Shown: piece after piece, positions 1 through 64,000 of the stretch
Position numbering within the stretch: position 1 is the stretch's first letter
Layout: the number at the start of each line of letters is the position of its first letter
Assembly: GCF_018130165.1 (NCBI RefSeq)
Contig: NZ_JAFCLZ010000001.1
Location: 1-64,000, forward strand
Origin: Bradyrhizobium sp. JYMT SZCCT0180
Lineage (GTDB): Bacteria > Pseudomonadota > Alphaproteobacteria > Rhizobiales > Xanthobacteraceae
DNA length: 64,000 nt
Direction: 5' to 3'
Notes under the pieces: model-generated
The model's input: only the letters and a program-made list of their open reading frames with translations
Told to the model about the DNA's origin: nothing
The model's database searches: none
Position numbers and translations under genes: made by a program

Positions 1-206
1 GCAACGGGCGTCAGGACCACACGGTTTTGCCGTACGCCCGTCCACGCCATCGTCAGGCGTGAACCAGCGTCCACCGCATCCCGCCGCGCGTTCGTGACGT
101 GCGCACGCCCCTCTTGTCGGGCGGGACGCGACGATTCAAACCGCTGATTTGCCCGACGAGGAAAGTGGAATTTTGCCCGACGGGTTAATTTGTCGCAGAT
201 CTCGCC
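1..206. repeat. Dispersed intergenic repeat, partial copy
   Basis: No gene is visible here. The stretch resembles positions 36410-36600: both contain GGACCACACG, a TTTTGCCGTACGC or TTTCGCCGTACGC core, GCGTCCACCGCA, and a CGTGACG segment in the same order, with diverged spacers. I read this as the end of a dispersed non-coding element of a kind common in Bradyrhizobium genomes. The window edge cuts it, so its full length is unknown. Confidence 0.55.
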
Positions 207-324
207 GTCATTCCCCGATGCGCAATTGCGCATCTGAGGGATCGCGAAGCGAGAGAATCCATCGTGCGACAGTGCATGCGGCCTGATGGATTCCGGGCTC
301 GCGCTGCGCGCGCCCCGGAATGAC
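207..324. repeat. Palindromic intergenic repeat, family A copy 1
   Basis: The element starts with GTCATTCC and ends with GGAATGAC. Near its start it carries the palindrome GATGCGCAATTGCGCATC. A second copy with the same ends and the same core lies at 6401-6519. It sits just downstream of the histidine kinase stop codon, so it may fold in the transcript end. Confidence 0.75.
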
Positions 325-339
325 GAGGAGAGCCACGCA

Positions 340-1845
340 TCATTCCGCCGACGACTCCCGCGGCGCTTCGCGCGGGATGATGATCTGGATTTTCGTGCCG
401 GCGCCGGGTTTGGTTTCCAGATGAATCCGGCCGCCCAGACGATTGGTCACGATGTTGTGGACGATGTGCAGCCCGAGGCCGGTGTTGCCCTGGTCGCGCC
501 GGGTCGTGAAGAACGGGTCGAACACCTGGCGCTTGACCTCCGGGCTCATGCCGCAGCCGTTGTCTGAAAACAGCACCTCGACATTGCCCTTGCCCGATGC
601 CTGCGCCGCAATATGGACCGATCCCCCGCCACCGTCCGGGAAGGCGTGTGCCGCGGAATTGAGAACCAGGTTGGTGAGCACCTGGCCGTAAGGTCCGGGA
701 TAGCTGTTCATGACAAGATCGGGCTCGCATTCGACGGCGACCGTCAGGTTCTGACCTCGCAGCCCGAACCGTAATCCCCGGACGACCTGCTCGGTCACCT
801 CGCCGAGATCGAAGCGCCTGCGGTCCGAAACGTTGCGATCGGCCGCAACCTGCTTGAACGACTGGATCAGCTCGACCGCGTTGCCAAGATTGAACATGAT
901 CTGCGACGCCGCCTCGCGGCTGGCCGCAATGAATTCCGAGAGCGTCGAGCGGCGCACGTCGCCCTTGGCGAAGTCGGCTTCAAATCGTTTGGTCTTGTTG
1001 ATCAATGCCGAGGCCACGGTGAGGCTGGTGCCGACGGGCGTGTTGATCTCGTGCGCGACGCCCGCCACCAGCCGTCCCAGCGCGGCCAATTTCTCGGTCT
1101 GTACCAGACTGCCCTGCGCGGCGCGCAAATCGTCAAGCGATTGCGACAGCTGCCGGCTGCGTTCCTGCAACTCGGTGAACAGCCGCGTGTTCTCGATGGC
1201 GATGACCGCCTGACCGGCAAAGGTCTTCAGGAGCTCGACCTGCGCCTTGGGAAATAATTGCGGCTCCAGCCGCATCACCGCGATCGCGCCGATCGCGACC
1301 TCGTCGCGCAGCATCGGCACGATCAGGATGCTGCGATAGCCCGATGTCTTCTGCAGTTCGCTGTAGCCGCCGGAGACCAGCACATCCCGCTCATGCACGA
1401 CGCGCCGCTCGCGGATCGCCACCGAGATCAGATTCTTGCTGGTGAGCGGCGCCGGGTAGGCTTTGTGCACCGCCGCCACCGATGCCGCGGAAAACTGATC
1501 GTGCGCGACCAGGTGGACGTGGTCCCCGTCCCGGCGGTAGACGGCGCTCAGCACGCTCTGGCAGAGCCGCGCTGCGTTCCTGACGATCCGGTCGAACACC
1601 GGCGCAAGATCGGTCGGCGCGTCGGCGATAAGGCTCAGGACCTCGGATGTCGCGGCCTGGCGCTCTCTGGCTTGCTGAAGTTCGAGGGCAAGTGTTTCGA
1701 CTTCGGTTTGCGCCGGATTTTCGACGTCCGTTTTCGCTGACCTTAAGGCGCGCGCTACCTTTGGCGCAGTGCTGCGCTTTCGCGGCTTCGCCGTACGGCT
1801 TTGCGGCTTTTTTGATCCGCCGCCTGCTCCAGAACGTGGTGTCAT
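340..1845 (-). CDS. GAF-domain sensor histidine kinase
   Basis: This 501-residue protein is probably a cytoplasmic two-component sensor kinase. The first 40 residues are basic and low in complexity. A GAF-type sensor domain covers about 75-220, followed by a coiled-coil linker. The phosphoacceptor segment has His265 in VAHEINTPVG. The ATPase domain shows an N box (LTNLVLNSAAHAF), a G1 box (DNGCGM) and a G2 box (GLGLHIVHNIV). No membrane segment is evident. No response regulator is adjacent, so it is an orphan kinase and its partner and signal cannot be read from the sequence. It is transcribed away from the HAD gene, with about 200 bp between them. Confidence 0.88.
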   Translation of the reverse strand: MTPRSGAGGGSKKPQSRTAKPRKRSTAPKVARALRSAKTDVENPAQTEVETLALELQQARERQAATSEVLSLIADAPTDLAPVFDRIVRNAARLCQSVLSAVYRRDGDHVHLVAHDQFSAASVAAVHKAYPAPLTSKNLISVAIRERRVVHERDVLVSGGYSELQKTSGYRSILIVPMLRDEVAIGAIAVMRLEPQLFPKAQVELLKTFAGQAVIAIENTRLFTELQERSRQLSQSLDDLRAAQGSLVQTEKLAALGRLVAGVAHEINTPVGTSLTVASALINKTKRFEADFAKGDVRRSTLSEFIAASREAASQIMFNLGNAVELIQSFKQVAADRNVSDRRRFDLGEVTEQVVRGLRFGLRGQNLTVAVECEPDLVMNSYPGPYGQVLTNLVLNSAAHAFPDGGGGSVHIAAQASGKGNVEVLFSDNGCGMSPEVKRQVFDPFFTTRRDQGNTGLGLHIVHNIVTNRLGGRIHLETKPGAGTKIQIIIPREAPRESSAE

Positions 1846-2044
1846 TGCCTGCCCCGGGCCTCAAGATAAGCCATCGGATCGGCTTAGGCTAGTAACGGGA
1901 AACGGGGGGCGGTGGCTGCGCCGGATGAGACCTCACCGCGACATGGCTGGACTTGCCGCTGCATTGCCTTGCCGTGAATGACCCGTCGCAGGAACGAAAT
2001 CAAACGAACTTGTACAGGTTTGCCTTGGCCGCTAGCTTTGGATC

Positions 2045-2719
2045 ATGACGTGCTCCGTTCTTCTGGACCTCGACGGCACCTTGATCGATTCGTATCCCGG
2101 CATATTGGCAAGCTGCCTTGCGGCGCTGCGCGCCCTTGGACATGAACCGGGTGAAACCCTCGATATAAGACGCATCATCGGGCCGCCCCTCGAAGAGATC
2201 ATGCAAACCCTGCTGCAGTCCTACGGAGACGACAGGGTCGGTGAAGCCGTCATTGCCTATCGTCAGCACTACGGTGAAAGCGGGTTTCTCGGCAGCGTGC
2301 CCTATCCGGGAATCGGCAAATCCCTTGCAGAGATGAAGCGATGCGGATTGCGGATCTATCTCGCGACCTCGAAGCGGGAGATTTTCGCGAGGCCCATTCT
2401 GGAGCATCTGGGGTTTGCCACCTACTTCGATGGCATCCATGGCTCAGTGCCGAGCGGCGAGCTGGATCACAAGCCCGAGCTGCTCGCCCATATTCTGTCC
2501 AGGCATGGTCTGTCGCCGTCTCACAGCCTGATGGTCGGAGATCGCCGGCATGATATTTCCGGCGCCCATGCTGTCGGAATGCGCGGTCTTGGCGTGCTCT
2601 GGGGTTATGGCACAAGGGACGAACTTGAGACGGCCGGCGCAGACCAGTTGGTGGATTGCCCCGTCGATCTCGCCGGTACGGTCCTCTCGATGGTCAATGG
2701 GAAGCAATCCCCGGGCTAG
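2045..2719 (+). CDS. HAD-family phosphatase, phosphoglycolate phosphatase-like
   Basis: This 224-residue protein is a haloacid-dehalogenase superfamily hydrolase of the Gph/PGMB type. Motif I is DLDGTL with nucleophile Asp8 and acid/base Asp10. Motif II is the Thr in LATSKRE, motif III the Lys of DHKPELL, and motif IV the Asp of VGDRRHDISGA. The helical cap between motifs I and II has the size usual for subclass I phosphatases. The substrate cannot be named from sequence; phosphoglycolate is only the commonest for this group. The gene is monocistronic as far as can be seen, and its ribosome-binding site is weak (GGAT just before the ATG). Confidence 0.85.
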   Translation: MTCSVLLDLDGTLIDSYPGILASCLAALRALGHEPGETLDIRRIIGPPLEEIMQTLLQSYGDDRVGEAVIAYRQHYGESGFLGSVPYPGIGKSLAEMKRCGLRIYLATSKREIFARPILEHLGFATYFDGIHGSVPSGELDHKPELLAHILSRHGLSPSHSLMVGDRRHDISGAHAVGMRGLGVLWGYGTRDELETAGADQLVDCPVDLAGTVLSMVNGKQSPG

Positions 2720-2889
2720 GGCCGCACCAGCAACCGCGGTGCAGGATGCCAGGATGATCGATGTAGTCTGGCTATGGATGCCCGCATCTCGTCAGGTCGT
2801 CCCGGCACGTCGGCTTTGTGCGCGATAGCGGACGTAGCTTAATTGGCTGCGTCCCGCTAGCCGCATGACGGCCACCACCGTTGCGTTTC

Positions 2890-2903
2890 CAATTCATGAA
2901 TTG
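2890..2903. promoter_or_regulatory. 14-bp perfect palindrome upstream of the DUF4274-like gene
   Basis: CAATTCATGAATTG is its own reverse complement. It lies about 85 bp before the ATG at 2988 in an AT-richer stretch, a plausible place for an operator. There is no independent evidence for a binding protein. Confidence 0.3.
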
Positions 2904-2987
2904 CGCGCAAAGTATCGAGGCTGCAGGGTTAAAGAACCGGTAAATACTCTATCTTAGGTTTAGGCGGCAAATTGCAGCGAGGCCAGC

Positions 2988-4016
2988 ATGTCCGCCGACG
3001 GAATTCGACACCAGGCGCAGCCTGACAGCGACAGACTGTCGGACGAAGACATAACTCTTTACAGAGACCTCCTGCGCGACCGCGCCATGGTTCAGGGCTA
3101 CGCAGATCGGCCGTTCGAGGGGCTGTCGTGGGACTACTTTCTTGCGGACGTCGAGTTGGAAGCGCGCGCGGCGCGCATCAAGATGCGCGATCAGACTGTA
3201 GGGTCAATCTGCGACACGATACAGGTGCTGCCTCCAACCGCCATCGTCCGCCTGCGGGCGGCTCGCTACGCTTACTTCTCGCCCTTGGCTCCCGAGAACG
3301 AGGCTCAGGTCGATGAAGTCTTGCAACTGCTGGACGCCGCTACTGTAAAGCTGATGAGGCAGCGGCGGCATGCCGTTCATGCCGTCCAAGCCATCGAAGC
3401 CAAGCAGGAAGAAGCCAGAAAGGAAACGGCGGCACGGGAAGCGGCGCTTCTAGCGGAATGGTACGCGTGTCCATATTCCAAGCTCAGTTCAGAGCCTGAA
3501 GACTTCCTCCGCTGGATCAAGGTTCAGACCCCCGACACCTGGCACGTCATTGTAGAGAGCTGGGACTACAACGGCGGCGATCGTGATGACGTGATCGAGT
3601 GGATTTTCGACCAGCCGAACTGCGACCTCGGCACAGCCGCTCAATTCTTCTTCACCGCCGGGCTCGCCAATGAAGAGCCTGAGAAGCTCAGTCCGCTCTA
3701 TCGTCGCAGTTGGCACCTCATGAAGCGCATCGCGGACAACTGGCAAATCGGATTTTATGTGCGCAATGAACTGCAACACTCGGTGGAGCCTTCCGACATG
3801 ACGCACTACGATGAGCTGGTTGCTCGCCGGGAGGCAGAGGGTCGTCCGCTTCGGTGGAAGGTGCCGGGTCCGAAAGCGCGCCGATTTGGCGCGCGACGAC
3901 CAGTCTCGGCGTACTGGTATGAGCACGGCCATTTAAAGCTGGGTTTTGCCGCCTGGAAACGACAGCGCGAGCGCTCGGGGTGTGGCAAGGACTTTCCTTG
4001 TTGTTGCGCGGCATAG
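2988..4016 (+). CDS. DUF4274-like protein
   Basis: This 342-residue protein has no signal peptide or membrane segment. The first half is charged and helical, with a long coiled-coil-like stretch around residues 120-160 (QAIEAKQEEARKETAAREAA). Residues from about 175 to 230 (the WDYNGGD region, then CDLGTAAQFFFTAG) resemble DUF4274, a domain of unknown function. The tail is unusual: basic and aromatic, ending in a cysteine-rich CGKDFPCCCAA. Codon use looks less GC-biased than in its neighbours, which may mean acquisition. The start is the ATG with GAGG six bases upstream. The role is unknown. Confidence 0.6.
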   Translation: MSADGIRHQAQPDSDRLSDEDITLYRDLLRDRAMVQGYADRPFEGLSWDYFLADVELEARAARIKMRDQTVGSICDTIQVLPPTAIVRLRAARYAYFSPLAPENEAQVDEVLQLLDAATVKLMRQRRHAVHAVQAIEAKQEEARKETAAREAALLAEWYACPYSKLSSEPEDFLRWIKVQTPDTWHVIVESWDYNGGDRDDVIEWIFDQPNCDLGTAAQFFFTAGLANEEPEKLSPLYRRSWHLMKRIADNWQIGFYVRNELQHSVEPSDMTHYDELVARREAEGRPLRWKVPGPKARRFGARRPVSAYWYEHGHLKLGFAAWKRQRERSGCGKDFPCCCAA

Positions 4017-4091
4017 TCGCCACGCGTGATGCTGCTGAATGGAAGTCCGCCTGGGGTATCTGATGGATTGCAACCGCGGCCCGGCGAGTAA

Positions 4092-4943
4092 CTAGCCTTT
4101 GCTCGGTGACCAGCCATAAGCCTTGGCGCAGGCACCGCCCATCAACATCGCGCGCTCGGTATCGCTGAGGCGATCCGTCTTGAGGAAGGGCGTGACGGCC
4201 TGCTCGTAATTGACGACGGCGAAGGCGCGGGTCCAGTCGGTGCCCCACAGGCAGCGGTCAAAACCCCAGGCGTCGAACACGCGGGCCAGCGGGTTCCAGA
4301 TGTCAGAGAATGGATGCGGCTCCTTGGACAGCGTGCAGGCGCCGCTGACCTTGATCACCACGTTCTTGCGTTTGGCGAGCGCCAGCACCTTGGGCAGTTC
4401 GGCCCAAGGGGACCAGGGCTGCGCGGGCGCCGGCGGCGTGCGCGGCTGCAGGATGCCGAGATGGTCGAGGATGAAGCGCGTGTCGGGATGACGATCGACC
4501 AGCGCCGTGCCGGCGTCGAGATTATCCCAGCACAGCAGGTTGACCGGAAAGTCATGTTGAACGGCCGCGCGCGCAATGCGGTCGATGCCGGGGTGACCGG
4601 GCTCGCGCTTGTTCTCCCTGGTCAGCATGATCCGGATGCCGACCGCGCCCGGCGTCTTCTTCCAGTCGGCGACGACGTCGGCGACGTTGGGATCATCGGG
4701 GTCGACCGGCTTGACGATGGCGAGCCGGTTGGGATGAGCACGCGCCACTTCGACGGCATAGCTGGCGTCGTAGCGGTACATCGAAAAGGCCGAGATGAAG
4801 ATCGCGCCGTCGACGCCGACCTTGTCCATCGCCGCCACCATCTCGTCACCGGTGACGTGATCGGGCCAGTTCGGCACCGTGGCCCAGGGCCGCTTCGCCG
4901 TGTTCGCCTCATAGGCATGAACCTGGGAATCGATAATCGCCAT
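4092..4943 (-). CDS. Amidohydrolase-2 family metal-dependent hydrolase
   Basis: This 283-residue protein is a TIM-barrel hydrolase of the amidohydrolase_2 group, which includes pyrone-dicarboxylate lactonase and ACMSD-like enzymes. The N-terminal metal motif is IIDSQVHAYE, with Gln where many members have a second His. FILDHLG carries the later His, and LWGTDWTR near residue 245 holds the conserved Asp. I chose the ATG at 4943 because GGAGGAACTGCCCG lies directly upstream; the frame stays open further but without a better start. Its end is convergent with the DUF4274-like gene. The substrate is unknown; lactones or aromatic breakdown products are typical of the family. Confidence 0.82.
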   Translation of the reverse strand: MAIIDSQVHAYEANTAKRPWATVPNWPDHVTGDEMVAAMDKVGVDGAIFISAFSMYRYDASYAVEVARAHPNRLAIVKPVDPDDPNVADVVADWKKTPGAVGIRIMLTRENKREPGHPGIDRIARAAVQHDFPVNLLCWDNLDAGTALVDRHPDTRFILDHLGILQPRTPPAPAQPWSPWAELPKVLALAKRKNVVIKVSGACTLSKEPHPFSDIWNPLARVFDAWGFDRCLWGTDWTRAFAVVNYEQAVTPFLKTDRLSDTERAMLMGGACAKAYGWSPSKG

Positions 4944-5040
4944 CGGGCAGTTCCTCCGTTTTGGCGATTTTGGACAGCGCAGCAGGTGCGTGTCCAGTGG
5001 GCCAAAGCGCGGGGAAGCGTTGCGCGGATTGCAGCCGGCG

Positions 5041-6315
5041 TCAGCGCTCCCGCGCCACCGCCTGCCAGCCGATGTCGCGGCGGCAGAAGCCTTCCGGCCA
5101 GTTGATGCGGCCGACGGCCGCATAGGCGCGGCTCTGCGCCTCGGTCACCGTCTTGCCCATGGCGCAGACGTTGAGCACGCGGCCGCCGCTGGCGAGAATT
5201 TTTCCGTCCTTCTCGACCGTGCCGGCGTGGAAGATTTCGACGCCCTCGATCTTCGCAGCGTCGTCGAGACCAGAGATCACCGAGCCCTTGCCATAGCTGC
5301 CGGGATAACCTTTGGTCGCCATGATCACGGTCAGCGCCACATCGTCGAACCAGCGCAGGCTGAAATTCTTCAATTGGCCGTCGGCGCTGGCGATCAGCGC
5401 CGGCAAGATATCCGACATCATCCGCATCACCAGCACCTGGGTTTCGGGGTCGCCGAAGCGGGCGTTGTATTCGACGAGTTTCGGGCCGTCTTTCGTCACC
5501 ATCACGCCGGCAAAGAGCACGCCCTTGTAGGGCGATCCCATCGCTTTCATCGCGCGCAGCGTCGGATGGATCATCTCGTCCATGACGCGCGCGCACATCG
5601 CGTCCGTCATGACCGGCGCCGGCGAATAGGCGCCCATGCCGCCGGTGTTCGGGCCCTGGTCACCATCGAAGGCGCGCTTGTGGTCCTGTGCGGTCGCCAG
5701 CGGCAGCGCGTGCTCGCCGTCGCACAGCGCGAAGAACGAGGCTTCCTCGCCGACCATGAATTCCTCGACCACGACCTCGGCGCCCGCCTCGCCAAGACCG
5801 CCGCCGAACATCATGTCCACCGCATCAAGCGCTTCCTGCTCCGTCATCGCGACGACGACGCCCTTGCCGGCCGCGAGGCCGTCGGCCTTGATCACGATCG
5901 GCGCGCCCTGCTTGCGGATATAGGCTTTTGCCTTTTCGGCGTCGGTGAAATGCTCATAGGCCGCGGTCGGAATGTTGTTGTCGCGGCACAGCGTCTTGGT
6001 GAAGCTCTTCGAGCTCTCGAGCCGGCCTGCGGCCTGGGTCGGGCCGAACGCCTTGAAGCCGGCGGCGTTGAGATCGTCGACGATCCCGGCGGCGATCGGC
6101 GCATCCGGGCCGACCACGACGAAGCCCACCTTGTTGGCCTTGCAGAAATCGACCACGGCCGGGTGGTCGGTGATGTCGATCGCGACGCATTCGGCGTCCT
6201 GGGCGATGCCGGCATTGCCCGGCGCGCACCACAATTTGGTGAGCAGCGGGGACGCGGCGATCTTCCATGCCAGAGCATGTTCGCGGCCGCCGGAACCGAG
6301 CAGGAGGATGTTCAT
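5041..6315 (-). CDS. purD: Phosphoribosylamine-glycine ligase
   Basis: PurD joins phosphoribosylamine and glycine with ATP in the second step of de novo purine synthesis. The 424-residue length matches the family. The N-terminus [17 protein letters not shown] is the standard PurD start. The ATP-grasp region contains [17 protein letters not shown] at about 135-150, then [10 protein letters not shown], the family signature [14 protein letters not shown], and the metal-binding [10 protein letters not shown]. The ATG at 6315 is preferred over an upstream in-frame start because it begins the conserved strand. No other purine gene is nearby. A palindromic repeat lies upstream at 6401-6519. Confidence 0.97.
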
Positions 6316-6400
6316 GTGTTTGGCCAGATGTGGGAACCGATGGCCAGTCGGTCGCACGAATCTCCCGCCGTCTGCAAGGGGATATCAACAGGCCTCGGTC

Positions 6401-6519
6401 GTCATTCCCCGATGCGCAATTGCGCATCTGAGGGCGCGCGCAGCGCGAGCCCGGAATCCATACTCCCGATGGTGGTTATGGATTCCGGGCCTGCGCCAAG
6501 CGGCGCATCCCGGAATGAC
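6401..6519. repeat. Palindromic intergenic repeat, family A copy 2
   Basis: It has the same ends (GTCATTCC and GGAATGAC) and the same GATGCGCAATTGCGCATC core as the copy at 207-324. It also holds an internal GAATCC-to-GGATTC arm pair around 6455-6488. It sits between the winged-helix gene and purD, both read leftward. Confidence 0.78.
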
Positions 6520-6533
6520 GGACAGAGTTGGGC

Positions 6534-6833
6534 CTACCTTCCCGACCCCGCGATGATCTCCCGGAGCGTCGCGACGTGGCGGGCGAAGGCGCCGCGCCCG
6601 GCGGCGGTCGATGTCACCGTGGTCTGCGGCTTCTTGCCGACGAAGGCTTTGGTCACGGCGACGTAACCGGCCTTCGCCAGCGTCTCGATGTGGGCGCCCA
6701 GATTGCCGTCGGTGGCGCCGGTGAGCTTCTTCAGCTGGGTGAAATCAAGCCCCTGCCCGTCCGGCAGCGCGGTGAGCGCCGCCATGATCCGCAGCCGCAG
6801 CGGCTGGTGGATGACCTCGTCGAGCTCGGCCAT
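6534..6833 (-). CDS. Winged-helix transcriptional regulator
   Basis: This 99-residue protein matches the small winged-helix DNA-binding group (HTH_34 type, distantly MarR/ArsR-like). LRLRIMAAL starts helix 1. The recognition helix lies near DFTQLKKLTGATDGNLGAHI, and the wing near VAVTKAFVGKKPQTTVTST. It is the last gene of a three-gene leftward operon: the preceding stop and this ATG are arranged TGACATG, one base apart, so translation is likely coupled. It may regulate its own operon through the palindromes at 8419-8454, though those look more like TetR-type sites. The first ATG in the frame is far upstream inside the previous gene, so 6833 is the start. Confidence 0.85.
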   Translation of the reverse strand: MAELDEVIHQPLRLRIMAALTALPDGQGLDFTQLKKLTGATDGNLGAHIETLAKAGYVAVTKAFVGKKPQTTVTSTAAGRGAFARHVATLREIIAGSGR

Positions 6834-6834
6834 G

Positions 6835-7386
6835 TCAGCTCCGCCGCATCCAGAGTCCGCCGACAATGAGTCCGCCGCCGTGCGCCACCGCCATCCACAG
6901 CAGGAAGGCCGCATCGATGTAGTAGTAGCCGATCAGCGTCAAGGCCGTCGTGCAGATCGCGATCGCGATGAACGCGTAACCGAACCACAGCCCGGCGATC
7001 GCATAGAACAGCATGCCATAGAGGGCCCAGAACACGATGGTTTGGCGCGGCCCGAAGTTGCCGAGCACGACCGAGCAGAAGATACCGAAGGCACCGATCA
7101 GCAGGAAGGTGATCAACGAGCGGATCGGAAAGGGCTTGCCGCCAGAGCGCATGTTCGTGAATACGCCAATGGCGATGGAGACGACGAGACCCGTGAGATT
7201 GGTTGCCGTCCAGATCGTGTAGCCCTGGCGCGGCCAAGTATAGTTGGCGATGTAGGCTGCAAACAACAGCACGCCCCACATGGCGACGATGAGGCCGGAA
7301 ATCCGGTAGATCCGCGATTGGCGAACGCGCTGGACGACGTCGTTGATGTCGGCGAGCGCTTCCGAGGCTTGTTGGCTGTCGATCAT
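6835..7386 (-). CDS. Small multi-pass membrane protein, unknown function
   Basis: This 183-residue protein has a short N-terminal cytoplasmic helix (EALADINDVVQRVRQSR) and about five hydrophobic segments, beginning ISGLIVAMWGVLLFAAYIA and ending near AFLLWMAVAHGGGLIVGGLW. An alternative GTG start at 7401 would add five residues; that GTG overlaps the hydrolase stop as GTGA. It sits between a lipase-like hydrolase and a winged-helix regulator, with overlaps or one-base gaps on both sides. Such membrane protein and HTH_34 pairs recur in bacteria, and a sensor role is possible but not shown. I do not recognise a named family. Confidence 0.75.
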   Translation of the reverse strand: MIDSQQASEALADINDVVQRVRQSRIYRISGLIVAMWGVLLFAAYIANYTWPRQGYTIWTATNLTGLVVSIAIGVFTNMRSGGKPFPIRSLITFLLIGAFGIFCSVVLGNFGPRQTIVFWALYGMLFYAIAGLWFGYAFIAIAICTTALTLIGYYYIDAAFLLWMAVAHGGGLIVGGLWMRRS

Positions 7387-7397
7387 GATCTCAGGTC

Positions 7398-8393
7398 TCA
7401 CCGGGTTGCGATATCTTCGGATATCACGGAAACCGCCGCCGCCGTGCTGACGACATCCATGTGATTGGTGTTCTCGAGGATGCGGACATCGATGTTCGCC
7501 TTTGGCGAGCGACGGACCGTTTCCTCATACTTGCCCGACTGCATCAGTTCGTCATTGGCGCCGGCAATCAGCGTCAGCGGGCCCTTGGCCGCGTCGAGAT
7601 CGACGCGATAGTCGCGATGCGTTCCGAAGTTGGCGAGCAGACGGAAGGAATATTCCGCCGTCAGGATGCGTGTCGTATTGGGCGGCACCGCAAAGGCAAT
7701 CACCGGAAGCTGTTCGCAGCATGGCAGGCCAGCCGCATGCAGCAGGCTCAAGGCGATGATGCGCGGCATATTGGGACTGGCCCAGCCGGCGGCGTTCTCC
7801 CGGCTGGAGGCCGCCTTGGTGCCAAGATACGGCGACAGCAGCACTGTGCGCGTGAACAGGTTCTGGATCGGCGAACCCGCCACCCGCAATGCGAACGCGC
7901 CGCCCGACGAATGCCCGACCAATGTCAGCGGTGCGGATGGGATTGTCGTTCGGATGAATCCAACGAGGTCGGCCATGTCGTCTTCGAGTTGACCGATATA
8001 GCCGATGTCGCCGCGCGTGCCGGACGAACCGTGGCCGCGAATATCAGGCACGAAGCTTTCGACCCCGTGCGCCGCAAGGCTCTTGGCGAGCGGATGCACC
8101 GCGAGGCTGGAACCGGATGAGCCGTGGACCAGAATAGCCACGCGGCCTGTTGTCGGCTCGCGCGGAGCATAGCGGCGATACGCGAGCCGCGATCCGTCCC
8201 GGGCCTGGAACGTGAGAACGGGGGGAATGCCCTCGCGATCGCCGGCGCGTACCGTTTCGGAAATGAAGGCCAGGGTCGGCGGCTTTGTCACCGGCCGGGC
8301 AATCATGCCGACCAGCAGCAGCGAGACCAGGCCCGCGGCGGCGAGGCCCCAGACAACCAGCTTGAAAAATCTCGACATGATCGCAGCCGCCAT
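7398..8393 (-). CDS. Alpha/beta hydrolase, lysophospholipase-like, membrane-anchored
   Basis: This 331-residue protein begins with one hydrophobic segment (about residues 10-30), so it is probably anchored in the inner membrane facing the periplasm. The hydrolase fold follows: VAILVHGSSGSS near the oxyanion hole, DIRGHG, nucleophile Ser in GHSSGG, acid Asp in IAGANDELM, and His in ENTNHMD. This order matches the serine aminopeptidase/monoglyceride-lipase group. It is the first gene of the operon that continues into the membrane protein and the winged-helix regulator. Just before its start lie two tandem palindromes, so expression is probably repressed by a dimeric regulator. The substrate is unknown. 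Confidence 0.84.
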   Translation of the reverse strand: MAAAIMSRFFKLVVWGLAAAGLVSLLLVGMIARPVTKPPTLAFISETVRAGDREGIPPVLTFQARDGSRLAYRRYAPREPTTGRVAILVHGSSGSSLAVHPLAKSLAAHGVESFVPDIRGHGSSGTRGDIGYIGQLEDDMADLVGFIRTTIPSAPLTLVGHSSGGAFALRVAGSPIQNLFTRTVLLSPYLGTKAASSRENAAGWASPNMPRIIALSLLHAAGLPCCEQLPVIAFAVPPNTTRILTAEYSFRLLANFGTHRDYRVDLDAAKGPLTLIAGANDELMQSGKYEETVRRSPKANIDVRILENTNHMDVVSTAAAVSVISEDIATR

Positions 8394-8418
8394 GATGGGA
8401 ACGCCCTCTGTTTACCTC

Positions 8419-8454
8419 ATTACAGATTACTCTGTAATACAGAGTACTCTGATA
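8419..8454. promoter_or_regulatory. Tandem palindromic operator between a hydrolase operon and xseA
   Basis: The sequence holds ATTACAGA-TTAC-TCTGTAAT (8419-8438), a perfect 8-bp inverted repeat with a 4-bp spacer. It is followed by a second site containing the perfect palindrome CAGAGTACTCTG (8440-8451). The two 17-bp units are direct repeats of each other (TACAGATTACTCTGTAA and TACAGAGTACTCTGATA). The layout is typical of TetR-family operators bound by two dimers. The site is 26 bp from the hydrolase ATG and 22 bp from the xseA start, so it could affect both. Confidence 0.7.
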
Positions 8455-8475
8455 TGCAAGTCCTGATTTGCGGGG

Positions 8476-10155
8476 ATGGCCGAAATCCCTACCTTGCGTG
8501 GAAGCTCCAAAAGCCTGATTCGATTGGACGAGATGCCCGCGACCGAACCCCTGCTCAACGCGCCCGAATACACCGTCTCGGAACTGTCCTCGTCGCTGAA
8601 GCGGACGGTGGAGGACGCCTATGGCCATGTCCGGGTCCGCGGCGAAATTTCGGGCTTCCGCGGGCCGCATTCCTCCGGGCACTGCTATTTCGCGCTGAAG
8701 GACGAGAGCGCCAAGATCGAGGCGGTGATCTGGAAGGGCGTGCATTCCCGAATGCGCTTCAAGCCGCAGGAAGGGCTCGAGATCATCGCGACCGGCAAGC
8801 TCACCACCTATCCGGGCTCGTCGAAATACCAGATCGTCATCGAGGCCATCGAGCCCGCCGGCATCGGCGCGCTGATGGCGCTGGTGGAAGAGCGCAAGAA
8901 GAAGCTCGGCGCCGAGGGCCTGTTCGACGAGGCGCGCAAGCAATTGCTGCCGTGGCTGCCGGAAGTGATCGGCATCGTGACGTCACCGACCGGTGCGGTG
9001 ATTCGCGACATCCTGCACCGGCTGGAAGACCGCTTTCCGCGCCGCGTGCTGGTGTGGCCGGTGAAAGTCCAGGGCGAAGGCTCGGCCGAGCAGGTCGCGG
9101 CCGCGATCCGCGGTTTCAACGCGCTGCCCGAAGGCGGCAAAATTCCGCGGCCGGATCTGCTGATCGTCGCGCGCGGCGGCGGCTCATTGGAAGACCTCTG
9201 GTCGTTCAACGAGGAGATCGTGGTTCGCGCCGCCGCCGAAAGCATGATCCCGCTGATCTCGGCGGTCGGGCACGAGACCGACATCACGCTGATCGATTTC
9301 GCCGCCGACAAGCGCGCGCCGACGCCGACGGCGGCCGCCGAAATGGCGGTGCCGGTGCGCAGCGAATTGCTGGTCGAGGTCGCAGGGTTGGCGCGCCGCA
9401 CCATGGTGTGCTGGCTGCGCGGCCAGGAAAGCCGCCGCAACGAATTGCGCGCCGCGGCCCGCGCCCTGCCCGCGGCCAGCGAATTATTGGCGATCCCGCG
9501 GCAGCGGCTGGACAGCGCAGGTAGCGCCCTGCCCCGCGGCTTGAAAGCCAACACCAACGCGCATCATCGCCGCTTCTCGCAGCTCAGCGCCGGCTTGACG
9601 CTAAAGGTGCTGCGCGGACAGGTCGCGCAGGCCGGGCACCGTCTCACCGTATCCGGCGAGCGCATCAGGCTTTCCGCGCGCGCGCTGCTGCGCAACCGCA
9701 GGGATCGCTTTGCCGGGCTTGAAGTCAGGCTGAAAGCCTCAAAACTTTCCAACGCGCAGGCGCAGCGAAACGCGATCGCGCGCGACCGCGAACGCACGCA
9801 TCGCCTCGCCGAGCGCGCGCGCCGCGCGCTGCTGACCGCGATGACACGGCTCAACGCCCGCGTCGTCCATAGCGGCCAGTTGCTGTCGGCGCTGTCCTAT
9901 CGCGGCGTGCTCGCGCGCGGGTTTGCTCTGGTGCGTGACGAACACGGTCACGCCGTGCATGCCGCCGCCTCGATCGGCCCGGGAGCGCCCCTGTCGATCG
10001 AGTTCGCCGATGGACGCGTCGCGGCAACGGCCGATGCCGACCGGCCGGCGGCGACATCAGCGCCGACCAGCCAGCCGACCCTTGCCCGGCGAGAAACCAA
10101 GACACTTGCGCCCAAGCGCGTGGTCAAGCCGGTCGATCAGGGCAGTTTGTTTTAG
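8476..10155 (+). CDS. xseA: Exodeoxyribonuclease VII large subunit
   Basis: XseA is the large subunit of exonuclease VII, which degrades single-stranded DNA into oligonucleotides. The N-terminal OB fold starts with [17 protein letters not shown] and has [21 protein letters not shown]. The catalytic core contains [36 protein letters not shown] and [18 protein letters not shown] long coiled-coil helical region and the closing [15 protein letters not shown] follow. At 559 residues it is longer than the enterobacterial form, with a disordered Ala/Pro/Thr tail ending GSLF. An internal ATG at 8533 is an alternative start. The small subunit gene xseB is not in the window. Confidence 0.96.
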
Positions 10156-10168
10156 CCGAAAATCTCGC

Positions 10169-10256
10169 CGTCATGCCCGGGCTTGTCCCGGGCATCCACG
10201 ACTTAGCGGTATCAAGAAAGAAGACGTGGATGGCCGGGACAAGCCCGGCCATGACG
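10169..10256. repeat. Palindromic intergenic repeat, family B copy 1
   Basis: The left arm is CGTCATGCCCGGGCTTGTCC; the right arm is its near reverse complement, ending GGACAAGCCCGGCCATGACG. It fills the gap between the convergent genes xseA and the dienelactone-hydrolase-like gene and may act as a terminator on both strands. A related copy is at 29425-29511. Confidence 0.8.
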
Positions 10257-10276
10257 ATGAATGTTGTCTGCGGCCT

Positions 10277-11140
10277 TCACCTTGCCAGCCATTCCGCCAC
10301 GCGCTTTTGCGAATCGATGCGCGCCTCCGCGTCACCGCCGATGTGGCCGCGTTCCGGCTGGCCGGCGTCGCCGCCGCCGAGCGCGCGGAGCGGCAGGTTG
10401 GCGCGGTCGAAATCGTGCGGCGCGCCTGGATAGATTTCGATCCGCGCCAGCGCGCTGCGGCCGCGGGCGCCCTCCACCATCTGGCGGCAGGCCGATGGCG
10501 AACTGACATCGTCCTTGGCGCCGATCAGCAGCAGCGTCGGCATCCGCGCGCTCCAGCCGAGGCCAGCGGAAATCCGGCAGTCAGGATAGAACGCGACCGC
10601 CGAGCGGAAATCCGGCCCGTCGTGGCGCCAGGCTTGCGGACGCACCGCCCACAACAGGGCGCTGGCCCCGTTCGCCCATCCCATCAGGCTGACGCGATCC
10701 TGCGCGACCCAGGCCTGCTGCGCCAGCCATCGCCGCGTCGCCACGATATCGGCCACCCGCTCGCGGCGCGCCAGCACGCGGCGCTCCTTGTCGCGGCATT
10801 GCGGGCCGAGTTCGCGCGAGCCGTAACTGTCCGGCAGCACGACCGCGTGTCCCGCCTTCAATAGCTGTTCGACCCAGTCGCGGTAGCGCGGCAGCACCGG
10901 CTCGGAATGCCCGCCGAGCCCGCCGCAGCCATGCAGCGCGATCACGGTGGGAAACGGCCCGTCGCCGTCAGGCTTGTAGAGCTGGGCGTGCAAGTTGAGC
11001 TTTGGCGCGGGGATATCGACCTGTTTGGGGGCCGGCAGTGGCGCGGCGGAAGCGGCGTTCGGCACGGCCGCGCAGGCCGCGGCAAACAGCGTCAGGAATA
11101 GCAGCGTCGCAGACACCTTTCTTGCTGACAGAGGTCGCAT
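10277..11140 (-). CDS. Dienelactone hydrolase-like secreted protein, nucleophile replaced
   Basis: This 287-residue protein has a signal peptide (ALLFLTLFAAACAAV-like core ending near ASAAP) and an alpha/beta-hydrolase fold of the dienelactone hydrolase type. VIALHGCGGLGG forms the oxyanion-hole region, LLIGAKDDVSSP holds the acid, and GAPHDFD the His. At the nucleophile elbow the sequence reads MGWANGA, so Ala156 (codon GCG at 10673-10675) stands where a Ser or Cys is expected. The protein may be inactive, or have a non-enzymatic role. I chose the ATG at 11140 because it begins the signal peptide; the frame is open to 11620 but that part is not protein-like. Confidence 0.8.
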   Translation of the reverse strand: MRPLSARKVSATLLFLTLFAAACAAVPNAASAAPLPAPKQVDIPAPKLNLHAQLYKPDGDGPFPTVIALHGCGGLGGHSEPVLPRYRDWVEQLLKAGHAVVLPDSYGSRELGPQCRDKERRVLARRERVADIVATRRWLAQQAWVAQDRVSLMGWANGASALLWAVRPQAWRHDGPDFRSAVAFYPDCRISAGLGWSARMPTLLLIGAKDDVSSPSACRQMVEGARGRSALARIEIYPGAPHDFDRANLPLRALGGGDAGQPERGHIGGDAEARIDSQKRVAEWLAR

Positions 11141-11350
11141 CCGTGTTCGCCGGGTGGTTATGGCGCTTGGGGCAAAGCGTACCATAATCAGGAGGTTATC
11201 ATGCGCAATCGGCGGAAATTCATCACAATCAAGTGGTTTTTTGCAGGTGGCTTTCGGGAGCGGACAGCCCAACCTATCTGTGATAGATCGAATTTGGAAA
11301 ATACACTTTAGTCGGCCCTGTGAGTTGGCCGACCTGCCGGAGAGTTTACG

Positions 11351-11578
11351 GTGCTGAATAAATTCGGTCCCTCGGGACATGGCGAAGCGCAGGTGCAATA
11401 TCTGGATGGCGATTTCCGCGTGGTCTCGCCGGGAACCTATGTGCGCTGCGCCATATCGGATGTGCGGATCCCGCTCGACGAGCTGAAATACTGGAGCGTC
11501 GATCTGCAGGAAGCCTATTCGGTGCCGACCGCGGTCTTGCAGCGGCATTTTCCCGGCGCGCTGAAGACTGAAGGTTAG
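11351..11578 (+). CDS. DUF2093 family protein
   Basis: This 75-residue protein matches DUF2093, a small alphaproteobacterial family of unknown function. The family features are GEAQVQYLDGDFRVVSPGTYVRC near the start, IPLDELKYWSVDLQEAY in the middle, and a final helix. It starts with GTG, with GGAGAG nine bases upstream. It is convergent with lpxK; a palindromic repeat separates the two. No membrane segment or signal peptide is present. Confidence 0.86.
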   Translation: MLNKFGPSGHGEAQVQYLDGDFRVVSPGTYVRCAISDVRIPLDELKYWSVDLQEAYSVPTAVLQRHFPGALKTEG

Positions 11579-11581
11579 GAT

Positions 11582-11675
11582 CGTAGGGTGGGCAAAGGCG
11601 CACAGCGCCGTGCCCACCATCTATCGACACTGTTGTGCTTGAGTGGTGGGCACGCTTCGCTTTGCCCACCCTACG
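11582..11675. repeat. Palindromic repeat, GTAGGGTGGGCAAAG family, copy 1
   Basis: It starts CGTAGGGTGGGCAAAG and ends CTTTGCCCACCCTACG, with an inner pair GTGCCCACCA and TGGTGGGCAC. It fills the gap between the convergent DUF2093 and lpxK genes. A second copy at 18083-18176 also lies between convergent genes. Confidence 0.88.
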
Positions 11676-11678
11676 CGT

Positions 11679-12698
11679 TCAGCGGAATTTCTTCTCGCGC
11701 GCCTTGAACAGACGATCGGCGACGAACTTCCGCAAACCCGCGCCATCCTCAAACGCCAGCGTCACCGCGAACGGCACGATCGCTGTCGCCCAATCCGGCA
11801 ATCCGCCGCCGACTCTCAGCCGCGCCAGATCCTTTTCCGTCGTCACCAGCGTCAGCGCGTCGCGGCCGGCCTCGGCGATCAGGCCGTCGATCTCGGCCCT
11901 GGAGAATGCGTGGTGATCGGCGAAGGCGTGCTGCCGGACCACGTCAACGCCGCTTGCCGTCAGCGTGCCGAAGAACCGTGCGGGATCGCCGATGCCGGCG
12001 AAGGCCAGCACGCGCTTGCCGCGCAGCGAAGCCACCGAATCCTGGTTCGGCACAAGGCGCGCGCGCAGCACCGGCCTGTCCTGCGCGGCGATATCGGCCG
12101 CGACGGCATCCGCTGCCTTGCCGTTGCCGACGATGATGAGCGCATCGGTGCGCGCCAGTTGCGGCTTTAGCGGCGCGCGCAACGGGCCGGCGGGAAACAC
12201 CTGTCCGTTGCCGAGGCCGCGGCCGGCATCGATCACGATCAGCGAGGCGTCCTTGGCGACCGAGGGATTCTGGAAACCGTCATCCATCAGGATCACGGAC
12301 GCCGCCAGCGAACGCGCCAATGGAACGCCGTCGGCGCGTTGCCGCGCGACCACCACCGGCAGCGTCGCCGCCAGCATCAGCGGCTCGTCGCCGACATCGG
12401 CGGCGGCATGCCGTTCCGGATCGACCCGCACCGGGCCGCGTAGTTCTCCGCCATAGCCGCGGCTGAGCACGACGGGCGTTTCGCCGAGCTCGCGGAGCAG
12501 TTTCGCCAGCGCCAGCACCGTTGGCGTCTTGCCGGCGCCGCCGACGTGGTAGTTGCCGATACAAATGACGGGGACGCCGGCATCCAGCCCCCCGCGCTGC
12601 ATCCGTCTCGCGGCGATGGCGCCGTAGAGCGCGGCGAGCGGTGACAACAGGTTCGATGTAAGGGAAGGCGGGCCGTGCCAGAAGCGCGGCTCACGCAT
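11679..12698 (-). CDS. lpxK: Tetraacyldisaccharide 4'-kinase
   Basis: LpxK phosphorylates the 4'-position of the lipid A disaccharide at the inner membrane. At 339 residues the length is typical. It begins MREPRFWHGPPS, has an N-terminal membrane-associated helix, and its Walker A is GNYHVGGAGKTPT at about 48-60. VLSRGYGG, VGDEPLML, ILMDDGFQN and FAGIGDPARFF follow in family order. The start overlaps the end of waaA by eight bases, so the two are co-translated. It is the last gene of a leftward envelope operon. The C-terminus is slightly basic (KAREKKFR). Confidence 0.95.
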   Translation of the reverse strand: MREPRFWHGPPSLTSNLLSPLAALYGAIAARRMQRGGLDAGVPVICIGNYHVGGAGKTPTVLALAKLLRELGETPVVLSRGYGGELRGPVRVDPERHAAADVGDEPLMLAATLPVVVARQRADGVPLARSLAASVILMDDGFQNPSVAKDASLIVIDAGRGLGNGQVFPAGPLRAPLKPQLARTDALIIVGNGKAADAVAADIAAQDRPVLRARLVPNQDSVASLRGKRVLAFAGIGDPARFFGTLTASGVDVVRQHAFADHHAFSRAEIDGLIAEAGRDALTLVTTEKDLARLRVGGGLPDWATAIVPFAVTLAFEDGAGLRKFVADRLFKAREKKFR

Positions 12699-14001
12699 TC
12701 GCGGCTCCCATTTCGAGCCGCAGCTGCAACAAATACGGCTCCAGCGCGATCATCGTGCGATCGAGCGCACCGCCGAGCTGTTCGACCACGCGCTCGGAGG
12801 TGGCAAGCGATACTTCGCGCGCCCTGGGATCGGCGAGCAGCTGACCGAGCTGCTTGACCAGGGCTTCCTGGGTGTCGGCCTTTCGCGCGCCGCCGGCCCG
12901 ATCGAGCGCCTCATAGACGTCGCTGAAATTGAACACGTGCGGGCCATGGACGATCGAGGCGCCGAGCTTGATCGCCTCGATCGGATTTTGCCCGCCATGC
13001 TCGACCAGCGATCCGCCCATGAACACGATTGGCGACAACCGGTAGAACAACCCGAGCTCGCCCATGGTGTCGGCGACATAGATGTCGGTCGCAGCGACAG
13101 GCAATTCCTCGCGCGAACGCAATGAAGCATGCAGGCCAGTCGCCTCGACCATGCGCGCGATCGCCTCGCCGCGGTCGGGATGCCGCGGCACGATCACGGT
13201 GAGCAGGTTCGGAAAGAATCCGGCGAGCGTCTTGTGCGCCTCCGCCAGCATCTCGTCCTCGCCGGGATGGGTGGAGGCGGCGATGACGACCGGACGGCCG
13301 CGCGTCATCGACATCAGCCGCTCCAGCTTGGCTTGATCCGCCGGAGGTGCGGGAACGTCGAGCTTCAGATTGCCTGTCGTCACGACGTTAGGACAGCCAA
13401 GCGTCGAAAACCTGTCGGCATCGGTTTCCGACTGCGCGAGGCACAGCTCGAACCGGCCGAGCAGCGCCGAGATGGTGCCGGAGACCCGCCGCCAGCGCGG
13501 AAACGAGCGAGGCGACATGCGGCCGTTGATCAGCACCATCGGCACCCGCCGCGCCGCGCTCGACAGGATCAAATTCGGCCACAGATCGGACTCGATGAAC
13601 AGCGCCAGCGACGGACGCCAATGGTCGAGAAACCGCGCGACATAGCGCGGCGAGTCGTAGGGGACATATTGATGAATGACGTCGGGCGGAAACCGCTTGG
13701 CGACAACCGCCGCCGAGGTCACCGTGCCCGAGGTGAGGAGGATGCGCAGGTTCAGCGCCCGCAGCTGCTCGACCAGAGCAGCCGAGGCCAGCACCTCGCC
13801 GACGCTGGCGCCGTGAATCCATACCAGCGGCCCGACCGGGCGAACATCGCCGCTCACGCCGCGGCGCTCGCTGACGCGCGCCGGATCTTCCTTGCCGAGC
13901 TTCAGCCGCCGGTTGATGAACGCAGGCGCCAGCGGCACCATCGCGGACGACAGGCTCCGGTAGACGCGCAACGGCAGCGGCAGCGGCAGCGAATTAACCA
14001 A
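12691..14001 (-). CDS. waaA: 3-deoxy-D-manno-octulosonic acid (Kdo) transferase
   Basis: WaaA (KdtA) adds Kdo to the lipid A precursor and is anchored to the inner membrane by its N-terminus. The glycosyltransferase-30 domain begins with WIHGASVGEVLAS, whose Glu is the catalytic base of the family. It continues with LLTSGTVTSA, FIESDLWPN and LINGRMS, and the second Rossmann domain contains STHPGEDE, VPRHPDR and MGGSLVEHGGQNPIEA. I prefer the TTG start at 14001, with GGAGG six bases upstream; it overlaps the end of the preceding gene. An ATG at 14031 would add ten residues but lacks that site. The protein is 436 residues long. Confidence 0.94.
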   Translation of the reverse strand: MVNSLPLPLPLRVYRSLSSAMVPLAPAFINRRLKLGKEDPARVSERRGVSGDVRPVGPLVWIHGASVGEVLASAALVEQLRALNLRILLTSGTVTSAAVVAKRFPPDVIHQYVPYDSPRYVARFLDHWRPSLALFIESDLWPNLILSSAARRVPMVLINGRMSPRSFPRWRRVSGTISALLGRFELCLAQSETDADRFSTLGCPNVVTTGNLKLDVPAPPADQAKLERLMSMTRGRPVVIAASTHPGEDEMLAEAHKTLAGFFPNLLTVIVPRHPDRGEAIARMVEATGLHASLRSREELPVAATDIYVADTMGELGLFYRLSPIVFMGGSLVEHGGQNPIEAIKLGASIVHGPHVFNFSDVYEALDRAGGARKADTQEALVKQLGQLLADPRAREVSLATSERVVEQLGGALDRTMIALEPYLLQLRLEMGAANA

Positions 14002-14707
14002 GGGCGGCCTCCGGACGTCCGACAGCCGCATAGGCGCGGCGAGTCGCTTCGTTCAGATAAGTCTCTACCTGTTGGCGCAGCTTTTCCATGGTTTCTGCGT
14101 CGGCGTCGGGCGGCACGAAAACCGCATCGATGCCTACCACGGCACCCCTGCCGAATGGCAAATTGATGGTGGAGGAGTCCCAGTTTTTCAACCGGATGAA
14201 CCGGCTGGTCACCATCGCAAAGGGAAGAATCGGCCGCCCGGACTCCCGCGCCAGCATGATGAGGCCGAGCCCCACCACCCGCGCCCGCTTCGGCACGTCG
14301 GCGGTGGTCGCGACATTCCACCCCTGCTCCAGCGCCTGCACCATCTCCCGGAACGCGCCGACGCCGCCCTTGCGGTGGAACGCGCCGCCATGGTCGCCGG
14401 AACCTCTGATGGTTCCGATGCCGAGCCGTTCGGCCGCAATGGCGTTGAACTCGCCGTCGCGATGCCGCGAGATCAGGACCTTGGCGCGATGGCTCTCCTT
14501 GGTCTTGATGAACGGCGTGATGAAATGCTGGCCGTGCCAGAAGGCGAGGATCGCCGGCATGACGGGCTCGACCTTGTCGTAGACGTCAGCCGGTTCGTAG
14601 CTGAAGCGGTTGGTCAGCCAGACCAGCCGCAGATATTCGGCCGCAAGCACACCGAGCACGCGCTGAAGCCAGCTGCTGCGTAGCAAATCGCGAAGGAATC
14701 GTTTCAA
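13994..14707 (-). CDS. DUF374-type lysophospholipid acyltransferase family protein
   Basis: This 237-residue protein belongs to the DUF374 group, related to the LPLAT acyltransferases. It has an N-terminal amphipathic or membrane helix. FWHGQHFI at about 57-64 resembles the HX4D acyltransferase region, followed by LISRHRDGE and TIRGSG, then ATTADVPKRARVVGLGLIMLARESG. It overlaps DUF4170 by four bases (ATGA) and waaA at its other end, inside a lipid A operon, so a role in lipid A or envelope lipid acylation is plausible. The donor and acceptor are unknown. Confidence 0.83.
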   Translation of the reverse strand: MKRFLRDLLRSSWLQRVLGVLAAEYLRLVWLTNRFSYEPADVYDKVEPVMPAILAFWHGQHFITPFIKTKESHRAKVLISRHRDGEFNAIAAERLGIGTIRGSGDHGGAFHRKGGVGAFREMVQALEQGWNVATTADVPKRARVVGLGLIMLARESGRPILPFAMVTSRFIRLKNWDSSTINLPFGRGAVVGIDAVFVPPDADAETMEKLRQQVETYLNEATRRAYAAVGRPEAALG

Positions 14708-14976
14708 CGGGCAGGCTTCGCGTCTTGCTTGGTATCTTGCTTGGTGTCTTGCCCCGGATCGAGCAGCCGGTGGAGGTGGACCACGAAATAGCGCATATGG
14801 GCGTTGTCTACGGTCTGCTGCGCCTTCGCCTTCCAGGCCGCATGGGCCGTGGCGTAATTCGGGTACACGCCGACGATATCGACCTGGTCGAGATCCTTGA
14901 AGGTGATGTGTTCGAGATCGGTCAACTCGCCGCCGATGACGAGATGAAGCAGTTGCGGCGGGGCACTATCTGGCAT
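14704..14976 (-). CDS. DUF4170 family protein
   Basis: This 90-residue protein matches DUF4170. HLVIGGELTDLEH, IVGVYPNYATAHAAWKAKAQ and TVDNAHMRYFVVHLHRLLDP are the family's characteristic runs. The tail has a short charged repeat (DTKQ repeated). The ATG at 14976 has AGGA nine bases upstream. Its stop overlaps the DUF374 start as ATGA, so translation is coupled. The function is unknown; its constant position among cysQ, DUF374, waaA and lpxK suggests an envelope role. Confidence 0.87.
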   Translation of the reverse strand: MPDSAPPQLLHLVIGGELTDLEHITFKDLDQVDIVGVYPNYATAHAAWKAKAQQTVDNAHMRYFVVHLHRLLDPGQDTKQDTKQDAKPAR

Positions 14977-15071
14977 GATGGTTGTTCCTAACGAGGTGCC
15001 CGGCAAGCAAGGTTGTTGAGGCGTATCGCATGATGAGTGGCGTGACGAACCGTGACGCAGGTCCGGCGTGT

Positions 15072-15881
15072 TCAGGGCAGCGGTCGGATTCGAAAATGCT
15101 CGACAATGCGTGCATGCCGATCACGTCCCGCAGCCACCAGCACCCCGTGCGTCACCTCCCGGCGATTATACTCAATCGTGTCCCCCGAGAGCGCTGTCAT
15201 CCTACCATCGGCTTCGTGCACGATCAAATTCGCCGCCGCAAGGTCCCAATCGCGGCTCTGACCGCCCGCAAAAGCGGCGTCCAGGCCGCCGTCGGCGACC
15301 CGGCACAGCCGAAGCGCCAACGAGCCGATTCGCGGAAACAGTGTGATCTCATCGGATGACGGGCTCAGCCGCTGCACCAGCGGCTTGGGACCGGCCATGC
15401 GGGAAAAATCCAGATCCGTGCCTGCGGTCGCCAGCACGCGCTTGCCGTTGCGCGTGGCGCCCTGCCCGCGCATCGCGAAGAAGAATTCGTCGGTCGCCGG
15501 GGCGAACACCGCCGCCAGCACCGGCGTCGCATCGGCCACCAGCGCGATGCTCACGCACCAGTCCTCGCGGCCGGCCAGATAGGCGCGGGTGCCGTCGATG
15601 GGATCGACGATCCAGACCAGTTTCTTGCCGAGGCGCGTGTCGTCGTCGACGCTTTCTTCCGACAGCCAGCCATAATCAGGCGTTGCCGTGCGAAGCCGGC
15701 TTTCGACGAGATCGTTGACGGCGATGTCGGCTTCCGACACCGGCGACGAGGCGCCCTTGATCCAGTTCTTCAACTCAGTGCGAAACAACGACAGCGCCAG
15801 CGCCCCCGCCTCGCGCACCGTCTCCGTCAGCAGCGCGGCGTCGCGCGCCGTTGTCGTGCCCAGCGCATCAGCGTCCGCCAA
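15072..15881 (-). CDS. cysQ: 3'(2'),5'-bisphosphate nucleotidase, inositol monophosphatase family
   Basis: This 269-residue protein is a Mg-dependent phosphatase of the IMPase superfamily, CysQ subgroup, which recycles phosphoadenosine phosphate from sulfate assimilation. Visible motifs are PVSEADIAVNDLVE, LSEESVDD for the first metal ligands, VDPIDGTRAYLAG, and the closing WDLAAANLIVHEADG. The start overlaps the pmbA stop by 14 bases. An inositol-phosphate substrate cannot be excluded from sequence alone. The gene sits in the operon between pmbA and the lipid A genes. Confidence 0.88.
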   Translation of the reverse strand: MADADALGTTTARDAALLTETVREAGALALSLFRTELKNWIKGASSPVSEADIAVNDLVESRLRTATPDYGWLSEESVDDDTRLGKKLVWIVDPIDGTRAYLAGREDWCVSIALVADATPVLAAVFAPATDEFFFAMRGQGATRNGKRVLATAGTDLDFSRMAGPKPLVQRLSPSSDEITLFPRIGSLALRLCRVADGGLDAAFAGGQSRDWDLAAANLIVHEADGRMTALSGDTIEYNRREVTHGVLVAAGRDRHARIVEHFRIRPLP

Positions 15882-17274
15882 GCGTCAAACCCTCGATGCG
15901 CACCGTCGGCGCATTGACGCCATAGCGGAATTCCAGATCGTTGGCTGCCGTCAGCGATTGGAAGATCGGCAAGAGATGGCCCGCGATCGTCACCTCGCTG
16001 ACGGGATAGGTGATCTCGCCGTTCTCGATCCAGAAGCCGGACGCGCCGCGGCTGTAATCGCCGGTGACGCCGTTGACGCCGGAGCCGATCAGATCGGTGA
16101 CGTAAAAGCCCTGCTTGATATCAGAGATCAGTTCGGCCGGCGTCGGCTCGCCCGCCTCCATGTGCAGATTGTACGATCCCGGCGACGGCGACGACGACAC
16201 GCCGCGATGCGCATGGCCGGTCGTGACCAGTCCGAGTTCGCGCGCGGTCGCGGTGTCCAGCAGCCACGAGGTCAGCACGCCCTCGTCGATGATCGCGAGC
16301 TTCTTCACCGTGACGCCTTCGGCATCGAAGGTCTGCGAACGCAATCCGCGCACCCGCAGCGGATCGTCGATGATGCGGATGTTCCTGGCGAACAGTTGCT
16401 CGCCCATGCGGTCTTTCAGGAAACTGGTCTTGCGCGCGATCGAGGCGCCGTTGACGGCGCCGACGAGATGGCCGACCAGCGATCCCGAGACCCGCGGATC
16501 GAACACGACCGGCACCTTGCAGGTCTCGACCTTGCGCGGATTGGCGCGCGCCACCGTACGTTCGCCCGCCTTGCGGCCGACGCTTTCGGGCGCGGCGAGA
16601 TCGGAGGCATGCGGCGCCGACGTGTAGTCGTAGTCGCGCTCCATCCCGGTGCCCTCGCCGGATATCGCGGTCATCGAGATGCCCTGGCTCGATCGCAAAT
16701 ACGAGCCGTGGAACCCGGTCGAAGTCACCAGCACCATGCCGCCGATGCCGCTCGATGCCGACGCGCCGCCGGATCGCGTCACGCCCTTGACCGCAAGCGC
16801 CGCGGCCTCCGCTTCTACGGCGCGGCGTTCGAGTTCGGAGGTCGAGGGAACCGTACGATCGAGCAGGTCGAGGTCGGCGAACTCGCGTGCAAGGAGTGAA
16901 GGATCGGCGAGACCGACATATTTGTCGTCGGGTGCAACCTTCGCCATCGCGACCGCGCGCTCGGCGAGTTTCGAAATGCCATCACCGCTGACGTCGTTGG
17001 TCGAGACCACGGCCTGGCGCTGTCCGACCAGCACGCGCAATCCGACATCGTCGCCTTCCGAGCGCTCGGATTCCTCGACGCGGCCATCGCGCACTTCGAC
17101 GCCTTGTGAGACGCCGCGCACCGCGACCGCATCAGCCGCATCGGCGCCGGCGCGCCTGGCGGCCTCGACCAGCTGCTGCGCCAGTGTCGAGAGCGCCGAC
17201 TGGTCGAACAGGTCGGAGGTCGCGGAAGATGAAGGCTTGGATGGTGAAGAGTTCACAAACAAAATCCCTGACAT
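15868..17274 (-). CDS. pmbA: TldD/PmbA-family metalloprotease, PmbA subunit
   Basis: PmbA (TldE) is the non-catalytic partner of TldD in a heterodimeric protease that matures some modified peptides and degrades CcdA in E. coli. The 468-residue length is usual. It has an N-terminal LAQQLVEAARRAGADAADAVAV, EVRDGRVEESERSEGDDVGLRV, and the C-terminal VVFDPRVSGSLVGHLVGAVNG and GVNGVTGDYSRGASGFWIENG. The HExxH motif of TldD is absent, as expected for PmbA. It is the first gene of the leftward operon. A GTG seven codons in is an alternative start. tldD is not in the window. Confidence 0.92.
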   Translation of the reverse strand: MSGILFVNSSPSKPSSSATSDLFDQSALSTLAQQLVEAARRAGADAADAVAVRGVSQGVEVRDGRVEESERSEGDDVGLRVLVGQRQAVVSTNDVSGDGISKLAERAVAMAKVAPDDKYVGLADPSLLAREFADLDLLDRTVPSTSELERRAVEAEAAALAVKGVTRSGGASASSGIGGMVLVTSTGFHGSYLRSSQGISMTAISGEGTGMERDYDYTSAPHASDLAAPESVGRKAGERTVARANPRKVETCKVPVVFDPRVSGSLVGHLVGAVNGASIARKTSFLKDRMGEQLFARNIRIIDDPLRVRGLRSQTFDAEGVTVKKLAIIDEGVLTSWLLDTATARELGLVTTGHAHRGVSSSPSPGSYNLHMEAGEPTPAELISDIKQGFYVTDLIGSGVNGVTGDYSRGASGFWIENGEITYPVSEVTIAGHLLPIFQSLTAANDLEFRYGVNAPTVRIEGLTLGGR

Positions 17275-17543
17275 TGAAGCGAGTTGGGACGCAAATCAGC
17301 CGACCCATCAGATGTGCCTGATTCACGGGGATTTCAAGCATTTTGACGCCTCAAAAGCCAATCATTTTCGGCTTCAAAGCAAGGACTCGTCAATCATGCG
17401 CGCCAAGCTCTTGTCAATCATGCGGGCAGAAGCAACGCCGGTGACCTCGGGTTAACCAGCCTTTTTAAGCCAAAACGGAAACCGCTCGGCTAAGGTCTCA
17501 CGCATCGACCGGGAACATAATTCCGGCGGGGAGACTAAAAGCC

Positions 17544-18068
17544 GTGAGGCGTCAAACAGCAACAAGCGGGATCAATCCCGCCGGGTCGGGCCGCGTATTG
17601 CGGCTCGACCCTCTTTCCCTTCCGCTCCGCTTCGATGCGCAGGACACCCGCGCCGACGGCGGTGTGCGGCAGATCGAACTTCATCGCGAACGCGTCGTGC
17701 TGCGCCGTGCCGTCAAGGGCATGCAGATGGCCGTCAATGTTCGCGTCAGCGATTTTCTCGGCGTGGCTTTGCGCGGTCTCGACGACGCGCAGATGCTGGT
17801 GCTGGTGCATCGCGATCCCTCGCTGAACATTCCGCTTGGCGTCAGCTCCGATGCCGAGGAGCTTTCTTCCGCCTGGCAGATGTGGAGCGATATCTTCGCG
17901 CTTCCGCTATTGCCGGAGGACAAGGCCCGCGAACCCGCTCCGCGCCGCCGCCGCCACAACGCGATCCGCGCCCGCCGCCCGAAATTTTTGGTGCGCAGGC
18001 GCTCGGGTGACCTGCTCAACCCGGCGAATATGCATCGGGGCGAGCGCGAGATCATCGCACGGGATTGA
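17544..18068 (+). CDS. DUF6101 family protein
   Basis: This 174-residue cytoplasmic protein resembles DUF6101, known mainly from Bradyrhizobium and relatives. The first two thirds form a beta-rich domain (RVLRLDPLSLPLRFDA, IELHRERVVLRRAVKGM, VNVRVSDFLGVALRG). The last third is strongly basic (PRRRRHNAIRARRPKFLVRRR), which could bind nucleic acid or lipid head groups. Its function is not known. The region before it (17275-17543) is a divergent promoter region shared with pmbA and shows no obvious site. A palindromic repeat follows the gene. Confidence 0.78.
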   Translation: MRRQTATSGINPAGSGRVLRLDPLSLPLRFDAQDTRADGGVRQIELHRERVVLRRAVKGMQMAVNVRVSDFLGVALRGLDDAQMLVLVHRDPSLNIPLGVSSDAEELSSAWQMWSDIFALPLLPEDKAREPAPRRRRHNAIRARRPKFLVRRRSGDLLNPANMHRGEREIIARD

Positions 18069-18082
18069 GGTCGTTCGATCTT

Positions 18083-18176
18083 GTAGGGTGGGCAAAGCGC
18101 AAGCGTGCCCACCATTTTCATTGAGACTCGGAGATGGATGGTGGGCACGGCGCAAGAGCGCCTTTGCCCACCCTAC
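18083..18176. repeat. Palindromic repeat, GTAGGGTGGGCAAAG family, copy 2
   Basis: It starts GTAGGGTGGGCAAAG and ends CTTTGCCCACCCTAC, with inner arms GTGCCCACCAT and ATGGTGGGCAC. It lies between the convergent DUF6101 gene and ubiA, the same context as the copy at 11582-11675. Confidence 0.9.
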
Positions 18177-18186
18177 GAACGACGCT

Positions 18187-19113
18187 TCAGCGCATCACCG
18201 CATCGACCAGCAGTCCCGCAAACAGCAGCAGGCCCGCATCGCGGTTGGAGTGGAAGATGCGCTTGCACAGCGTGGGATCGCTGATGTCCAGGCGCCGGAT
18301 TTGCCAGACCAGATGAACAGCGAACGCGACCAAGCCGATCCATGCCGGCCATCGCGCCCCGCCCAGCACCATCGCGACGCCGATCAGCACCACCGCCAGT
18401 GAATAGAACACGACCAGCGCCCGATGCGTCGCCGCGCCGAACAGACGCGCGGTCGATTTGACGCCGATCAGCGCGTCGTCCTCGGCGTCCTGATGCGCGT
18501 AGATGGTGTCGTAGCCGATCACCCAGGCGATCGAACCGGCATAGAGCACGAGCGCGGTGAGGTCGATGCGTCCGAGCGTGACCGCAAATCCCATCAAGGC
18601 GCCCCATGAGAAGGCGAGGCCGAGCACGACCTGCGGCCACCAGGTGATGCGCTTCATGAAGGGATAGACCGCGACGATGATCAGCGACGCGATGCCGGTC
18701 ATGATCGCGAAGCGGTTGAACTGCAGCAATACGGCGAGCCCGATCAGCGCCTGCAGCACCAGCCACGCAAGTGCCTGCGGCACGCTCACCTGCCCGGCCG
18801 GAATCGGCCGCGACCGCGTCCGTTCGACCTTGGCATCGAGGTCGCGATCGGTGATGTCGTTCCAGGTGCACCCCGCCCCGCGCATCACGAAGGCGCCGAT
18901 GAAGAACAGCACGATCACGAACAGCAATTGACTGGCGTCGCGCCCGATGCCGGCGGCCAGCGCCGCCGACCACCAGCACGGCATCAGCAACAGCCAGGAG
19001 CCGATCGGCCGGTCGAAACGGGAAAGGCGTAGATAGGGCCGCGACCAGGACGGCGCGCGCGTATCGACCCAGTTGCCGGTGGCGTCGGCAACGCGGGCCG
19101 TGACGTCGCTCAT
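18187..19113 (-). CDS. ubiA: 4-hydroxybenzoate polyprenyltransferase
   Basis: UbiA attaches the polyprenyl tail to 4-hydroxybenzoate in ubiquinone synthesis and is an integral inner-membrane protein. This 308-residue copy has about eight or nine hydrophobic segments. The first Asp-rich motif is NDITDRDLDAKVERTRSRP at about 95-113, and the second is HQDAEDDALIG near 215; both bind Mg-diphosphate. It follows the secreted-protein gene on the same strand after ten bases. Convergent to DUF6101 across a palindromic repeat. Confidence 0.95.
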   Translation of the reverse strand: MSDVTARVADATGNWVDTRAPSWSRPYLRLSRFDRPIGSWLLLMPCWWSAALAAGIGRDASQLLFVIVLFFIGAFVMRGAGCTWNDITDRDLDAKVERTRSRPIPAGQVSVPQALAWLVLQALIGLAVLLQFNRFAIMTGIASLIIVAVYPFMKRITWWPQVVLGLAFSWGALMGFAVTLGRIDLTALVLYAGSIAWVIGYDTIYAHQDAEDDALIGVKSTARLFGAATHRALVVFYSLAVVLIGVAMVLGGARWPAWIGLVAFAVHLVWQIRRLDISDPTLCKRIFHSNRDAGLLLFAGLLVDAVMR

Positions 19114-19123
19114 CGGGAGGCGG

Positions 19124-19798
19124 TCATCGGGTGAGAACGTTGCCGTTCAGCGTATCGAACGTGCTGCCGCCCTTTCGAACGGTTTGCGCCTCGGGCAGCG
19201 CCGCCGAAGAGCCGAGCGCTTCGCTCAGGCTCGGCGCGGCCGCGCGCTGCGCCTGTGCTCCCTGCTGGGCGACCGTGCAGACCTGCTTTTGCATTTTCTC
19301 GGTGTTCTTGTGGCCGTTCTTGAGCTGCTCGGCGATCTGCGGCGGAATTCCGCATTTCGCGGAATTGGTCTCGACATATTTGATCATCTTGAGTTCAGCC
19401 TGGCTGTAACTGCCGATCAGCTTGCAGGCCTCGTCCGGCGACGCCTTGCGATCGCTGGCGGCCTTGATCAGCTTGCCGCGCTTCTCGGCGTCCTCGCGCA
19501 AGGGAACGAAGCCCTTCATGCAGGCATCCGCCGCGCCGCTGGCTTGTGGCGGCGGACCACGGTCGAATGCCGAGCCCCCGCCCGGGGCGGCTCCCGCCGA
19601 CGGGAACGGTGAAGGACCACCCACCGATGCCGCTGGCGCCGCGCCGTTCACCGGCGGGAACGGCGACGCGCTGCTTGCGGTTGCGGGTGCAGCCTGTCCG
19701 TTGGGCAGTGGCGCCGGAAATGGGGTCTGCGCAAGGGCCTGCCCCGCGTGAATGGTCACGACGGCAATCGTCAGGGGCACAATGAGACGGCGGATCAT
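19124..19798 (-). CDS. Secreted protein of unknown function, proline/alanine-rich N-terminus
   Basis: This 224-residue protein has a clear signal peptide (RLIVPLTIAVVTIHAGQALAQ). A low-complexity Pro/Ala/Ser/Gly region follows to about residue 85. The conserved-looking C-terminal domain is helical with three Cys (ACMKGFVPL, EACKLIG, AKCGIPP) and a fourth in KQVCTVAQQ, which may form two disulfides. The ATG at 19798 begins the signal peptide; the earlier in-frame start does not. It is co-directional with ubiA after a ten-base gap. I do not recognise a named family with confidence. Confidence 0.72.
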   Translation of the reverse strand: MIRRLIVPLTIAVVTIHAGQALAQTPFPAPLPNGQAAPATASSASPFPPVNGAAPAASVGGPSPFPSAGAAPGGGSAFDRGPPPQASGAADACMKGFVPLREDAEKRGKLIKAASDRKASPDEACKLIGSYSQAELKMIKYVETNSAKCGIPPQIAEQLKNGHKNTEKMQKQVCTVAQQGAQAQRAAAPSLSEALGSSAALPEAQTVRKGGSTFDTLNGNVLTR

Positions 19799-20006
19799 CA
19801 AAGGTGTTTCTCCGGCAAAGGTCCAGCAGGGCCCGGGCGACTTCCGATCGAAGCACAATTCCGACGGGGCTTTTTACGATTCCTGCCGGCCCTTAACAAC
19901 CCGTGGATTTAGGCGGCAGCGCGGCGCTGGGCCGCACCGAATCATTAAATTGTCCCCGGATTCTAACCCTTTAGGCTAAAACCGGCGCGAAACGGAACAA
20001 TCACAG

Positions 20007-20756
20007 ATGCCTGAACTCGATTTTCGTGCCCCTCGCCTGTTCGTCGATGCCCCCTTGAGCCCGGGCGAAAAGGTCCCGCTGGAGCGCAACCAGAGCAATT
20101 ATCTCGGCAATGTGCTGCGGCTATCGGCCGGCGAATCAATCCTGGTGTTCAACGGCCGCGACGGCGAATGGCAGGCGCAGATTATCGGGCGCAAGCGGCC
20201 CGACAGCCTTGAGATCCTCATCCAGAACCGGCCGCAGGATCGGCTCCCGGACATCGCCTACGTCTTTGCGCCGTTAAAACATGCCCGGCTCGACTACATG
20301 GTGCAGAAGGCGGTCGAGATGGGCGCCTCGAAGCTGCAGCCGGTGTTGACGCGTTTCACCCAGGTCTCGCGGGTCAATGGCGAGCGGATGCGCGCCAATG
20401 TCATCGAGGCCGCCGAGCAATGCGGTATCCTGAGCCTGGCCGATGTTGCCGAGCCGATGCCGCTCGATCGCTATTTGAGCCAGCGCCAGCCGGAGCGCCT
20501 CCTGGTTTTCTGCGACGAGGCGGCGGAAACCACCTCGCCGCTGCAGGCGCTGCAAGGCGGGTTAACGGCTGACGGCATCGACATCCTGATCGGTCCCGAA
20601 GGCGGATTTGCCGAGGAAGAGCGCGCGCTGCTGCTGCGCCAGCCGCGAACGCTGCGGCTTTCGCTCGGCCCCCGAATTTTGCGCGCCGATACGGCCGGCG
20701 TCGCGGCGCTGGCGCTGGTGCAGGCCGCGCTCGGCGACTGGGCCGGGCCGGGATAG
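20007..20756 (+). CDS. rsmE: 16S rRNA (uracil-1498-N3)-methyltransferase
   Basis: RsmE methylates N3 of U1498 in 16S rRNA with S-adenosylmethionine. The 249-residue protein has an N-terminal PUA-like domain (RAPRLFVDAPL, NQSNYLGNVLRLSAGESILVFNG) and a C-terminal SPOUT knot domain. Typical runs are YVFAPLKHARLDYMVQKAVEMGASKLQPV, AAEQCGIL, ILIGPEGGFAEEE and LGPRILRADTAGVAAL. The start follows an intergenic stretch shared with the divergent secreted-protein gene. It is followed by hisZ after 147 bases and probably has its own promoter. Confidence 0.95.
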   Translation: MPELDFRAPRLFVDAPLSPGEKVPLERNQSNYLGNVLRLSAGESILVFNGRDGEWQAQIIGRKRPDSLEILIQNRPQDRLPDIAYVFAPLKHARLDYMVQKAVEMGASKLQPVLTRFTQVSRVNGERMRANVIEAAEQCGILSLADVAEPMPLDRYLSQRQPERLLVFCDEAAETTSPLQALQGGLTADGIDILIGPEGGFAEEERALLLRQPRTLRLSLGPRILRADTAGVAALALVQAALGDWAGPG

Positions 20757-20903
20757 GCAGCCGAGGCCGTTAAGCCTCATTGAACCCCGCGTTAAGCGAC
20801 GACACCAATCTCTGTCGAAACCCTGCCCGGGCCATGCTAAGGCCTCCGCCAACAAACGCTTGATACCTCTTGGAACCCGTTTTTCGGGATATTTGGACGC
20901 GAA

Positions 20904-22076
20904 ATGACCGTAACCGCCGCCATCGATGGTGCCGCCGGGTCCGCCACATGGGCGGACGCGCTGCTTTTGTCGTTTGCGCAGGCCGGCTACGTCCAGGCTG
21001 AACCGGCGATCCTGCAGCCGGCCGAGCCGTTCCTCGACCTTTCCGGCGAGGACATCCGCAAGAGCCTCTATCTGACATCAGACGCCAGCGGCGAGGAGCT
21101 CTGCCTTCGTCCCGATCTCACTATTCCGGTGGCGCGGGACTATCTGGCCTCGGGCCGCGCCGGCCAGCCCGCCGGCTTCAGCTATCTCGGGCCGGTGTTC
21201 CGTTATCGCGACGGCCAGCCGAGCCAGTTCCTGCAGGCCGGCATCGAATCCTTCGGCCGGCAGGATCGGGCCGCGGCGGATGCGGAAATGCTGGCGCTGG
21301 CGCTGGAGGCGACTTCGGCGTTCGGCCTGAGCGATGTCGAAATCCGCACCGGCGACGTCGCGCTGTTCACCGCGCTGATCGATGCGCTCGAGCTTTATCC
21401 GGTCTGGAAGCGGCGGCTGATCAAGGATTTCAACCGCAAGGTCAGCCTCACCCAGGACATCGAGCAGCTGACACTCGTGACCGCGCCCGGCCGCAACGAA
21501 TATGAAGGCGTGCTGGCAGCCCTTGCCGGCTCCGACCGCAAGGCCGCGCTGGCACTGGTCACCGACCTGATGTCGATCGCCGGCACCACCAATGTCGGCG
21601 GCCGCACGGTTGCCGAAATCGCCGACCGCTTTCTCGAACAATCGACGCTCAAGAGCGGCGCGCTGCCGCGCGACGCGCTCACGACCATCAAGCGCTTTCT
21701 TGCCATCGCGGGCGATCCCGATGACGCGGTGGCGCAACTGCGCGCGCTGGCCGAGGACACCAAACTCAATTTGACGGCGGCGATCGATCAGCTCGAAAGC
21801 CGGGTCGGCTTCATGGCCGCGCGCGGCATCGACACCAGCCTGACGCGCTTTTCGACCGCCTTCGGACGCGGCCTCGACTACTACACCGGCTTCGAATTCG
21901 AACTGCACGCCAAAGGTCGCGCCAAGGACAACGGCGTCGAGCCGCTGGTGGCGGGCGGGCGCTATGACGGGCTGATGACCCAGCTCGGCTCGGCGGCGCC
22001 GATCCCGGCGGTCGGCTTCTCGGTCTGGATCGAAGCCCTGACGCAACTCCGCAAACCGGTCGGGAGCGCATCATGA
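20904..22076 (+). CDS. hisZ: ATP phosphoribosyltransferase regulatory subunit
   Basis: HisZ is a histidyl-tRNA-synthetase-like protein without tRNA activity that activates short-form HisG in the first step of histidine synthesis. The 390-residue protein keeps class II synthetase-like motifs: [41 protein letters not shown], and [18 protein letters not shown] with GGRYDGLM. The C-terminal anticodon-binding domain of true HisRS is absent. It overlaps hisG by four bases (ATGA). The pairing and the short HisG confirm the assignment. Confidence 0.95.
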
Positions 22077-23050
22077 CCGCGCCCTTCGTTCTCGCCGTTC
22101 CCTCCAAGGGCCGCCTGCAGGAAGAAGCCCAGGCGTTCTTCTCGCGCGCCGGCCTCAGCCTCGCCAAGCCGCGCGGCGCGCGCGATTATCGCGGCACCAT
22201 CACCGGGCTCGACAATGTCGAGATCGCCTATCTCTCGGCGAGCGAGATTGCCTCGCAGCTCGCCCGCGGCATGGTGCATCTCGGCGTGACCGGCGAAGAT
22301 CTGCTGCGCGAAAGCATCGTCGACGCCGACAAGCGCGTGCTGTTGATCGACAATCTCGGCTTCGGCAGCGCCAATGTCGTGGTCGCGGTACCGCAGGCCT
22401 GGATCGACGTCCGCACCATGGCCGATCTCGACGACGTCACGACGGGTTTCCGCGCGCAGCATAACCGGCGCATGCGGGTCGCGACCAAATACATCAACCT
22501 GACCCGGAACTTCTTTGCCACCCATGGCGTGGTCGACTACCGCATCGTCGAGAGCGCCGGCGCCACCGAAGGCGCGCCCGCGGTCGGCACCGCCGAGATG
22601 ATCGTCGATATCACGACTACGGGTGCGACCCTCGTCGCCAACGGCCTCAAGGTGCTCGACGACGGCGTGATCCTGCGCAGCCAGGCCAACCTCGTCGCCT
22701 CAAAGGATGCCGACTGGTCGAGCGGGGCGCGCGAGACCGCGCGCGTCATCCTCGATCACATCGCCGCACGTGCCCGCGCCAGCAAATATCGCGAAGTCCG
22801 CACCCGCTTTGCCGGCTGCAACGACAGGCTGCTGACCGAGGCGCATAACCGCTTCGGTGTCGTCGCCCCGTTCGGCGGCCCGACCTCGTCGGGCATGCTG
22901 ACGCTGCACTGCCCGCCGTCGAAGCTCTACGCGCTCGGCAGCTTCCTGCGCGAGCACGGCGCCGACACGGTTTCGGTGGCTGCCCTCGACTATGTGCTCG
23001 ACCGGGAAAACCCGCTGTTCGCCCGGCTCGAGGCGTTCTTGCGGCAATAA
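22073..23050 (+). CDS. hisG: ATP phosphoribosyltransferase catalytic subunit
   Basis: HisG condenses ATP with PRPP, the committed step of histidine synthesis. This 325-residue form has [17 protein letters not shown] at the start, [18 protein letters not shown], and the PRPP-binding region ending [19 protein letters not shown] with [11 protein letters not shown]. It is longer than the usual 210-230-residue short form; the extra C-terminal part (about residues 235-325) includes [13 protein letters not shown]-like sequence, [14 protein letters not shown] here. Alphaproteobacterial HisG proteins of this size are known. It is translationally coupled to hisZ, which serves as its regulatory subunit. 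Confidence 0.94.
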
Positions 23051-23128
23051 GGCGGATTTGGTTTCATTCATCGTAGCGACAGCTTGCGACGAGTAACATA
23101 TGCTGTTGTCCATGATGGAACCTGATCG

Positions 23129-24193
23129 ATGATGACGCTTGGCTCTGACGTTTCCGGCCTGTCCACCACCGCGGCGAGCGCCGCGGCGCGGGGGCTGTCG
23201 ATTGTCGTGCCGGTCTATAACGAGGCCGCCGGGCTCGCGTTGCTGCACGAGCGGCTGATCGGCCTCGCCAGGACATTGCGGCAGCGTTACGGCCTCGCCA
23301 GCGAAGTGGTGTATGTCGACGACGGCAGCGCCGATACCACGCTCAGCATCGCGCGCACCCTGAAGGCCGACGCGCTCGACGTTCAGGTGGTGTCGCTGTC
23401 GCGCAATTTCGGCAAGGAAGCCGCCTTGATGGCGGGGCTCGACCATGCGCGGCGCGGCGCGGTGCTGTTCATGGACGGCGATGGCCAGCATCCGCCGACC
23501 CTGGTCGAGAAGCTGGTCGGCCACTGGATCGATGACGGCTACGACGTCGTCTATACGGCAAAAGCGCATCGCGACAATGAACCGTTTCTGCGGCGTCTTG
23601 CCGTGCACGGCTTCTACGCGCTGATCAATTACGGCGCACGGCAAAAAATCCCCGAAGATGCCGGCGACTTCCGCCTGTTGTCGCCGCGCGCCGCGGCAGC
23701 GCTCAAGCAGTTGCCCGAGCGCAATCGCTTCTTCAAGGGTCTGGCGAGCTGGATCGGCTTCCGCCAGATCCGCGTCGATTATGAGCCGGCGCCGCGCGCG
23801 CACGGCGTCACCACCTTCAGCGCCGGCCGGCTGGTGGGCCTGTCGATCGAAGGGCTGACCTCGTTCTCGGTAGCGCCGTTGCGCTTTGCCAGCCTGTTCG
23901 GCGTGCTGCTCGCAGTCGGCGCCTTTCTGTTCGGCCTGACTATTCTCTGGGAAGTCTTGACTACGGGCAAGCAGGTCCCCGGCTATCCCTCGCTCGTGAT
24001 TGGCCTGATGACGATCGGCGGCGTGCAGTTGATCATGATCGGCATCGTCGGCGAATACATCGGCAAGATCCTGTCGGAGCTGAAAGCGCGTCCGATCTAT
24101 TTCGTCGCCGAACACTCCGAGAAGCACGCGGACGAAACGACCACCGCAAGCGCCTCTGAACGGACCAGCCCCGAACGGACCGCCGCGGAATGA
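23129..24193 (+). CDS. GT2 glycosyltransferase, polyprenyl-phosphate type
   Basis: This 354-residue protein is a family 2 glycosyltransferase of the DPM1/GtrB/ArnC type, which moves a sugar from a nucleotide donor to undecaprenyl phosphate. It has LSIVVPVYNEAAGL at about 24-37, YVDDGSADTTL, LSRNFGKEAALMAGLDHA, the metal-binding FMDGDGQHPPTLVEKL, and DAGDFRLLSPRAAAAL. Two membrane helices near 255-280 and 290-315 form the usual C-terminal hairpin. The following deacetylase gene overlaps by four bases, so the two probably work on one lipid-linked sugar. Confidence 0.9.
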   Translation: MMTLGSDVSGLSTTAASAAARGLSIVVPVYNEAAGLALLHERLIGLARTLRQRYGLASEVVYVDDGSADTTLSIARTLKADALDVQVVSLSRNFGKEAALMAGLDHARRGAVLFMDGDGQHPPTLVEKLVGHWIDDGYDVVYTAKAHRDNEPFLRRLAVHGFYALINYGARQKIPEDAGDFRLLSPRAAAALKQLPERNRFFKGLASWIGFRQIRVDYEPAPRAHGVTTFSAGRLVGLSIEGLTSFSVAPLRFASLFGVLLAVGAFLFGLTILWEVLTTGKQVPGYPSLVIGLMTIGGVQLIMIGIVGEYIGKILSELKARPIYFVAEHSEKHADETTTASASERTSPERTAAE

Positions 24194-25035
24194 ACGATGC
24201 CGCGCCGCCGCGCCGTATCTGGCTGTGCGCCGACGATTACGGGATCAGCGAGGGCGTCAATCGCGCCATTCGCGAGTTGATCGGCCAGGGCCGGCTTAAT
24301 GCGACATCGGTGATGGTGGTCGGCCCGGCGATCGGCCGCGGCGAGGTCACGGCGCTGCAGGCCGCCGCCGCCGGCAGCCCGCGCTGCGCCATCGGCCTGC
24401 ATGCGACGCTGACCGCGCCGTTCCGGCCGCTGACGATGCACTTCAGACCGACCGATGGCGGCATGTTTCTGCCGCTGCCGGCGATGCTGCGATCGGGCCT
24501 GTTGCGGCGGCTCGACCCTGAAATGATCCATGCCGAATTGATCGATCAGCTGGCGGCGTTTCAGGATCTGTTCGGCCGCCCGCCGGATTTCGTCGACGGC
24601 CATCAGCATGCGCAGCTCTTCCCGCAGGTGCGCGATGCGTTTCTGCGCGCGGTGAAGCAGGCCGCGCCCGCCGCCTGGGTTCGCCAGGGCGGACGCCTGC
24701 AGCCGCTGGCCAAACGGCTCGGCGCGCCCAAGGCGCTGCTGCTCGATGTGCTCAGCTCGCGGTTTCGCAAGCTCGCCACCCGGGCCGGTATCCCGTTCAA
24801 TCCGGCCTTTGCCGGCGCCTATGATTTTTCGAAGACGCCCGATTTCGGCGTCCTGATGGGACAGTTCCTGCAGGGCATGCCGGAGGGCGGGCTCGTGATG
24901 TGTCATCCGGGCTTCGTCGACGAAACCCTCATCAGCCTCGATCCCCTGACCACCCAGCGCGAAAGCGAGCACGCGTTTCTCGCCGGCGCGCAAATGCCGC
25001 CGCTGTTGGCGCGGAACAATGTTACACTGGGTTGA
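24190..25035 (+). CDS. ChbG/HpnK-family deacetylase
   Basis: This 281-residue protein is a YdjC/ChbG-type carbohydrate deacetylase. Metal-binding residues are visible in LCADDYGISEGVN (Asp pair), GLHATLTAP (His) and FVDGHQHAQLFP (His). Related members deacetylate chito-oligosaccharides, or a glucosamine-type head group in hopanoid synthesis (HpnK). It is translationally coupled to the preceding glycosyltransferase by ATGA. A plausible role is removing an acetyl group from the sugar that the partner transfers. No other hopanoid gene is in the window, so the substrate is open. Confidence 0.87.
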   Translation: MNDAAPPRRIWLCADDYGISEGVNRAIRELIGQGRLNATSVMVVGPAIGRGEVTALQAAAAGSPRCAIGLHATLTAPFRPLTMHFRPTDGGMFLPLPAMLRSGLLRRLDPEMIHAELIDQLAAFQDLFGRPPDFVDGHQHAQLFPQVRDAFLRAVKQAAPAAWVRQGGRLQPLAKRLGAPKALLLDVLSSRFRKLATRAGIPFNPAFAGAYDFSKTPDFGVLMGQFLQGMPEGGLVMCHPGFVDETLISLDPLTTQRESEHAFLAGAQMPPLLARNNVTLG

Positions 25036-25165
25036 TATTGCTCAATAAACCGTCCGGTCGTTTTGTCGCATACAGAAATTTAATCTGCCCTCCCACTACT
25101 TGCGACACAAACCCCGCCCTACATCTGCCCCGCGCTTCGAGGCACTCGATGCGATGGAGAACGCC

Positions 25166-26032
25166 ATGACACCGCAAGAACGCCAACTGATTGACGATCT
25201 TTTCGACCGCCTTGCCAAGCTGGAAAACACCCCGCGCGATCCCGAAGCCATGTCCGCGATCATGCAGGGCCTGCGTGGTGCGCCCAATGCCGTCTATGCG
25301 CTGGTGCAGACGGCGCTGGTGCAGGACGAGGCGCTGAAGCGCGCCAACGACCGCATCCAGCAACTGGAAGCCGGGCACGCGGGCGAACAGAATCAACCCG
25401 GCGGTTTCCTCGATTCGATGCGCGACACCATCTTCGGGCAAAGCCAGCCGCGCGGCTCGGTGCCCAACGTCCGCTCGCCCGGCATGGGCGGCCGCCCGGT
25501 ATGGAACAGCGGCGAGGTGGTGCAGCAGACGCAAGGACAACAAGGACCCGGACAACAGGGTCCCGGACAATACGGCCAGCCCGGCTACGGACAGCAGCCG
25601 GCCTATGGTCAACCGTATGGTGGCGCGCAACAGCCGCCGCCGCTCGGCGGCGGAGGCGGCGGCTCGTTCCTCGGAACGGCAGCGGCAGCGGCGGCCGGCG
25701 TGGTCGGTGGATCGATGCTGCTCGGCGGCATCCGCTCGATGATGGGCGGCGGCGGCAACCAGCAGGCGGCCTTCGGCGGCGATTCCGGTGGTCATCGCGG
25801 CAGCGTGGAAGACCGGCGGCCGGGCGGCAGCGATCAATCCGGCGGCGATTTGGCGCGGGAGGCCGGTGCCAACGACATCGGCTCGTCGGGCAGTTCGCGC
25901 ACCGGGCTGTTCGACGACAACAACAGCGGTGACAGCTCACGCAGCGGATACTCCGACAACGCATCGAACGACGACAATTATGACGACATGGATGACGGCT
26001 TCGATGGTGACGGCGGCGGCGACGACGATTAA
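25166..26032 (+). CDS. DUF2076 family protein
   Basis: This 288-residue protein starts MTPQERQLIDDLFDRLAKLE, the usual opening of DUF2076. A helical N-terminal domain of about 75 residues is followed by a Gln/Gly/Pro-rich low-complexity region with GPGQQ-type repeats. A glycine-rich hydrophobic stretch follows (FLGTAAAAAAGVVGGSMLLGGI), and the tail is very acidic and Asp-rich. The ATG at 25166 has GGAG seven bases upstream; an ATG at 25154 is possible. Related proteins are described as periplasmic ligand-binding sensor proteins, but nothing in this copy proves it. Confidence 0.83.
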   Translation: MTPQERQLIDDLFDRLAKLENTPRDPEAMSAIMQGLRGAPNAVYALVQTALVQDEALKRANDRIQQLEAGHAGEQNQPGGFLDSMRDTIFGQSQPRGSVPNVRSPGMGGRPVWNSGEVVQQTQGQQGPGQQGPGQYGQPGYGQQPAYGQPYGGAQQPPPLGGGGGGSFLGTAAAAAAGVVGGSMLLGGIRSMMGGGGNQQAAFGGDSGGHRGSVEDRRPGGSDQSGGDLAREAGANDIGSSGSSRTGLFDDNNSGDSSRSGYSDNASNDDNYDDMDDGFDGDGGGDDD

Positions 26033-26059
26033 GCCCCGGACGACATAACGGCAAAAAGG

Positions 26060-26092
26060 AAAACGGCCGCTCGATCGAGCGGCCGTTTTTTT
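26060..26092. terminator. Bidirectional intrinsic terminator
   Basis: A perfect palindrome runs from AAAACGGCCGCTCGA into TCGAGCGGCCGTTTT and continues into a T run. It lies between the convergent DUF2076 and L,D-transpeptidase genes and has T or A runs on both sides, so it should end transcription in both directions. Confidence 0.92.
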
Positions 26093-26107
26093 GAGACCTG
26101 GTTTTGC

Positions 26108-26914
26108 TCAGATCACAACGACCTTGGCGCCGACGCCGACGCGGCCGTAGAGATCGATCACGTCTTCATTGCGCATCCGGATGCAGCCGGACGAAACGTT
26201 GGTGCCGATGGTCCAGGGCTCGTTGGAGCCGTGGATGCGATAGAGCGTCGATCCCAGATACATCGCGCGGGCGCCGAGCGGATTCTGCGGACCGCCTTCC
26301 ATGTGCCGCGGCAGATCGGGACGCCGTGCCAGCATTTCCGGCGGCGGGGTCCAGGCCGGCCATTCCTTCTTCGCCGAGATCGTCTTGACGCCGGACCAGG
26401 TGAAGCCGGGACGGCCGACGCCGATGCCGTAGCGCAGCGCCTTGCCGTCGCCCTGCACCAGGAACAGGAACTTGTTGGGCGTATCGACGACGATGGTGCC
26501 GACACCTTCCTTGCCGTGATAGTCGACAACCTGCTTGTTGTACTTTGGATCGACCGGGCGCTGTGCCGGCTCGATCGCTTCTTCCTGCTGCTGACGCATC
26601 GATTGCTGCGGATCCATCGGCGGCAGGGTGCCGCGCCGTCCGCCATATCCGTAACCCGGCTGCTGCTGGTAATCCGGCTGCTGCTGATAGCGGCCGCCCT
26701 GCACCGGCCCATCGCCGAACAGGAATTCAATGAAGCCGCCGCCCATTTGCGAACGTTCGGCATAAGCGATGCGAACCGGCGCAGGTTGCGCGGGCTGATT
26801 GGCGTAGATCACGGTGGGCTCGGCGAGCGGGGAGGCGTCGATCGCCAACGCAGAATCGGAGAAGCCAAGGCACGACACGCCCGCAAGGAGCGCGAGAGAC
26901 ATTTTTCTGAACAT
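26108..26914 (-). CDS. L,D-transpeptidase (YkuD domain), secreted
   Basis: This 268-residue protein has a signal peptide (MSLALLAGVSCLGFSDSALA) and a Gln/Tyr/Gly-rich linker. The YkuD domain follows from about residue 145 to the end. The catalytic motif reads IHGSN then GTNVSSGCIRMRNEDVIDLY, with the active-site Cys in SSGCIRM. Such enzymes form 3-3 peptidoglycan crosslinks or attach outer-membrane proteins to peptidoglycan in the periplasm. The ATG at 26914 begins the signal peptide; a longer reading is not protein-like. It converges on DUF2076 across a strong terminator. Confidence 0.93.
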   Translation of the reverse strand: MFRKMSLALLAGVSCLGFSDSALAIDASPLAEPTVIYANQPAQPAPVRIAYAERSQMGGGFIEFLFGDGPVQGGRYQQQPDYQQQPGYGYGGRRGTLPPMDPQQSMRQQQEEAIEPAQRPVDPKYNKQVVDYHGKEGVGTIVVDTPNKFLFLVQGDGKALRYGIGVGRPGFTWSGVKTISAKKEWPAWTPPPEMLARRPDLPRHMEGGPQNPLGARAMYLGSTLYRIHGSNEPWTIGTNVSSGCIRMRNEDVIDLYGRVGVGAKVVVI

Positions 26915-27209
26915 CGACGTACTCTGTACTGTTTCGTCACTGTTAGATCTTGGCGACGCCTGAGCGGCGCCATTGCACGTGGTCAATAAAGGGTCAAAAC
27001 CACATCGGTTTGGTAAACGGAAACGGCGTTTCGATTCACCACGTCGCCGATTGCGCGCTGATTTGTCCGGTAGCGTTTATTTTGAGTGAACGCCGCGCAC
27101 ACATGGTTAATCGCTGGTGTGCGCCCCGCGGAAGACTACGCCGCGATGTGTTCCCCGCGTGAACCTCACGTTAAATCGCATCTGTCTAAAACAGGTCACG
27201 GAGTAAGGG

Positions 27210-28007
27210 GTGGGAATAGACATGTCGGTTAATCGCAAACGTTTTCGTATCGAACAAGCCATTTTGGGCGATGTGCCAATGCCGGTGTCCGCGGTTGCCG
27301 AAGGCGGCGACATCGGCCCGATGCATCGCGAGATCATGAGCGAGCTGCGCTCGATCCGCGCCCAGATGGCCGCGGGCGGTCAAGGCCGTTCCGTCGTGAC
27401 TGAATCGGCGGAAGCGTCGGTGGCGCGCGAGGTTGCCGAAGCCCAGGCGCTGCTGGAAACCTATCGTGCCCAGATCGAGCAGTGCGAAAAGCTCAAGGTC
27501 GAACTCGACCTCATTCACGACGCCATCAACCGCACCAAGCGCGAAATCGCAACGCTGCACGGCAAGAGCTTTGACGGCGGCGAAATGGCCAAGGTCAATG
27601 GTGAACTCGGCGCCGTCGTCGGCGGTACCGAGCAGGCCACGCAGCAGATTCTCGAAGCCACCGAGGCGATCGACCAGGCGGCGACCGCGCTGTCCAAGAA
27701 CACTTCGCCGGACCAGCAGAAGCTGCTCAGCGAGGAAATCCAGGAACGCGTCATCGCGATCTTCGAAGCCTGCAATTTCCAGGATCTCACCGGTCAGCGC
27801 ATCAGCAAGGTGATGACCACGATGAAGTTCATCGAGAACCACATCAACGTCATGATGGACATCTGGGGTGGCGTCGACGCGCTCAAGGCGCACGCGACCC
27901 CGATCGTCGACAGCCGTGAAGGCGACGCCAAGCTGCTCAACGGTCCGAAGCTCGACGGCGACGTCGGCCATGCCTCGCAGGACGACATCGACGCGCTGTT
28001 CGATTGA
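27210..28007 (+). CDS. cheZ: CheZ-type protein phosphatase
   Basis: This 265-residue helical protein resembles CheZ, which dephosphorylates CheY-P in chemotaxis. The catalytic segment is EACNFQDLTGQRISKVM; the Asp and Gln of DLTGQ correspond to the family's active residues. The C-terminal peptide QDDIDALFD resembles the CheY-binding tail. The first 100 residues form a long coiled coil. It starts with GTG at 27210 after GGAGTAAGG, or with ATG at 27222. No other che gene is nearby, so it stands alone. In alphaproteobacteria such proteins are usually annotated as CheZ, but the partner response regulator is unknown. Confidence 0.85.
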   Translation: MGIDMSVNRKRFRIEQAILGDVPMPVSAVAEGGDIGPMHREIMSELRSIRAQMAAGGQGRSVVTESAEASVAREVAEAQALLETYRAQIEQCEKLKVELDLIHDAINRTKREIATLHGKSFDGGEMAKVNGELGAVVGGTEQATQQILEATEAIDQAATALSKNTSPDQQKLLSEEIQERVIAIFEACNFQDLTGQRISKVMTTMKFIENHINVMMDIWGGVDALKAHATPIVDSREGDAKLLNGPKLDGDVGHASQDDIDALFD

Positions 28008-28032
28008 TCGGGCTGGTTAACGCAGACCAAAT

Positions 28033-28062
28033 AAAAACGCCGGCTAGACGCCGGCGTTTTTT
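28033..28062 (+). terminator. Intrinsic terminator after cheZ
   Basis: The stem AAAAACGCCGGC pairs with GCCGGCGTTTTT around the loop TAGAC and continues into a T run. It starts 26 bp after the cheZ stop. Confidence 0.93.
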
Positions 28063-28084
28063 GTTGGTCGCCCCTTGCTCCGCT

Positions 28085-28206
28085 GTCATCGTCCGCCCGA
28101 GTGCGCAATTGCGCACGGGGGGCGGACGATCCAGTATTCCAGAGACGTCAGCAATTTAGCCGAGAGGTCGCGGCGTACTGGATGCCCCGCCTTCGCGGGG
28201 CATGAC
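28085..28206. repeat. Palindromic intergenic repeat, family B-like variant
   Basis: The element runs from GTCATCGTCCGCCC to GGGGCATGAC. It contains the palindrome GTGCGCAATTGCGCAC and a separate hairpin GCCCCGCCTTCGCGGGGC. It lies between cheZ and the convergent lipoprotein gene. Confidence 0.72.
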
Positions 28207-28227
28207 GGCAAGGGAATGAAGTTCGGC

Positions 28228-28743
28228 TCAGGCGCGCGGCGCGCAGCGGACATAGACCATGTTGCCGTAACGGACCCCGGCATCCTTGTCGACAAAGCGG
28301 GTCACCAGCACGCGGCCGTCGAACGAGACGACCTCGCGGTCCTGCTCGCCCGGGGTCGGTCCGGCCGGGCCGATATAATTCTTGCCGCTCGGCGAGCCCT
28401 TGAGGCGCAGTTCCTGCGGGGTCGCCTGGTCGGCCAGATGCATGACCACGCCCCCGGAGGTGCCGGCGGTGATCACATAAGGCTGCCTGCACTGATCGCG
28501 GGCCATCTTTTCAGTGCGGGCCCGGTCGTTCGGATTCTGGTACGAGGCGAGACCCCAGCGGCCGACGATCTCGTCGGAGCGGATGGTCGCCGGCATGTCG
28601 GGAGCCACGCCCGGCTCGGGCGGAGGCGCGGAACTTGACGACAGCGACGGCAGGCTCATGCTGCTGCATGCTCCCAGGAGTATTGTGAGCGCTGAGGCGA
28701 TCGCCAGATTGGCAACCACGCGCGCAGTACCGGACCCGATCAT
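28228..28743 (-). CDS. Lipoprotein of unknown function
   Basis: This 171-residue protein has a lipoprotein signal: a hydrophobic stretch LAIASALTILLGAC, with the Cys at about residue 26 as lipidation site. A Ser/Pro-rich linker follows, then a compact domain from about residue 50 with RWGLASYQN and CRQPYVITAGTSGGVVMHL. FVDKDAGVRYGNMVYVRC closes it. Two further Cys may form a disulfide. I cannot name the domain with confidence. It is divergent from groES, with the heat-shock promoter between them. Confidence 0.78.
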   Translation of the reverse strand: MIGSGTARVVANLAIASALTILLGACSSMSLPSLSSSSAPPPEPGVAPDMPATIRSDEIVGRWGLASYQNPNDRARTEKMARDQCRQPYVITAGTSGGVVMHLADQATPQELRLKGSPSGKNYIGPAGPTPGEQDREVVSFDGRVLVTRFVDKDAGVRYGNMVYVRCAPRA

Positions 28744-28917
28744 CGCATTCCCCCAAACAAGTTTTTTGGCCGCACCCGTCCTGCAGCCAACCGTAAAACA
28801 CGTGCCGGAGCAATGACGTCCATCAAATTACGCCGCCGCTCCGATTTGGTTTCTCAGGGAGCATCCTATATTGGCCTCACCAAGGCCTTAACCTTTTTTG
28901 GGCCTTAACCCCCTTGC

Positions 28918-28946
28918 TTGACAGGATCGGCGCCAAGCCATATTCC
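28918..28946 (+). promoter_or_regulatory. groESL promoter
   Basis: The -35 hexamer TTGACA (28918-28923) and a -10-like TATTCC (28941-28946) are 17 bp apart. This is a good sigma-70-type housekeeping promoter, and it sits just upstream of the CIRCE element. The gap from 28744 to here otherwise shows only an AT-poor region with a CTTTTTTGGGCC stretch. Confidence 0.75.
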
Positions 28947-28958
28947 CCGGGCCACACA

Positions 28959-28985
28959 TTAGCACTCAAATGCGACGATTGCTAA
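28959..28985 (+). promoter_or_regulatory. CIRCE operator of groESL
   Basis: TTAGCACTC, nine spacer bases, then GATTGCTAA. The left arm matches the CIRCE consensus exactly and the right arm has one mismatch (GAT for GAG). It lies just after the promoter, where HrcA repressor binding would block transcription. hrcA itself is not in the window. Confidence 0.93.
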
Positions 28986-29096
28986 GGCAAGTAAGGAGTT
29001 TGGCCGTCCCGCCCGGGACGGTGTCGAAAACCCGGCATTAGCAGCCATTTTGATGGCAATCAGACCCGAAACCAAACCTTCCAAAGAGGAAACCTC

Positions 29097-31209
<2,113 letters not shown>

Positions 31210-31233
31210 GCCCGACCAACCGGAATAGTGATC

Positions 31234-31263
31234 GAAGGCCGCCTCCGGGCGGCCTTCTTTTTT
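31234..31263 (+). terminator. Intrinsic terminator after groEL
   Basis: The stem GAAGGCCGCC pairs with GGCGGCCTTC around TCCG, followed by six T. It starts 25 bp after the groEL stop. Confidence 0.94.
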
Positions 31264-31325
31264 GGCGAATGATCAGGAGGTTTGCTACTTACGACGACGC
31301 TGATTCTCTCTTTCGAGGAATTCCC

Positions 31326-32528
31326 ATGCGCGCGCTCCTGCTCTGCCTGTTCGGTCTGGTGACGGCCTCGGACCTCGCTCTCGCCCAGATGAAGCTCCCC
31401 TCCAAGGCAGCGCCAACACCCGGCGGCAGCGAAGTCAGGTATTTCACCTCGATCGACGGATTGATGAGCGGCAACGCCGACGTGGTCCTCAAGGAGATCC
31501 GCCAAGGCAAAACCGTCACCGCGGCCGTGCTCGACGTCTGCTACCCCGTCGAAAAGGGCTCCGAGCGCAAGGACCGCTTCGTCGCCAACCTCACCGTCAG
31601 CGGCCAGAACCTGACCGGCTCGACGCAAAGCCTCGGTGACAAGCTGCCGGTCACCGTGAACCTCGCGCGCAAGGCCAGCGCCGACGGCTTCGAATTCCGC
31701 GGCCGGATCACCATCGGCCAGGCGGTGACGGAAGTGGCCTCGACCGACAATTCCGATCTCAGCGAGAAGGAGTTCTTGGACAACCAGGCCACCGATGACG
31801 GCATCACGCCGGCGCCGAAGGATTTCACCGAGGTGTCGCCGGAATCCATCGGCGTGCGGATAAAGCTGGATGCGGCGCTGGATTTCCTCAAGGGCCTGAA
31901 GGGCCAGGAGGTGGAGCTCGGCCTGAGCAGCCTGTCGATTTCCTGCGACGCGCTCCGCGCCGGCGAGCAGACCATCAATCTCACCGCCGATCCGGAGCGG
32001 TCAGCGGCGCTGATCGCCAGGGCCAAGGCGACACCGGGCGTGGTCACCGCGGGATGGACCACCGGCATCGTCGAGATGGACCGCACCATCCGTTTTGCCG
32101 CCGCCGACTGGCGCGATGGCGACAGGATCAACAAGGACAAGATCGCCGCCGCGGTATCCGCGGTGCTGTCGAAGACGCTCGCGGCCAAGGCGGCGGGCTC
32201 GGCGTGGAACGCCAACACCGGCAAGCTGACACTGACCTTCAAGCGGCCGAGCGAGATCTATCCGGCGCTCGGCCTCACCGACAGCATCGAGGTCACCGCG
32301 CTCGTCTCGCCCGACAAACCCGGCGCATCGGACCGGCTGATGCTGTGGATCTCGAGCCCGGTGACGTCGACCATCGACGAAGGCGCAGGTCCCAAGCTGA
32401 ACCTGTCCGAAGGCGCCGGCGGCGAGGAGGAAGGCGGCGAGCCGGAGGACGACAATGGTTCGGTCGAAGCCCTCGCCAGGGAGTTCAAGGGCCAGCGCTG
32501 GGACATCGACAAATCGGCCTGGAAATAG
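31326..32528 (+). CDS. Secreted protein of unknown function
   Basis: This 400-residue protein has a signal peptide (RALLLCLFGLVTASDLALAQ). The mature part is rich in acidic and small residues, with repeated beta-strand-like runs (VNLARKASADGFEFRGRITIGQ is one example region; TLTFKRPSEIYPALG another). The tail is very acidic (EGAGGEEEGGEPEDD) and ends RWDIDKSAWK. Three Cys are seen, including one in the signal region. I recognise no domain. The ATG at 31326 has GAGGAATTCCC upstream and begins the signal peptide. A terminator isolates it from groEL. Confidence 0.7.
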   Translation: MRALLLCLFGLVTASDLALAQMKLPSKAAPTPGGSEVRYFTSIDGLMSGNADVVLKEIRQGKTVTAAVLDVCYPVEKGSERKDRFVANLTVSGQNLTGSTQSLGDKLPVTVNLARKASADGFEFRGRITIGQAVTEVASTDNSDLSEKEFLDNQATDDGITPAPKDFTEVSPESIGVRIKLDAALDFLKGLKGQEVELGLSSLSISCDALRAGEQTINLTADPERSAALIARAKATPGVVTAGWTTGIVEMDRTIRFAAADWRDGDRINKDKIAAAVSAVLSKTLAAKAAGSAWNANTGKLTLTFKRPSEIYPALGLTDSIEVTALVSPDKPGASDRLMLWISSPVTSTIDEGAGPKLNLSEGAGGEEEGGEPEDDNGSVEALAREFKGQRWDIDKSAWK

Positions 32529-32671
32529 CGGTTTCCAGCCGTTCCCTTTCTCGATCCTTTCTAAATCCCTGAAGGCGGCTTTCCGCGCACTGCTCCATGC
32601 GGTCAGCGCATTTGACATGCCGCACCCGAGCGGCAATGAAACACCCTGATCTTGCAATGGCTTCCTCTTTT

Positions 32672-32725
32672 GTTTGACGCGTTTTCTTCACCCGAACCGG
32701 TACCCACTTCGCTTGAAAACGCTCT
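32672..32725 (-). repeat. Dispersed intergenic repeat, family D copy 1
   Basis: TTTGACGCGTTTTCTTCACC, then GAACCGGTACCCACTTCGC and TTGAAAACGCTC. The reverse complement, with a few mismatches, recurs at 44245-44296. It precedes the CrtI-like gene. Confidence 0.85.
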
Positions 32726-32741
32726 AAGGGCTCCACGCTGA

Positions 32742-34280
32742 ATGACACGTTATGATGTCGTGATTGTCGGCGCTGGCCTTGGCGGCCTCACTGCCGGAGC
32801 GATCCTGGCGCGCGCCGGCCGCAAGGTGCTGGTGGTCGAGCGCAGCAATTCCGTCGGCGGTGCGGCGTCGAGCTACAAATCCGGCGAGCTCTTTGTCGAG
32901 GGATCGCTGCACGAGACCAGCGACCCGCACGACCCGCGCGACCCCAAACACGACGTGCTGACGCGGGCCGGCGTGATCGACGCCGTCAAATGGATTCCGT
33001 CCGGCGCGTTCTACCAGGCGCGCGGCGGCCCGCTCGATCAGCCCTTCCTGATGCCCGACGATTTCGACGCCGCGCGCCGTGCGTTGACCGAGCGCTTCCC
33101 GGAGGCCCGCGCCGGCATCGATCAACTGCTCGGCGAGATGCAACACATCGTCGGCGTCGCGAACCGGTTCGCGCACAGCGAGGACGCAAACGAAACCTCG
33201 CGCGACCATCTGGGCGCCCTGATCAGGCTTTTGCCTGACGCCGCGGATTGGCCGCTGTCGCTGTCGCAAAAGCTCGACCGCGTATTCGGCGACAATGAAG
33301 CCGTCAAATGCGCGCTCGCCGCCAACCTGTCCTATTTCCACGACGACCCCACCACGCTGTGGTGGATCTATTTCGCGATGGCGCAGGGCAGCTATCTGCA
33401 GAGCGGCGGCCGCTACGTGCAGGGCGGCTCGCAGCGGCTCTCCAGCGCGCTCGCCCGCGCCATCAAGGTGGCGGGCGGCGAGGTGCTGGTGCGCCGTGTC
33501 GTCAGCTCGATTGCGCTCGGCGACGACGCCAAATCCATCACCCACACCGCCAAGGACGGCAGCGATCCGAGGACCGTGCAATGCGCGCGGATCATCGGCA
33601 ACGCCGCGCCCGCGGCACTCGAACCGCTGATGCAGGCGGACGCCGCCGCACAGCTGAACCAAACTTATGCCCGGCAGGCGCCCTCGGCATCGCTGTTCGC
33701 GCTGACGCTGGGCCTGAAAAAGCCGCCGCGCGAATTCGGGATCGCCGCCTACTCCACGCAATTGCTGCCGCCCTGGATGAAGCGGTTGACCGACTACGCG
33801 CAAGGCGCCGCGCTGATGGCGGAAGAGCCCGGCGAACGCATGCCGCCGATGTCCGTGGTCGACTATGCCGCGATCGATTCCGGCGTGCCGGCGCCGCCCT
33901 ATGTGCTTTCGATCCTCGGCCCCGATTTGTTGTCGAACTGGGACGCCTCCGACATGGACGCCTATCGCGAGAAGCGCGGGCGCTGGCAGGAGGCGATCGT
34001 GCGCTATCTCTCCTCGATCTATCCGGGGCTCGGCGAAGCCGTCGTCGCGTCCTCGTTCAACAGCGCGCTGTCGGTGCGGCAGTATCTCAACGCGCCCGAC
34101 GGCGCGGTTTACGGCTTTGCGCCGACCCCGCCACAGGCGAGCTGGAGCAATCCGTTCCGCTCGCCGCGCACGGCGGTATCGGGATTTTATCTGGCATCCG
34201 CCTATGCCGGTTTCGGCGGCTACACCGGCGTCGTGCAATCGGCCGGTGTCTGCGCCGACATGATTTTGCGAGAGGGCTAA
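32742..34280 (+). CDS. FAD-dependent oxidoreductase, CrtI/phytoene-desaturase-like
   Basis: This 512-residue protein is a flavoprotein of the phytoene-desaturase/retinol-saturase group. The FAD-binding start is YDVVIVGAGLGGLTAGAILARAGRKVLVVE-like (GAGLGG motif, then ERSNSVGGAASS). The C-terminal FAD motif region is SGFYLASAYAGFGGYTGVVQSA, instead of a strict CrtI end. GGRYVQGGSQRLSSAL is the family's typical second block. Carotenoid genes are absent nearby, so a carotenoid role is not supported. It precedes a GMC oxidoreductase on the same strand after about 90 bp; the two may act on one substrate. Confidence 0.86.
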   Translation: MTRYDVVIVGAGLGGLTAGAILARAGRKVLVVERSNSVGGAASSYKSGELFVEGSLHETSDPHDPRDPKHDVLTRAGVIDAVKWIPSGAFYQARGGPLDQPFLMPDDFDAARRALTERFPEARAGIDQLLGEMQHIVGVANRFAHSEDANETSRDHLGALIRLLPDAADWPLSLSQKLDRVFGDNEAVKCALAANLSYFHDDPTTLWWIYFAMAQGSYLQSGGRYVQGGSQRLSSALARAIKVAGGEVLVRRVVSSIALGDDAKSITHTAKDGSDPRTVQCARIIGNAAPAALEPLMQADAAAQLNQTYARQAPSASLFALTLGLKKPPREFGIAAYSTQLLPPWMKRLTDYAQGAALMAEEPGERMPPMSVVDYAAIDSGVPAPPYVLSILGPDLLSNWDASDMDAYREKRGRWQEAIVRYLSSIYPGLGEAVVASSFNSALSVRQYLNAPDGAVYGFAPTPPQASWSNPFRSPRTAVSGFYLASAYAGFGGYTGVVQSAGVCADMILREG

Positions 34281-34372
34281 TTCTGCCGGCGAGACCCGGG
34301 CGCGGAGCTGCGCTAGCCTCCCGGCAACAACGAGATCAACAAGAGAACAAAAAAACCAGAGGGAATGCCAAA

Positions 34373-36067
34373 GTGTATGACACGATCATCGTAGGCGGCG
34401 GCTCGGCAGGTTCGGTCATGGCGCACCGGTTGTCGGCGAAAAGCAGTAATAAAGTCCTGCTGTGCGAAGCCGGCCAGGACACCCCGCCCGGCAACGAGCC
34501 GGCCGAAATCAGGGACAGCTATCCGGGCACCGCCTATTTCGATCCGCGCTTCCACTGGACCGAACTCAAGGTCACGACGCAGATCGTCAGCCATAACAAT
34601 CCCAACGAGGGGCGTCCGCCCTTGCGCAAATACGAGCAGGCGCGGGTGCTGGGCGGCGGCTCCTCGATCAACGGCCAGATGGCCAACCGCGGCGCACCGA
34701 CCGACTACGATGAATGGGAAGCGCGGGGCGCCACCGGCTGGAGCTGGAAGGACGTGCTGCCCTACTTCAAGAAGGTCGAGCGCGACCTTGACTTCGACGG
34801 ACCGTACCATGGCAAGGACGGCCGCATTCCGGTGCGACGCATCCCCAGGGAGCACTGGACGAAGCATTCGCAGGCGTTCGCTGACGCCTTCCAGCAGGCC
34901 GGCCATCAATTCCTGCCGGACCAGAACGGCGAGTTCGTCGACGGCTATTTCCCCGTGACGCACTCCAACCAGGCCGAGCAACGCGTCTCGGCCGCGATGG
35001 GCTATCTCGATCGCGAAACGCGCAAGCGCGCCAATCTCACGATCTCCACCAACACGCAGGTCAGGGAATTGCTGTTCGAAGGCACGCAGTGCGTCGGCGT
35101 GAAGGCCCTCGTCGACGGCAAGGAGCAGGAATTCCGCGGCCGCGAGATCATTCTGTGCAGCGGCGCCATCCATTCGCCGGCGCATCTGCTGCGCGCCGGC
35201 ATCGGCCCGGTCGGTCATCTCAAGGACATGGGCATTCCCGTGCTGATGGGACTTGAAGGTGTCGGCCAGCGCCTGATGGATCATCCCTCGATTTCGCTGT
35301 CCTCTTTTGTCCGCCGCGGCGCGCGCATGAACGGGCATACCAGGCGTCACATGCAGGTCGGCTTGCGTTATTCGTCCGGACTGCCTGGTGTGCCGAAGGG
35401 CGACATGTTCGTCGTGGTGCTCAGCAAATCGGCCTGGCATGCGGTCGGCGAGCAAATCGGCTCGGCCCTGACGTTCGTCAACAAGACCTATTCCGAAACC
35501 GGACAGGTCAAGCTCGCCTCGCGCGACCCGGCGGCTGAACCGATCGTCGAGTTCAATTTGTTGTCCGACCGGCGCGACCTCGATCGGCTGATGAGCGGTT
35601 TCCGCAAGATGGCGGCGGTGCAAATGAGCGACGCCGTCAGGGCGGTCACCGACAAGCCATTCCCCGCCTCCTATACCGACCGCGTGCGCAAGATCGGCGT
35701 GGTCAACAACAAGAACAGGATTCTTACCAAAATCGCCGCCACCCTGATGGACGGCCCGGCGGCGCTGCGCCATTACATGATCGACAATTTCGTGGTCGAA
35801 GGATTTTCGTTCGACGACGTGATCAACGACGACGAGGCGCTGGAGAGCTTCGTGCGCAAGGGAACCATCGGCGTGTGGCACGCCTCGTGCTCGTGCCGGA
35901 TGGGCCGGCCGGAGGACCCGATGTCGGTCGTCGACACCGAGGGCCGCGTCAAGGGTGTGCAGGGCCTGCGCGTGGTCGACGCCTCGATCTTCCCGGTCGT
36001 GCCCTGCGCCAACACCAATTTTCCGGTGCTGATGTCGGCGGAGAAGATTGCGGCCTCGATGCAGTGA
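34373..36067 (+). CDS. GMC-family FAD oxidoreductase (choline-dehydrogenase-like)
   Basis: This 564-residue protein is a glucose-methanol-choline oxidoreductase. It has YDTIIVGGGSAGSVMAHRLS for FAD, VLGGGSSINGQMANRGAP (GMC signature 1), and IILCSGAIHSPAHLLRAGIGP (signature 2). The active-site region is GVWHASCSCRMG, followed by VVDASIFPVVPCANTNFPVLM, giving the His and Asn pair. I set the start at the GTG at 34373, with GAGGG upstream; the frame stays open for another 355 codons upstream, but that stretch overlies the preceding gene. The alcohol substrate is unknown. Confidence 0.92.
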   Translation: MYDTIIVGGGSAGSVMAHRLSAKSSNKVLLCEAGQDTPPGNEPAEIRDSYPGTAYFDPRFHWTELKVTTQIVSHNNPNEGRPPLRKYEQARVLGGGSSINGQMANRGAPTDYDEWEARGATGWSWKDVLPYFKKVERDLDFDGPYHGKDGRIPVRRIPREHWTKHSQAFADAFQQAGHQFLPDQNGEFVDGYFPVTHSNQAEQRVSAAMGYLDRETRKRANLTISTNTQVRELLFEGTQCVGVKALVDGKEQEFRGREIILCSGAIHSPAHLLRAGIGPVGHLKDMGIPVLMGLEGVGQRLMDHPSISLSSFVRRGARMNGHTRRHMQVGLRYSSGLPGVPKGDMFVVVLSKSAWHAVGEQIGSALTFVNKTYSETGQVKLASRDPAAEPIVEFNLLSDRRDLDRLMSGFRKMAAVQMSDAVRAVTDKPFPASYTDRVRKIGVVNNKNRILTKIAATLMDGPAALRHYMIDNFVVEGFSFDDVINDDEALESFVRKGTIGVWHASCSCRMGRPEDPMSVVDTEGRVKGVQGLRVVDASIFPVVPCANTNFPVLMSAEKIAASMQ

Positions 36068-36654
36068 AACTTTCGGATTTGGTTTTCAAACAGCCAGGGC
36101 GTCATTGCGAGCCTACGGGTCGCAATGACGGCGCCCAAATTCCAGATACGATTTCGCGATCTCGCGACGCAAAGCGCCCGAGTGGTTGATGCTGTTTCTC
36201 CCAAAACAAGGGAGCAGGGAATGCCGGATGCGCGCTGCACCCGCGGTCTCATGTGCGAATAGTGCAAAGAACACTGCACACGAGCATACAGGGCAGCGGA
36301 GAACATCCGACATTCCCTGCGCAATGGCTTTACGGCTTATAACGCGCTCTCCCCGGTGAGACGGCCTCTATTGCCACCGTCGCCTCGCAGATCGCTCCGC
36401 AAGACTTGACGCCGTTACGGGCGCCAGGACCACACGCTTTCGCCGTACGCCTCCGCTGCGCCCGTCAAGCGCAACATCGGCGTCCACCGCAGCCCACCCC
36501 ACGTCCGTGACGATCGCGATACGCCCCTCGTGAAGGGATGAGACGAAACCGATATATTCTGATTTGGCGAATCTGTCAAGCGCAATTTCCGTAAATCGGA
36601 AACTATTTGGGAGGCGGACGAAGCAGCCCAGTGGGGGCTGGTCAGCGGACTTGT
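36068..36654. repeat. Gene-free stretch with a dispersed repeat element
   Basis: No credible gene lies here. Positions 36080-36140 form a hairpin-like pair (GCGTCATTGCGAGCC and CGCAATGACGGCGCC). From about 36230 to 36600 the sequence looks like one long non-coding element; its part from 36410 onward is homologous to positions 1-200 (GGACCACACG, CGCCGTACGCC, GGCGTCCACCGCA, CGTGACGATCGCGA). I recall this as a dispersed Bradyrhizobium-type repeat, but could not check. Confidence 0.6.
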
Positions 36655-36740
36655 CCGCCCGAGCTCAAGGAGCGAAGGCAGAAGGCGTAATGCGCCCCTT
36701 TGTCTTCGGTTCGGACGGCGGACTACACTGTCGCTAGTAC
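36655..36740. repeat. GGCGGATTACGC-type repeat, diverged copy 1
   Basis: GAAGGCGTAATGCGCC, TTTGTCTTCGGTTCGGACGG and CGGACTACACTGTCGCTAGT match the better preserved element at 39732-39815 in the same order, with mismatches. It flanks the left side of the small accessory patch. Confidence 0.65.
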
Positions 36741-36753
36741 AGCCTTACACGCG

Positions 36754-37152
36754 CTATCTTGCCGTCCATGTCTTCACGTCAATTACCTCGACGTTGAATT
36801 TTTTCATAGCTTTCCGATAGGTCATCAACGGACCCAAATCGAACGCGTAGGTCGCACCTGGGCCGATGTTACGTGTACTTGCAGGCCAGCCGTCGGTAGT
36901 ATCAACGACGTTTCCCTTTCCGTCCTCTGCGGTAATCTTGATTTGAGCACCAGCGGCAACGGCGCAATTGTTTTTCAATTTTCCGGTTAGCTTCAGAACG
37001 GGGCAGGACGACTGCTTGCAGTCGTCAAAAACCTTTGGCGCAAACCCCTCAATCGCAAAATCGGAGACAGAGCATTTTTGAGCAAATGCAGGCGGCGGCG
37101 CCCCACCGGCAGTAGCGACCAACAGTAACAATACTAGGAATGCCTTGTGCAT
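36754..37152 (-). CDS. Small secreted protein, FxLYD-like
   Basis: This 132-residue protein has a signal peptide (KAFLVLLLLVATAGGAPPPAFA). The mature part is about 107 residues with four Cys (KCSVSD, DDCKQSSCPV, NNCAV). The run VLKLTGKLKNNCAVAAGAQ, then GKGNVVDTT and NIGPGATYAFDLG, resembles the beta-sandwich FxLYD domain of secreted proteins. GC content is lower than in the surrounding genes. It is followed by the HNH-like gene on the same strand and lies between repeat copies. The function is unknown. Confidence 0.65.
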   Translation of the reverse strand: MHKAFLVLLLLVATAGGAPPPAFAQKCSVSDFAIEGFAPKVFDDCKQSSCPVLKLTGKLKNNCAVAAGAQIKITAEDGKGNVVDTTDGWPASTRNIGPGATYAFDLGPLMTYRKAMKKFNVEVIDVKTWTAR

Positions 37153-37306
37153 ACTGGACCGCCCGTCGTTGAGCTTTCGTGCTCGCTTCTAGTCGATATG
37201 CTGCTCCATGATCCGCATCATTCGCAAACGGATCGTGCCACGCGGGCGGTAGCCGATGGATAGGTCCGGAGCCGACCACGCGCTGAGCGAAGCCGAATTG
37301 CTGCGG

Positions 37307-38134
37307 TCAGTCCTGCCACTCGCCGACAACGACATGATAGAGCGGCGTATTGAAAAACGGGAATAGACGCAGATGAACGATCACAAATCTTTCACCGCTT
37401 GCGAGGATGAACTTGTTGTAGCTGAGTGAGAATAAATCTGCGGCAGGAGGCGGGGCGGCCGGTTCGCAGCCTATCCAACGAAGTCCAACATTCAATTCTT
37501 GCGTGCGGCACAAGATTAAGTCGAGAAGGAAGGGCCGAAAACTTCCTAACCCCAGTTCAGCAACTGCGTAGGAATGGGCTATTTTTGCTGCCATCCTGAG
37601 AAAGGCCATTGGATTTATCAAAGTAGATTCGATCGCGCCGTGCTGGCGACAGAATTCAATAGCTCGGTCGTCCATTCGATGGATGTTTACACGGTATTCA
37701 ATATCAGCTGCCGGGTCTCGGCCCTCCAAAATTCCGGCCGCGGGAAACGTGAACGACGGAAGCATTATGATGTCGGTAGGATCGATCTCAAGTGTCTTGA
37801 TGTCATCAACGCGCGACCGGTCGTCACTCAGGCGGCCCGCTCGCACCGAGATGGTTTTAGGGCGCTCCTTCGGTCTGCGAGTAGGCGCCCCGATTGCGAT
37901 CCGAAAATTTCCAAACATGCCGCGCAAACAATGCTGCTCTATCTTGCCTGTGATTTTCGCGCATTTCTGACAACTCGATAAGGGCAACACGACGCTATCT
38001 GCAGCCAGGCCGAACGGTACAACGTGCTCGTCTGTAAGTTTGCCTTTCGGGTCGGGGCAATAGATACATTTGCCAACGGGATCGTATATCCTGTTCGGCG
38101 TTATGATCTGAATGGGAAATTCAATCGTCGTCAT
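37307..38134 (-). CDS. HNH-like zinc-binding protein of unknown function
   Basis: This 275-residue protein has an HNH-5-like zinc site near its start: Cys23-x2-Cys26 (KCIYCPDP), Glu36-His37 (TDEHVVPFGL), and Cys55-x2-Cys58 (SSCQKCAKITGKIEQ). That layout is known from HNH endonucleases and related restriction or defence proteins. The remaining 200 residues match nothing I recognise. The frame is open to 38173 with a TTG start; the ATG at 38134 is preferred. Codon use is markedly less GC-rich than in the neighbours, which suggests horizontal gain. Nuclease activity is possible but unproven. Confidence 0.6.
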   Translation of the reverse strand: MTTIEFPIQIITPNRIYDPVGKCIYCPDPKGKLTDEHVVPFGLAADSVVLPLSSCQKCAKITGKIEQHCLRGMFGNFRIAIGAPTRRPKERPKTISVRAGRLSDDRSRVDDIKTLEIDPTDIIMLPSFTFPAAGILEGRDPAADIEYRVNIHRMDDRAIEFCRQHGAIESTLINPMAFLRMAAKIAHSYAVAELGLGSFRPFLLDLILCRTQELNVGLRWIGCEPAAPPPAADLFSLSYNKFILASGERFVIVHLRLFPFFNTPLYHVVVGEWQD

Positions 38135-38301
38135 GACCGCAAAGATGATCGATATACCGAATAAGAAGCACAACGTCGCTTGATGGCATCGTTAAGGGAC
38201 AGTGAATAGGTCGCCCGGCCACTCAACACATGACTCGGAAGGGGTTGCGGCGCAAGTGAAGAAGGTCCGTAGGACCTCCTATCCGCATCAAGGTGTGGAG
38301 A

Positions 38302-38342
38302 GTTCGGACGGCGGATTACGCTGTCGCTAATCCGCCCGACGC
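38302..38342. repeat. GGCGGATTACGC-type repeat, partial copy 2
   Basis: GTTCGGACGGCGGATTACGC then TGTCGCTAATCCGCCCGAC matches the right half of the element at 39732-39815. It flanks the right side of the accessory patch. Confidence 0.75.
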
Positions 38343-38430
38343 GCTGAATATCAGCAGATACTTGCCGCTGCCGTCAGGAGAAGCTGGTGGCTGACGCTCA
38401 GGCATACAGCTGCAGGAACTTGCCAGATTG

Positions 38431-39708
38431 ATGCGAGCCGTCACAGCAGCTACTCTTGTTTGCCATGGTAACCCCCGAGCCAACGCCACAGCGATCGGAT
38501 GCAAAAGCTTGACAAGCGAGCGTCGGGTCCTGCTTTGGATGTGCCTTCTCGTTGGTGTGAACCAGCTTGGCTTCGGCGCGATGGTGCCGTCACTGCCGCT
38601 GTATGCGAACTCATTCGGTGTCTCGGCTTCAGCCATCGGCATTGCCGTCGCCGTCTATGGTCTCGCGCGGTTTTTGGCGGTGTTGCCGGGAGGACAATTT
38701 GCTGACCGCTGGGGCCGACGGCCCGTGCTCGCCATCGGCGGCATCATTTCGGCGGTCGGAAGCTTCTGGTGCGCCGGCGCGCATAGTTTCGTCGAATTCA
38801 ACCTGGCGCGAATTGTTGCAGGTGCCGGTGCGGGCATCATTCTGACGGTTGGCCAGATCGTCCTCGCCGACATTAGTTCGCCCGACCGGCGCGGGCGAAA
38901 CATCGCGACGTATCAGGCTGCGTTTCTCTTTGGTTTCGGCATCGGCCCTTTCCCCGGTGGATTGCTCGCTGGCGCCTACGGCCTGGCCGCGCCATTTTGG
39001 ATGACGGGCGTGGCGAGTGTTCTGACGACGGCGATTGCGTGGTTTCTGGTCAGCGAGACCCGATCCACCAGAACGAGCGCGACAGCCTCCGGCAAGGCAG
39101 CTGAGATCCCCTTCGTCCGGCAGATGCTGCGGCTGTTGTCTCATCGGGGCTTTCTGCTGGTCAGCCTGATTTCGCTGATGAACGCGGTCGTTCGCACGGG
39201 CGGGTTGTTTGCACTGATCCCGCTGCTTGCGACAGCCACGCTGGGCCTTTCGGTCGCCGAGATCGGCTTCGCGATGATGGTGTCCGGCGTATGCGGCTTT
39301 GCCGCCGCCTATCCAGCCGGCGCGCTCGCCGACCTCGTCGGCCGCAAGGCGGTCATTGTCCCGTCAACCGTGCTGACGGGGTTGTCGATGGTGCTGTTCT
39401 GCTATGCGCCTTCGTACGCGTGGTTTATCGCCGCTTCCGTCGTCTGGAGTGTTTCAACCTCCATCAGCAGTTCCGCGCCGGCAGCCTACGCCGCCGATTC
39501 AGCGCCAGCCGGAATGAACGCTTCGGCAATGAGCGCCTATCGGATGACGGCGGACGCGGGCTATGTTCTCGGGCCGCCGGGGTTAGGCCTGCTCGCCGAC
39601 CTCACCAGTCCGGCCGTTGCCATTATCTCGGCATCAGTCGTTCTCGTCATCATCGGGGCCATGTTTGCAGTCACGCCGACGGAGAAGCGGAGTCTGGAGC
39701 AGAGCTAG
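38431..39708 (+). CDS. MFS transporter
   Basis: This 425-residue integral membrane protein has about twelve hydrophobic segments. The loop 2-3 motif LPGGQFADRWGRRPVLAIGG is the major facilitator motif A, and a second weaker copy lies mid-protein (AGALADLVGRKAVIV). Its order resembles drug/H+ antiporters of the DHA1 type. The substrate cannot be predicted. The ATG at 38431 follows a TTG and has AGGA 13 bases upstream. No regulator is adjacent. Confidence 0.88.
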   Translation: MRAVTAATLVCHGNPRANATAIGCKSLTSERRVLLWMCLLVGVNQLGFGAMVPSLPLYANSFGVSASAIGIAVAVYGLARFLAVLPGGQFADRWGRRPVLAIGGIISAVGSFWCAGAHSFVEFNLARIVAGAGAGIILTVGQIVLADISSPDRRGRNIATYQAAFLFGFGIGPFPGGLLAGAYGLAAPFWMTGVASVLTTAIAWFLVSETRSTRTSATASGKAAEIPFVRQMLRLLSHRGFLLVSLISLMNAVVRTGGLFALIPLLATATLGLSVAEIGFAMMVSGVCGFAAAYPAGALADLVGRKAVIVPSTVLTGLSMVLFCYAPSYAWFIAASVVWSVSTSISSSAPAAYAADSAPAGMNASAMSAYRMTADAGYVLGPPGLGLLADLTSPAVAIISASVVLVIIGAMFAVTPTEKRSLEQS

Positions 39709-39731
39709 GTTGAGGGGGTGAACGAAGGGCC

Positions 39732-39815
39732 GTAGGGCGGATTGAGCCGAAGGCGTAATCCGCCGTTTTGTCTTCGGTTCGGATGGCGGATTACGCTATC
39801 GCTAATCCGCCCTAC
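39732..39815. repeat. GTAGGGCGGATT-type palindromic repeat, full copy
   Basis: It starts GTAGGGCGGATT and ends AATCCGCCCTAC, with the internal arms GGCGTAATCCGCC and GGCGGATTACGC. It lies between the MFS gene and the TctC gene, both rightward. Diverged copies are at 36655-36740 and 38302-38342. Confidence 0.85.
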
Positions 39816-39861
39816 CCGCGTGAAAATCGCCTATAAGAGCGAGCCATTGGGAGGCATGACA

Positions 39862-40842
39862 ATGATCTCACGGCGTTTGTTCATCGCCACCGCAGCCGCC
39901 CTCACCGGCGCCCGCTCGACATGGGCGCAGTCGACCTATCCCGATCACACCATGCGCATTCTCGTCGGCTATCCGGCCGGCGGCGGCGTCGATCTTGTGG
40001 CGCGGCTCGTGGTCGATCCGATGCGGGAGGTGTTGGGGCAGCCCGCGATCGTCGAGAACCGCGCTGGCGCGGCCGCGATGATCGCGGCCCAGGCGGTCGC
40101 CAAGGCGGGCAATGACGGCCACACGCTGCTGATGGCGGCTTCGGGCGAGATCGCGGTCAACAAACATCTCTACAAGGAAAAGATGACCTATCAGCCCGAG
40201 ACCGAGCTGGTGCCGATCGCGCTCGCCGGGATAGTGCCCTGTGTGGTCGTCGTGGCCGACGCCTCGCCGGTGCGGACGCCGGCAGACCTGATCGCCTACG
40301 CCAAGGCCAACAAGGGCAAGCTGAGCTATTCGTCCTCGGGCGTCGGAAATCCCCAGCATCTCGCCGGTGAATTGATGAACAAGATGGCCGGCACCGATGT
40401 CCAGCACATCCCCTATCGCGGCTCGGCGCCGGCGGTGACCGACGTCGCGGTCGGCGCCGTCACCATGAGCTTCTCCAGTCTCGCCGCCGCGCTGCCGCTG
40501 ATCCAGGCCGGCAAGATCCGCGCGGTCGCCGTCACCTCGCGCGAGCGCATGCCGCAACTGCCCGATGTCGCGCCGCTCAGCGACGCGCCGGGACTGGCCG
40601 GCTACGAGCTCCTCAACTGGTTTGCGATGTTCGCGCCCGCCAGTTCGTCGCCGCCGATCCTCGCCCGTCTCGCCGAGGTGATGCCGCAGATCATGCAACG
40701 GGCCGACATCAAGGAGAAACTGGCGATCCAGGGCATCGTGTCCCGCAGCATGACTGATGCCGAGCTGCGCGCCTTCGTCGCTTCCGAATCGGACAAATTC
40801 GCAGGGATCATTCGGGAAGCCAACATCACGCTCGGCAATTGA
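39862..40842 (+). CDS. TctC-type periplasmic binding protein
   Basis: This 326-residue protein is a Bug/TctC-family solute-binding protein. It has an RR-containing signal peptide (ISRRLFIATAAALTGARSTWA), then YPDHTMRILVGYPAGGGVDLVARLV, VENRAGAAAMIAAQAVAKA, YSSSGVGNPQHLAGEL and VQHIPYRGSAPAVTDV. These motifs bind carboxylated ligands. The membrane partners TctA and TctB are absent, so it is one of three orphan copies here. The ATG at 39862 has GGAGG seven bases upstream; an ATG at 39856 is too close to that site. Confidence 0.9.
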   Translation: MISRRLFIATAAALTGARSTWAQSTYPDHTMRILVGYPAGGGVDLVARLVVDPMREVLGQPAIVENRAGAAAMIAAQAVAKAGNDGHTLLMAASGEIAVNKHLYKEKMTYQPETELVPIALAGIVPCVVVVADASPVRTPADLIAYAKANKGKLSYSSSGVGNPQHLAGELMNKMAGTDVQHIPYRGSAPAVTDVAVGAVTMSFSSLAAALPLIQAGKIRAVAVTSRERMPQLPDVAPLSDAPGLAGYELLNWFAMFAPASSSPPILARLAEVMPQIMQRADIKEKLAIQGIVSRSMTDAELRAFVASESDKFAGIIREANITLGN

Positions 40843-41130
40843 GGCGGCGTCGCACTTCGGCCTACCGATATCCTGATCGGAAAGCACGGCCGGAAAGAAT
40901 TGCAAAGGGGTCTAGACCACCCCAACTACATTGAAATGCCTTCAAAAATCAAAGGTTATGCGCAACTGATTTTTCCACTCCTGGCCCTCCCGAGAGCGAC
41001 CCGGATGCACGCTGATCTACCTCTCTCGGGCAAGTCCACCAGCCCGATTTCGCATGGACAGCCGGCTAACTCCCGTAGAAGTTAAGCCAGGCTTGCGAGC
41101 GTAACGCCTCGAAAGCATGGAGGGGACGCC

Positions 41131-42348
41131 ATGAATCCCTTGCTCAAGGAGATCCGCCACAATCCCCTGCTCTGGTTGCTGGCCTTTGTGCCCGTGTTGT
41201 TCGCCGCCCAGAAGCTGAAGCCGGAAGCTCACACGCTGCTGTTTGTGCTCTCCGTCATGGCGGTCGTGCCGTTGGCAGCGCTGCTCAGCCACGCCACCGA
41301 ATCCGTGGCGGCCAAGACCGGCGATACCGTCGGCGGCCTGCTCAACGCCACGCTCGGAAACCTGACCGAGCTTGTCATCGCGCTGACCGCGTTGCATGCG
41401 GGGCAGTATATGCTGGTGAAGGCATCCATCGCCGGGGCGATCGTCACCAACACGCTGTTCATGCTGGGCGCGTCGTTTCTGCTCGGCGGGCTCAAGCACC
41501 GCGTGCAGGAATACAACAGGGCCAGCGCCCGGCTGCAAGCGGGCCTGCTGTTTTTGGCCACGGTCGCGATCCTGATTCCGTCGGCAGTCACGGAAGCCGA
41601 TTCCGTGGCGGGCTCGGCGTACACCGCGACGCTGAGCGTCGGCCTGTCAGTGCTGCTCATTGCCGCCTACGGATTGGGCCTGTTGTTCTCACTCAAGACC
41701 CATCGCGAATTTTTTGCCGGCGCGGAACATGCGGAGGCGGGCGAGGCGCCATGGCCGTTGGGCCTGGCGCTGGCCACACTGGCAGGCGTCACGGTGCTGG
41801 TCGCACTGGTCAGCGAAGTGTTCGTCGAGTCGGTGCAACACGCCGCGGTCGCCTTCGGGATGACCCCCGCATTCGTGGGTTTTATCGTCGTGGCGCTGGT
41901 GGGTGGTGCGGCGGAAATGGCTTCGGCGTTTTCCGCCGCCCGCAAGAACCGGCTGGACCTGAGCGTGGGCATCGCGCTGGGAAGCGCATCCCAGATCGCG
42001 CTGTTCGTCGCCCCGGTGCTGGTCCTGCTCAGTTATGTCATAGGCCCGGCGCCGATGACCCTTCAGTTCTGGCCGGGCGCCGTCGTCATGATGCTGATCG
42101 CCGCCATGACCGCTTCGCTGGTGACCAACAGCGGGCGCTCGGCATGGTTCATCGGCGTGCTGGTATTGATGGTGTACCTGATTTTCGCCATGACGCTTTA
42201 CCTGTTGCCGCCCAAATCAGCCAGCGAAGGCGCAACACCGCACAAGACAACTGAACGGGCAATTCAGCGCGCGCATGATGAGGGCAAGTTCACGTCACTT
42301 GACGCCACCGCGCCGGAGCGATCCTTATGCTGCGCCAATTTCTCGTAA
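41131..42348 (+). CDS. Ca2+/H+ antiporter, CAX family
   Basis: This 405-residue protein has about eleven hydrophobic segments and two CAX inverted repeats. The c-1 repeat is LGNLTELVIALTALHAGQ and the c-2 repeat is VALVGGAAEMASAFSAARKN, in which the usual GNAAEH core is altered to GGAAEM. ALGSASQIALFVAPVLVLLS follows. It exchanges Ca2+ or a similar cation for protons. The start is well defined by GGAGGGGACGCC. Its end overlaps the small ion-channel gene by 22 bases, so the two are probably co-expressed. Confidence 0.9.
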   Translation: MNPLLKEIRHNPLLWLLAFVPVLFAAQKLKPEAHTLLFVLSVMAVVPLAALLSHATESVAAKTGDTVGGLLNATLGNLTELVIALTALHAGQYMLVKASIAGAIVTNTLFMLGASFLLGGLKHRVQEYNRASARLQAGLLFLATVAILIPSAVTEADSVAGSAYTATLSVGLSVLLIAAYGLGLLFSLKTHREFFAGAEHAEAGEAPWPLGLALATLAGVTVLVALVSEVFVESVQHAAVAFGMTPAFVGFIVVALVGGAAEMASAFSAARKNRLDLSVGIALGSASQIALFVAPVLVLLSYVIGPAPMTLQFWPGAVVMMLIAAMTASLVTNSGRSAWFIGVLVLMVYLIFAMTLYLLPPKSASEGATPHKTTERAIQRAHDEGKFTSLDATAPERSLCCANFS

Positions 42349-42782
42349 GCATAGCGGTCAGCGCGGGCAACATCGCGATCCACGCAATTGTGATGGCCGT
42401 CGTCCTGTGGGTGGCGCGCATCGCGGAAGAGCGCGCCACGTCGCACCAATCACTTCGACTGGTCGGCGTCATGATTGCGACCGTATCGGTCTTGATGGTC
42501 GCGCATATCGCTGAAGTAGCCGTTTGGGCATTGGCCTACAGGATCGTTGGGGCGGCACCGCCTGGCGCTGATCTCATCTATTTTGCCTTCGTAAATTATA
42601 CCACGCTCGGTTACGGCGACGTGACGCCGGTTGAACGCTGGCAGTTACTCGGGCCAATGACGGCTATGAACGGCGTGCTGCTGTTCGGCTGGTCGACCGC
42701 CGTGATTTTTGCGGTGCTCCGGGTTGCAATGACGAGCCAAGCCGAAAACGGCATGCGCAAGAAAGGTGCGCCTCCGGAGTAA
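42327..42782 (+). CDS. Two-transmembrane potassium-channel-like protein
   Basis: This 151-residue protein has four or so hydrophobic stretches in total. The pore region is FAFVNYTTLGYGDVTPVERW, whose TLGYGD fits a K+ selectivity filter. Two flanking helices match the Ion_trans_2 pattern, and the N-terminal part adds one or two more. The start lies inside the last codons of the antiporter gene, with GGAGCG nine bases upstream. No ligand-binding domain is attached. Coupled expression with a Ca2+/H+ antiporter suggests a charge-balancing role, which is inference. Confidence 0.82.
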   Translation: MLRQFLVSIAVSAGNIAIHAIVMAVVLWVARIAEERATSHQSLRLVGVMIATVSVLMVAHIAEVAVWALAYRIVGAAPPGADLIYFAFVNYTTLGYGDVTPVERWQLLGPMTAMNGVLLFGWSTAVIFAVLRVAMTSQAENGMRKKGAPPE

Positions 42783-43043
42783 TTGGTTTTGCGGCAATAC
42801 ACCTCCGGGGAATGACGCGGCGGCATTTCTCGCGGCGATCTGGCACCCAATGCGGCCTTTCCGGTGATTTGAAGCTTACAGCCCCTAGCTGCGGCCCGAG
42901 CGGCATGCTTTGGTCTCCCGGGGACTAAATCGCCGGGTTGAGGGCTTCTTGACCGGCGAGCGCGTAAGGCGCGGCGGGAGCCGGGCTGTGGCGGCCCACA
43001 TTTCTTTTGTTTTGGGTCGCGCGGCTGAAGTATCGTCCGGGGC

Positions 43044-44237
43044 ATGTCAATTACGGCGAAAACGCATTTTTCCTGGCTGATTGCCCTGTTCGGCGTGTCG
43101 TTGATGACATCGTCCGCCGTGACATCGTCGGCCGTGGCCGAAGGCACCATGAAGGGGGCGGACTTTGTCCGGGTCGTCCCTGATCAAATGCATCAGCTGG
43201 AGGTCGCGAAGGTTGAGACGTTTGCGTTTCGCCCGCAAAGATCAGCGATCGGCCAGATCGGGTACAATGAAGATGCCTCCACGATCGTCCTGACGCCGTT
43301 CTCCGGCCGGGTGACCCGTCTGGTTGCCAAGCTCGGCGATCGGGTCAAGAAGGGCGATCCGCTGCTGGAAATCGACAGCCCCGAGCAACTGGTCCCGCAG
43401 AACGACTTCATCGCCGCCCAGGCCGCAAGACGCAAGGCAGGCTCCCAGCACAATCTGGCTGTTATCGCCGAGAAGCGCGTTCGCGACCTCCATGAAGGCA
43501 AGGCTGCGCCGTCCAAGGACCTGCAGCAGGCCGAAGCGCAGCTTGCCGCCGCCGAACATGACCTGCGGTCGGCGGAGACGGCGTTCGAGGCCGCCCGCGT
43601 CCGCCTGCGGATTTTGGGCCGGACCGATGCGGAAATTTCCAAACTCGAGCAGGACAGCATGCTGAGCCGCGTGACCACGATCACCGCGCCGATCGATGGC
43701 ACCGTCGTCGCGCGCAAGGTCGGACCGGGGCAATATGTCAAAGCCGATTCCGGCGAGGCGCTGTACACGATCGCCGACCTTTCGACGGTGTGGCTGAAGG
43801 CGCAGATCTTCGAGCAGGATATCGCGCAGGTGCGGATCGGCCAGGAGATCGAGGCCAGGGTTTCCGCCGTGCCGAACCGGGTCTTCAAGGCCCGCATCAA
43901 CGCCATCAACGCGACGTCGGACCTGACGACGCGCCGTGTCGTGGTCCGGTCCGAGATCGAGAATGCGGATCATGCGCTCAAATCCGAGATGTTCGCGATG
44001 TTCAAGATCAGCATCGGCGAAACATCGCGGAATCCCGCGGTGCCGACCGACGCTGTGATCCGAGAGGGCGATACGGCCACCGTCTGGGTCGAGACCGAAC
44101 CGCTGCTCTTCAAGCGCCGTCCGGTCGAGATCGGAATCCAGCAGGACGGCTTGACGCAAATTCGCAGCGGCCTCGAGGCCGGCGAAAAAGTGCTCGCGCG
44201 CGGCGCGATCTTCGTCGACAACGAGTGGCGTCAATGA
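43044..44237 (+). CDS. RND efflux periplasmic adaptor subunit
   Basis: This 397-residue protein is a membrane-fusion protein of the CusB/CzcB group. It starts with a signal peptide (WLIALFGVSLMTSSAV region). The lipoyl half-motifs are VTRLVAKLGDRVKKGDPLLEIDSPE and ITAPIDGTVVARKVGPGQYVKADSGEALYTIADLS. A coiled-coil hairpin lies between them and a beta-barrel domain follows. It precedes the RND pump gene by 78 bp. No outer-membrane channel gene is in the window. Confidence 0.9.
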   Translation: MSITAKTHFSWLIALFGVSLMTSSAVTSSAVAEGTMKGADFVRVVPDQMHQLEVAKVETFAFRPQRSAIGQIGYNEDASTIVLTPFSGRVTRLVAKLGDRVKKGDPLLEIDSPEQLVPQNDFIAAQAARRKAGSQHNLAVIAEKRVRDLHEGKAAPSKDLQQAEAQLAAAEHDLRSAETAFEAARVRLRILGRTDAEISKLEQDSMLSRVTTITAPIDGTVVARKVGPGQYVKADSGEALYTIADLSTVWLKAQIFEQDIAQVRIGQEIEARVSAVPNRVFKARINAINATSDLTTRRVVVRSEIENADHALKSEMFAMFKISIGETSRNPAVPTDAVIREGDTATVWVETEPLLFKRRPVEIGIQQDGLTQIRSGLEAGEKVLARGAIFVDNEWRQ

Positions 44238-44244
44238 TTCTGAT

Positions 44245-44296
44245 AGCGTTTTCAAGCGAAGTGGATACCGGTTCGCGTCAAGAAAACGCGTCAAAT
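44245..44296 (+). repeat. Dispersed intergenic repeat, family D copy 2
   Basis: AGCGTTTTCAAGCGAAGTGG, ATACCGGTTCGCGTCAAGAAA and ACGCGTCAAA form the reverse complement of the element at 32672-32725 with few mismatches. It sits in the gap between the RND adaptor and pump genes. Confidence 0.87.
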
Positions 44297-44315
44297 AAAG
44301 AGTCCGGGGCCACGG

Positions 44316-47300
44316 ATGCTGCGTAGTCTGATTGCGTTTTGCCTGTCGCGGCGGCTCTTGGTGATGGTCGCGTTCGCGGCCTTTCTCGGTCTCGGCTACG
44401 TCACCTTCCTGATGCTGAACATCGAGGCCTATCCCGACCCGGCGCCGCCGATCGTCGAGATCATCGCCCAGCAGGCGGGCCAGTCGCCGGAGGAAGTCGA
44501 GCGCTACATCACGATCCCGATCGAGATCGCGGTCGCCTCGACGCCGGGGTTAAAGTTCATCCGCTCCAACACCGTCTACGGGCTCGGTTTCGTCCGCCTG
44601 CAGTTCGAATACGGCCGCGACTATCATTTCGTGCGCCAGCAGACCCTCAACCGGCTGAAGGATGCGGTGCTGCCGGCCGGCGTGCTGCCGGTGATCTCGC
44701 CCGCCGGCGGCATCAGCGAGATCTTCCGCTACGAGCTGGTCGGTCCGCCCGGCATGGACGTGATGAAGCTCAAGGCGCTGCAGGACTGGGTGGTCGAGCG
44801 CAAGCTGCGCATCGTGCCCGGCGTTGCCGACGTCGCGGTGCTCGGCGGAAAGACCAAGGAATTCCAGGCCGAGATCAACCTCGACCGCATGATGGCCTAT
44901 GGGCTGACGCTGCCGCAGATCATGACGGCGATCTCGGGCAGCAATTCCAATGTCGGCGGCCGCACCATCTCGATCGGCGAACAGTCGGTCAATGTCCGCA
45001 GCATCGGCGTCATCAGTTCGATGGACGATATCGGCAACATCGTGCTGACCCAGCAGGGCGGCGTCCCGGTGCTGGTATCCGACGTCGCCAAGGTCCAGAT
45101 CGGTTTCGCGCCCCGGCTCGGCCTCGCCGGCCGCGACGACAAGACCGACGTCGTGACCGGCATCGTGCTGATGCAGAAGCTCGAACGCACCATGGACGTG
45201 GTCAAGCGCGTGCGCGCGGCGGTGGAGAAGATCAACACCGACGGATCGCTGCCGTCGGGCGTCAAGATCGTGCCGTTCTATGATCGCGGCGATCTCGTTG
45301 CGATCACGGTGCAGACCGTGCTGCATAACCTGTTGTTCGGGATCGCGCTGATCTTTCTGATCCAGTGGGTGTTTCTCGGCGACCTGCGCTGCGCGGTCAT
45401 CGTCGCGGCGAACATTCCGGTGGCGCTGTTCCTGGCCGTCATGATCACGGTGATGCGCGGCGAGTCCGCCAATTTGTTGTCGGTCGGCGCCATCGACCTC
45501 GGCATTATCGTCGACGGCACCGTGATCATGGTGGAGAACATCTTCCGCCATATCGCCCACCACACGCCGGGGGTGGCCCCGGACAAGCGGGCGCGGCTCA
45601 GCGACAAGCTGCACCGGATCCTGACCGGCGCCATCGAGGTCGACAAGGCGATCTTCTTCTCGGTGATCATCACGATCGCGGCCTTCCTGCCGTTGTTCAC
45701 GATGCAGGGCGTCGAAGGCCAGATCTTCGGGCCGATGGCGCGCACCTATGCGTATGCGCTGCTCGGCGCGGTCATCGCCACCTTCACCGTGACGCCGGTG
45801 CTGGCCTCGATCCTGCTGCCGTCCCATGTCCGGGAAGTCGAGACCTTCGTGGTCCGTCACATCCGCCGCGTCTACCAGGCCATTCTGGTGCCCGCGGTCC
45901 GCAACTATCGAAGGTCCGCTGTGATCGCCGCGGTGTTTCTCGCGCTGTGCCTCAGTTTGAGCTTCCGGCTCGGCACCGAATTCCTGCCCAAGCTGGAGGA
46001 AGGCAATCTCTGGATCCGCGCCGTGATGCCGCCGACCATCACGCTCGAAGCGGGCATGGAAACGGTGACCAAGATCCGCGCCATCATATCGAGCTATCCG
46101 CCGGTCCAGACCGTGTTTTCCGAACAGGGCCGCGGCGAGGAAGGCACCGATCCCGATGGATCGTTCCTCGCGGAGTTCTTTGTCCCGCTCAAGCCGGCCG
46201 ACACCTGGCCGGCGGGGCTGACCAAGGAGCAGATGGTCAAGCAGATGAGCGAGAAGCTCAACCGCGAATTCGTCGGCATCGATTTCAACTTCTCGCAATA
46301 CATCCAGGACAATATCGAGGAAGCCGTTTCCGGCGTGAAAGGCGAGAACTCGATCAAGATCTTCGGCAAGGATCTCAACGAGCTGGAGCGGCTGTCCAAA
46401 TCGGTGAAATCAGAACTCTCCGGCGTGCGCGGCGTCGCCGACCCCGCCAGTTTCAATCTGCTCGGACAACCCAACCTGGTCGTCCAGATCGATCGCGCCA
46501 AGGCCGCGCGCTACGGCTTCTCGATCAGCGACATCAATTCCGTGGTCCAGGCCGCGATCGGCGGCCAGGAAGTTTCCAAAGTCTATGAAGGCGAGATGAT
46601 CTTCGCGCTGACGGTGCGCCTGGCGCCCGAATTCCGCAGGGACGTCGATGCCATCCGCGCGATCCCGGTGGCGCTGCCGAACTCGGATCCGAAGACGCCG
46701 ACCGCCTATATCCGGTTAGGGGATCTCGGCGAGGTCAAGCTCGTCAGTGGCGCGGCCTATATCTACCGCGAGAACAGCCAGCGCTTCATCCCGCTGAAGT
46801 ACAGCGTTCGCGACCGCGATCTCGGCTCGACCGTGGTCGAGGCGCAGGACCGGGTCGGAAAGAAAGTCCCGCTTCCGCAGGGCTACTCGATGGAATGGTC
46901 CGGCGAATACGGCGCGCTGGTCGACGCCAAGAAGCGGCTCGCGCTGATCGTGCCGCTCAGCCTGCTGTTGATCCTGATGCTGCTGTACAGCCTGTTCAAT
47001 TCCATTCGCGACAGTCTGCTGGCCTTGTCGGGCATCCCCTTTGCGGTGGCCGGCGGCATTTTGGGACTTTACATTGGCGGCCTGAATTTCAGCGTCTCGG
47101 CCGCGGTCGGATTCATCTCGCTGTTCGGCGTCTCCGCCATGGATGGCATTCTCCTGATGTCCTATATCCGGCGCGAAATCGACGAAGGCATGGGAACCGA
47201 GGACGCGATCATCAGCGCGGCCGAAACAAGGATGCGGCAAATCTTCATGACCGGGTTGTCGGCCTCTATCGGCCTGGTTCCGGCAGCGATCTCGACCGGG

Positions 47301-47456
47301 ATCGGCTCGCAGGTTCAGCAGCCGCTGGCTTGCGTCATCGTCGGCGGAATGTTGTTGTCCCCGATCTGCAGCCTGCTGGTGATCCCGGTGCTGGCACGGC
47401 TGTGGATGCCGACGATACAGGAAACCGGATTGGCGCATGAATCGGCGCCCCACTGA
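44316..47456 (+). CDS. RND efflux pump, CusA/CzcA-like
   Basis: This 1046-residue inner-membrane pump has the usual RND layout of twelve membrane segments and two large periplasmic loops. The proton-relay helix reads GAIDLGIIVDGTVIMVENIF, with Asp, Asp and Glu at the positions typical of heavy-metal efflux (HME) pumps. Other family runs are QAGQSPEEVERYITIPIEIA near the start, EFLPKLEEGNLWIRAVMPP, and SAAVGFISLFGVSAMDGILL. HME membership suggests metal-cation export, but the metal is not readable. The third component (TolC-like) must be encoded elsewhere. Confidence 0.93.
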   Translation: MLRSLIAFCLSRRLLVMVAFAAFLGLGYVTFLMLNIEAYPDPAPPIVEIIAQQAGQSPEEVERYITIPIEIAVASTPGLKFIRSNTVYGLGFVRLQFEYGRDYHFVRQQTLNRLKDAVLPAGVLPVISPAGGISEIFRYELVGPPGMDVMKLKALQDWVVERKLRIVPGVADVAVLGGKTKEFQAEINLDRMMAYGLTLPQIMTAISGSNSNVGGRTISIGEQSVNVRSIGVISSMDDIGNIVLTQQGGVPVLVSDVAKVQIGFAPRLGLAGRDDKTDVVTGIVLMQKLERTMDVVKRVRAAVEKINTDGSLPSGVKIVPFYDRGDLVAITVQTVLHNLLFGIALIFLIQWVFLGDLRCAVIVAANIPVALFLAVMITVMRGESANLLSVGAIDLGIIVDGTVIMVENIFRHIAHHTPGVAPDKRARLSDKLHRILTGAIEVDKAIFFSVIITIAAFLPLFTMQGVEGQIFGPMARTYAYALLGAVIATFTVTPVLASILLPSHVREVETFVVRHIRRVYQAILVPAVRNYRRSAVIAAVFLALCLSLSFRLGTEFLPKLEEGNLWIRAVMPPTITLEAGMETVTKIRAIISSYPPVQTVFSEQGRGEEGTDPDGSFLAEFFVPLKPADTWPAGLTKEQMVKQMSEKLNREFVGIDFNFSQYIQDNIEEAVSGVKGENSIKIFGKDLNELERLSKSVKSELSGVRGVADPASFNLLGQPNLVVQIDRAKAARYGFSISDINSVVQAAIGGQEVSKVYEGEMIFALTVRLAPEFRRDVDAIRAIPVALPNSDPKTPTAYIRLGDLGEVKLVSGAAYIYRENSQRFIPLKYSVRDRDLGSTVVEAQDRVGKKVPLPQGYSMEWSGEYGALVDAKKRLALIVPLSLLLILMLLYSLFNSIRDSLLALSGIPFAVAGGILGLYIGGLNFSVSAAVGFISLFGVSAMDGILLMSYIRREIDEGMGTEDAIISAAETRMRQIFMTGLSASIGLVPAAISTGIGSQVQQPLACVIVGGMLLSPICSLLVIPVLARLWMPTIQETGLAHESAPH

Positions 47457-47528
47457 CAGGCGAACGCATCTCGTTGCAGAAATCTAAAGCAGGATGACTT
47501 TTGATTGAATCGGTCTGGCCGCGAACTC

Positions 47529-47660
47529 GCTGCACCTCTCCCGCTTGCGGGGGAGGTCGACGCGCGAAGCGCGGCGGGTGGGGGTCCATCCACTTGGGGA
47601 GCGCGTCGAGTGGATAGACCCCCACCCCAGCCCTCCCCCGCAAGCGGGAGAGGGAGCGCA
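47529..47660. repeat. Long palindromic repeat, CTCCCGCTTGCGGG family, copy 1
   Basis: It has outer arms CACCTCTCCCGCTTGCGGGG and CCCCGCAAGCGGGAGAGG, with inner GTGGGGGTCCATCCAC and matching CCCCCAC sequence. It lies between the RND pump and amidase genes. A copy in the opposite order is at 60169-60296. Confidence 0.85.
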
Positions 47661-47716
47661 GTCCCTTCGCCGCTACTACTCGACCTAATCTCGCCGCGCG
47701 TAAGGAAATAGACCGC

Positions 47717-49192
47717 ATGACTTTGCCGATGAACTGGAACGAATGGGCGCAGCACGACGGCGTGGCGCTGGCGGAGCGCGTCAGGAAGGGCGAACTGACG
47801 GCGCAGGAATTGGCAAGCCAGGCAGCCGCAGCCATCGCAAAAGTCGACCCGGCGCTGTCTGCCGTGGTCGAGGTATTTGAAGACGCGATCGACGATCCCG
47901 CCAGGGCCGGCGCCAATCTTGCGGGGCCATTCGCCGGCCTGCCGTTCCTGATGAAGGATCTCGGCCCGACCATGCAGGGGCGTCTGCAGGAAATGGGCTC
48001 GCTGCTGATGCGCGGCAACCGCGCCACGTCAGACACGTTCCTGACGTCGAAGATGCGCCAGGCCGGGCTCAATTTGATCGGACGGACCACCACGCCGGAG
48101 TTTGGCGTTTGCAGTTCGGCGGATAATCCCGCCGTCTACGTCACGCGCAACCCCTGGAATACCGACTACACCACCTGCGGATCGTCGGCCGGCAGCGCCG
48201 CGATGGTCGCGGCGGGCGCGGTGCCGATCGCGCATGCCACCGATGGCGGCGGTTCGATCCGCATCCCGGCCGGCGTCAACGGCAACATCGGTCTGAAGGT
48301 TTCACGCGGCGTGTTCTCGCTGGCGCCGCACCTTTCGGACTTGTCGGGGCTGGTGTCGATCCAGGGCTGCCAGTCGCGCACCGTGCGCGATACCGCCGCC
48401 TTCGTCGACGCCTGCCGCGGTCCCGCGCCCGGCGAGTTGATGCCGTTCTGGACCGCGCCGGAGCCGTACCAGGACATGATCAAGCGCGATCCGGGTCGGC
48501 TCAAGATCGCGCTCTCGCACCAATGGGGTGACTACCAGGCGACACCGCAGATCGCGTCCGAGCTGAAAAAAGCCGGACAATTCCTCGAAGGCCTGGGCCA
48601 TCACGTCGATTACGCGTTGCCCGCGGTCGACTATCGCGCCGCCTTCGAGGCCCAGACCACCTGCTACATCAGCAATTTTGCGGTGGTCATCAGCAACATG
48701 CTCGCCGCCCGCGGGCTCGAAAAGCCACCGGCGGATCTGATCGAACCGGTCAACATCCGGATCTGGGAAGCCGGCCGGCACACGACATATGCCGAGCGGG
48801 CGCGCATGCAGGCCGTTTTCAACACGACCTCGCGCGGCTTCGGCGCATTCTTCGAGGATTGGGACATCATCCTGACGCCGATCACTGCGCTGCCGACGCC
48901 GAAGGTCGGCACCACGGAATATCTGACCATCTCCGACAATCCGTCGGTGCTGGACTGGTTCGGCAATCTGTGGCGCAATTTTGCGTTCACGCCGCTGGCC
49001 AATCTGTGCGGGATTCCCGCGATCTCGCTGCCGATGGCACAGCATGAGCACGGCTTGCCGCTGGGCATTCAGGCCCAGGCCAGGCAGGCCAATGACGGGC
49101 TGCTGCTGCAGCTGGCGGCGCAGATCGAGCGCGCGCTCGGCGGCCAATGGAACTCGGGACGGAAGCCCGGCGTGCACGCGACGAACGGCTGA
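47717..49192 (+). CDS. Amidase signature family enzyme
   Basis: This 491-residue protein belongs to the amidase signature family, which hydrolyses amide bonds with a Ser-cisSer-Lys triad. The Lys is in GLPFLMKDLGPTMQG. The glycine/serine-rich region reads YTTCGSSAGSAAMVAAGAVPIAHATDGGGSIRIPAG (quoted in parts: TCGSSAGSAAMVAAG and ATDGGGSIRIPAG) and holds both Ser residues. The C-terminal part has TPLANLCGIPAISLPMA. No signal peptide is present. It is followed by a thioesterase gene on the same strand after 42 bp. The substrate is unknown. Confidence 0.92.
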   Translation: MTLPMNWNEWAQHDGVALAERVRKGELTAQELASQAAAAIAKVDPALSAVVEVFEDAIDDPARAGANLAGPFAGLPFLMKDLGPTMQGRLQEMGSLLMRGNRATSDTFLTSKMRQAGLNLIGRTTTPEFGVCSSADNPAVYVTRNPWNTDYTTCGSSAGSAAMVAAGAVPIAHATDGGGSIRIPAGVNGNIGLKVSRGVFSLAPHLSDLSGLVSIQGCQSRTVRDTAAFVDACRGPAPGELMPFWTAPEPYQDMIKRDPGRLKIALSHQWGDYQATPQIASELKKAGQFLEGLGHHVDYALPAVDYRAAFEAQTTCYISNFAVVISNMLAARGLEKPPADLIEPVNIRIWEAGRHTTYAERARMQAVFNTTSRGFGAFFEDWDIILTPITALPTPKVGTTEYLTISDNPSVLDWFGNLWRNFAFTPLANLCGIPAISLPMAQHEHGLPLGIQAQARQANDGLLLQLAAQIERALGGQWNSGRKPGVHATNG

Positions 49193-49234
49193 GCCGTCTT
49201 TGGCTCATCCATCAATATGGGCTAGAACGTCCGT

Positions 49235-50149
49235 ATGTCCGAAGCATCAAAAGTCGACACGCCGCTGCCGTTTGACGAACTGGCCGACGCCATCAAGAGC
49301 CACCGCTCCGTCTATGGGCACATCAGCGGACTTCAGCTCGACCGTGCCGCCCCTGGCGAAGCCTGGTCGAGCCTGCCCTACCGCCCCGTTTTCGTCGGCG
49401 ACACCGGGACCGGCGTGCTTCACGGCGGCGTCGTCACCGCGATGCTCGACGAGAGCTGCGGCATGGCGGTCCAGCTCGCGCTCGACGGCACCCGCGCGAT
49501 CGCAACCCTCGACCTGCGCATCGACTATTTGAAGCCGGCAACGCCCGGCCTCGACATCAGGGCGCATGCGATCTGCTACCGCGTCACCCGCTCGATCGCC
49601 TTCGTGCGCGCGACCGCCTATCAGGAGACCGAGGACGATCCGGTCGCCACCGCGACGGCCTGCTTCATGGTCGGCGCCAACCGCACCAACATGCTCAAGG
49701 GCCGCTCGAGGGAGGATCTCGCTCTGCCGACGCTTGAAGCGCCGGAAGATCCGGCCGGCCCCTTCGCCCAAAGCCCGTTCGCGCGCGCGCTCGGCATCCG
49801 CGTCAGCGAGGACGGCACGCTGGTGATGCCGTTCTCACCAACGATCATCGGCAATCCGATCCTGCCCGCGATCCATGGCGGCATGACCGGCGCCTTTCTC
49901 GAAACCACCGCCATCGTCGGCGTGACGCGCGAACTCGGCGTGTCGCTGCCGAAACCGATCGGGCTGACGATCAACTATCTGCGCTCCGGCCGCGCGCTGG
50001 ACACCTTCGCCAACGTCTCGATCGTCAAGCAGGGCCGCCGCGTCGTCGCCTTCGAGGCGCAGGCCTGGCAGGACGACCGGACCAAACCGATCGCCTCGGC
50101 GTTCGGTCATTTCATGCTGAGGCCAGCGCCGGGCGCGGACGAGGAATAG
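49235..50149 (+). CDS. Double-hotdog PaaI-family thioesterase
   Basis: This 304-residue protein contains two hotdog domains in tandem. The first has GVLHGGVVTAMLDESCGMA near residue 65, and the second HGGMTGAFLETTAIVGV near 210. These HGG motifs match the 4HBT/PaaI group that hydrolyses acyl-CoA. IRIDYLKPATPG and LTINYLRSGRALD-type strands follow each helix. Tandem fusions of this size usually form a pseudo-dimer with one or two active sites. It lies 42 bp after the amidase gene and may be in the same operon. Confidence 0.87.
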   Translation: MSEASKVDTPLPFDELADAIKSHRSVYGHISGLQLDRAAPGEAWSSLPYRPVFVGDTGTGVLHGGVVTAMLDESCGMAVQLALDGTRAIATLDLRIDYLKPATPGLDIRAHAICYRVTRSIAFVRATAYQETEDDPVATATACFMVGANRTNMLKGRSREDLALPTLEAPEDPAGPFAQSPFARALGIRVSEDGTLVMPFSPTIIGNPILPAIHGGMTGAFLETTAIVGVTRELGVSLPKPIGLTINYLRSGRALDTFANVSIVKQGRRVVAFEAQAWQDDRTKPIASAFGHFMLRPAPGADEE

Positions 50150-50339
50150 GCGTATCCTAACCGTTAAGCTTACGATCCAAGCAGTCATCGACAAGCGGCT
50201 ACCGCCGGGCTTAAATCTGTCAGGTGCCGACCGCGGCCACACGGGCATTAACGGGATGTTGATGCTCTCGCTGTTGTCTCGCCATGGTTGATGGTGGAAC
50301 ATTGGCGCATAGAGCGCACTGATTTTTGAGGGAACGGTA

Positions 50340-50822
50340 TTGCTGGATCCAAAATGGGATGAGCGATTTATGCTCCTGGCGCATCATCTTGCCTCCTGGA
50401 GTATCGAGAAAGGGCGGCGCGTCGGCGCCGTGATCGTCGGGCCGGATCATGAAATCCGCTCCACCGGCTTCAACGGACTGCCGCGCGGCGTTCGCGATGA
50501 TCTCGAGGAGCGCCATTCCCGCATCACCGGCGCCAAATATATCTGGAGCTGCCACGCCGAACAGAATGCGATCTTCAATGCGGCTCGCATTGGCGTCGCA
50601 CTCAAGGGCTGCACCATCTACGTTCCCTGGTTTCCCTGCGTGGAGTGCACCAAGGCCATCATCCAATGCGGCATCACGGCGCTCGTCGCCTACGCACCCG
50701 ACCGGCCGAACTCGAACTGGGCCGAGGACTTTTCCATCTCCGGCCAGATGCTGAACGAAGCCAACATCGAGGTTCGGCTGATTCCCCGGCTCGCCGAACT
50801 ACCCGACGCCACCGAAGAGTGA
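50340..50822 (+). CDS. dCMP/cytidine deaminase family protein
   Basis: This 160-residue protein is a zinc-dependent deaminase of the dCMP deaminase type. The zinc site is CHAEQNAIFNAA (His and catalytic Glu) with PWFPCVECTKAIIQCGI, giving the PCxxC pair. VGAVIVGPDHEIRSTGFNGLPRG is the family's N-terminal block. The start is a TTG with GAGGG seven bases upstream. It may convert dCMP to dUMP for thymidylate synthesis, though other deaminases share the motif. It is convergent with the next gene, with 18 bp between. Confidence 0.88.
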   Translation: MLDPKWDERFMLLAHHLASWSIEKGRRVGAVIVGPDHEIRSTGFNGLPRGVRDDLEERHSRITGAKYIWSCHAEQNAIFNAARIGVALKGCTIYVPWFPCVECTKAIIQCGITALVAYAPDRPNSNWAEDFSISGQMLNEANIEVRLIPRLAELPDATEE

Positions 50823-50840
50823 GGCGTAAGGCAAAGCCCA

Positions 50841-52061
50841 CTAACCCGTAGCCCTTGAAGCCGCTGCGGCGAAGATCGCGTCGACATTGTCGGGTGCAAA
50901 AAATTCGGTCGGCGATATCGTGCCGGCGTTCAGGCGCGCAAATCCGTCCATGGCCGCCTGGTTGCCGTGAACTGCCCCGAGCAGCTGTTGCAGCTCGGGC
51001 GGCGGAGGTTCCAGCGTTGCGAGTTCGCAGGTGAAGTCGTACATCGCCCCGACTTGCGCGTCCCGGGTACGCTGATATTCACCCATGGCATCCTCGAATG
51101 GCCGCGCGCCCGAGAACGACTGGTCGAGCGCCCTCGCGCAGAGTTCAGCGTCGCGGAACGCATCGAGAATGCCTTGAGCGGTAATGAAATCCCTGTTGTA
51201 GCCGGCGTCGCCCACGAGGGCCCAACCGGGACCGTAGGGCTTGCGAAAATAGTTCGGCACCGCCGCGCCGGCAAATGGCGCCTCGCGCTTCGCGCTGCGC
51301 AAGCGCTGGGCAAAGGCCGGCGCGAGATCGATCGTCTTCAGGTAGCTTCCCTCGATGTCCTGCTTGTTCCTGGCAAACTCCGCGTAAGGCCATCCGGCGA
51401 TCACAAGCGTCAGATCGTCGTGGGTCGGCACCGCCGCGAACGCGCGCAGATCGCGGCTATAGATCTCAAGCCGGCCGTCCATCGGCAACCCGCTCCAATA
51501 GCTGTAGTAACCCGCCAGCAAGGGCGGCTTCTCGCGGTACTGCTCCGGCTGAACCGCCTCACTCACCATCGAATGCCGGCCGTCGGCCCCGACGATGATG
51601 ACGGCGTGCTCCGTGATGGACCCGCCCTGCTTTGATCGCCCCTTGATGCCGACCGCACGCCCGCCTTCGATCATGATCTCCTCGACCGTGAAGCCCTGAC
51701 GGATCTCCGCGCCGGATTCGGCCGCGGCATCGACCAGCAGCTGGTCGAGGATCGTCCGCCGCGGACAATAGGCGAGAGGATGCTGGTCGGTGCCCGGTGC
51801 GCCGGCAATCGTGAACGGGCCGAAGTCGAAGGCGTAGGTGTGGATCGGAGGACATCCGGTCGCCATGAGGCGGTCGAGCAGCCCCCATCGCGAGACGGCA
51901 GCCACCCCAAGAGGGTGCAGAATATGCGTTGAGACGGTGTCGCTCGGGAATGATGCACGGTCGACCGCGAGCACCCGGTAGCCTTTGCGGGCCAGCAGCA
52001 TCGCGGTTGGGGAACCGGCGCAGCGCGCACCCACGACGATCACATCGAATGCCTTGCCCAT
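50841..52061 (-). CDS. FAD-dependent oxidoreductase (geranylgeranyl-reductase/monooxygenase type)
   Basis: This 406-residue flavoprotein starts MGKAFDVIVVGARCAGSPTA, where GARCAG replaces the usual GxGxxG. It has VDRASFPSDTVSTHILHPLG and IIVGADGRHSMV, then the second FAD motif GWALVGDAGYNRDFITAQGI. This order matches the PHBH-like/geranylgeranyl-reductase flavoproteins. I set the ATG at 52061 because GAGGGAGA lies upstream; the frame stays open further but that portion is not protein-like. It is divergent from an AraC regulator across about 170 bp, so it is probably the target. Confidence 0.88.
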   Translation of the reverse strand: MGKAFDVIVVGARCAGSPTAMLLARKGYRVLAVDRASFPSDTVSTHILHPLGVAAVSRWGLLDRLMATGCPPIHTYAFDFGPFTIAGAPGTDQHPLAYCPRRTILDQLLVDAAAESGAEIRQGFTVEEIMIEGGRAVGIKGRSKQGGSITEHAVIIVGADGRHSMVSEAVQPEQYREKPPLLAGYYSYWSGLPMDGRLEIYSRDLRAFAAVPTHDDLTLVIAGWPYAEFARNKQDIEGSYLKTIDLAPAFAQRLRSAKREAPFAGAAVPNYFRKPYGPGWALVGDAGYNRDFITAQGILDAFRDAELCARALDQSFSGARPFEDAMGEYQRTRDAQVGAMYDFTCELATLEPPPPELQQLLGAVHGNQAAMDGFARLNAGTISPTEFFAPDNVDAIFAAAASRATG

Positions 52062-52230
52062 CGAAATCTCCCTCAGTGCTTGCGCGCGGGCCGTTTGCCG
52101 CATGGCTAACTGGCAGCGACGCTGACCTTTAAGGGGTTCAAGATTACAGAGCTTCAAATTCCAAACTTTGCCGGAAATCCGTGCTTCTTTGCTTGGCAGT
52201 GAAGGTTCCGTCCTCGGCCGGAGCAAGCAA

Positions 52231-53250
52231 ATGGATGCCTTATCGGAAGCCCTTGCGTCGGTGCGCATGACCGGCGCGATCTTCTATCACGCGGAGTGCA
52301 CCGCGCCCTGGGGCTTCAGCGTGCCGCATTTGCGGGACGTCGCCCACGTGCTTGCCCCCGGGACCGAGCGCCTGGTCAGCTATCACCTGGTCACCGATGG
52401 GAAAGCGGTGGTGAGCTTCCCGGGTGAAGAGCACATCGCCGTCACGGCGGGCGACATCCTGATCATCGCCCACGGTAATGCCCACACGGTTTCGAACGGC
52501 TCGCCGTCGACCTTCCTCGACAGCGGAGCTTCGCTCGACAAGTTCCTGGTGGGTAGTCTGACCACGATGCGCTTGGGCGGCGGCGGCGAGATGACCCGAT
52601 TTGTCTGCGGCTATTTCGGCTGCGAGCGGCATGCGGATCGGCTTTTCCTTGCCGGCCTGCCGCTGATGATCAAGGTCAATCTTCGCGGCGACCCGGCCGG
52701 CGAATGGCTGGAGAGTTCGGTTCGTCACCTGGTGTCCCAGGCCGGATCGGCGCGGCCGGGACAATCGGTGCTCCTCTCCAAGATGGCAGAGGCGCTCTTC
52801 ATCGAAACCATTCGCCGCTATATGGAGGCATTGCCGCCGGAGCAGACCGGCTGGCTTGCGGGCGCGCGGGATGCGGTCGTCGGCGGCGCGCTGGCGCTTT
52901 TGCACCGCAAGCCCCGGCATCATTGGACGCTGGACGAACTTGCCACCGAGGTCGCGACCTCGCGCTCGGTTCTCACCGAGAGGTTCTCCCGCTTTCTCGG
53001 CGAGCCGCCACTGACTTACCTCGCGCGCTGGCGATTGCAGCTGGCCGCAAGGATGCTGCAGACGACGCGCGACGCCGTGCTCCAGGTGGCGTCGGAGGTC
53101 GGGTATGATTCAGAGGCGGCCTTCAATCGCGCATTCAAGCGCGAATTCGGCGTTCCACCGGGGCAATTTCGACGGTCGGTCTCCCGATCGCATCAACGGC
53201 GTTCCGGTGACGCCAACCCAACTCGGCCCCCATCCGACGCGGCTATATGA
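52231..53250 (+). CDS. AraC-family transcriptional regulator, cupin type
   Basis: This 339-residue regulator has an N-terminal cupin sensor domain of the AraC-binding type (residues 10-180, with VVSFPGEEHIAVTAGDILIIAHGNAH). The C-terminal domain has two helix-turn-helix units: HHWTLDELATEVATSRSVLTERFSRFLG and LQVASEVGYDSEAAFNRAFKREFG, followed by PPGQFR. It is transcribed away from the FAD oxidoreductase, and the divergent layout suggests it controls that gene in response to a small molecule. The ATG at 52231 has GGAG eight bases upstream. Confidence 0.9.
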   Translation: MDALSEALASVRMTGAIFYHAECTAPWGFSVPHLRDVAHVLAPGTERLVSYHLVTDGKAVVSFPGEEHIAVTAGDILIIAHGNAHTVSNGSPSTFLDSGASLDKFLVGSLTTMRLGGGGEMTRFVCGYFGCERHADRLFLAGLPLMIKVNLRGDPAGEWLESSVRHLVSQAGSARPGQSVLLSKMAEALFIETIRRYMEALPPEQTGWLAGARDAVVGGALALLHRKPRHHWTLDELATEVATSRSVLTERFSRFLGEPPLTYLARWRLQLAARMLQTTRDAVLQVASEVGYDSEAAFNRAFKREFGVPPGQFRRSVSRSHQRRSGDANPTRPPSDAAI

Positions 53251-53301
53251 ACTTCATCACTAAGGCAAACCCGCAAAAATCGCGCAAACTAGACCAGCCC
53301 G

Positions 53302-54594
53302 TCACCAATCCTTGAAGGTCGGCTCGGTGCACCCGCCGCAAACCCAGGGAAAGGTCCAATCGGCAATCCGTCTGGCGCTGTCGGGAAGATATCTGCTCCA
53401 GACCGAAGCCTTGATCGGGCTGATTGACCGCCAGACCACGTCATAACTTCCGGAAGCTTCGAGCTTGCCGATCATGGCGGGCTTGGAGAGCAGATGATTG
53501 GTGTTCATCACAACCTCAAAACCGCTCGGCGCCCTGACGCGCTGGCCGTACATCGCTTGCCGGACCGCATTGACGTCGGCGGTGCCGGCCTGGCTGACGG
53601 CCTGCGCCCACATCCGAAAGCCGATCAAGGTCGCCTCCATCGCATCGTTTGTGGCCTTGTCCCGCTGCTCGTTGAAGTCCGCCCACATCTTGATGAACGC
53701 GTCGTTCTCTGCCGACTTGACGGACTGGAAGTAGTTTCGCGCGGCCATGTGCCCGGCGAACTTGCCGAGGTCCACGCTGCGCAGCTCACGTTCGCTGACG
53801 GAGAGCGCCATGAACGGCATCTTGCTGACGTCGACCTGTTGCTTGACCAACTCGGCGTACAAATGAACGTTCGAGTCCCCGGTGACGGTCGAGATCACCG
53901 CGGTCTTTCTTCCTGATGCGGCAAACGCCTTCACGCGTTCGACGATCTCCCGCCAGTCGGACTGGGTCGGCGCGCCATAGATCGTCGTCATGTCCTCCAA
54001 GGACACGCCCTCGGCCGCAAGATAGGCGCTCAAAATCTGGTTGGTCTTGCGCGGATAAAGATAATCGGTCCCGAGCAGAACCCATCGGCGAACGTCGCCG
54101 CCTTCCTTGCTCATCAGGTACCGAACAGCGGGAATGGCCTGCTGGTTCGGTGCTGCGCCCAGATAAAAGATGTTGCGGGAGCTCTCTTCACCTTCGTATT
54201 GAACGGGATAGTAAAGCAGCCCGTTCATTTGCTCGAAGATGGGAAGAGCCGCCTTTCGCGCAAGGGAGGTCCAGCCGCCAAATACCACCGCGACCTTGTC
54301 CCTGGTCAGCAACTCGCCGGCTTTTTCCGCAAAGGCATCCCAGTCCGACTCGGGGTCGGCGATGACAGGCTCCAGTTTCTTTCCGAGCAGTCCTCCCTTC
54401 TTGTTTTGGTCCGCAACAAGCATCAGCACGGTGTCCTTCAGAACGGACTCGCTGATTGCCATGGTGCCGGAAAGAGAGTGCAGAATGCCGACCTTGATCG
54501 TGTCTTCAGCGGCGTTAACGGTAGAAGCTGTGAAATTCAGACAAAGCATGAGCAGCGTCGACACGATGCCGCGAGAGATCGGCGTTCCGTTCAT
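53302..54594 (-). CDS. UrtA/AmiC-like periplasmic binding protein
   Basis: This 430-residue protein has a signal peptide (VSTLLMLCLNFTASTVNA region) and the Peripla_BP_5 fold of the urea/amide-binding group. Its opening is IKVGILHSLSGTMAISESVLKD, followed by PVIADPESDW and AVVFGGWTSLARKAALP, LYYPVQYEGEESSRNIFY, then NQQAIPAVRYLM and GTDYLYPRKTNQIL. No permease or ATPase gene is adjacent. Its ATG overlaps the stop of the cyclase gene (ATGA), so it is co-translated with a Cache-domain cyclase. It may present a ligand to that sensor and not to a transporter. That is inference. Confidence 0.87.
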   Translation of the reverse strand: MNGTPISRGIVSTLLMLCLNFTASTVNAAEDTIKVGILHSLSGTMAISESVLKDTVLMLVADQNKKGGLLGKKLEPVIADPESDWDAFAEKAGELLTRDKVAVVFGGWTSLARKAALPIFEQMNGLLYYPVQYEGEESSRNIFYLGAAPNQQAIPAVRYLMSKEGGDVRRWVLLGTDYLYPRKTNQILSAYLAAEGVSLEDMTTIYGAPTQSDWREIVERVKAFAASGRKTAVISTVTGDSNVHLYAELVKQQVDVSKMPFMALSVSERELRSVDLGKFAGHMAARNYFQSVKSAENDAFIKMWADFNEQRDKATNDAMEATLIGFRMWAQAVSQAGTADVNAVRQAMYGQRVRAPSGFEVVMNTNHLLSKPAMIGKLEASGSYDVVWRSISPIKASVWSRYLPDSARRIADWTFPWVCGGCTEPTFKDW

Positions 54595-56489
54595 GTCGAT
54601 GCTCCCGTAAGTTCAAAAATCCGGGTTTCCTTAGTCATGCCCTTGGCAACCACGGCATCGAGCGCCCTGAATGTGAAGAGATCACCAACCCGCCGGTACA
54701 CATCCTCACTGACCAGGACCGTTGTCCCGGTCTGCTTGTTTAGACCCTCGAGACGCGCCGCCAGATTAACGTTGTTGCCGAGCGCGGTGTAATTCATGCG
54801 CTCGGTCGATCCGACATTGCCGACCACGGCCTCGCCGACATGAATGCCGAACCTTGTAATGAACGGCTGCAATCCGCCGGCCTCGAATTCTGCGTTAAGG
54901 CGCTCACCGGCAGCCTTGGCTGCCAGCACCGCACGGCAAGCGCGCGCCACATGGTCGGGTTGCGGATTGGGAGCATTCCAGAACACCATCACGGCGTCGC
55001 CGATGAACTTGTCGACCGTGCCCCCTTCGGCGAGAAACGCCTCTGTCATCACGGAGAAGTACCGCGACGTCTGCCGCATCAGGACGTCAGGATCGGCCGA
55101 CTCCGCAATGGTGGTAAAACCCTGGACGTCGGTAAACACCAGCGTGATGTCCTGCTTTACGCCGCCGAGTTCGGTCGAGATGGAATTGTCGATCAACCCG
55201 CGAACGATCTCCTTGGGCACGAAGTGCGCGAACGACCATATCGCCCGCTGCGCGAGATTCATGTTGCGGCCCAGCGCGTGGATTTCCTTGATGTAGGACG
55301 TCACCGGCACGAGTTCGGGTTCAGCCAGGGTCTGCAACTCGCGAGCCTGCGCGGTAATGCGCTGGATGGCACGGGACATCTGGCTGCCGAACAACCAGAC
55401 GACCGGAATGAAGCCCGCGCCGACCACGATCGCGAGAACCAGCCCATTGAACTGAAGCTCGCGGACGTTCTGGACGAAGTCATCCTGGGCCGCCAGCAAC
55501 AATATGTTGCCGCTGTAACGCTCGCCGAGTGCGAACTTCGTCACCCTGAAGAGGAAGCCTTTCTCGGTTTCGTCCTCGATGGTTCCTTCATAATTGTCCT
55601 TGTTGTACGCGCCGCGAATCACCGAGGCAACAATTCCCGTATTGAGCTCGTCGATGCTGGGCAATGACGATCGGGCCGGGTGCGTCATTGCGTTCGTCAC
55701 CAGATCCGAAAATTCCGGGTGGGCGATCAGCGATCCCGCCTGATCGAAGATCATCACCGTGCCATGCTGTCCCGGACGCTGGGCCTGAACAAATGCGCTG
55801 AACGTATCGAGCTTGAGATCGGCGGCGATCACGCCCGGCACCTTGCCGCGCAGCGGCGCGCTGACGGTGATGACCGGCGCGCCGATGCTGAATGAGAGAT
55901 AGGGTTCGGAAACATACGGCCGGTCCGCCTGCATCGTCGCCCAGTACCAGGAACGCTTGCGGGCGTCGTAGCCATACTTCCAGAGATCGATTTCATCGAC
56001 CTCGTTGCCTTGCTTGTCCTGGAAGATTCGCCGCAGCGGCAGCTCGCCGCCCGCGGTGGGGCGAATGAGACTGATCGCAATGTCTGCGTTGGAGGGCGCA
56101 CGCAGGCGCTCGCGCTGCTCTTCGCTGAGGTCGCTGATGCGACGCACCTGCAGCCAGGCGCCGTTCTCGAAGCCGGCATAGATGCTGTCCATCTGCGGCA
56201 ATTCCTGCAGCGCGGCCTTGAACAGCGGAATGGCGCGGCCGGTCTCGCTGCGTTCGTCGGAATCGGCCACGCTTGAACTGGTAGCCAGCACATTGACCAG
56301 CGATGAAATCGCGGAGAGCTCGCCGCGAAGCCGTCCAAGCACCTTGGTGCTGGTTGCGTCCATGTAGGCGGATGCGGCTTCGTGGGTGGCAAAGCGCAGA
56401 GACCGGAGTTGAATGGCGATCAACAGCACGGTCAGCGCGACCACAAATGCCATGACAGCAAACGTGATGGAGGTCCGGAATGTGAACAT
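54591..56489 (-). CDS. Cache-domain adenylate cyclase, class III
   Basis: This protein of about 632 residues is a membrane-bound class III nucleotidyl cyclase. One membrane helix near residues 5-27 is followed by a periplasmic dCache sensor (about 30-355), with a second helix near 360-380 and a HAMP-like linker. The cyclase domain is 447-632: metal Asp454 (VFTDVQGFT) and Asp498 (IGDAV), adenine-type Lys494 and Thr568 (YTALG), and Asn575/Arg579 in NLAARLEG. These predict cAMP production. The start is uncertain: 56489 has GGGAG upstream, and 56552 or 56606 are alternatives. It precedes the binding protein with an ATGA overlap. Confidence 0.9.
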   Translation of the reverse strand: MFTFRTSITFAVMAFVVALTVLLIAIQLRSLRFATHEAASAYMDATSTKVLGRLRGELSAISSLVNVLATSSSVADSDERSETGRAIPLFKAALQELPQMDSIYAGFENGAWLQVRRISDLSEEQRERLRAPSNADIAISLIRPTAGGELPLRRIFQDKQGNEVDEIDLWKYGYDARKRSWYWATMQADRPYVSEPYLSFSIGAPVITVSAPLRGKVPGVIAADLKLDTFSAFVQAQRPGQHGTVMIFDQAGSLIAHPEFSDLVTNAMTHPARSSLPSIDELNTGIVASVIRGAYNKDNYEGTIEDETEKGFLFRVTKFALGERYSGNILLLAAQDDFVQNVRELQFNGLVLAIVVGAGFIPVVWLFGSQMSRAIQRITAQARELQTLAEPELVPVTSYIKEIHALGRNMNLAQRAIWSFAHFVPKEIVRGLIDNSISTELGGVKQDITLVFTDVQGFTTIAESADPDVLMRQTSRYFSVMTEAFLAEGGTVDKFIGDAVMVFWNAPNPQPDHVARACRAVLAAKAAGERLNAEFEAGGLQPFITRFGIHVGEAVVGNVGSTERMNYTALGNNVNLAARLEGLNKQTGTTVLVSEDVYRRVGDLFTFRALDAVVAKGMTKETRIFELTGAST

Positions 56490-56803
56490 CAGCGTTCCGA
56501 CTCCCAGGCCACCGCGGATCGCGCCGAGCAAACGTTGCGGCGCAAAAGGCATTCGTACATGGCCGACGCAACCGGCCTGTCGCCACCTTGCGGGTGGCAT
56601 CATCATCCCTGGCAACGCTGCTGTCTATCGCATAGGTCTATTGCGCGGCGGTCTACCCCAAATAGGTTACGGTATGCGGGTCCCGTACGGTCGCTTCGGC
56701 CGGAGGTTCAAACGCGCCGGCGTTGATGCCCGCCGCCTCCGGAGAGCAAGGCATTTAAGGCAAATACCACTGTGCGAAATTATCGTGATTTCCGCGCGGC
56801 TCG

Positions 56804-57580
56804 CTACGTCGCCCCTTCGTCCGGAATATTCAGCACCACACCACACGCCTTGCAGTGCACGGCATCGCTGTCATGGCGCTGCAGGCCGCAGGACGGGCAC
56901 GGAAAACGCACCTTGCTCGGAGACAGCAGCGCGCGGGCGAGATTGAAGAACAGCGTCACGCCGAAGATCATGATCACGACCGTAATCATGCGGCCGAGCG
57001 TTCCGCGCAGGGTGATGTCGCCGAAGCCGGTCGTGGTCAGCGCCGTGACGGTGAAATACAGCGCGTCGGCGTAATTCGTGATCTGGTCGTTGCGAAATTT
57101 CTGGGTCTCGTAGACGATCGCGGTCATCACGAAAATGAAGACCGCAAGGTTGGTGACGGCAAAGATCACTTCCTCGTTGCGCCGGAAGAACGAGCTGTCG
57201 CCGCGCAGCCGGGTCAGCATCTGAACCTCGCGCAGCAGCCGCAGGGTGCGCAGGATGCGTAAGAATCCGCCGGCTTCTCCCGCCAGCGGGGCAAGGAACG
57301 AGGCGATCGCGATCAGGTCGGTCCAGGTCGAAATGCGGGTAAATGCCCGCAACGGACGACGGTTAATGAACAGGCGCGCGGCGAAATCGGCCAGGATCAC
57401 CACGCCGAACAATATGTCGAACGTTTCAACGACCTCGTTGGAGGGCAGAAACGACGTCGCGACGATGAACAGCACGGTCACGATATCGAACGCCAGCAGC
57501 GCGTAGCGAAAGCGGACGCCGGTTGGCGTGTCGCCTTCGTAAAGCTCGCGAATGCTTCTTTTGAGGGAGCCGAGGGTCAT
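56804..57580 (-). CDS. Voltage-gated-type ion channel with C-terminal zinc ribbon
   Basis: This 258-residue protein has six hydrophobic segments. S4 is FLRILRTLRLLREV with regularly spaced Arg, and the pore reads YFTVTALTTTGFGDITLRG, with GFGD in place of the usual GYGD. After the last helix comes a zinc ribbon, CPSCGLQRHDSDAVHCKACG (four Cys in CxxC pairs). That ribbon is not usual in bacterial Kv channels. It probably conducts K+, with the ribbon as a possible regulatory or assembly domain. The gene stands alone. Confidence 0.86.
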   Translation of the reverse strand: MTLGSLKRSIRELYEGDTPTGVRFRYALLAFDIVTVLFIVATSFLPSNEVVETFDILFGVVILADFAARLFINRRPLRAFTRISTWTDLIAIASFLAPLAGEAGGFLRILRTLRLLREVQMLTRLRGDSSFFRRNEEVIFAVTNLAVFIFVMTAIVYETQKFRNDQITNYADALYFTVTALTTTGFGDITLRGTLGRMITVVIMIFGVTLFFNLARALLSPSKVRFPCPSCGLQRHDSDAVHCKACGVVLNIPDEGAT

Positions 57581-57643
57581 GACCGCATGTTCACAGGTTT
57601 GCCTGCATCATTGCAAGCTATGAACGGCGCCACGCCGCTAACA

Positions 57644-58924
57644 TCAGGCCGCCGCCCGCGCGCGCATTTCGTCGCTGGGCTTGACGTCCCGCGAGCGGCT
57701 GTAGATCGCAACGGCCAGGATCAGCACCACGGTGAGCACGCCGAACAGGGCGCGGTAGGCGGTCTCGGAGCGGGCGCCATCGGCGAGAGGCTCGAACCCG
57801 CCGACGATGAGGCCCGACAAGGTCTGCATGCAGGCGACGCCCAGCATCACGGCGGTGTTGATGGTCGCAATGCCGCGCCCGATCAGCCGGTCCGGGAAGA
57901 TGCCGCGGCCATGCGTCATCACCATGGTGCTGGAGGCGCTGAAGAAACCGATGGCGACGATGGCGCCGACGGGCACCCAGACGGGCGGGCGGGAAGCGAG
58001 CGCCAGCGTCGCAAGCATGGATATGGTCACCATGGTGCCGCCGATGGCGATCCATTTGCGCGTGTCGAGCACGCGGTCGAGGGGGCCGAAGGCGACGATG
58101 CCAAGCTGGTAGGTGATCACGGCTGCCAGCAGCACGTTGCCGGCCTCGATCGGGCTCATGCCATACACCTCGCGCAGGAACGAACCACCCCACAAGCCCT
58201 GAACGGTGAAGGTGCAGGCATAGTTGCAGAAATTCATCGCCAGGATCGGCCGGAGGCGCGGGTTGCCCAGCACCTCGATCAGGCCTTGCAGCATCTGGCG
58301 TGGCGGCTCCGGGGTACGGTCGAGAAACGGATGGCCGGGCGGCGCGTCGCGCACCACCAGCCACACGGCGATGGTGGCGAGCGCGATGAAGACGACGACG
58401 GCGCCGAACACGGCGCGCCAGCCGACGGCCCCCGAGGCCCATGCCAGCGGCGTGGTGGCGAAGAGATTGCCGAGCAGTCCGATCGACAGCACCATGGCGG
58501 TGAGCGTGGAAAAACGATCCGGTGGAAACCAGCGCGAGATCACCACCATGCTGCCGATCAGCATGACGCCGAAGCCGGCGCCCATCAGGACGCGGCCGGT
58601 GAGCAGAACCGGCCAGCTCGGCGCCAGCGTAAAGATCGCGGCGCCTGTCGTGGCGAGGATCAGCATGCTGGCTACGGTGCGCCGCGGGCCGAAATGGTCG
58701 AACAGAAGGCCGCAGGGGATCTGCATCGCGGCGAAGCCGAAGAAGAATGCGCCGGTCAGCGCGCCCAACGCTTCCGGTCCGATGGCGAGGTCGCGCATCA
58801 GGTCGAGGCCGATGGTGACATTGGCGGCGCGGAAGAAATGACTGGCGACATAGGCCATGGCCAAGGTCGCGACGATGATCAGGCCCCGGCGGTGGGCAAA
58901 AGGGCGCCGCAACGCGGAGCTCAT
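57644..58924 (-). CDS. MFS transporter
   Basis: This 426-residue protein has about twelve hydrophobic segments. Motif A is PCGLLFDHFGPRRTVASM near residues 55-72, shortened from the consensus. GRVLMGAGFGVMLIGSMVVISRWFPPDRFS is a typical segment 4-5 loop (quoted as VISRWFPPDRFS). Its layout resembles anion or organic-acid transporters of the family, but no substrate is evident. I set the ATG at 58924; an earlier in-frame start would add 18 residues. It is divergent from a TctC gene. Confidence 0.87.
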   Translation of the reverse strand: MSSALRRPFAHRRGLIIVATLAMAYVASHFFRAANVTIGLDLMRDLAIGPEALGALTGAFFFGFAAMQIPCGLLFDHFGPRRTVASMLILATTGAAIFTLAPSWPVLLTGRVLMGAGFGVMLIGSMVVISRWFPPDRFSTLTAMVLSIGLLGNLFATTPLAWASGAVGWRAVFGAVVVFIALATIAVWLVVRDAPPGHPFLDRTPEPPRQMLQGLIEVLGNPRLRPILAMNFCNYACTFTVQGLWGGSFLREVYGMSPIEAGNVLLAAVITYQLGIVAFGPLDRVLDTRKWIAIGGTMVTISMLATLALASRPPVWVPVGAIVAIGFFSASSTMVMTHGRGIFPDRLIGRGIATINTAVMLGVACMQTLSGLIVGGFEPLADGARSETAYRALFGVLTVVLILAVAIYSRSRDVKPSDEMRARAAA

Positions 58925-59115
58925 CGACTGGGGGGTATCCCTCTTGTTGTTTGTTGCCTGGCAGGCGCTTCCAATCACCGAGCCTATGCGGCCTTGGCAG
59001 GCAGTTCAAGGTCAGGCCGATGGTTGGCCGTCATCCACGGCTCCGCGCCGGGCTTGCGGTGAAATGAGGCCACCCATAAGAACGTGGATCGACATCGCTG
59101 GAGGGAGGCAATCTG

Positions 59116-60117
59116 GTGCTTAGGCTCTCACATCGTCGCAATGTCATGAAGGCCACCCTTGCATCAGCCATCGCCTTCGCAGGCCCGCTGGTGGCAAGCG
59201 CGGTCGTGCATGCCGCCGAGTTTCCAGCGCGCAGCATCACGCTCATTGTCCCCTACCCGGCCGGCGGCGGCGTCGACGCCATGGCACGCGTGGTGGCGCA
59301 AAAACTGTCGGACGCGTTCCGCCAGACCGTGACGGTCGACAACCGCGGCGGTGGCGGAGGAACCATCGGTACCCGCGCCGTGGCGCGCGCCGCGCCTGAT
59401 GGCTACACGCTGCTGCTGGGCCACACCGGCACCCTCTCCATCAACCCCAGCCTCTACACCAAGCTCGGCATGGACCCGCGCAAGGATTTTGCGCCGATCG
59501 GTCTCGTCGCGTCGATGCCGGTTGCCCTGCTCGCGCACCCGTCGTTCTCAGCCAAGACGGTTGCTGAAACGATCGCGCTCGCAAAAAAGGAGCCGGGCAA
59601 ACTCAATATCGGCACATCGCCGGTCGGCACCGGCGGCTACATGTGCGCGGAACTGTTCAAGGCCGAATCCGGTATCGATGCCGCGATCATTCCCTACAAG
59701 GGCACTGCGCCCGTCATGAACGACCTGCTCGGCGGCCATGTGCCTGTCGCGTTCGGCGTGCTGCCGCCGGCGCTCGGCAATATCGCAGCCGGCCAGTTGC
59801 GCGCCATCGCCGTCACCAGCAAGGCGCGCTTCTCGCTACTACCTGACGTGCCGACATTCGACGAGTCGGGGATGCCTGGCTTCGAAGCCGTGCTGCATTA
59901 CGGGCTGCTCGCGCCGTCAGGCACGCCGCCTGAGATCGTCGAACTCCTCAGCGCCGAGCTGCGCAAACTTGTCAGCGATCCGGAGGTGCAGAAACGCATC
60001 CGCCTCGAAGGCGGCGATCCCCTGGCCTCGACGCCGGCCGAATACGCCGACGACATCGACAAGGAAGAGAAGAAGTGGAGCAAGCTCGTTCACCAGCTCG
60101 GGCTGAAGGTGGAGTAG
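59116..60117 (+). CDS. TctC-type periplasmic binding protein
   Basis: This 333-residue protein has a signal peptide (ATLASAIAFAGPLVASAVVHA), then FPARSITLIVPYPAGGGVDA, VDNRGGGGGTIGTRAVARA, and IGTSPVGTGGYMCAELF with IPYKGTAPVMNDLLGG. These are the standard TctC/Bug motifs. It starts with GTG after GGAGGGAGG. The TctA and TctB membrane proteins are absent. Its divergent neighbour is an MFS transporter. Confidence 0.9.
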   Translation: MLRLSHRRNVMKATLASAIAFAGPLVASAVVHAAEFPARSITLIVPYPAGGGVDAMARVVAQKLSDAFRQTVTVDNRGGGGGTIGTRAVARAAPDGYTLLLGHTGTLSINPSLYTKLGMDPRKDFAPIGLVASMPVALLAHPSFSAKTVAETIALAKKEPGKLNIGTSPVGTGGYMCAELFKAESGIDAAIIPYKGTAPVMNDLLGGHVPVAFGVLPPALGNIAAGQLRAIAVTSKARFSLLPDVPTFDESGMPGFEAVLHYGLLAPSGTPPEIVELLSAELRKLVSDPEVQKRIRLEGGDPLASTPAEYADDIDKEEKKWSKLVHQLGLKVE

Positions 60118-60168
60118 CGGCGGGCTCTGGAGCGGGATGAGCTTAGGGCAGCAACCGCGAAGGAAGTG

Positions 60169-60296
60169 CGCTCCCTCTCCCGCTCTTGCGGGGGAGGGTT
60201 GGGGTGGGGGCTCTCTCCGCGAGTCATCGTGTGGAGAGAGCCCCCACCCGGCGCTTCGCGCCGACCTCCCCCGCAAGCGGGAGAGGTGCAGCGAGC
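60169..60296. repeat. Long palindromic repeat, CTCCCGCTTGCGGG family, copy 2
   Basis: It runs from CGCTCCCTCTCCCGCTCTTG to CCCCGCAAGCGGGAGAGGTG, with a GTGGGGGCTCTCTCC and GGAGAGAGCCCCCAC inner pair. It lies between the convergent TctC and metallo-hydrolase genes and is in the opposite order to the copy at 47529-47660. Confidence 0.88.
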
Positions 60297-60326
60297 CCGA
60301 CGCTAGACCGTCTCACCGACCACCCA

Positions 60327-61319
60327 TCAAATATTGGGATTCCACATCACCGGAATCTCCCGATAACCGCTGCCGACTTTCTCGACATGCGCCAGCGACG
60401 GGAACGGGTAGTGAAAGCCCTGCACCCGCATCTTGTCGGCCGCCAGCATGTCGTAAACCTTGCGGCGGGTCGCTTCCGCCATCGCCGGGTCCTGATCGTA
60501 GAAGACGTGCCAGTCGGGATGCCGGACGAACAGGAACGGCACGTGGGTGACATCGGATTGCACGTAGACGGAATCCGAGCCTGAAGCGATCACGAACGAG
60601 CTATGGCCGGGCGAGTGCCCGGGCGTACCCTGCGCGGTGACGCCGGGAATCACTTCCTTGCCTCCCTCATAGGTTCTCACACGCTTCAAAGCCTCCGGTG
60701 TGAAGACCCGCCGCGCATTCTTGAAGACGCCCTCGATACGGCCCTTGGGGGCGCGACTCATTTCGCCGTCGTCCATCCAGTACTGGTGCTCCCTGGCGGG
60801 CACCAGGATCTCGGCGTTCGGATAGGTCAGTGAATTGTCGTCCATCAGGAGGCCGTTCACGTGGTCGCCGTGATAGTGCGAGATGATCACGACGTCGACA
60901 GCGTTGCGGTCGATGCCCGCGGCCGCAAGGTTGGTCACGAACTGGCCGGCGGTGCCATTGCTCTTCTTGTAATTGCTCTCGCCGGTGCCGGTATCGATGA
61001 TGGCCAGCTTCGATCCGGTGTTGATGGCGATCGGGTTGTACGGCGTGGTCATGTCCTTTTCCATGAAGACCTCGGCGAGCGCGGCGTTCACCACATCCTT
61101 CTTGATGTTGGTGACGTGATCCTCCGCCATCTTGAAGCGGTTGACGCCGTCGGTCGCCACCGTCACCTCGATGCTGCCGATCTTGTAGCGGTACCAGCCG
61201 GCGGTCTGCTTGCCCGCTGGCGGCGTGGCGGCGCGAACTGGCTGATTGAACGGCAGGCTCGTGGCTGCTGCCGCGCCTGCGGCAGCCGACAACAGATCGC
61301 GGCGCGTGAAAGCCGTCAT
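60327..61319 (-). CDS. Tat-exported metallo-beta-lactamase-fold hydrolase
   Basis: This 330-residue protein has a twin-arginine signal (FTRRDLLSAAAGAAAATSL). The metallo-beta-lactamase fold follows, with the metal motif VVIISHYHGDHVNGLLMDD (HxHxDH) at about 148-153, and further ligands in GHSPGHSSFVI and the final HYPFPSLAHVE region. IIDTGTGESNYKKSNG is a typical opening strand. Two metal ions are expected. Members of this group include lactonases and other hydrolases; the substrate is unknown. It is divergent from the double-glycine peptide gene. Confidence 0.9.
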   Translation of the reverse strand: MTAFTRRDLLSAAAGAAAATSLPFNQPVRAATPPAGKQTAGWYRYKIGSIEVTVATDGVNRFKMAEDHVTNIKKDVVNAALAEVFMEKDMTTPYNPIAINTGSKLAIIDTGTGESNYKKSNGTAGQFVTNLAAAGIDRNAVDVVIISHYHGDHVNGLLMDDNSLTYPNAEILVPAREHQYWMDDGEMSRAPKGRIEGVFKNARRVFTPEALKRVRTYEGGKEVIPGVTAQGTPGHSPGHSSFVIASGSDSVYVQSDVTHVPFLFVRHPDWHVFYDQDPAMAEATRRKVYDMLAADKMRVQGFHYPFPSLAHVEKVGSGYREIPVMWNPNI

Positions 61320-61582
61320 TGGCGTCTCCCCTCAATTATTTATCCCGGGATTTGGCTCCCGAATTGGCGTGAATACTCCTGATTTTTGGGACCTTCCGCA
61401 AGCCGAAGCCGGAGCGAAATCTTCGAAGCCGGCCGGTGCGGGAGCTACCCGGCCCCGCATTTCCTCGCCCGCCCCCGCCTGTCACCTGGGGAACAGCGCA
61501 CCGGCGCGGCAGCAGGCATTGTTCTCCTCACCGGACAGCGGACGCGATGGTCGCGCCGCCCGGAGCAAAGGGAGATACTGCG

Positions 61583-61753
61583 ATGAATACCAGGATCAGG
61601 AATGCCGGTACCCTCGACACGCGCGCACTTGCCGACCACGAACTCGAAGCCGTCACCGGCGGCAAGGCCACCTACTACCAAATGGGCGGCCATTGGTACA
61701 TTGTCGGCCACAACAAGTACGGCCAGTCCACCGGTGTGACCCGGGTTACCTGA
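61583..61753 (+). CDS. Small double-glycine-leader peptide (bacteriocin/RiPP-like)
   Basis: This 56-residue peptide starts with ATG after GGAG. Residues 16-27 read LADHELEAVTGG, which fits the double-glycine leader of peptides processed and exported by C39-peptidase ABC transporters. Cleavage after Gly27 would release a 29-residue core rich in Gly, Tyr and His with no Cys (KATYYQMGGHWYIVG opens it). No transporter or modifying enzyme is nearby. A hairpin terminator follows the stop. It could be a bacteriocin precursor, a signalling peptide, or a small protein with a chance match. Confidence 0.6.
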   Translation: MNTRIRNAGTLDTRALADHELEAVTGGKATYYQMGGHWYIVGHNKYGQSTGVTRVT

Positions 61754-61790
61754 TGGACCCTGCCGGATCTGCAAAGCAAACCGGCAATGC

Positions 61791-61820
61791 AAAGGGCGGC
61801 CGCAAGGTCGCCCTTTCTTC
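61791..61820. terminator. Intrinsic terminator after the peptide gene
   Basis: The stem AAAGGGCGGCC pairs with GGTCGCCCTTT around GCAA, with one mismatch, followed by TTTC. It lies between the peptide gene and the convergent dehydrogenase gene. Confidence 0.8.
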
Positions 61821-61848
61821 GTTTCGGATCGCTGCGACGGATAGCGCG

Positions 61849-62925
61849 TCAGTCGTTGGCGCCGTGGATGGAGGCGACGACCGCGGCCGTGACCTCGTTG
61901 GTCCTCGCCTTGCCGCCGAGGTCCGGCGTGTGAAAGCGGGGATCGGCCGTGACACGCTCGACCGCCTGCATCAACCGCGTCGCAGCCGCTGGCTCGCCGA
62001 GATGCTCCAGCATCATCACCGATGACCAGAACGTCCCGACGGGATTGGCGATGCCTTTGCCGATGATGTCGAAGGCCGAGCCGTGTATAGGCTCGAACAT
62101 CGAGGGATAGGTCCGCTCCGGATTGAGGTTCGCGGTCGGCGCGATGCCGAGCGAGCCGGCGAGCGCGGCCGCGAGATCCGACAGCACGTCGGCGTGCAAA
62201 TTGGTGGCCACCACGGTATCGATCGTCTCCGGCTTCATGACCATGCGCATGGTCATCGCATCGACCAGCATCTTGTCCCAGGTCACGTCCTTGAACTCGG
62301 CCGCGATCTCGGTCGCGATCTCGTCCCACATCACCATGGCGTGGCGCTGGGCGTTGGATTTGGTCACGACGGTGAGCAGCTTGCGCGGCCGCGACTGTGC
62401 GAGCTTGAAGGCGAAGCGCATGATGCGCTCGACGCCGGACCGGGTCAGGATCGAGACGTCGGTTGCGACTTCGAGCGGCAAGCCCTTGTGGACGCGGCCG
62501 CCGACGCCGGCATATTCGCCTTCCGAGTTTTCGCGGACGATCACCCAGTCGAGCTCCTTGCCGTGCACGTTGCGCAGCGGGCTGGTGATGCCGGGCAGGA
62601 TCCGCGTCGGGCGGACGTTGGCGTATTGATCGAACGGCTGGCAGATGGCGAGCCGCAGGCCCCACAGCGTGATGTGATCAGGCACATCGGGCGCGCCGGC
62701 CGAGCCGAACAGGATCGCGTCGTGATTCCTGATCTGGTCGCGGCCATCCTCCGGCATCATGATGCCGTGCTTCTTGTAGTACTCAGATCCCCAGTCGAAA
62801 TGATCGACCTTGAACTTGAAGTTGCCGTCGCGCTGGGCCAGCGCGTGCAGCACCTCGACACCTGCGGCAATGACTTCGGTGCCGATCCCGTCGCCCGGGA
62901 TGGCTGCTATGGCGTACGTCTTCAT
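61849..62925 (-). CDS. Tartrate dehydrogenase/isopropylmalate-dehydrogenase-type decarboxylase
   Basis: This 358-residue protein is a beta-decarboxylating dehydrogenase of the isocitrate/isopropylmalate family. It starts YAIAAIPGDGIGTEVIAAG and has WVIVRENSEGEYAGVGGRVH, the Tyr-less TVVTKSNAQRHAMVMWD (catalytic Lys), VDAMTMRMVMKPE with the metal Asp later in NLHADVLSDLAAALAGSLG, and PIHGSAFDIIGKGIANPVG. The ENSEGEYAG and VDAMTMRMV runs fit tartrate/malate dehydrogenases better than LeuB. It is followed upstream on the same strand by a TctC protein, so uptake and oxidation of a C4 hydroxy-acid is likely but not proven. Confidence 0.88.
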   Translation of the reverse strand: MKTYAIAAIPGDGIGTEVIAAGVEVLHALAQRDGNFKFKVDHFDWGSEYYKKHGIMMPEDGRDQIRNHDAILFGSAGAPDVPDHITLWGLRLAICQPFDQYANVRPTRILPGITSPLRNVHGKELDWVIVRENSEGEYAGVGGRVHKGLPLEVATDVSILTRSGVERIMRFAFKLAQSRPRKLLTVVTKSNAQRHAMVMWDEIATEIAAEFKDVTWDKMLVDAMTMRMVMKPETIDTVVATNLHADVLSDLAAALAGSLGIAPTANLNPERTYPSMFEPIHGSAFDIIGKGIANPVGTFWSSVMMLEHLGEPAAATRLMQAVERVTADPRFHTPDLGGKARTNEVTAAVVASIHGAND

Positions 62926-62991
62926 CGATTGGTCTCCGGATTGCGAATGTCGTTGTCAGCTTTGGGTGACCGCACGCTTGCGGCGGCGGGT

Positions 62992-63981
62992 TCAATTTCC
63001 TTTGGCACCTGCAGCCTTGATCACGGCACCCCAGCGCGGCACTTCGGCTGTCAGATGCGCCTTGAGCGCCGCCGGCGTCGCCAGCTCCGCCGCGACCGGC
63101 TCGGTGCCGAGATTGGCAAACCGCTCGATCACCTTGGGGTCTTTCAGCGCGGCCTGAAGGGCTGCCACGAGCTTGTCGGTGGCGTCTTTGGGCAATCCCT
63201 TCGGGGCCCACAAGGCGTGCCAGGCCGAGGCCTCGAAACCCTTGACGGCGCCACTATCGAGCGTCGGCAGGTCGGGCAATGACGAGACCTTGGCTTTGGT
63301 CGTGACCGCAAAGCCCTTGATCTTGCCTTCCTTGATCTGGTTGGTGGTGTTGGTGGTCTGGTCGCACATCACGTCGAACTGGCCGCTGAGCAGGTCGTTC
63401 ATGGCCGGCCCGGTGCCGCGATAGGGAATCCCGTTCATCTGCACGCCGAGCTCCTTCATCAGCATCAGCATGCAAAGATGCGAGGCGGAACCGATGCCGG
63501 CATGTCCGTAGACGGCCTTTTCGCCGCTCGCGCGAATCCACGCCACGTACTCGGTCACATTGTTGGCAGCAAGTGTCGGCTTCGACACCAGGGTCATCGG
63601 CACGTCGGTGATGCGGCCGAGGTGGTCGAAATCGTCGACGACATCATATTTGAGGGAGTCGTAGAGCGCGGGCGCGGTGGCGTGCGCGATGTGCCAGATC
63701 GCGAGCGTGTAACCGTCGGCGGCCGACTTCGACACGCGCGCCATGCCGAGCGTACCACCGGCGCCGCCGATATTTTCGACCAGGATGGTCTGGCCGAGGC
63801 TTCGGCCCATCGATTCCGCGATGAGGCGGGCCACGGTGTCGGTCGGCCCTCCGGCCGCCGCCGGAACGATGATGGTGATCGGTTTTGTCGGAAAGGCTGT
63901 CTGCCCGAAAGCGGGGTGTGACGCCCATAGCGACGCGGCCGCGAGGGCGCCGGAAAGGATCGTGCGACGATTGAACCGCAT
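62992..63981 (-). CDS. TctC-type periplasmic binding protein
   Basis: This 329-residue protein has an RR-type signal (RFNRRTILSGALAAASLWASHPAFG). Then come FPTKPITIIVPAAAGGPTDTV, VENIGGAGGTLGMARVSKS, and YGHAGIGSASHLCMLM with GIPYRGTGPAMNDLLSG. These are TctC/Bug motifs. It ends 66 bp before the dehydrogenase gene on the same strand, which suggests a two-gene operon for a dicarboxylate or tartrate-like ligand. TctA and TctB are not seen; sequence beyond the window could hold them. Confidence 0.9.
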   Translation of the reverse strand: MRFNRRTILSGALAAASLWASHPAFGQTAFPTKPITIIVPAAAGGPTDTVARLIAESMGRSLGQTILVENIGGAGGTLGMARVSKSAADGYTLAIWHIAHATAPALYDSLKYDVVDDFDHLGRITDVPMTLVSKPTLAANNVTEYVAWIRASGEKAVYGHAGIGSASHLCMLMLMKELGVQMNGIPYRGTGPAMNDLLSGQFDVMCDQTTNTTNQIKEGKIKGFAVTTKAKVSSLPDLPTLDSGAVKGFEASAWHALWAPKGLPKDATDKLVAALQAALKDPKVIERFANLGTEPVAAELATPAALKAHLTAEVPRWGAVIKAAGAKGN

Positions 63982-64000
63982 TGGGTCGCTCCCTGAAGAA

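What the first reader, a model, noticed from the sequence alone, without database searches (positions are those of the whole stretch)
61583..61753. Uncatalogued small peptide with a double-glycine leader
Residues 16-27 (LADHELEAVTGG) match the leader consensus of bacteriocin and related exported peptides. The 29-residue core lacks Cys and is rich in Tyr, Gly and His. The gene has a good ribosome-binding site and its own terminator, so it is probably expressed. Its transporter is not in the window.
Basis: partly seen in the sequence, partly recalled or inferred. Interest (0 to 1): 0.62.

Follow-up and report, generated by a model that had tools for sequence, protein, structure and literature searches.

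The report
cAMP-controlled small secreted peptide in Bradyrhizobium
The small gene is real and most likely makes a 29-residue peptide that the bacterium cuts from its leader and exports; it belongs to a scattered set of very different small peptides that share one promoter type, probably switched on by a cAMP-sensing regulator, a link we did not find described.

Summary
In detail: window 61583-61753 (+) encodes a 56-aa peptide with a double-glycine leader and a Cys-free 29-aa core. It has homologues in Bradyrhizobium and Methylobacterium; the core is under purifying selection and is better conserved than the leader.

New here is the promoter. A 16-bp dyad at 61480-61495 matches the published consensus of the Sinorhizobium cAMP receptor Clr, placed as at class II promoters. 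A promoter model built without this peptide family finds one site in the window, this one (E 5e-18). In this genome 12 promoter-model matches precede 10 double-glycine peptides (one without the dyad), one RTX gene and one other ORF. A Clr-like regulator gene lies on another contig beside FecR and CHASE2-cyclase genes, another such peptide and an NHLM exporter with C39 protease. Regulator and exact dyad co-occur in 5 of 195 genomes; a sixth has the dyad alone. In other genomes of the family 16 of 25 double-glycine ORFs carry CRP-type boxes.

Activation, cleavage and export are inferred; what the peptide does is unknown. In a relative a different peptide gene occupies this locus.

The parts
61480..61495 (+). 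Clr/CRP-type 16-bp dyad TGTCACCTGGGGAACA, presumed activator site
   Evidence: Only match in the window to the published Clr consensus HGTYHCNNNNGRWACA (0.24 expected by shuffling); TGT-N10-ACA at -91 to -106 in 21 of 21 upstream regions, most of them chosen for a similar box
61517..61522 (+). presumed -10 hexamer CATTGT
   Evidence: Fixed distance from the dyad; A at position 2 and T at position 6 in 19 of 19 and 14 of 14 promoters (10 of the 14 are also in the 19). Inferred, not mapped
61529..61529 (+). predicted transcription start (dyad centre then at -41.5)
   Evidence: Inference from the alignment
61538..61559 (+). conserved 5' UTR stem-loop (CGCGA TGG TCGCG), role unknown
   Evidence: Sequence conserved; folds locally, but z only -1.3 for the region
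61570..61574 (+). ribosome-binding site GGGAG
   Evidence: Sequence
61583..61753 (+). double-glycine precursor peptide gene, 56 aa
61583..61663 (+). leader, 27 aa, ending in GG
   Evidence: GG in 7 of 7 aligned sequences
61664..61750 (+). core, 29 aa, predicted three-stranded beta fold
   Evidence: AlphaFold strands 29-34, 37-43, 49-55, pLDDT about 75-79 there, 61.8 overall
61791..61816 (+). terminator-like hairpin
61430..61843 (+). segment that differs in genome G085, where a different peptide gene with its own promoter lies at this locus; ends approximate

Best explanation
A small exported peptide whose transcription is switched on by a cyclic-nucleotide receptor of the Clr type. Steps: (1) a CHASE2-cyclase makes cAMP (perhaps cGMP) on an unknown signal; (2) the Clr-like regulator binds the dyad at 61480-61495 and recruits RNA polymerase as at class II CRP promoters; (3) the 56-aa precursor is made; (4) a C39-protease ABC exporter, most likely the NHLM trio near the regulator, cuts after Gly27 and exports the 29-aa core. 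Shown by computation: gene, selection, shared promoter, co-distribution of regulator and box, presence of exporter genes. Inferred: cyclase activity, binding, activation, cleavage, export. The activity of the core is unknown; I lean slightly to a bacteriocin-like role (about 0.4) over a signal (about 0.35).
For: Hold-out promoter model: one match in 64 kb, at this gene, E 5.4e-18; 12 at E<=0.01 in the whole genome. Of 54 matches with E<1e-3 in the five regulator-bearing genomes (150 candidates scored per genome, so a lower bound) 43 precede double-glycine ORFs (38 by pattern, 5 by eye), 7 RTX-like genes, 4 another or no ORF; 19 of the 54 were in the training set. The 15 other genomes, without the regulator, have one match under 1e-3 (G159, 9.9e-4, no such ORF) and otherwise none under 0.0119. 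Regulator in 5 of 195 genus genomes at E<=1e-40; exact dyad in the same 5 plus G159. Best PDB relative is 7pza/7pzb, whose residue numbers agree with those given for S. meliloti Clr; the five base-contacting residues named there (Q184, S194, R195, K197, N199) are kept. 46 of 50 collected boxes fit the Clr consensus on one strand or the other. NHLM ABC1/C39, ABC2 and HlyD score over their cut-offs. The G000 cyclase has CHASE2 and cyclase domains. In Methylobacterium sp. WSM2598 a homologous peptide lies beside FecR, CHASE2-cyclase and CRP-family genes.
Against: No expression, binding or secretion data. The five genomes may be one clade, so co-distribution is not five independent events. The window's left half-site (TGTCA) is not the full TGTTC form. 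The strict Clr consensus is expected 0.24 times per window by chance, and 22 of 100 shuffles have at least one. No Clr box was found in C10:112-149 kb except before the C10 peptide; a perfect CRP-type box lies about 0.9 kb upstream of the hlyD start, so the exporter may answer to another regulator. The exporter occurs in 57 of 195 genomes, far more than the regulator, and G000 has other C39 ORFs, so the cognate exporter is uncertain.
Confidence: 0.74

Rival explanations
1. It is a class II microcin-like bacteriocin: a toxic core exported to kill related bacteria, with self-protection encoded elsewhere.
For: Double-glycine leader, C39 exporters in the genome, many different cores under one promoter type, some Pro-rich, a different peptide gene at this locus in a relative.
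Against: No immunity-gene candidate seen beside it: neighbours are a metallo-beta-lactamase-fold gene and a dehydrogenase gene (named from my reading). The core is conserved across two genera (21 of 29 identical to M. nonmethylotrophicum with synonymous sites near saturation), unlike a fast-changing toxin.
Confidence: 0.4
2. It is an extracellular signal to kin or to a plant: a conserved exported peptide read by a receptor.
For: Core conserved more than leader; Clr, CHASE2-cyclases and a FecR-domain protein control infection of legume roots in S. meliloti, where secretion of an effector is discussed (PMC5498481, passages).
Against: No receptor candidate known to me. No NodA match in the five genomes, though that search rang in no control and so does not show absence.
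Confidence: 0.35
3. The dyad is the site of another regulator, and the neighbouring Clr-like protein is not the activator.
For: Only computation links them; the exporter lacks the box; the window box has one variant half-site.
Against: Co-distribution in 5 genomes, kept DNA-contact residues, a box before the peptide next to the regulator gene itself, class II spacing.
Confidence: 0.15
4. Chance ORF, not a gene.
For: Short; no family over cut-off.
Against: Homologues under purifying selection and a shared promoter found by a model blind to this family.
Confidence: 0.01

Closest known systems
Clr (cAMP/cGMP receptor) regulon of Sinorhizobium meliloti (PMC10127613, PMC5498481; passages read)
   Same: Box consensus, DNA-contact residues, five of six pocket residues, box-to-start spacing close to the reported -42 to -76; FecR-domain and CHASE2-cyclase partners occur there too; 8 of 20 confirmed targets there are proteins under 100 aa
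   Different: Here the regulator lies near a peptide exporter and its boxes precede double-glycine peptides and RTX genes; I saw no such targets in the passages read
CHASE2-cyclase/FecR gene clusters (Campylobacterota, PMC9239204; passages read)
   Same: CHASE2-cyclase clustered with a FecR-domain gene
   Different: There with a phosphodiesterase and a TPR gene; no peptide or exporter mentioned in the passages read
NHLM/NHLP bacteriocin export systems (TIGR03794, TIGR03796, TIGR03797)
   Same: All three exporter proteins over cut-off
   Different: Presumed cargo is short double-glycine peptides scattered over the genome; no NHLP-leader match over cut-off in G000
Class II microcins and other double-glycine peptides of Gram-negatives
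   Same: Leader type and C39 exporter in the genome
   Different: No linked exporter at the locus and no immunity gene seen; CRP/Clr-type promoter; core conserved across two genera
CTB family bacteriocins of cyanobacteria (NF038167)
   Same: Weak leader similarity of 4 of 10 sibling peptides (E 0.001-0.007, below cut-off)
   Different: The window peptide itself has no match

Membership tests
Double-glycine leader peptide exported by a C39 ABC transporter | leader ending in GG with the L...EL..V.GG pattern | tested here: met
Double-glycine leader peptide exported by a C39 ABC transporter | C39 exporter in the same genome | tested here: met
Double-glycine leader peptide exported by a C39 ABC transporter | cleavage after GG and secretion | not testable with these tools
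   Needs mass spectrometry
Class II microcin / bacteriocin | linked immunity gene | tested here: inconclusive
   None recognised by reading the ORFs of 58000-64000; no profile search for immunity families was run
Class II microcin / bacteriocin | antibacterial activity | not testable with these tools
   Bench assay
NHLM/NHLP system | exporter trio ABC1, ABC2, HlyD | tested here: met
NHLM/NHLP system | NHLP-type precursor leader | tested here: not met
   Window peptide. Genome G000: two matches at E<=0.1, none over cut-off, in a 224-aa frame; relative G012 has one over cut-off
Clr-type regulon | box HGTYHCNNNNGRWACA upstream | tested here: met
   consensus
Clr-type regulon | regulator with Clr DNA-contact residues | tested here: met
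   Alignment, numbering, residues named
Clr-type regulon | cyclic-nucleotide pocket G85, E86, R95, S96, T140, T141 | tested here: inconclusive
   five of six kept, T141 is Ser here
Clr-type regulon | cAMP-dependent activation of this promoter | not testable with these tools
   Bench assay

The most novel reading that the evidence does not exclude
Double-glycine peptides of Bradyrhizobium and relatives form a cAMP-controlled secreted-peptide regulon: self-contained cassettes (CRP-family box, class II promoter, precursor) scattered over the genome and exchangeable at a locus, all feeding a shared exporter. In the window's lineage box and regulator differ together from the CRP form (TGTGA) found elsewhere in the family, as if switched to the Clr form (TGTYHC).
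Probability: 0.5. Interest if true: 0.78.

Novelty: new variant of a known kind. Interest (0 to 1): 0.64.

Why it matters
To my knowledge (recalled) double-glycine peptides of Gram-negative bacteria are mostly found through their leader or a linked exporter. Here the promoter gives a second handle that finds unlinked members with unrelated cores, and it suggests when they are made: on a cyclic-nucleotide signal. In S. meliloti the same kinds of parts (CHASE2 cyclases, Clr, a FecR-domain protein) restrict root infection by an unknown output, for which that paper discusses secretion of an effector (PMC5498481, passages). A Clr-type regulator lying near a peptide exporter makes 'cAMP controls secreted peptides' a directly testable idea.

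Tried and rejected
Known RNA family in the 5' UTR: no Rfam match at 60300-62950, and the fold is weak. An ECF-type -35 reading of GGAAC was weighed by eye (no call) and dropped for lack of a fitting -10 spacing. A sigma-70 promoter scan found nothing. Of the 14 profile matches at E<=1 in G000, four (C26, C5, C2, C34:212352) lie in a repeated sequence and read as no gene; many of the 150 of 391 genomes with a match there have only weak matches in long ORFs, which I take as chance. The NodA search rang in no control and shows nothing. A regex search for a Crp-type regulator beside the exporter found none in L173-L179 and L181, from genomes without the Clr-like form, so what controls their CRP boxes is open. 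Of 12 exact-dyad sites, G159's has no double-glycine ORF. Of the 25 ORFs, 9 lack a CRP box; 8 of these start within about 310 nt downstream of another such ORF and may be second genes of a unit; several of the 25 are close relatives of one another (for instance L040/L047 and L052/L054/L055), so they are not independent. At those CRP boxes T at -10 position 6 is seen in only 6 of 16 (A at position 2 in 13 of 16). No terminator was found by the scan at the end of the G085 gene, so I do not claim a box-to-terminator exchange. One search aligned some wrong coordinates and was redone. Papers were sought; apart from the papers read in part I judged the listed ones by title and start of abstract, several lists were capped, and none listed describes this system. 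Most subscription papers are not held (for instance Dirix 2004, seen only as a reference in PMC3140520). Outlines with abstracts only were seen of PMC13001267 and PMC13174018.

Full report
Observation. The ORF at 61583-61753 (+) is as described: a 27-residue leader ending in LADHELEAVTGG and a 29-residue core without Cys. It is the only small ORF with a double-glycine leader and a ribosome-binding site that my pattern finds in the 64-kb window. A terminator-like hairpin follows. No Pfam or NCBIfam family reaches its cut-off.

Homologues. The window lies in an 8.04-Mb genome (G000). In 195 genomes of the genus, the own one included, 4 have a match at E<=0.01: G000, G012 (98%), G090 (4 places) and G100. 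G100 has two copies about 4 kb apart that flank the FecR, regulator and cyclase genes described below. In the named collection 6 loci were confirmed: 4 in Bradyrhizobium and 2 in Methylobacterium at 60 and 62% over the matched part. One of them, Bradyrhizobium sp. JYMT SZCCT0428, has the contig length of G012's contig, so I take the two to be one record. Between window and M. nonmethylotrophicum the core keeps 21 of 29 residues while synonymous sites are near saturation (17 of 18.8) and the leader keeps 8 of 27; among 15 Bradyrhizobium pairs core dN/dS is 0.06-0.38 in 14, the other pair having no amino-acid change. Leader figures for pairs with indels are unreliable. So the frame is selected, and the mature part most of all. 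AlphaFold on seven sequences gives a three-stranded beta core of moderate confidence.

Promoter. Upstream regions of the homologues share a dyad, a spaced hexamer and a conserved stem-loop. The exact pattern TGTTCCCYRGGGAACAGCGC occurs in 6 of 195 genomes at 12 sites; downstream are 8 double-glycine peptides with various cores, 3 RTX-type genes, and one site without such an ORF, in G159. The G000 gene matches Pfam's RTX repeat family; the others I call RTX-like from their GGxGxD repeats. In 19 aligned upstream regions the hexamer has A at position 2 and T at position 6 throughout, as at -10 elements, and the dyad centre would lie at -41.5 if transcription starts 7 nt after the hexamer's last base; the same holds in 14 promoters chosen without this peptide family, 10 of which were also among the 19. 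A model from those 14 finds a single match in the window, at 61477-61585, E 5.4e-18, and 12 in the whole genome at E<=0.01, six of them in its training set; five other exporter-bearing genomes gave one weak match (G191, 0.002).

What the promoter controls. The five genomes with the regulator have 54 matches under E 1e-3: G000 12, G012 15, G085 14, G090 8, G100 5. By reading what follows, 43 precede double-glycine ORFs (38 by pattern, 5 by eye), 7 precede RTX-like genes, and 4 precede another or no ORF; 19 of the 54 were in the training set. The other 15 genomes have one match under 1e-3 (G159, 9.9e-4) and otherwise nothing under 0.0119. In G000 the 12 are 10 double-glycine peptides, the RTX gene (C27) and one 93-aa ORF with what looks like a Sec signal (C1:178819). 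One of the 10, C23:74820, matches only the downstream part of the model and carries a CRP-like box instead; C25:69752 has a dyad outside the strict consensus. Cores differ widely.

Regulator. About 1.3 kb from one of these peptides (G000:C10) lies a 232-aa protein with cNMP-binding and Crp-type HTH domains, found at E<=1e-40 in 5 of 195 genomes, G000, G012, G085, G090 and G100, that is, all dyad-bearing genomes except G159. The chance of such overlap is 3e-9 if genomes were independent, which they are not. Its best solved relative is 7pza/7pzb; the residue numbers of that chain agree with those printed for S. meliloti Clr in PMC10127613. That paper and PMC5498481 (passages) give the consensus HGTYHCNNNNGRWACA, and the former the base contacts Q184, S194, R195, K197 and N199; all five residues are kept here, and of six pocket residues only T141 differs (Ser). 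The window box fits the consensus exactly, its only match in the window (0.24 expected), as do 46 of the 50 boxes I collected, counting either strand.

Setting of the regulator. On C10 the order is double-glycine peptide, FecR-domain protein, regulator, cyclase with CHASE2 domain, a cNMP-binding patatin-like protein, NHLM ABC2, ABC1 with C39, and HlyD. No NHLP-type precursor reaches the cut-off in G000, so short double-glycine peptides are the likely cargo. Against a strict link: the exporter is in 57 of 195 genomes, G000 has other C39 ORFs, and the only Clr box in C10:112-149 kb is the one before the peptide, while a perfect CRP-type box lies about 0.9 kb upstream of the hlyD start. In Methylobacterium sp. 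WSM2598 the homologous peptide sits beside FecR, CHASE2-cyclase and CRP-family genes; the recognition helix of the latter reads TTRETVNR, and a CRP-type box TGTGATCCGGATCACG lies upstream of the peptide. CHASE2-cyclase and FecR genes also cluster in Campylobacterota (PMC9239204, passages), so that pairing is known.

Wider rule. In loci fetched by the peptide profile alone (L032-L060), 16 of 25 double-glycine ORFs, all in genomes other than the five, have a CRP-type box (at least 8 of 10 of TGTGA-N6-TCACA) at about -125 to -71, against 2.0% of random pieces; 13 of the 16 have A at -10 position 2 at the same spacing, but only 6 have T at position 6. Several of the 25 are related to each other. 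Of the 9 without a box, 8 may be second genes of a unit. Thus the design seems shared in the family, while the window's lineage pairs it with a Clr-type box and regulator. That this was a switch, and in which direction, is inference.

Exchange at the locus. In G085 the same locus, with flanks about 88% and 96% identical, holds a different peptide gene. Its similarity to other copies of that gene (L088, L074, L135) begins about 5 nt before the box (44-51% before it, 82-89% from box to ATG) and ends some 10 nt before the window flank resumes at 95%; from box to ATG it is 73% identical to the window, and the 50 nt before the box only 52%. So the piece that differs seems to include the promoter; its exact left end is blurred by the shared promoter, and no terminator was found by the scan at its right end. 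The mechanism is unknown.

Judgement. The gene is real; that it is exported and Clr-activated is likely but untested; the function of the core is open. The single parts are known kinds; the combination was not found in the searches listed, which cover an open-access library only.

Noticed in passing
G000:C1:65165 (L031:7166-7342), about 1.2 kb beyond the window: Another double-glycine peptide, core ending with the string LNPQPLPPKVFFSFGR, with a CRP-like box CGTGACCTGGATCACA at -89.
   Followed up: partly
G000:C10:72087-73070: A 924-aa ORF with two C39 peptidase matches, a second possible exporter or protease.
   Followed up: no
G000:C27:33054, G012:C120, G085:C40, G100:C677, G090:C980, G090:C663, G012:C102: RTX or RTX-like genes behind the same promoter as the peptides (Pfam only for the first).
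   Followed up: partly
G085:C14:1215 and G012:C166:5662 (L136, L146): Double-glycine peptides with strongly proline-rich cores that by eye resemble proline-rich antimicrobial peptides.
   Followed up: no
G000:C1:178819: A 93-aa ORF with what looks like a Sec signal behind a good Clr-type box: the one member in G000 that is neither double-glycine nor RTX.
   Followed up: no
G000:C26:18095, C5:211302, C2:78862, C34:212352: A highly similar repeated sequence that mimics the leader profile but reads as no gene.
   Followed up: partly
G000:C10 near 131.2-133.0 kb (L020:1191-3044): A patatin-like protein with a cNMP-binding domain between cyclase and exporter, perhaps a second cyclic-nucleotide output.
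   Followed up: no
G000:C10:140865: A perfect CRP-type box TGTGATGCGTGTCACA about 0.9 kb upstream of the hlyD start of the exporter.
   Followed up: no
G159:C173:16142: An exact dyad without a double-glycine ORF or regulator.
   Followed up: partly
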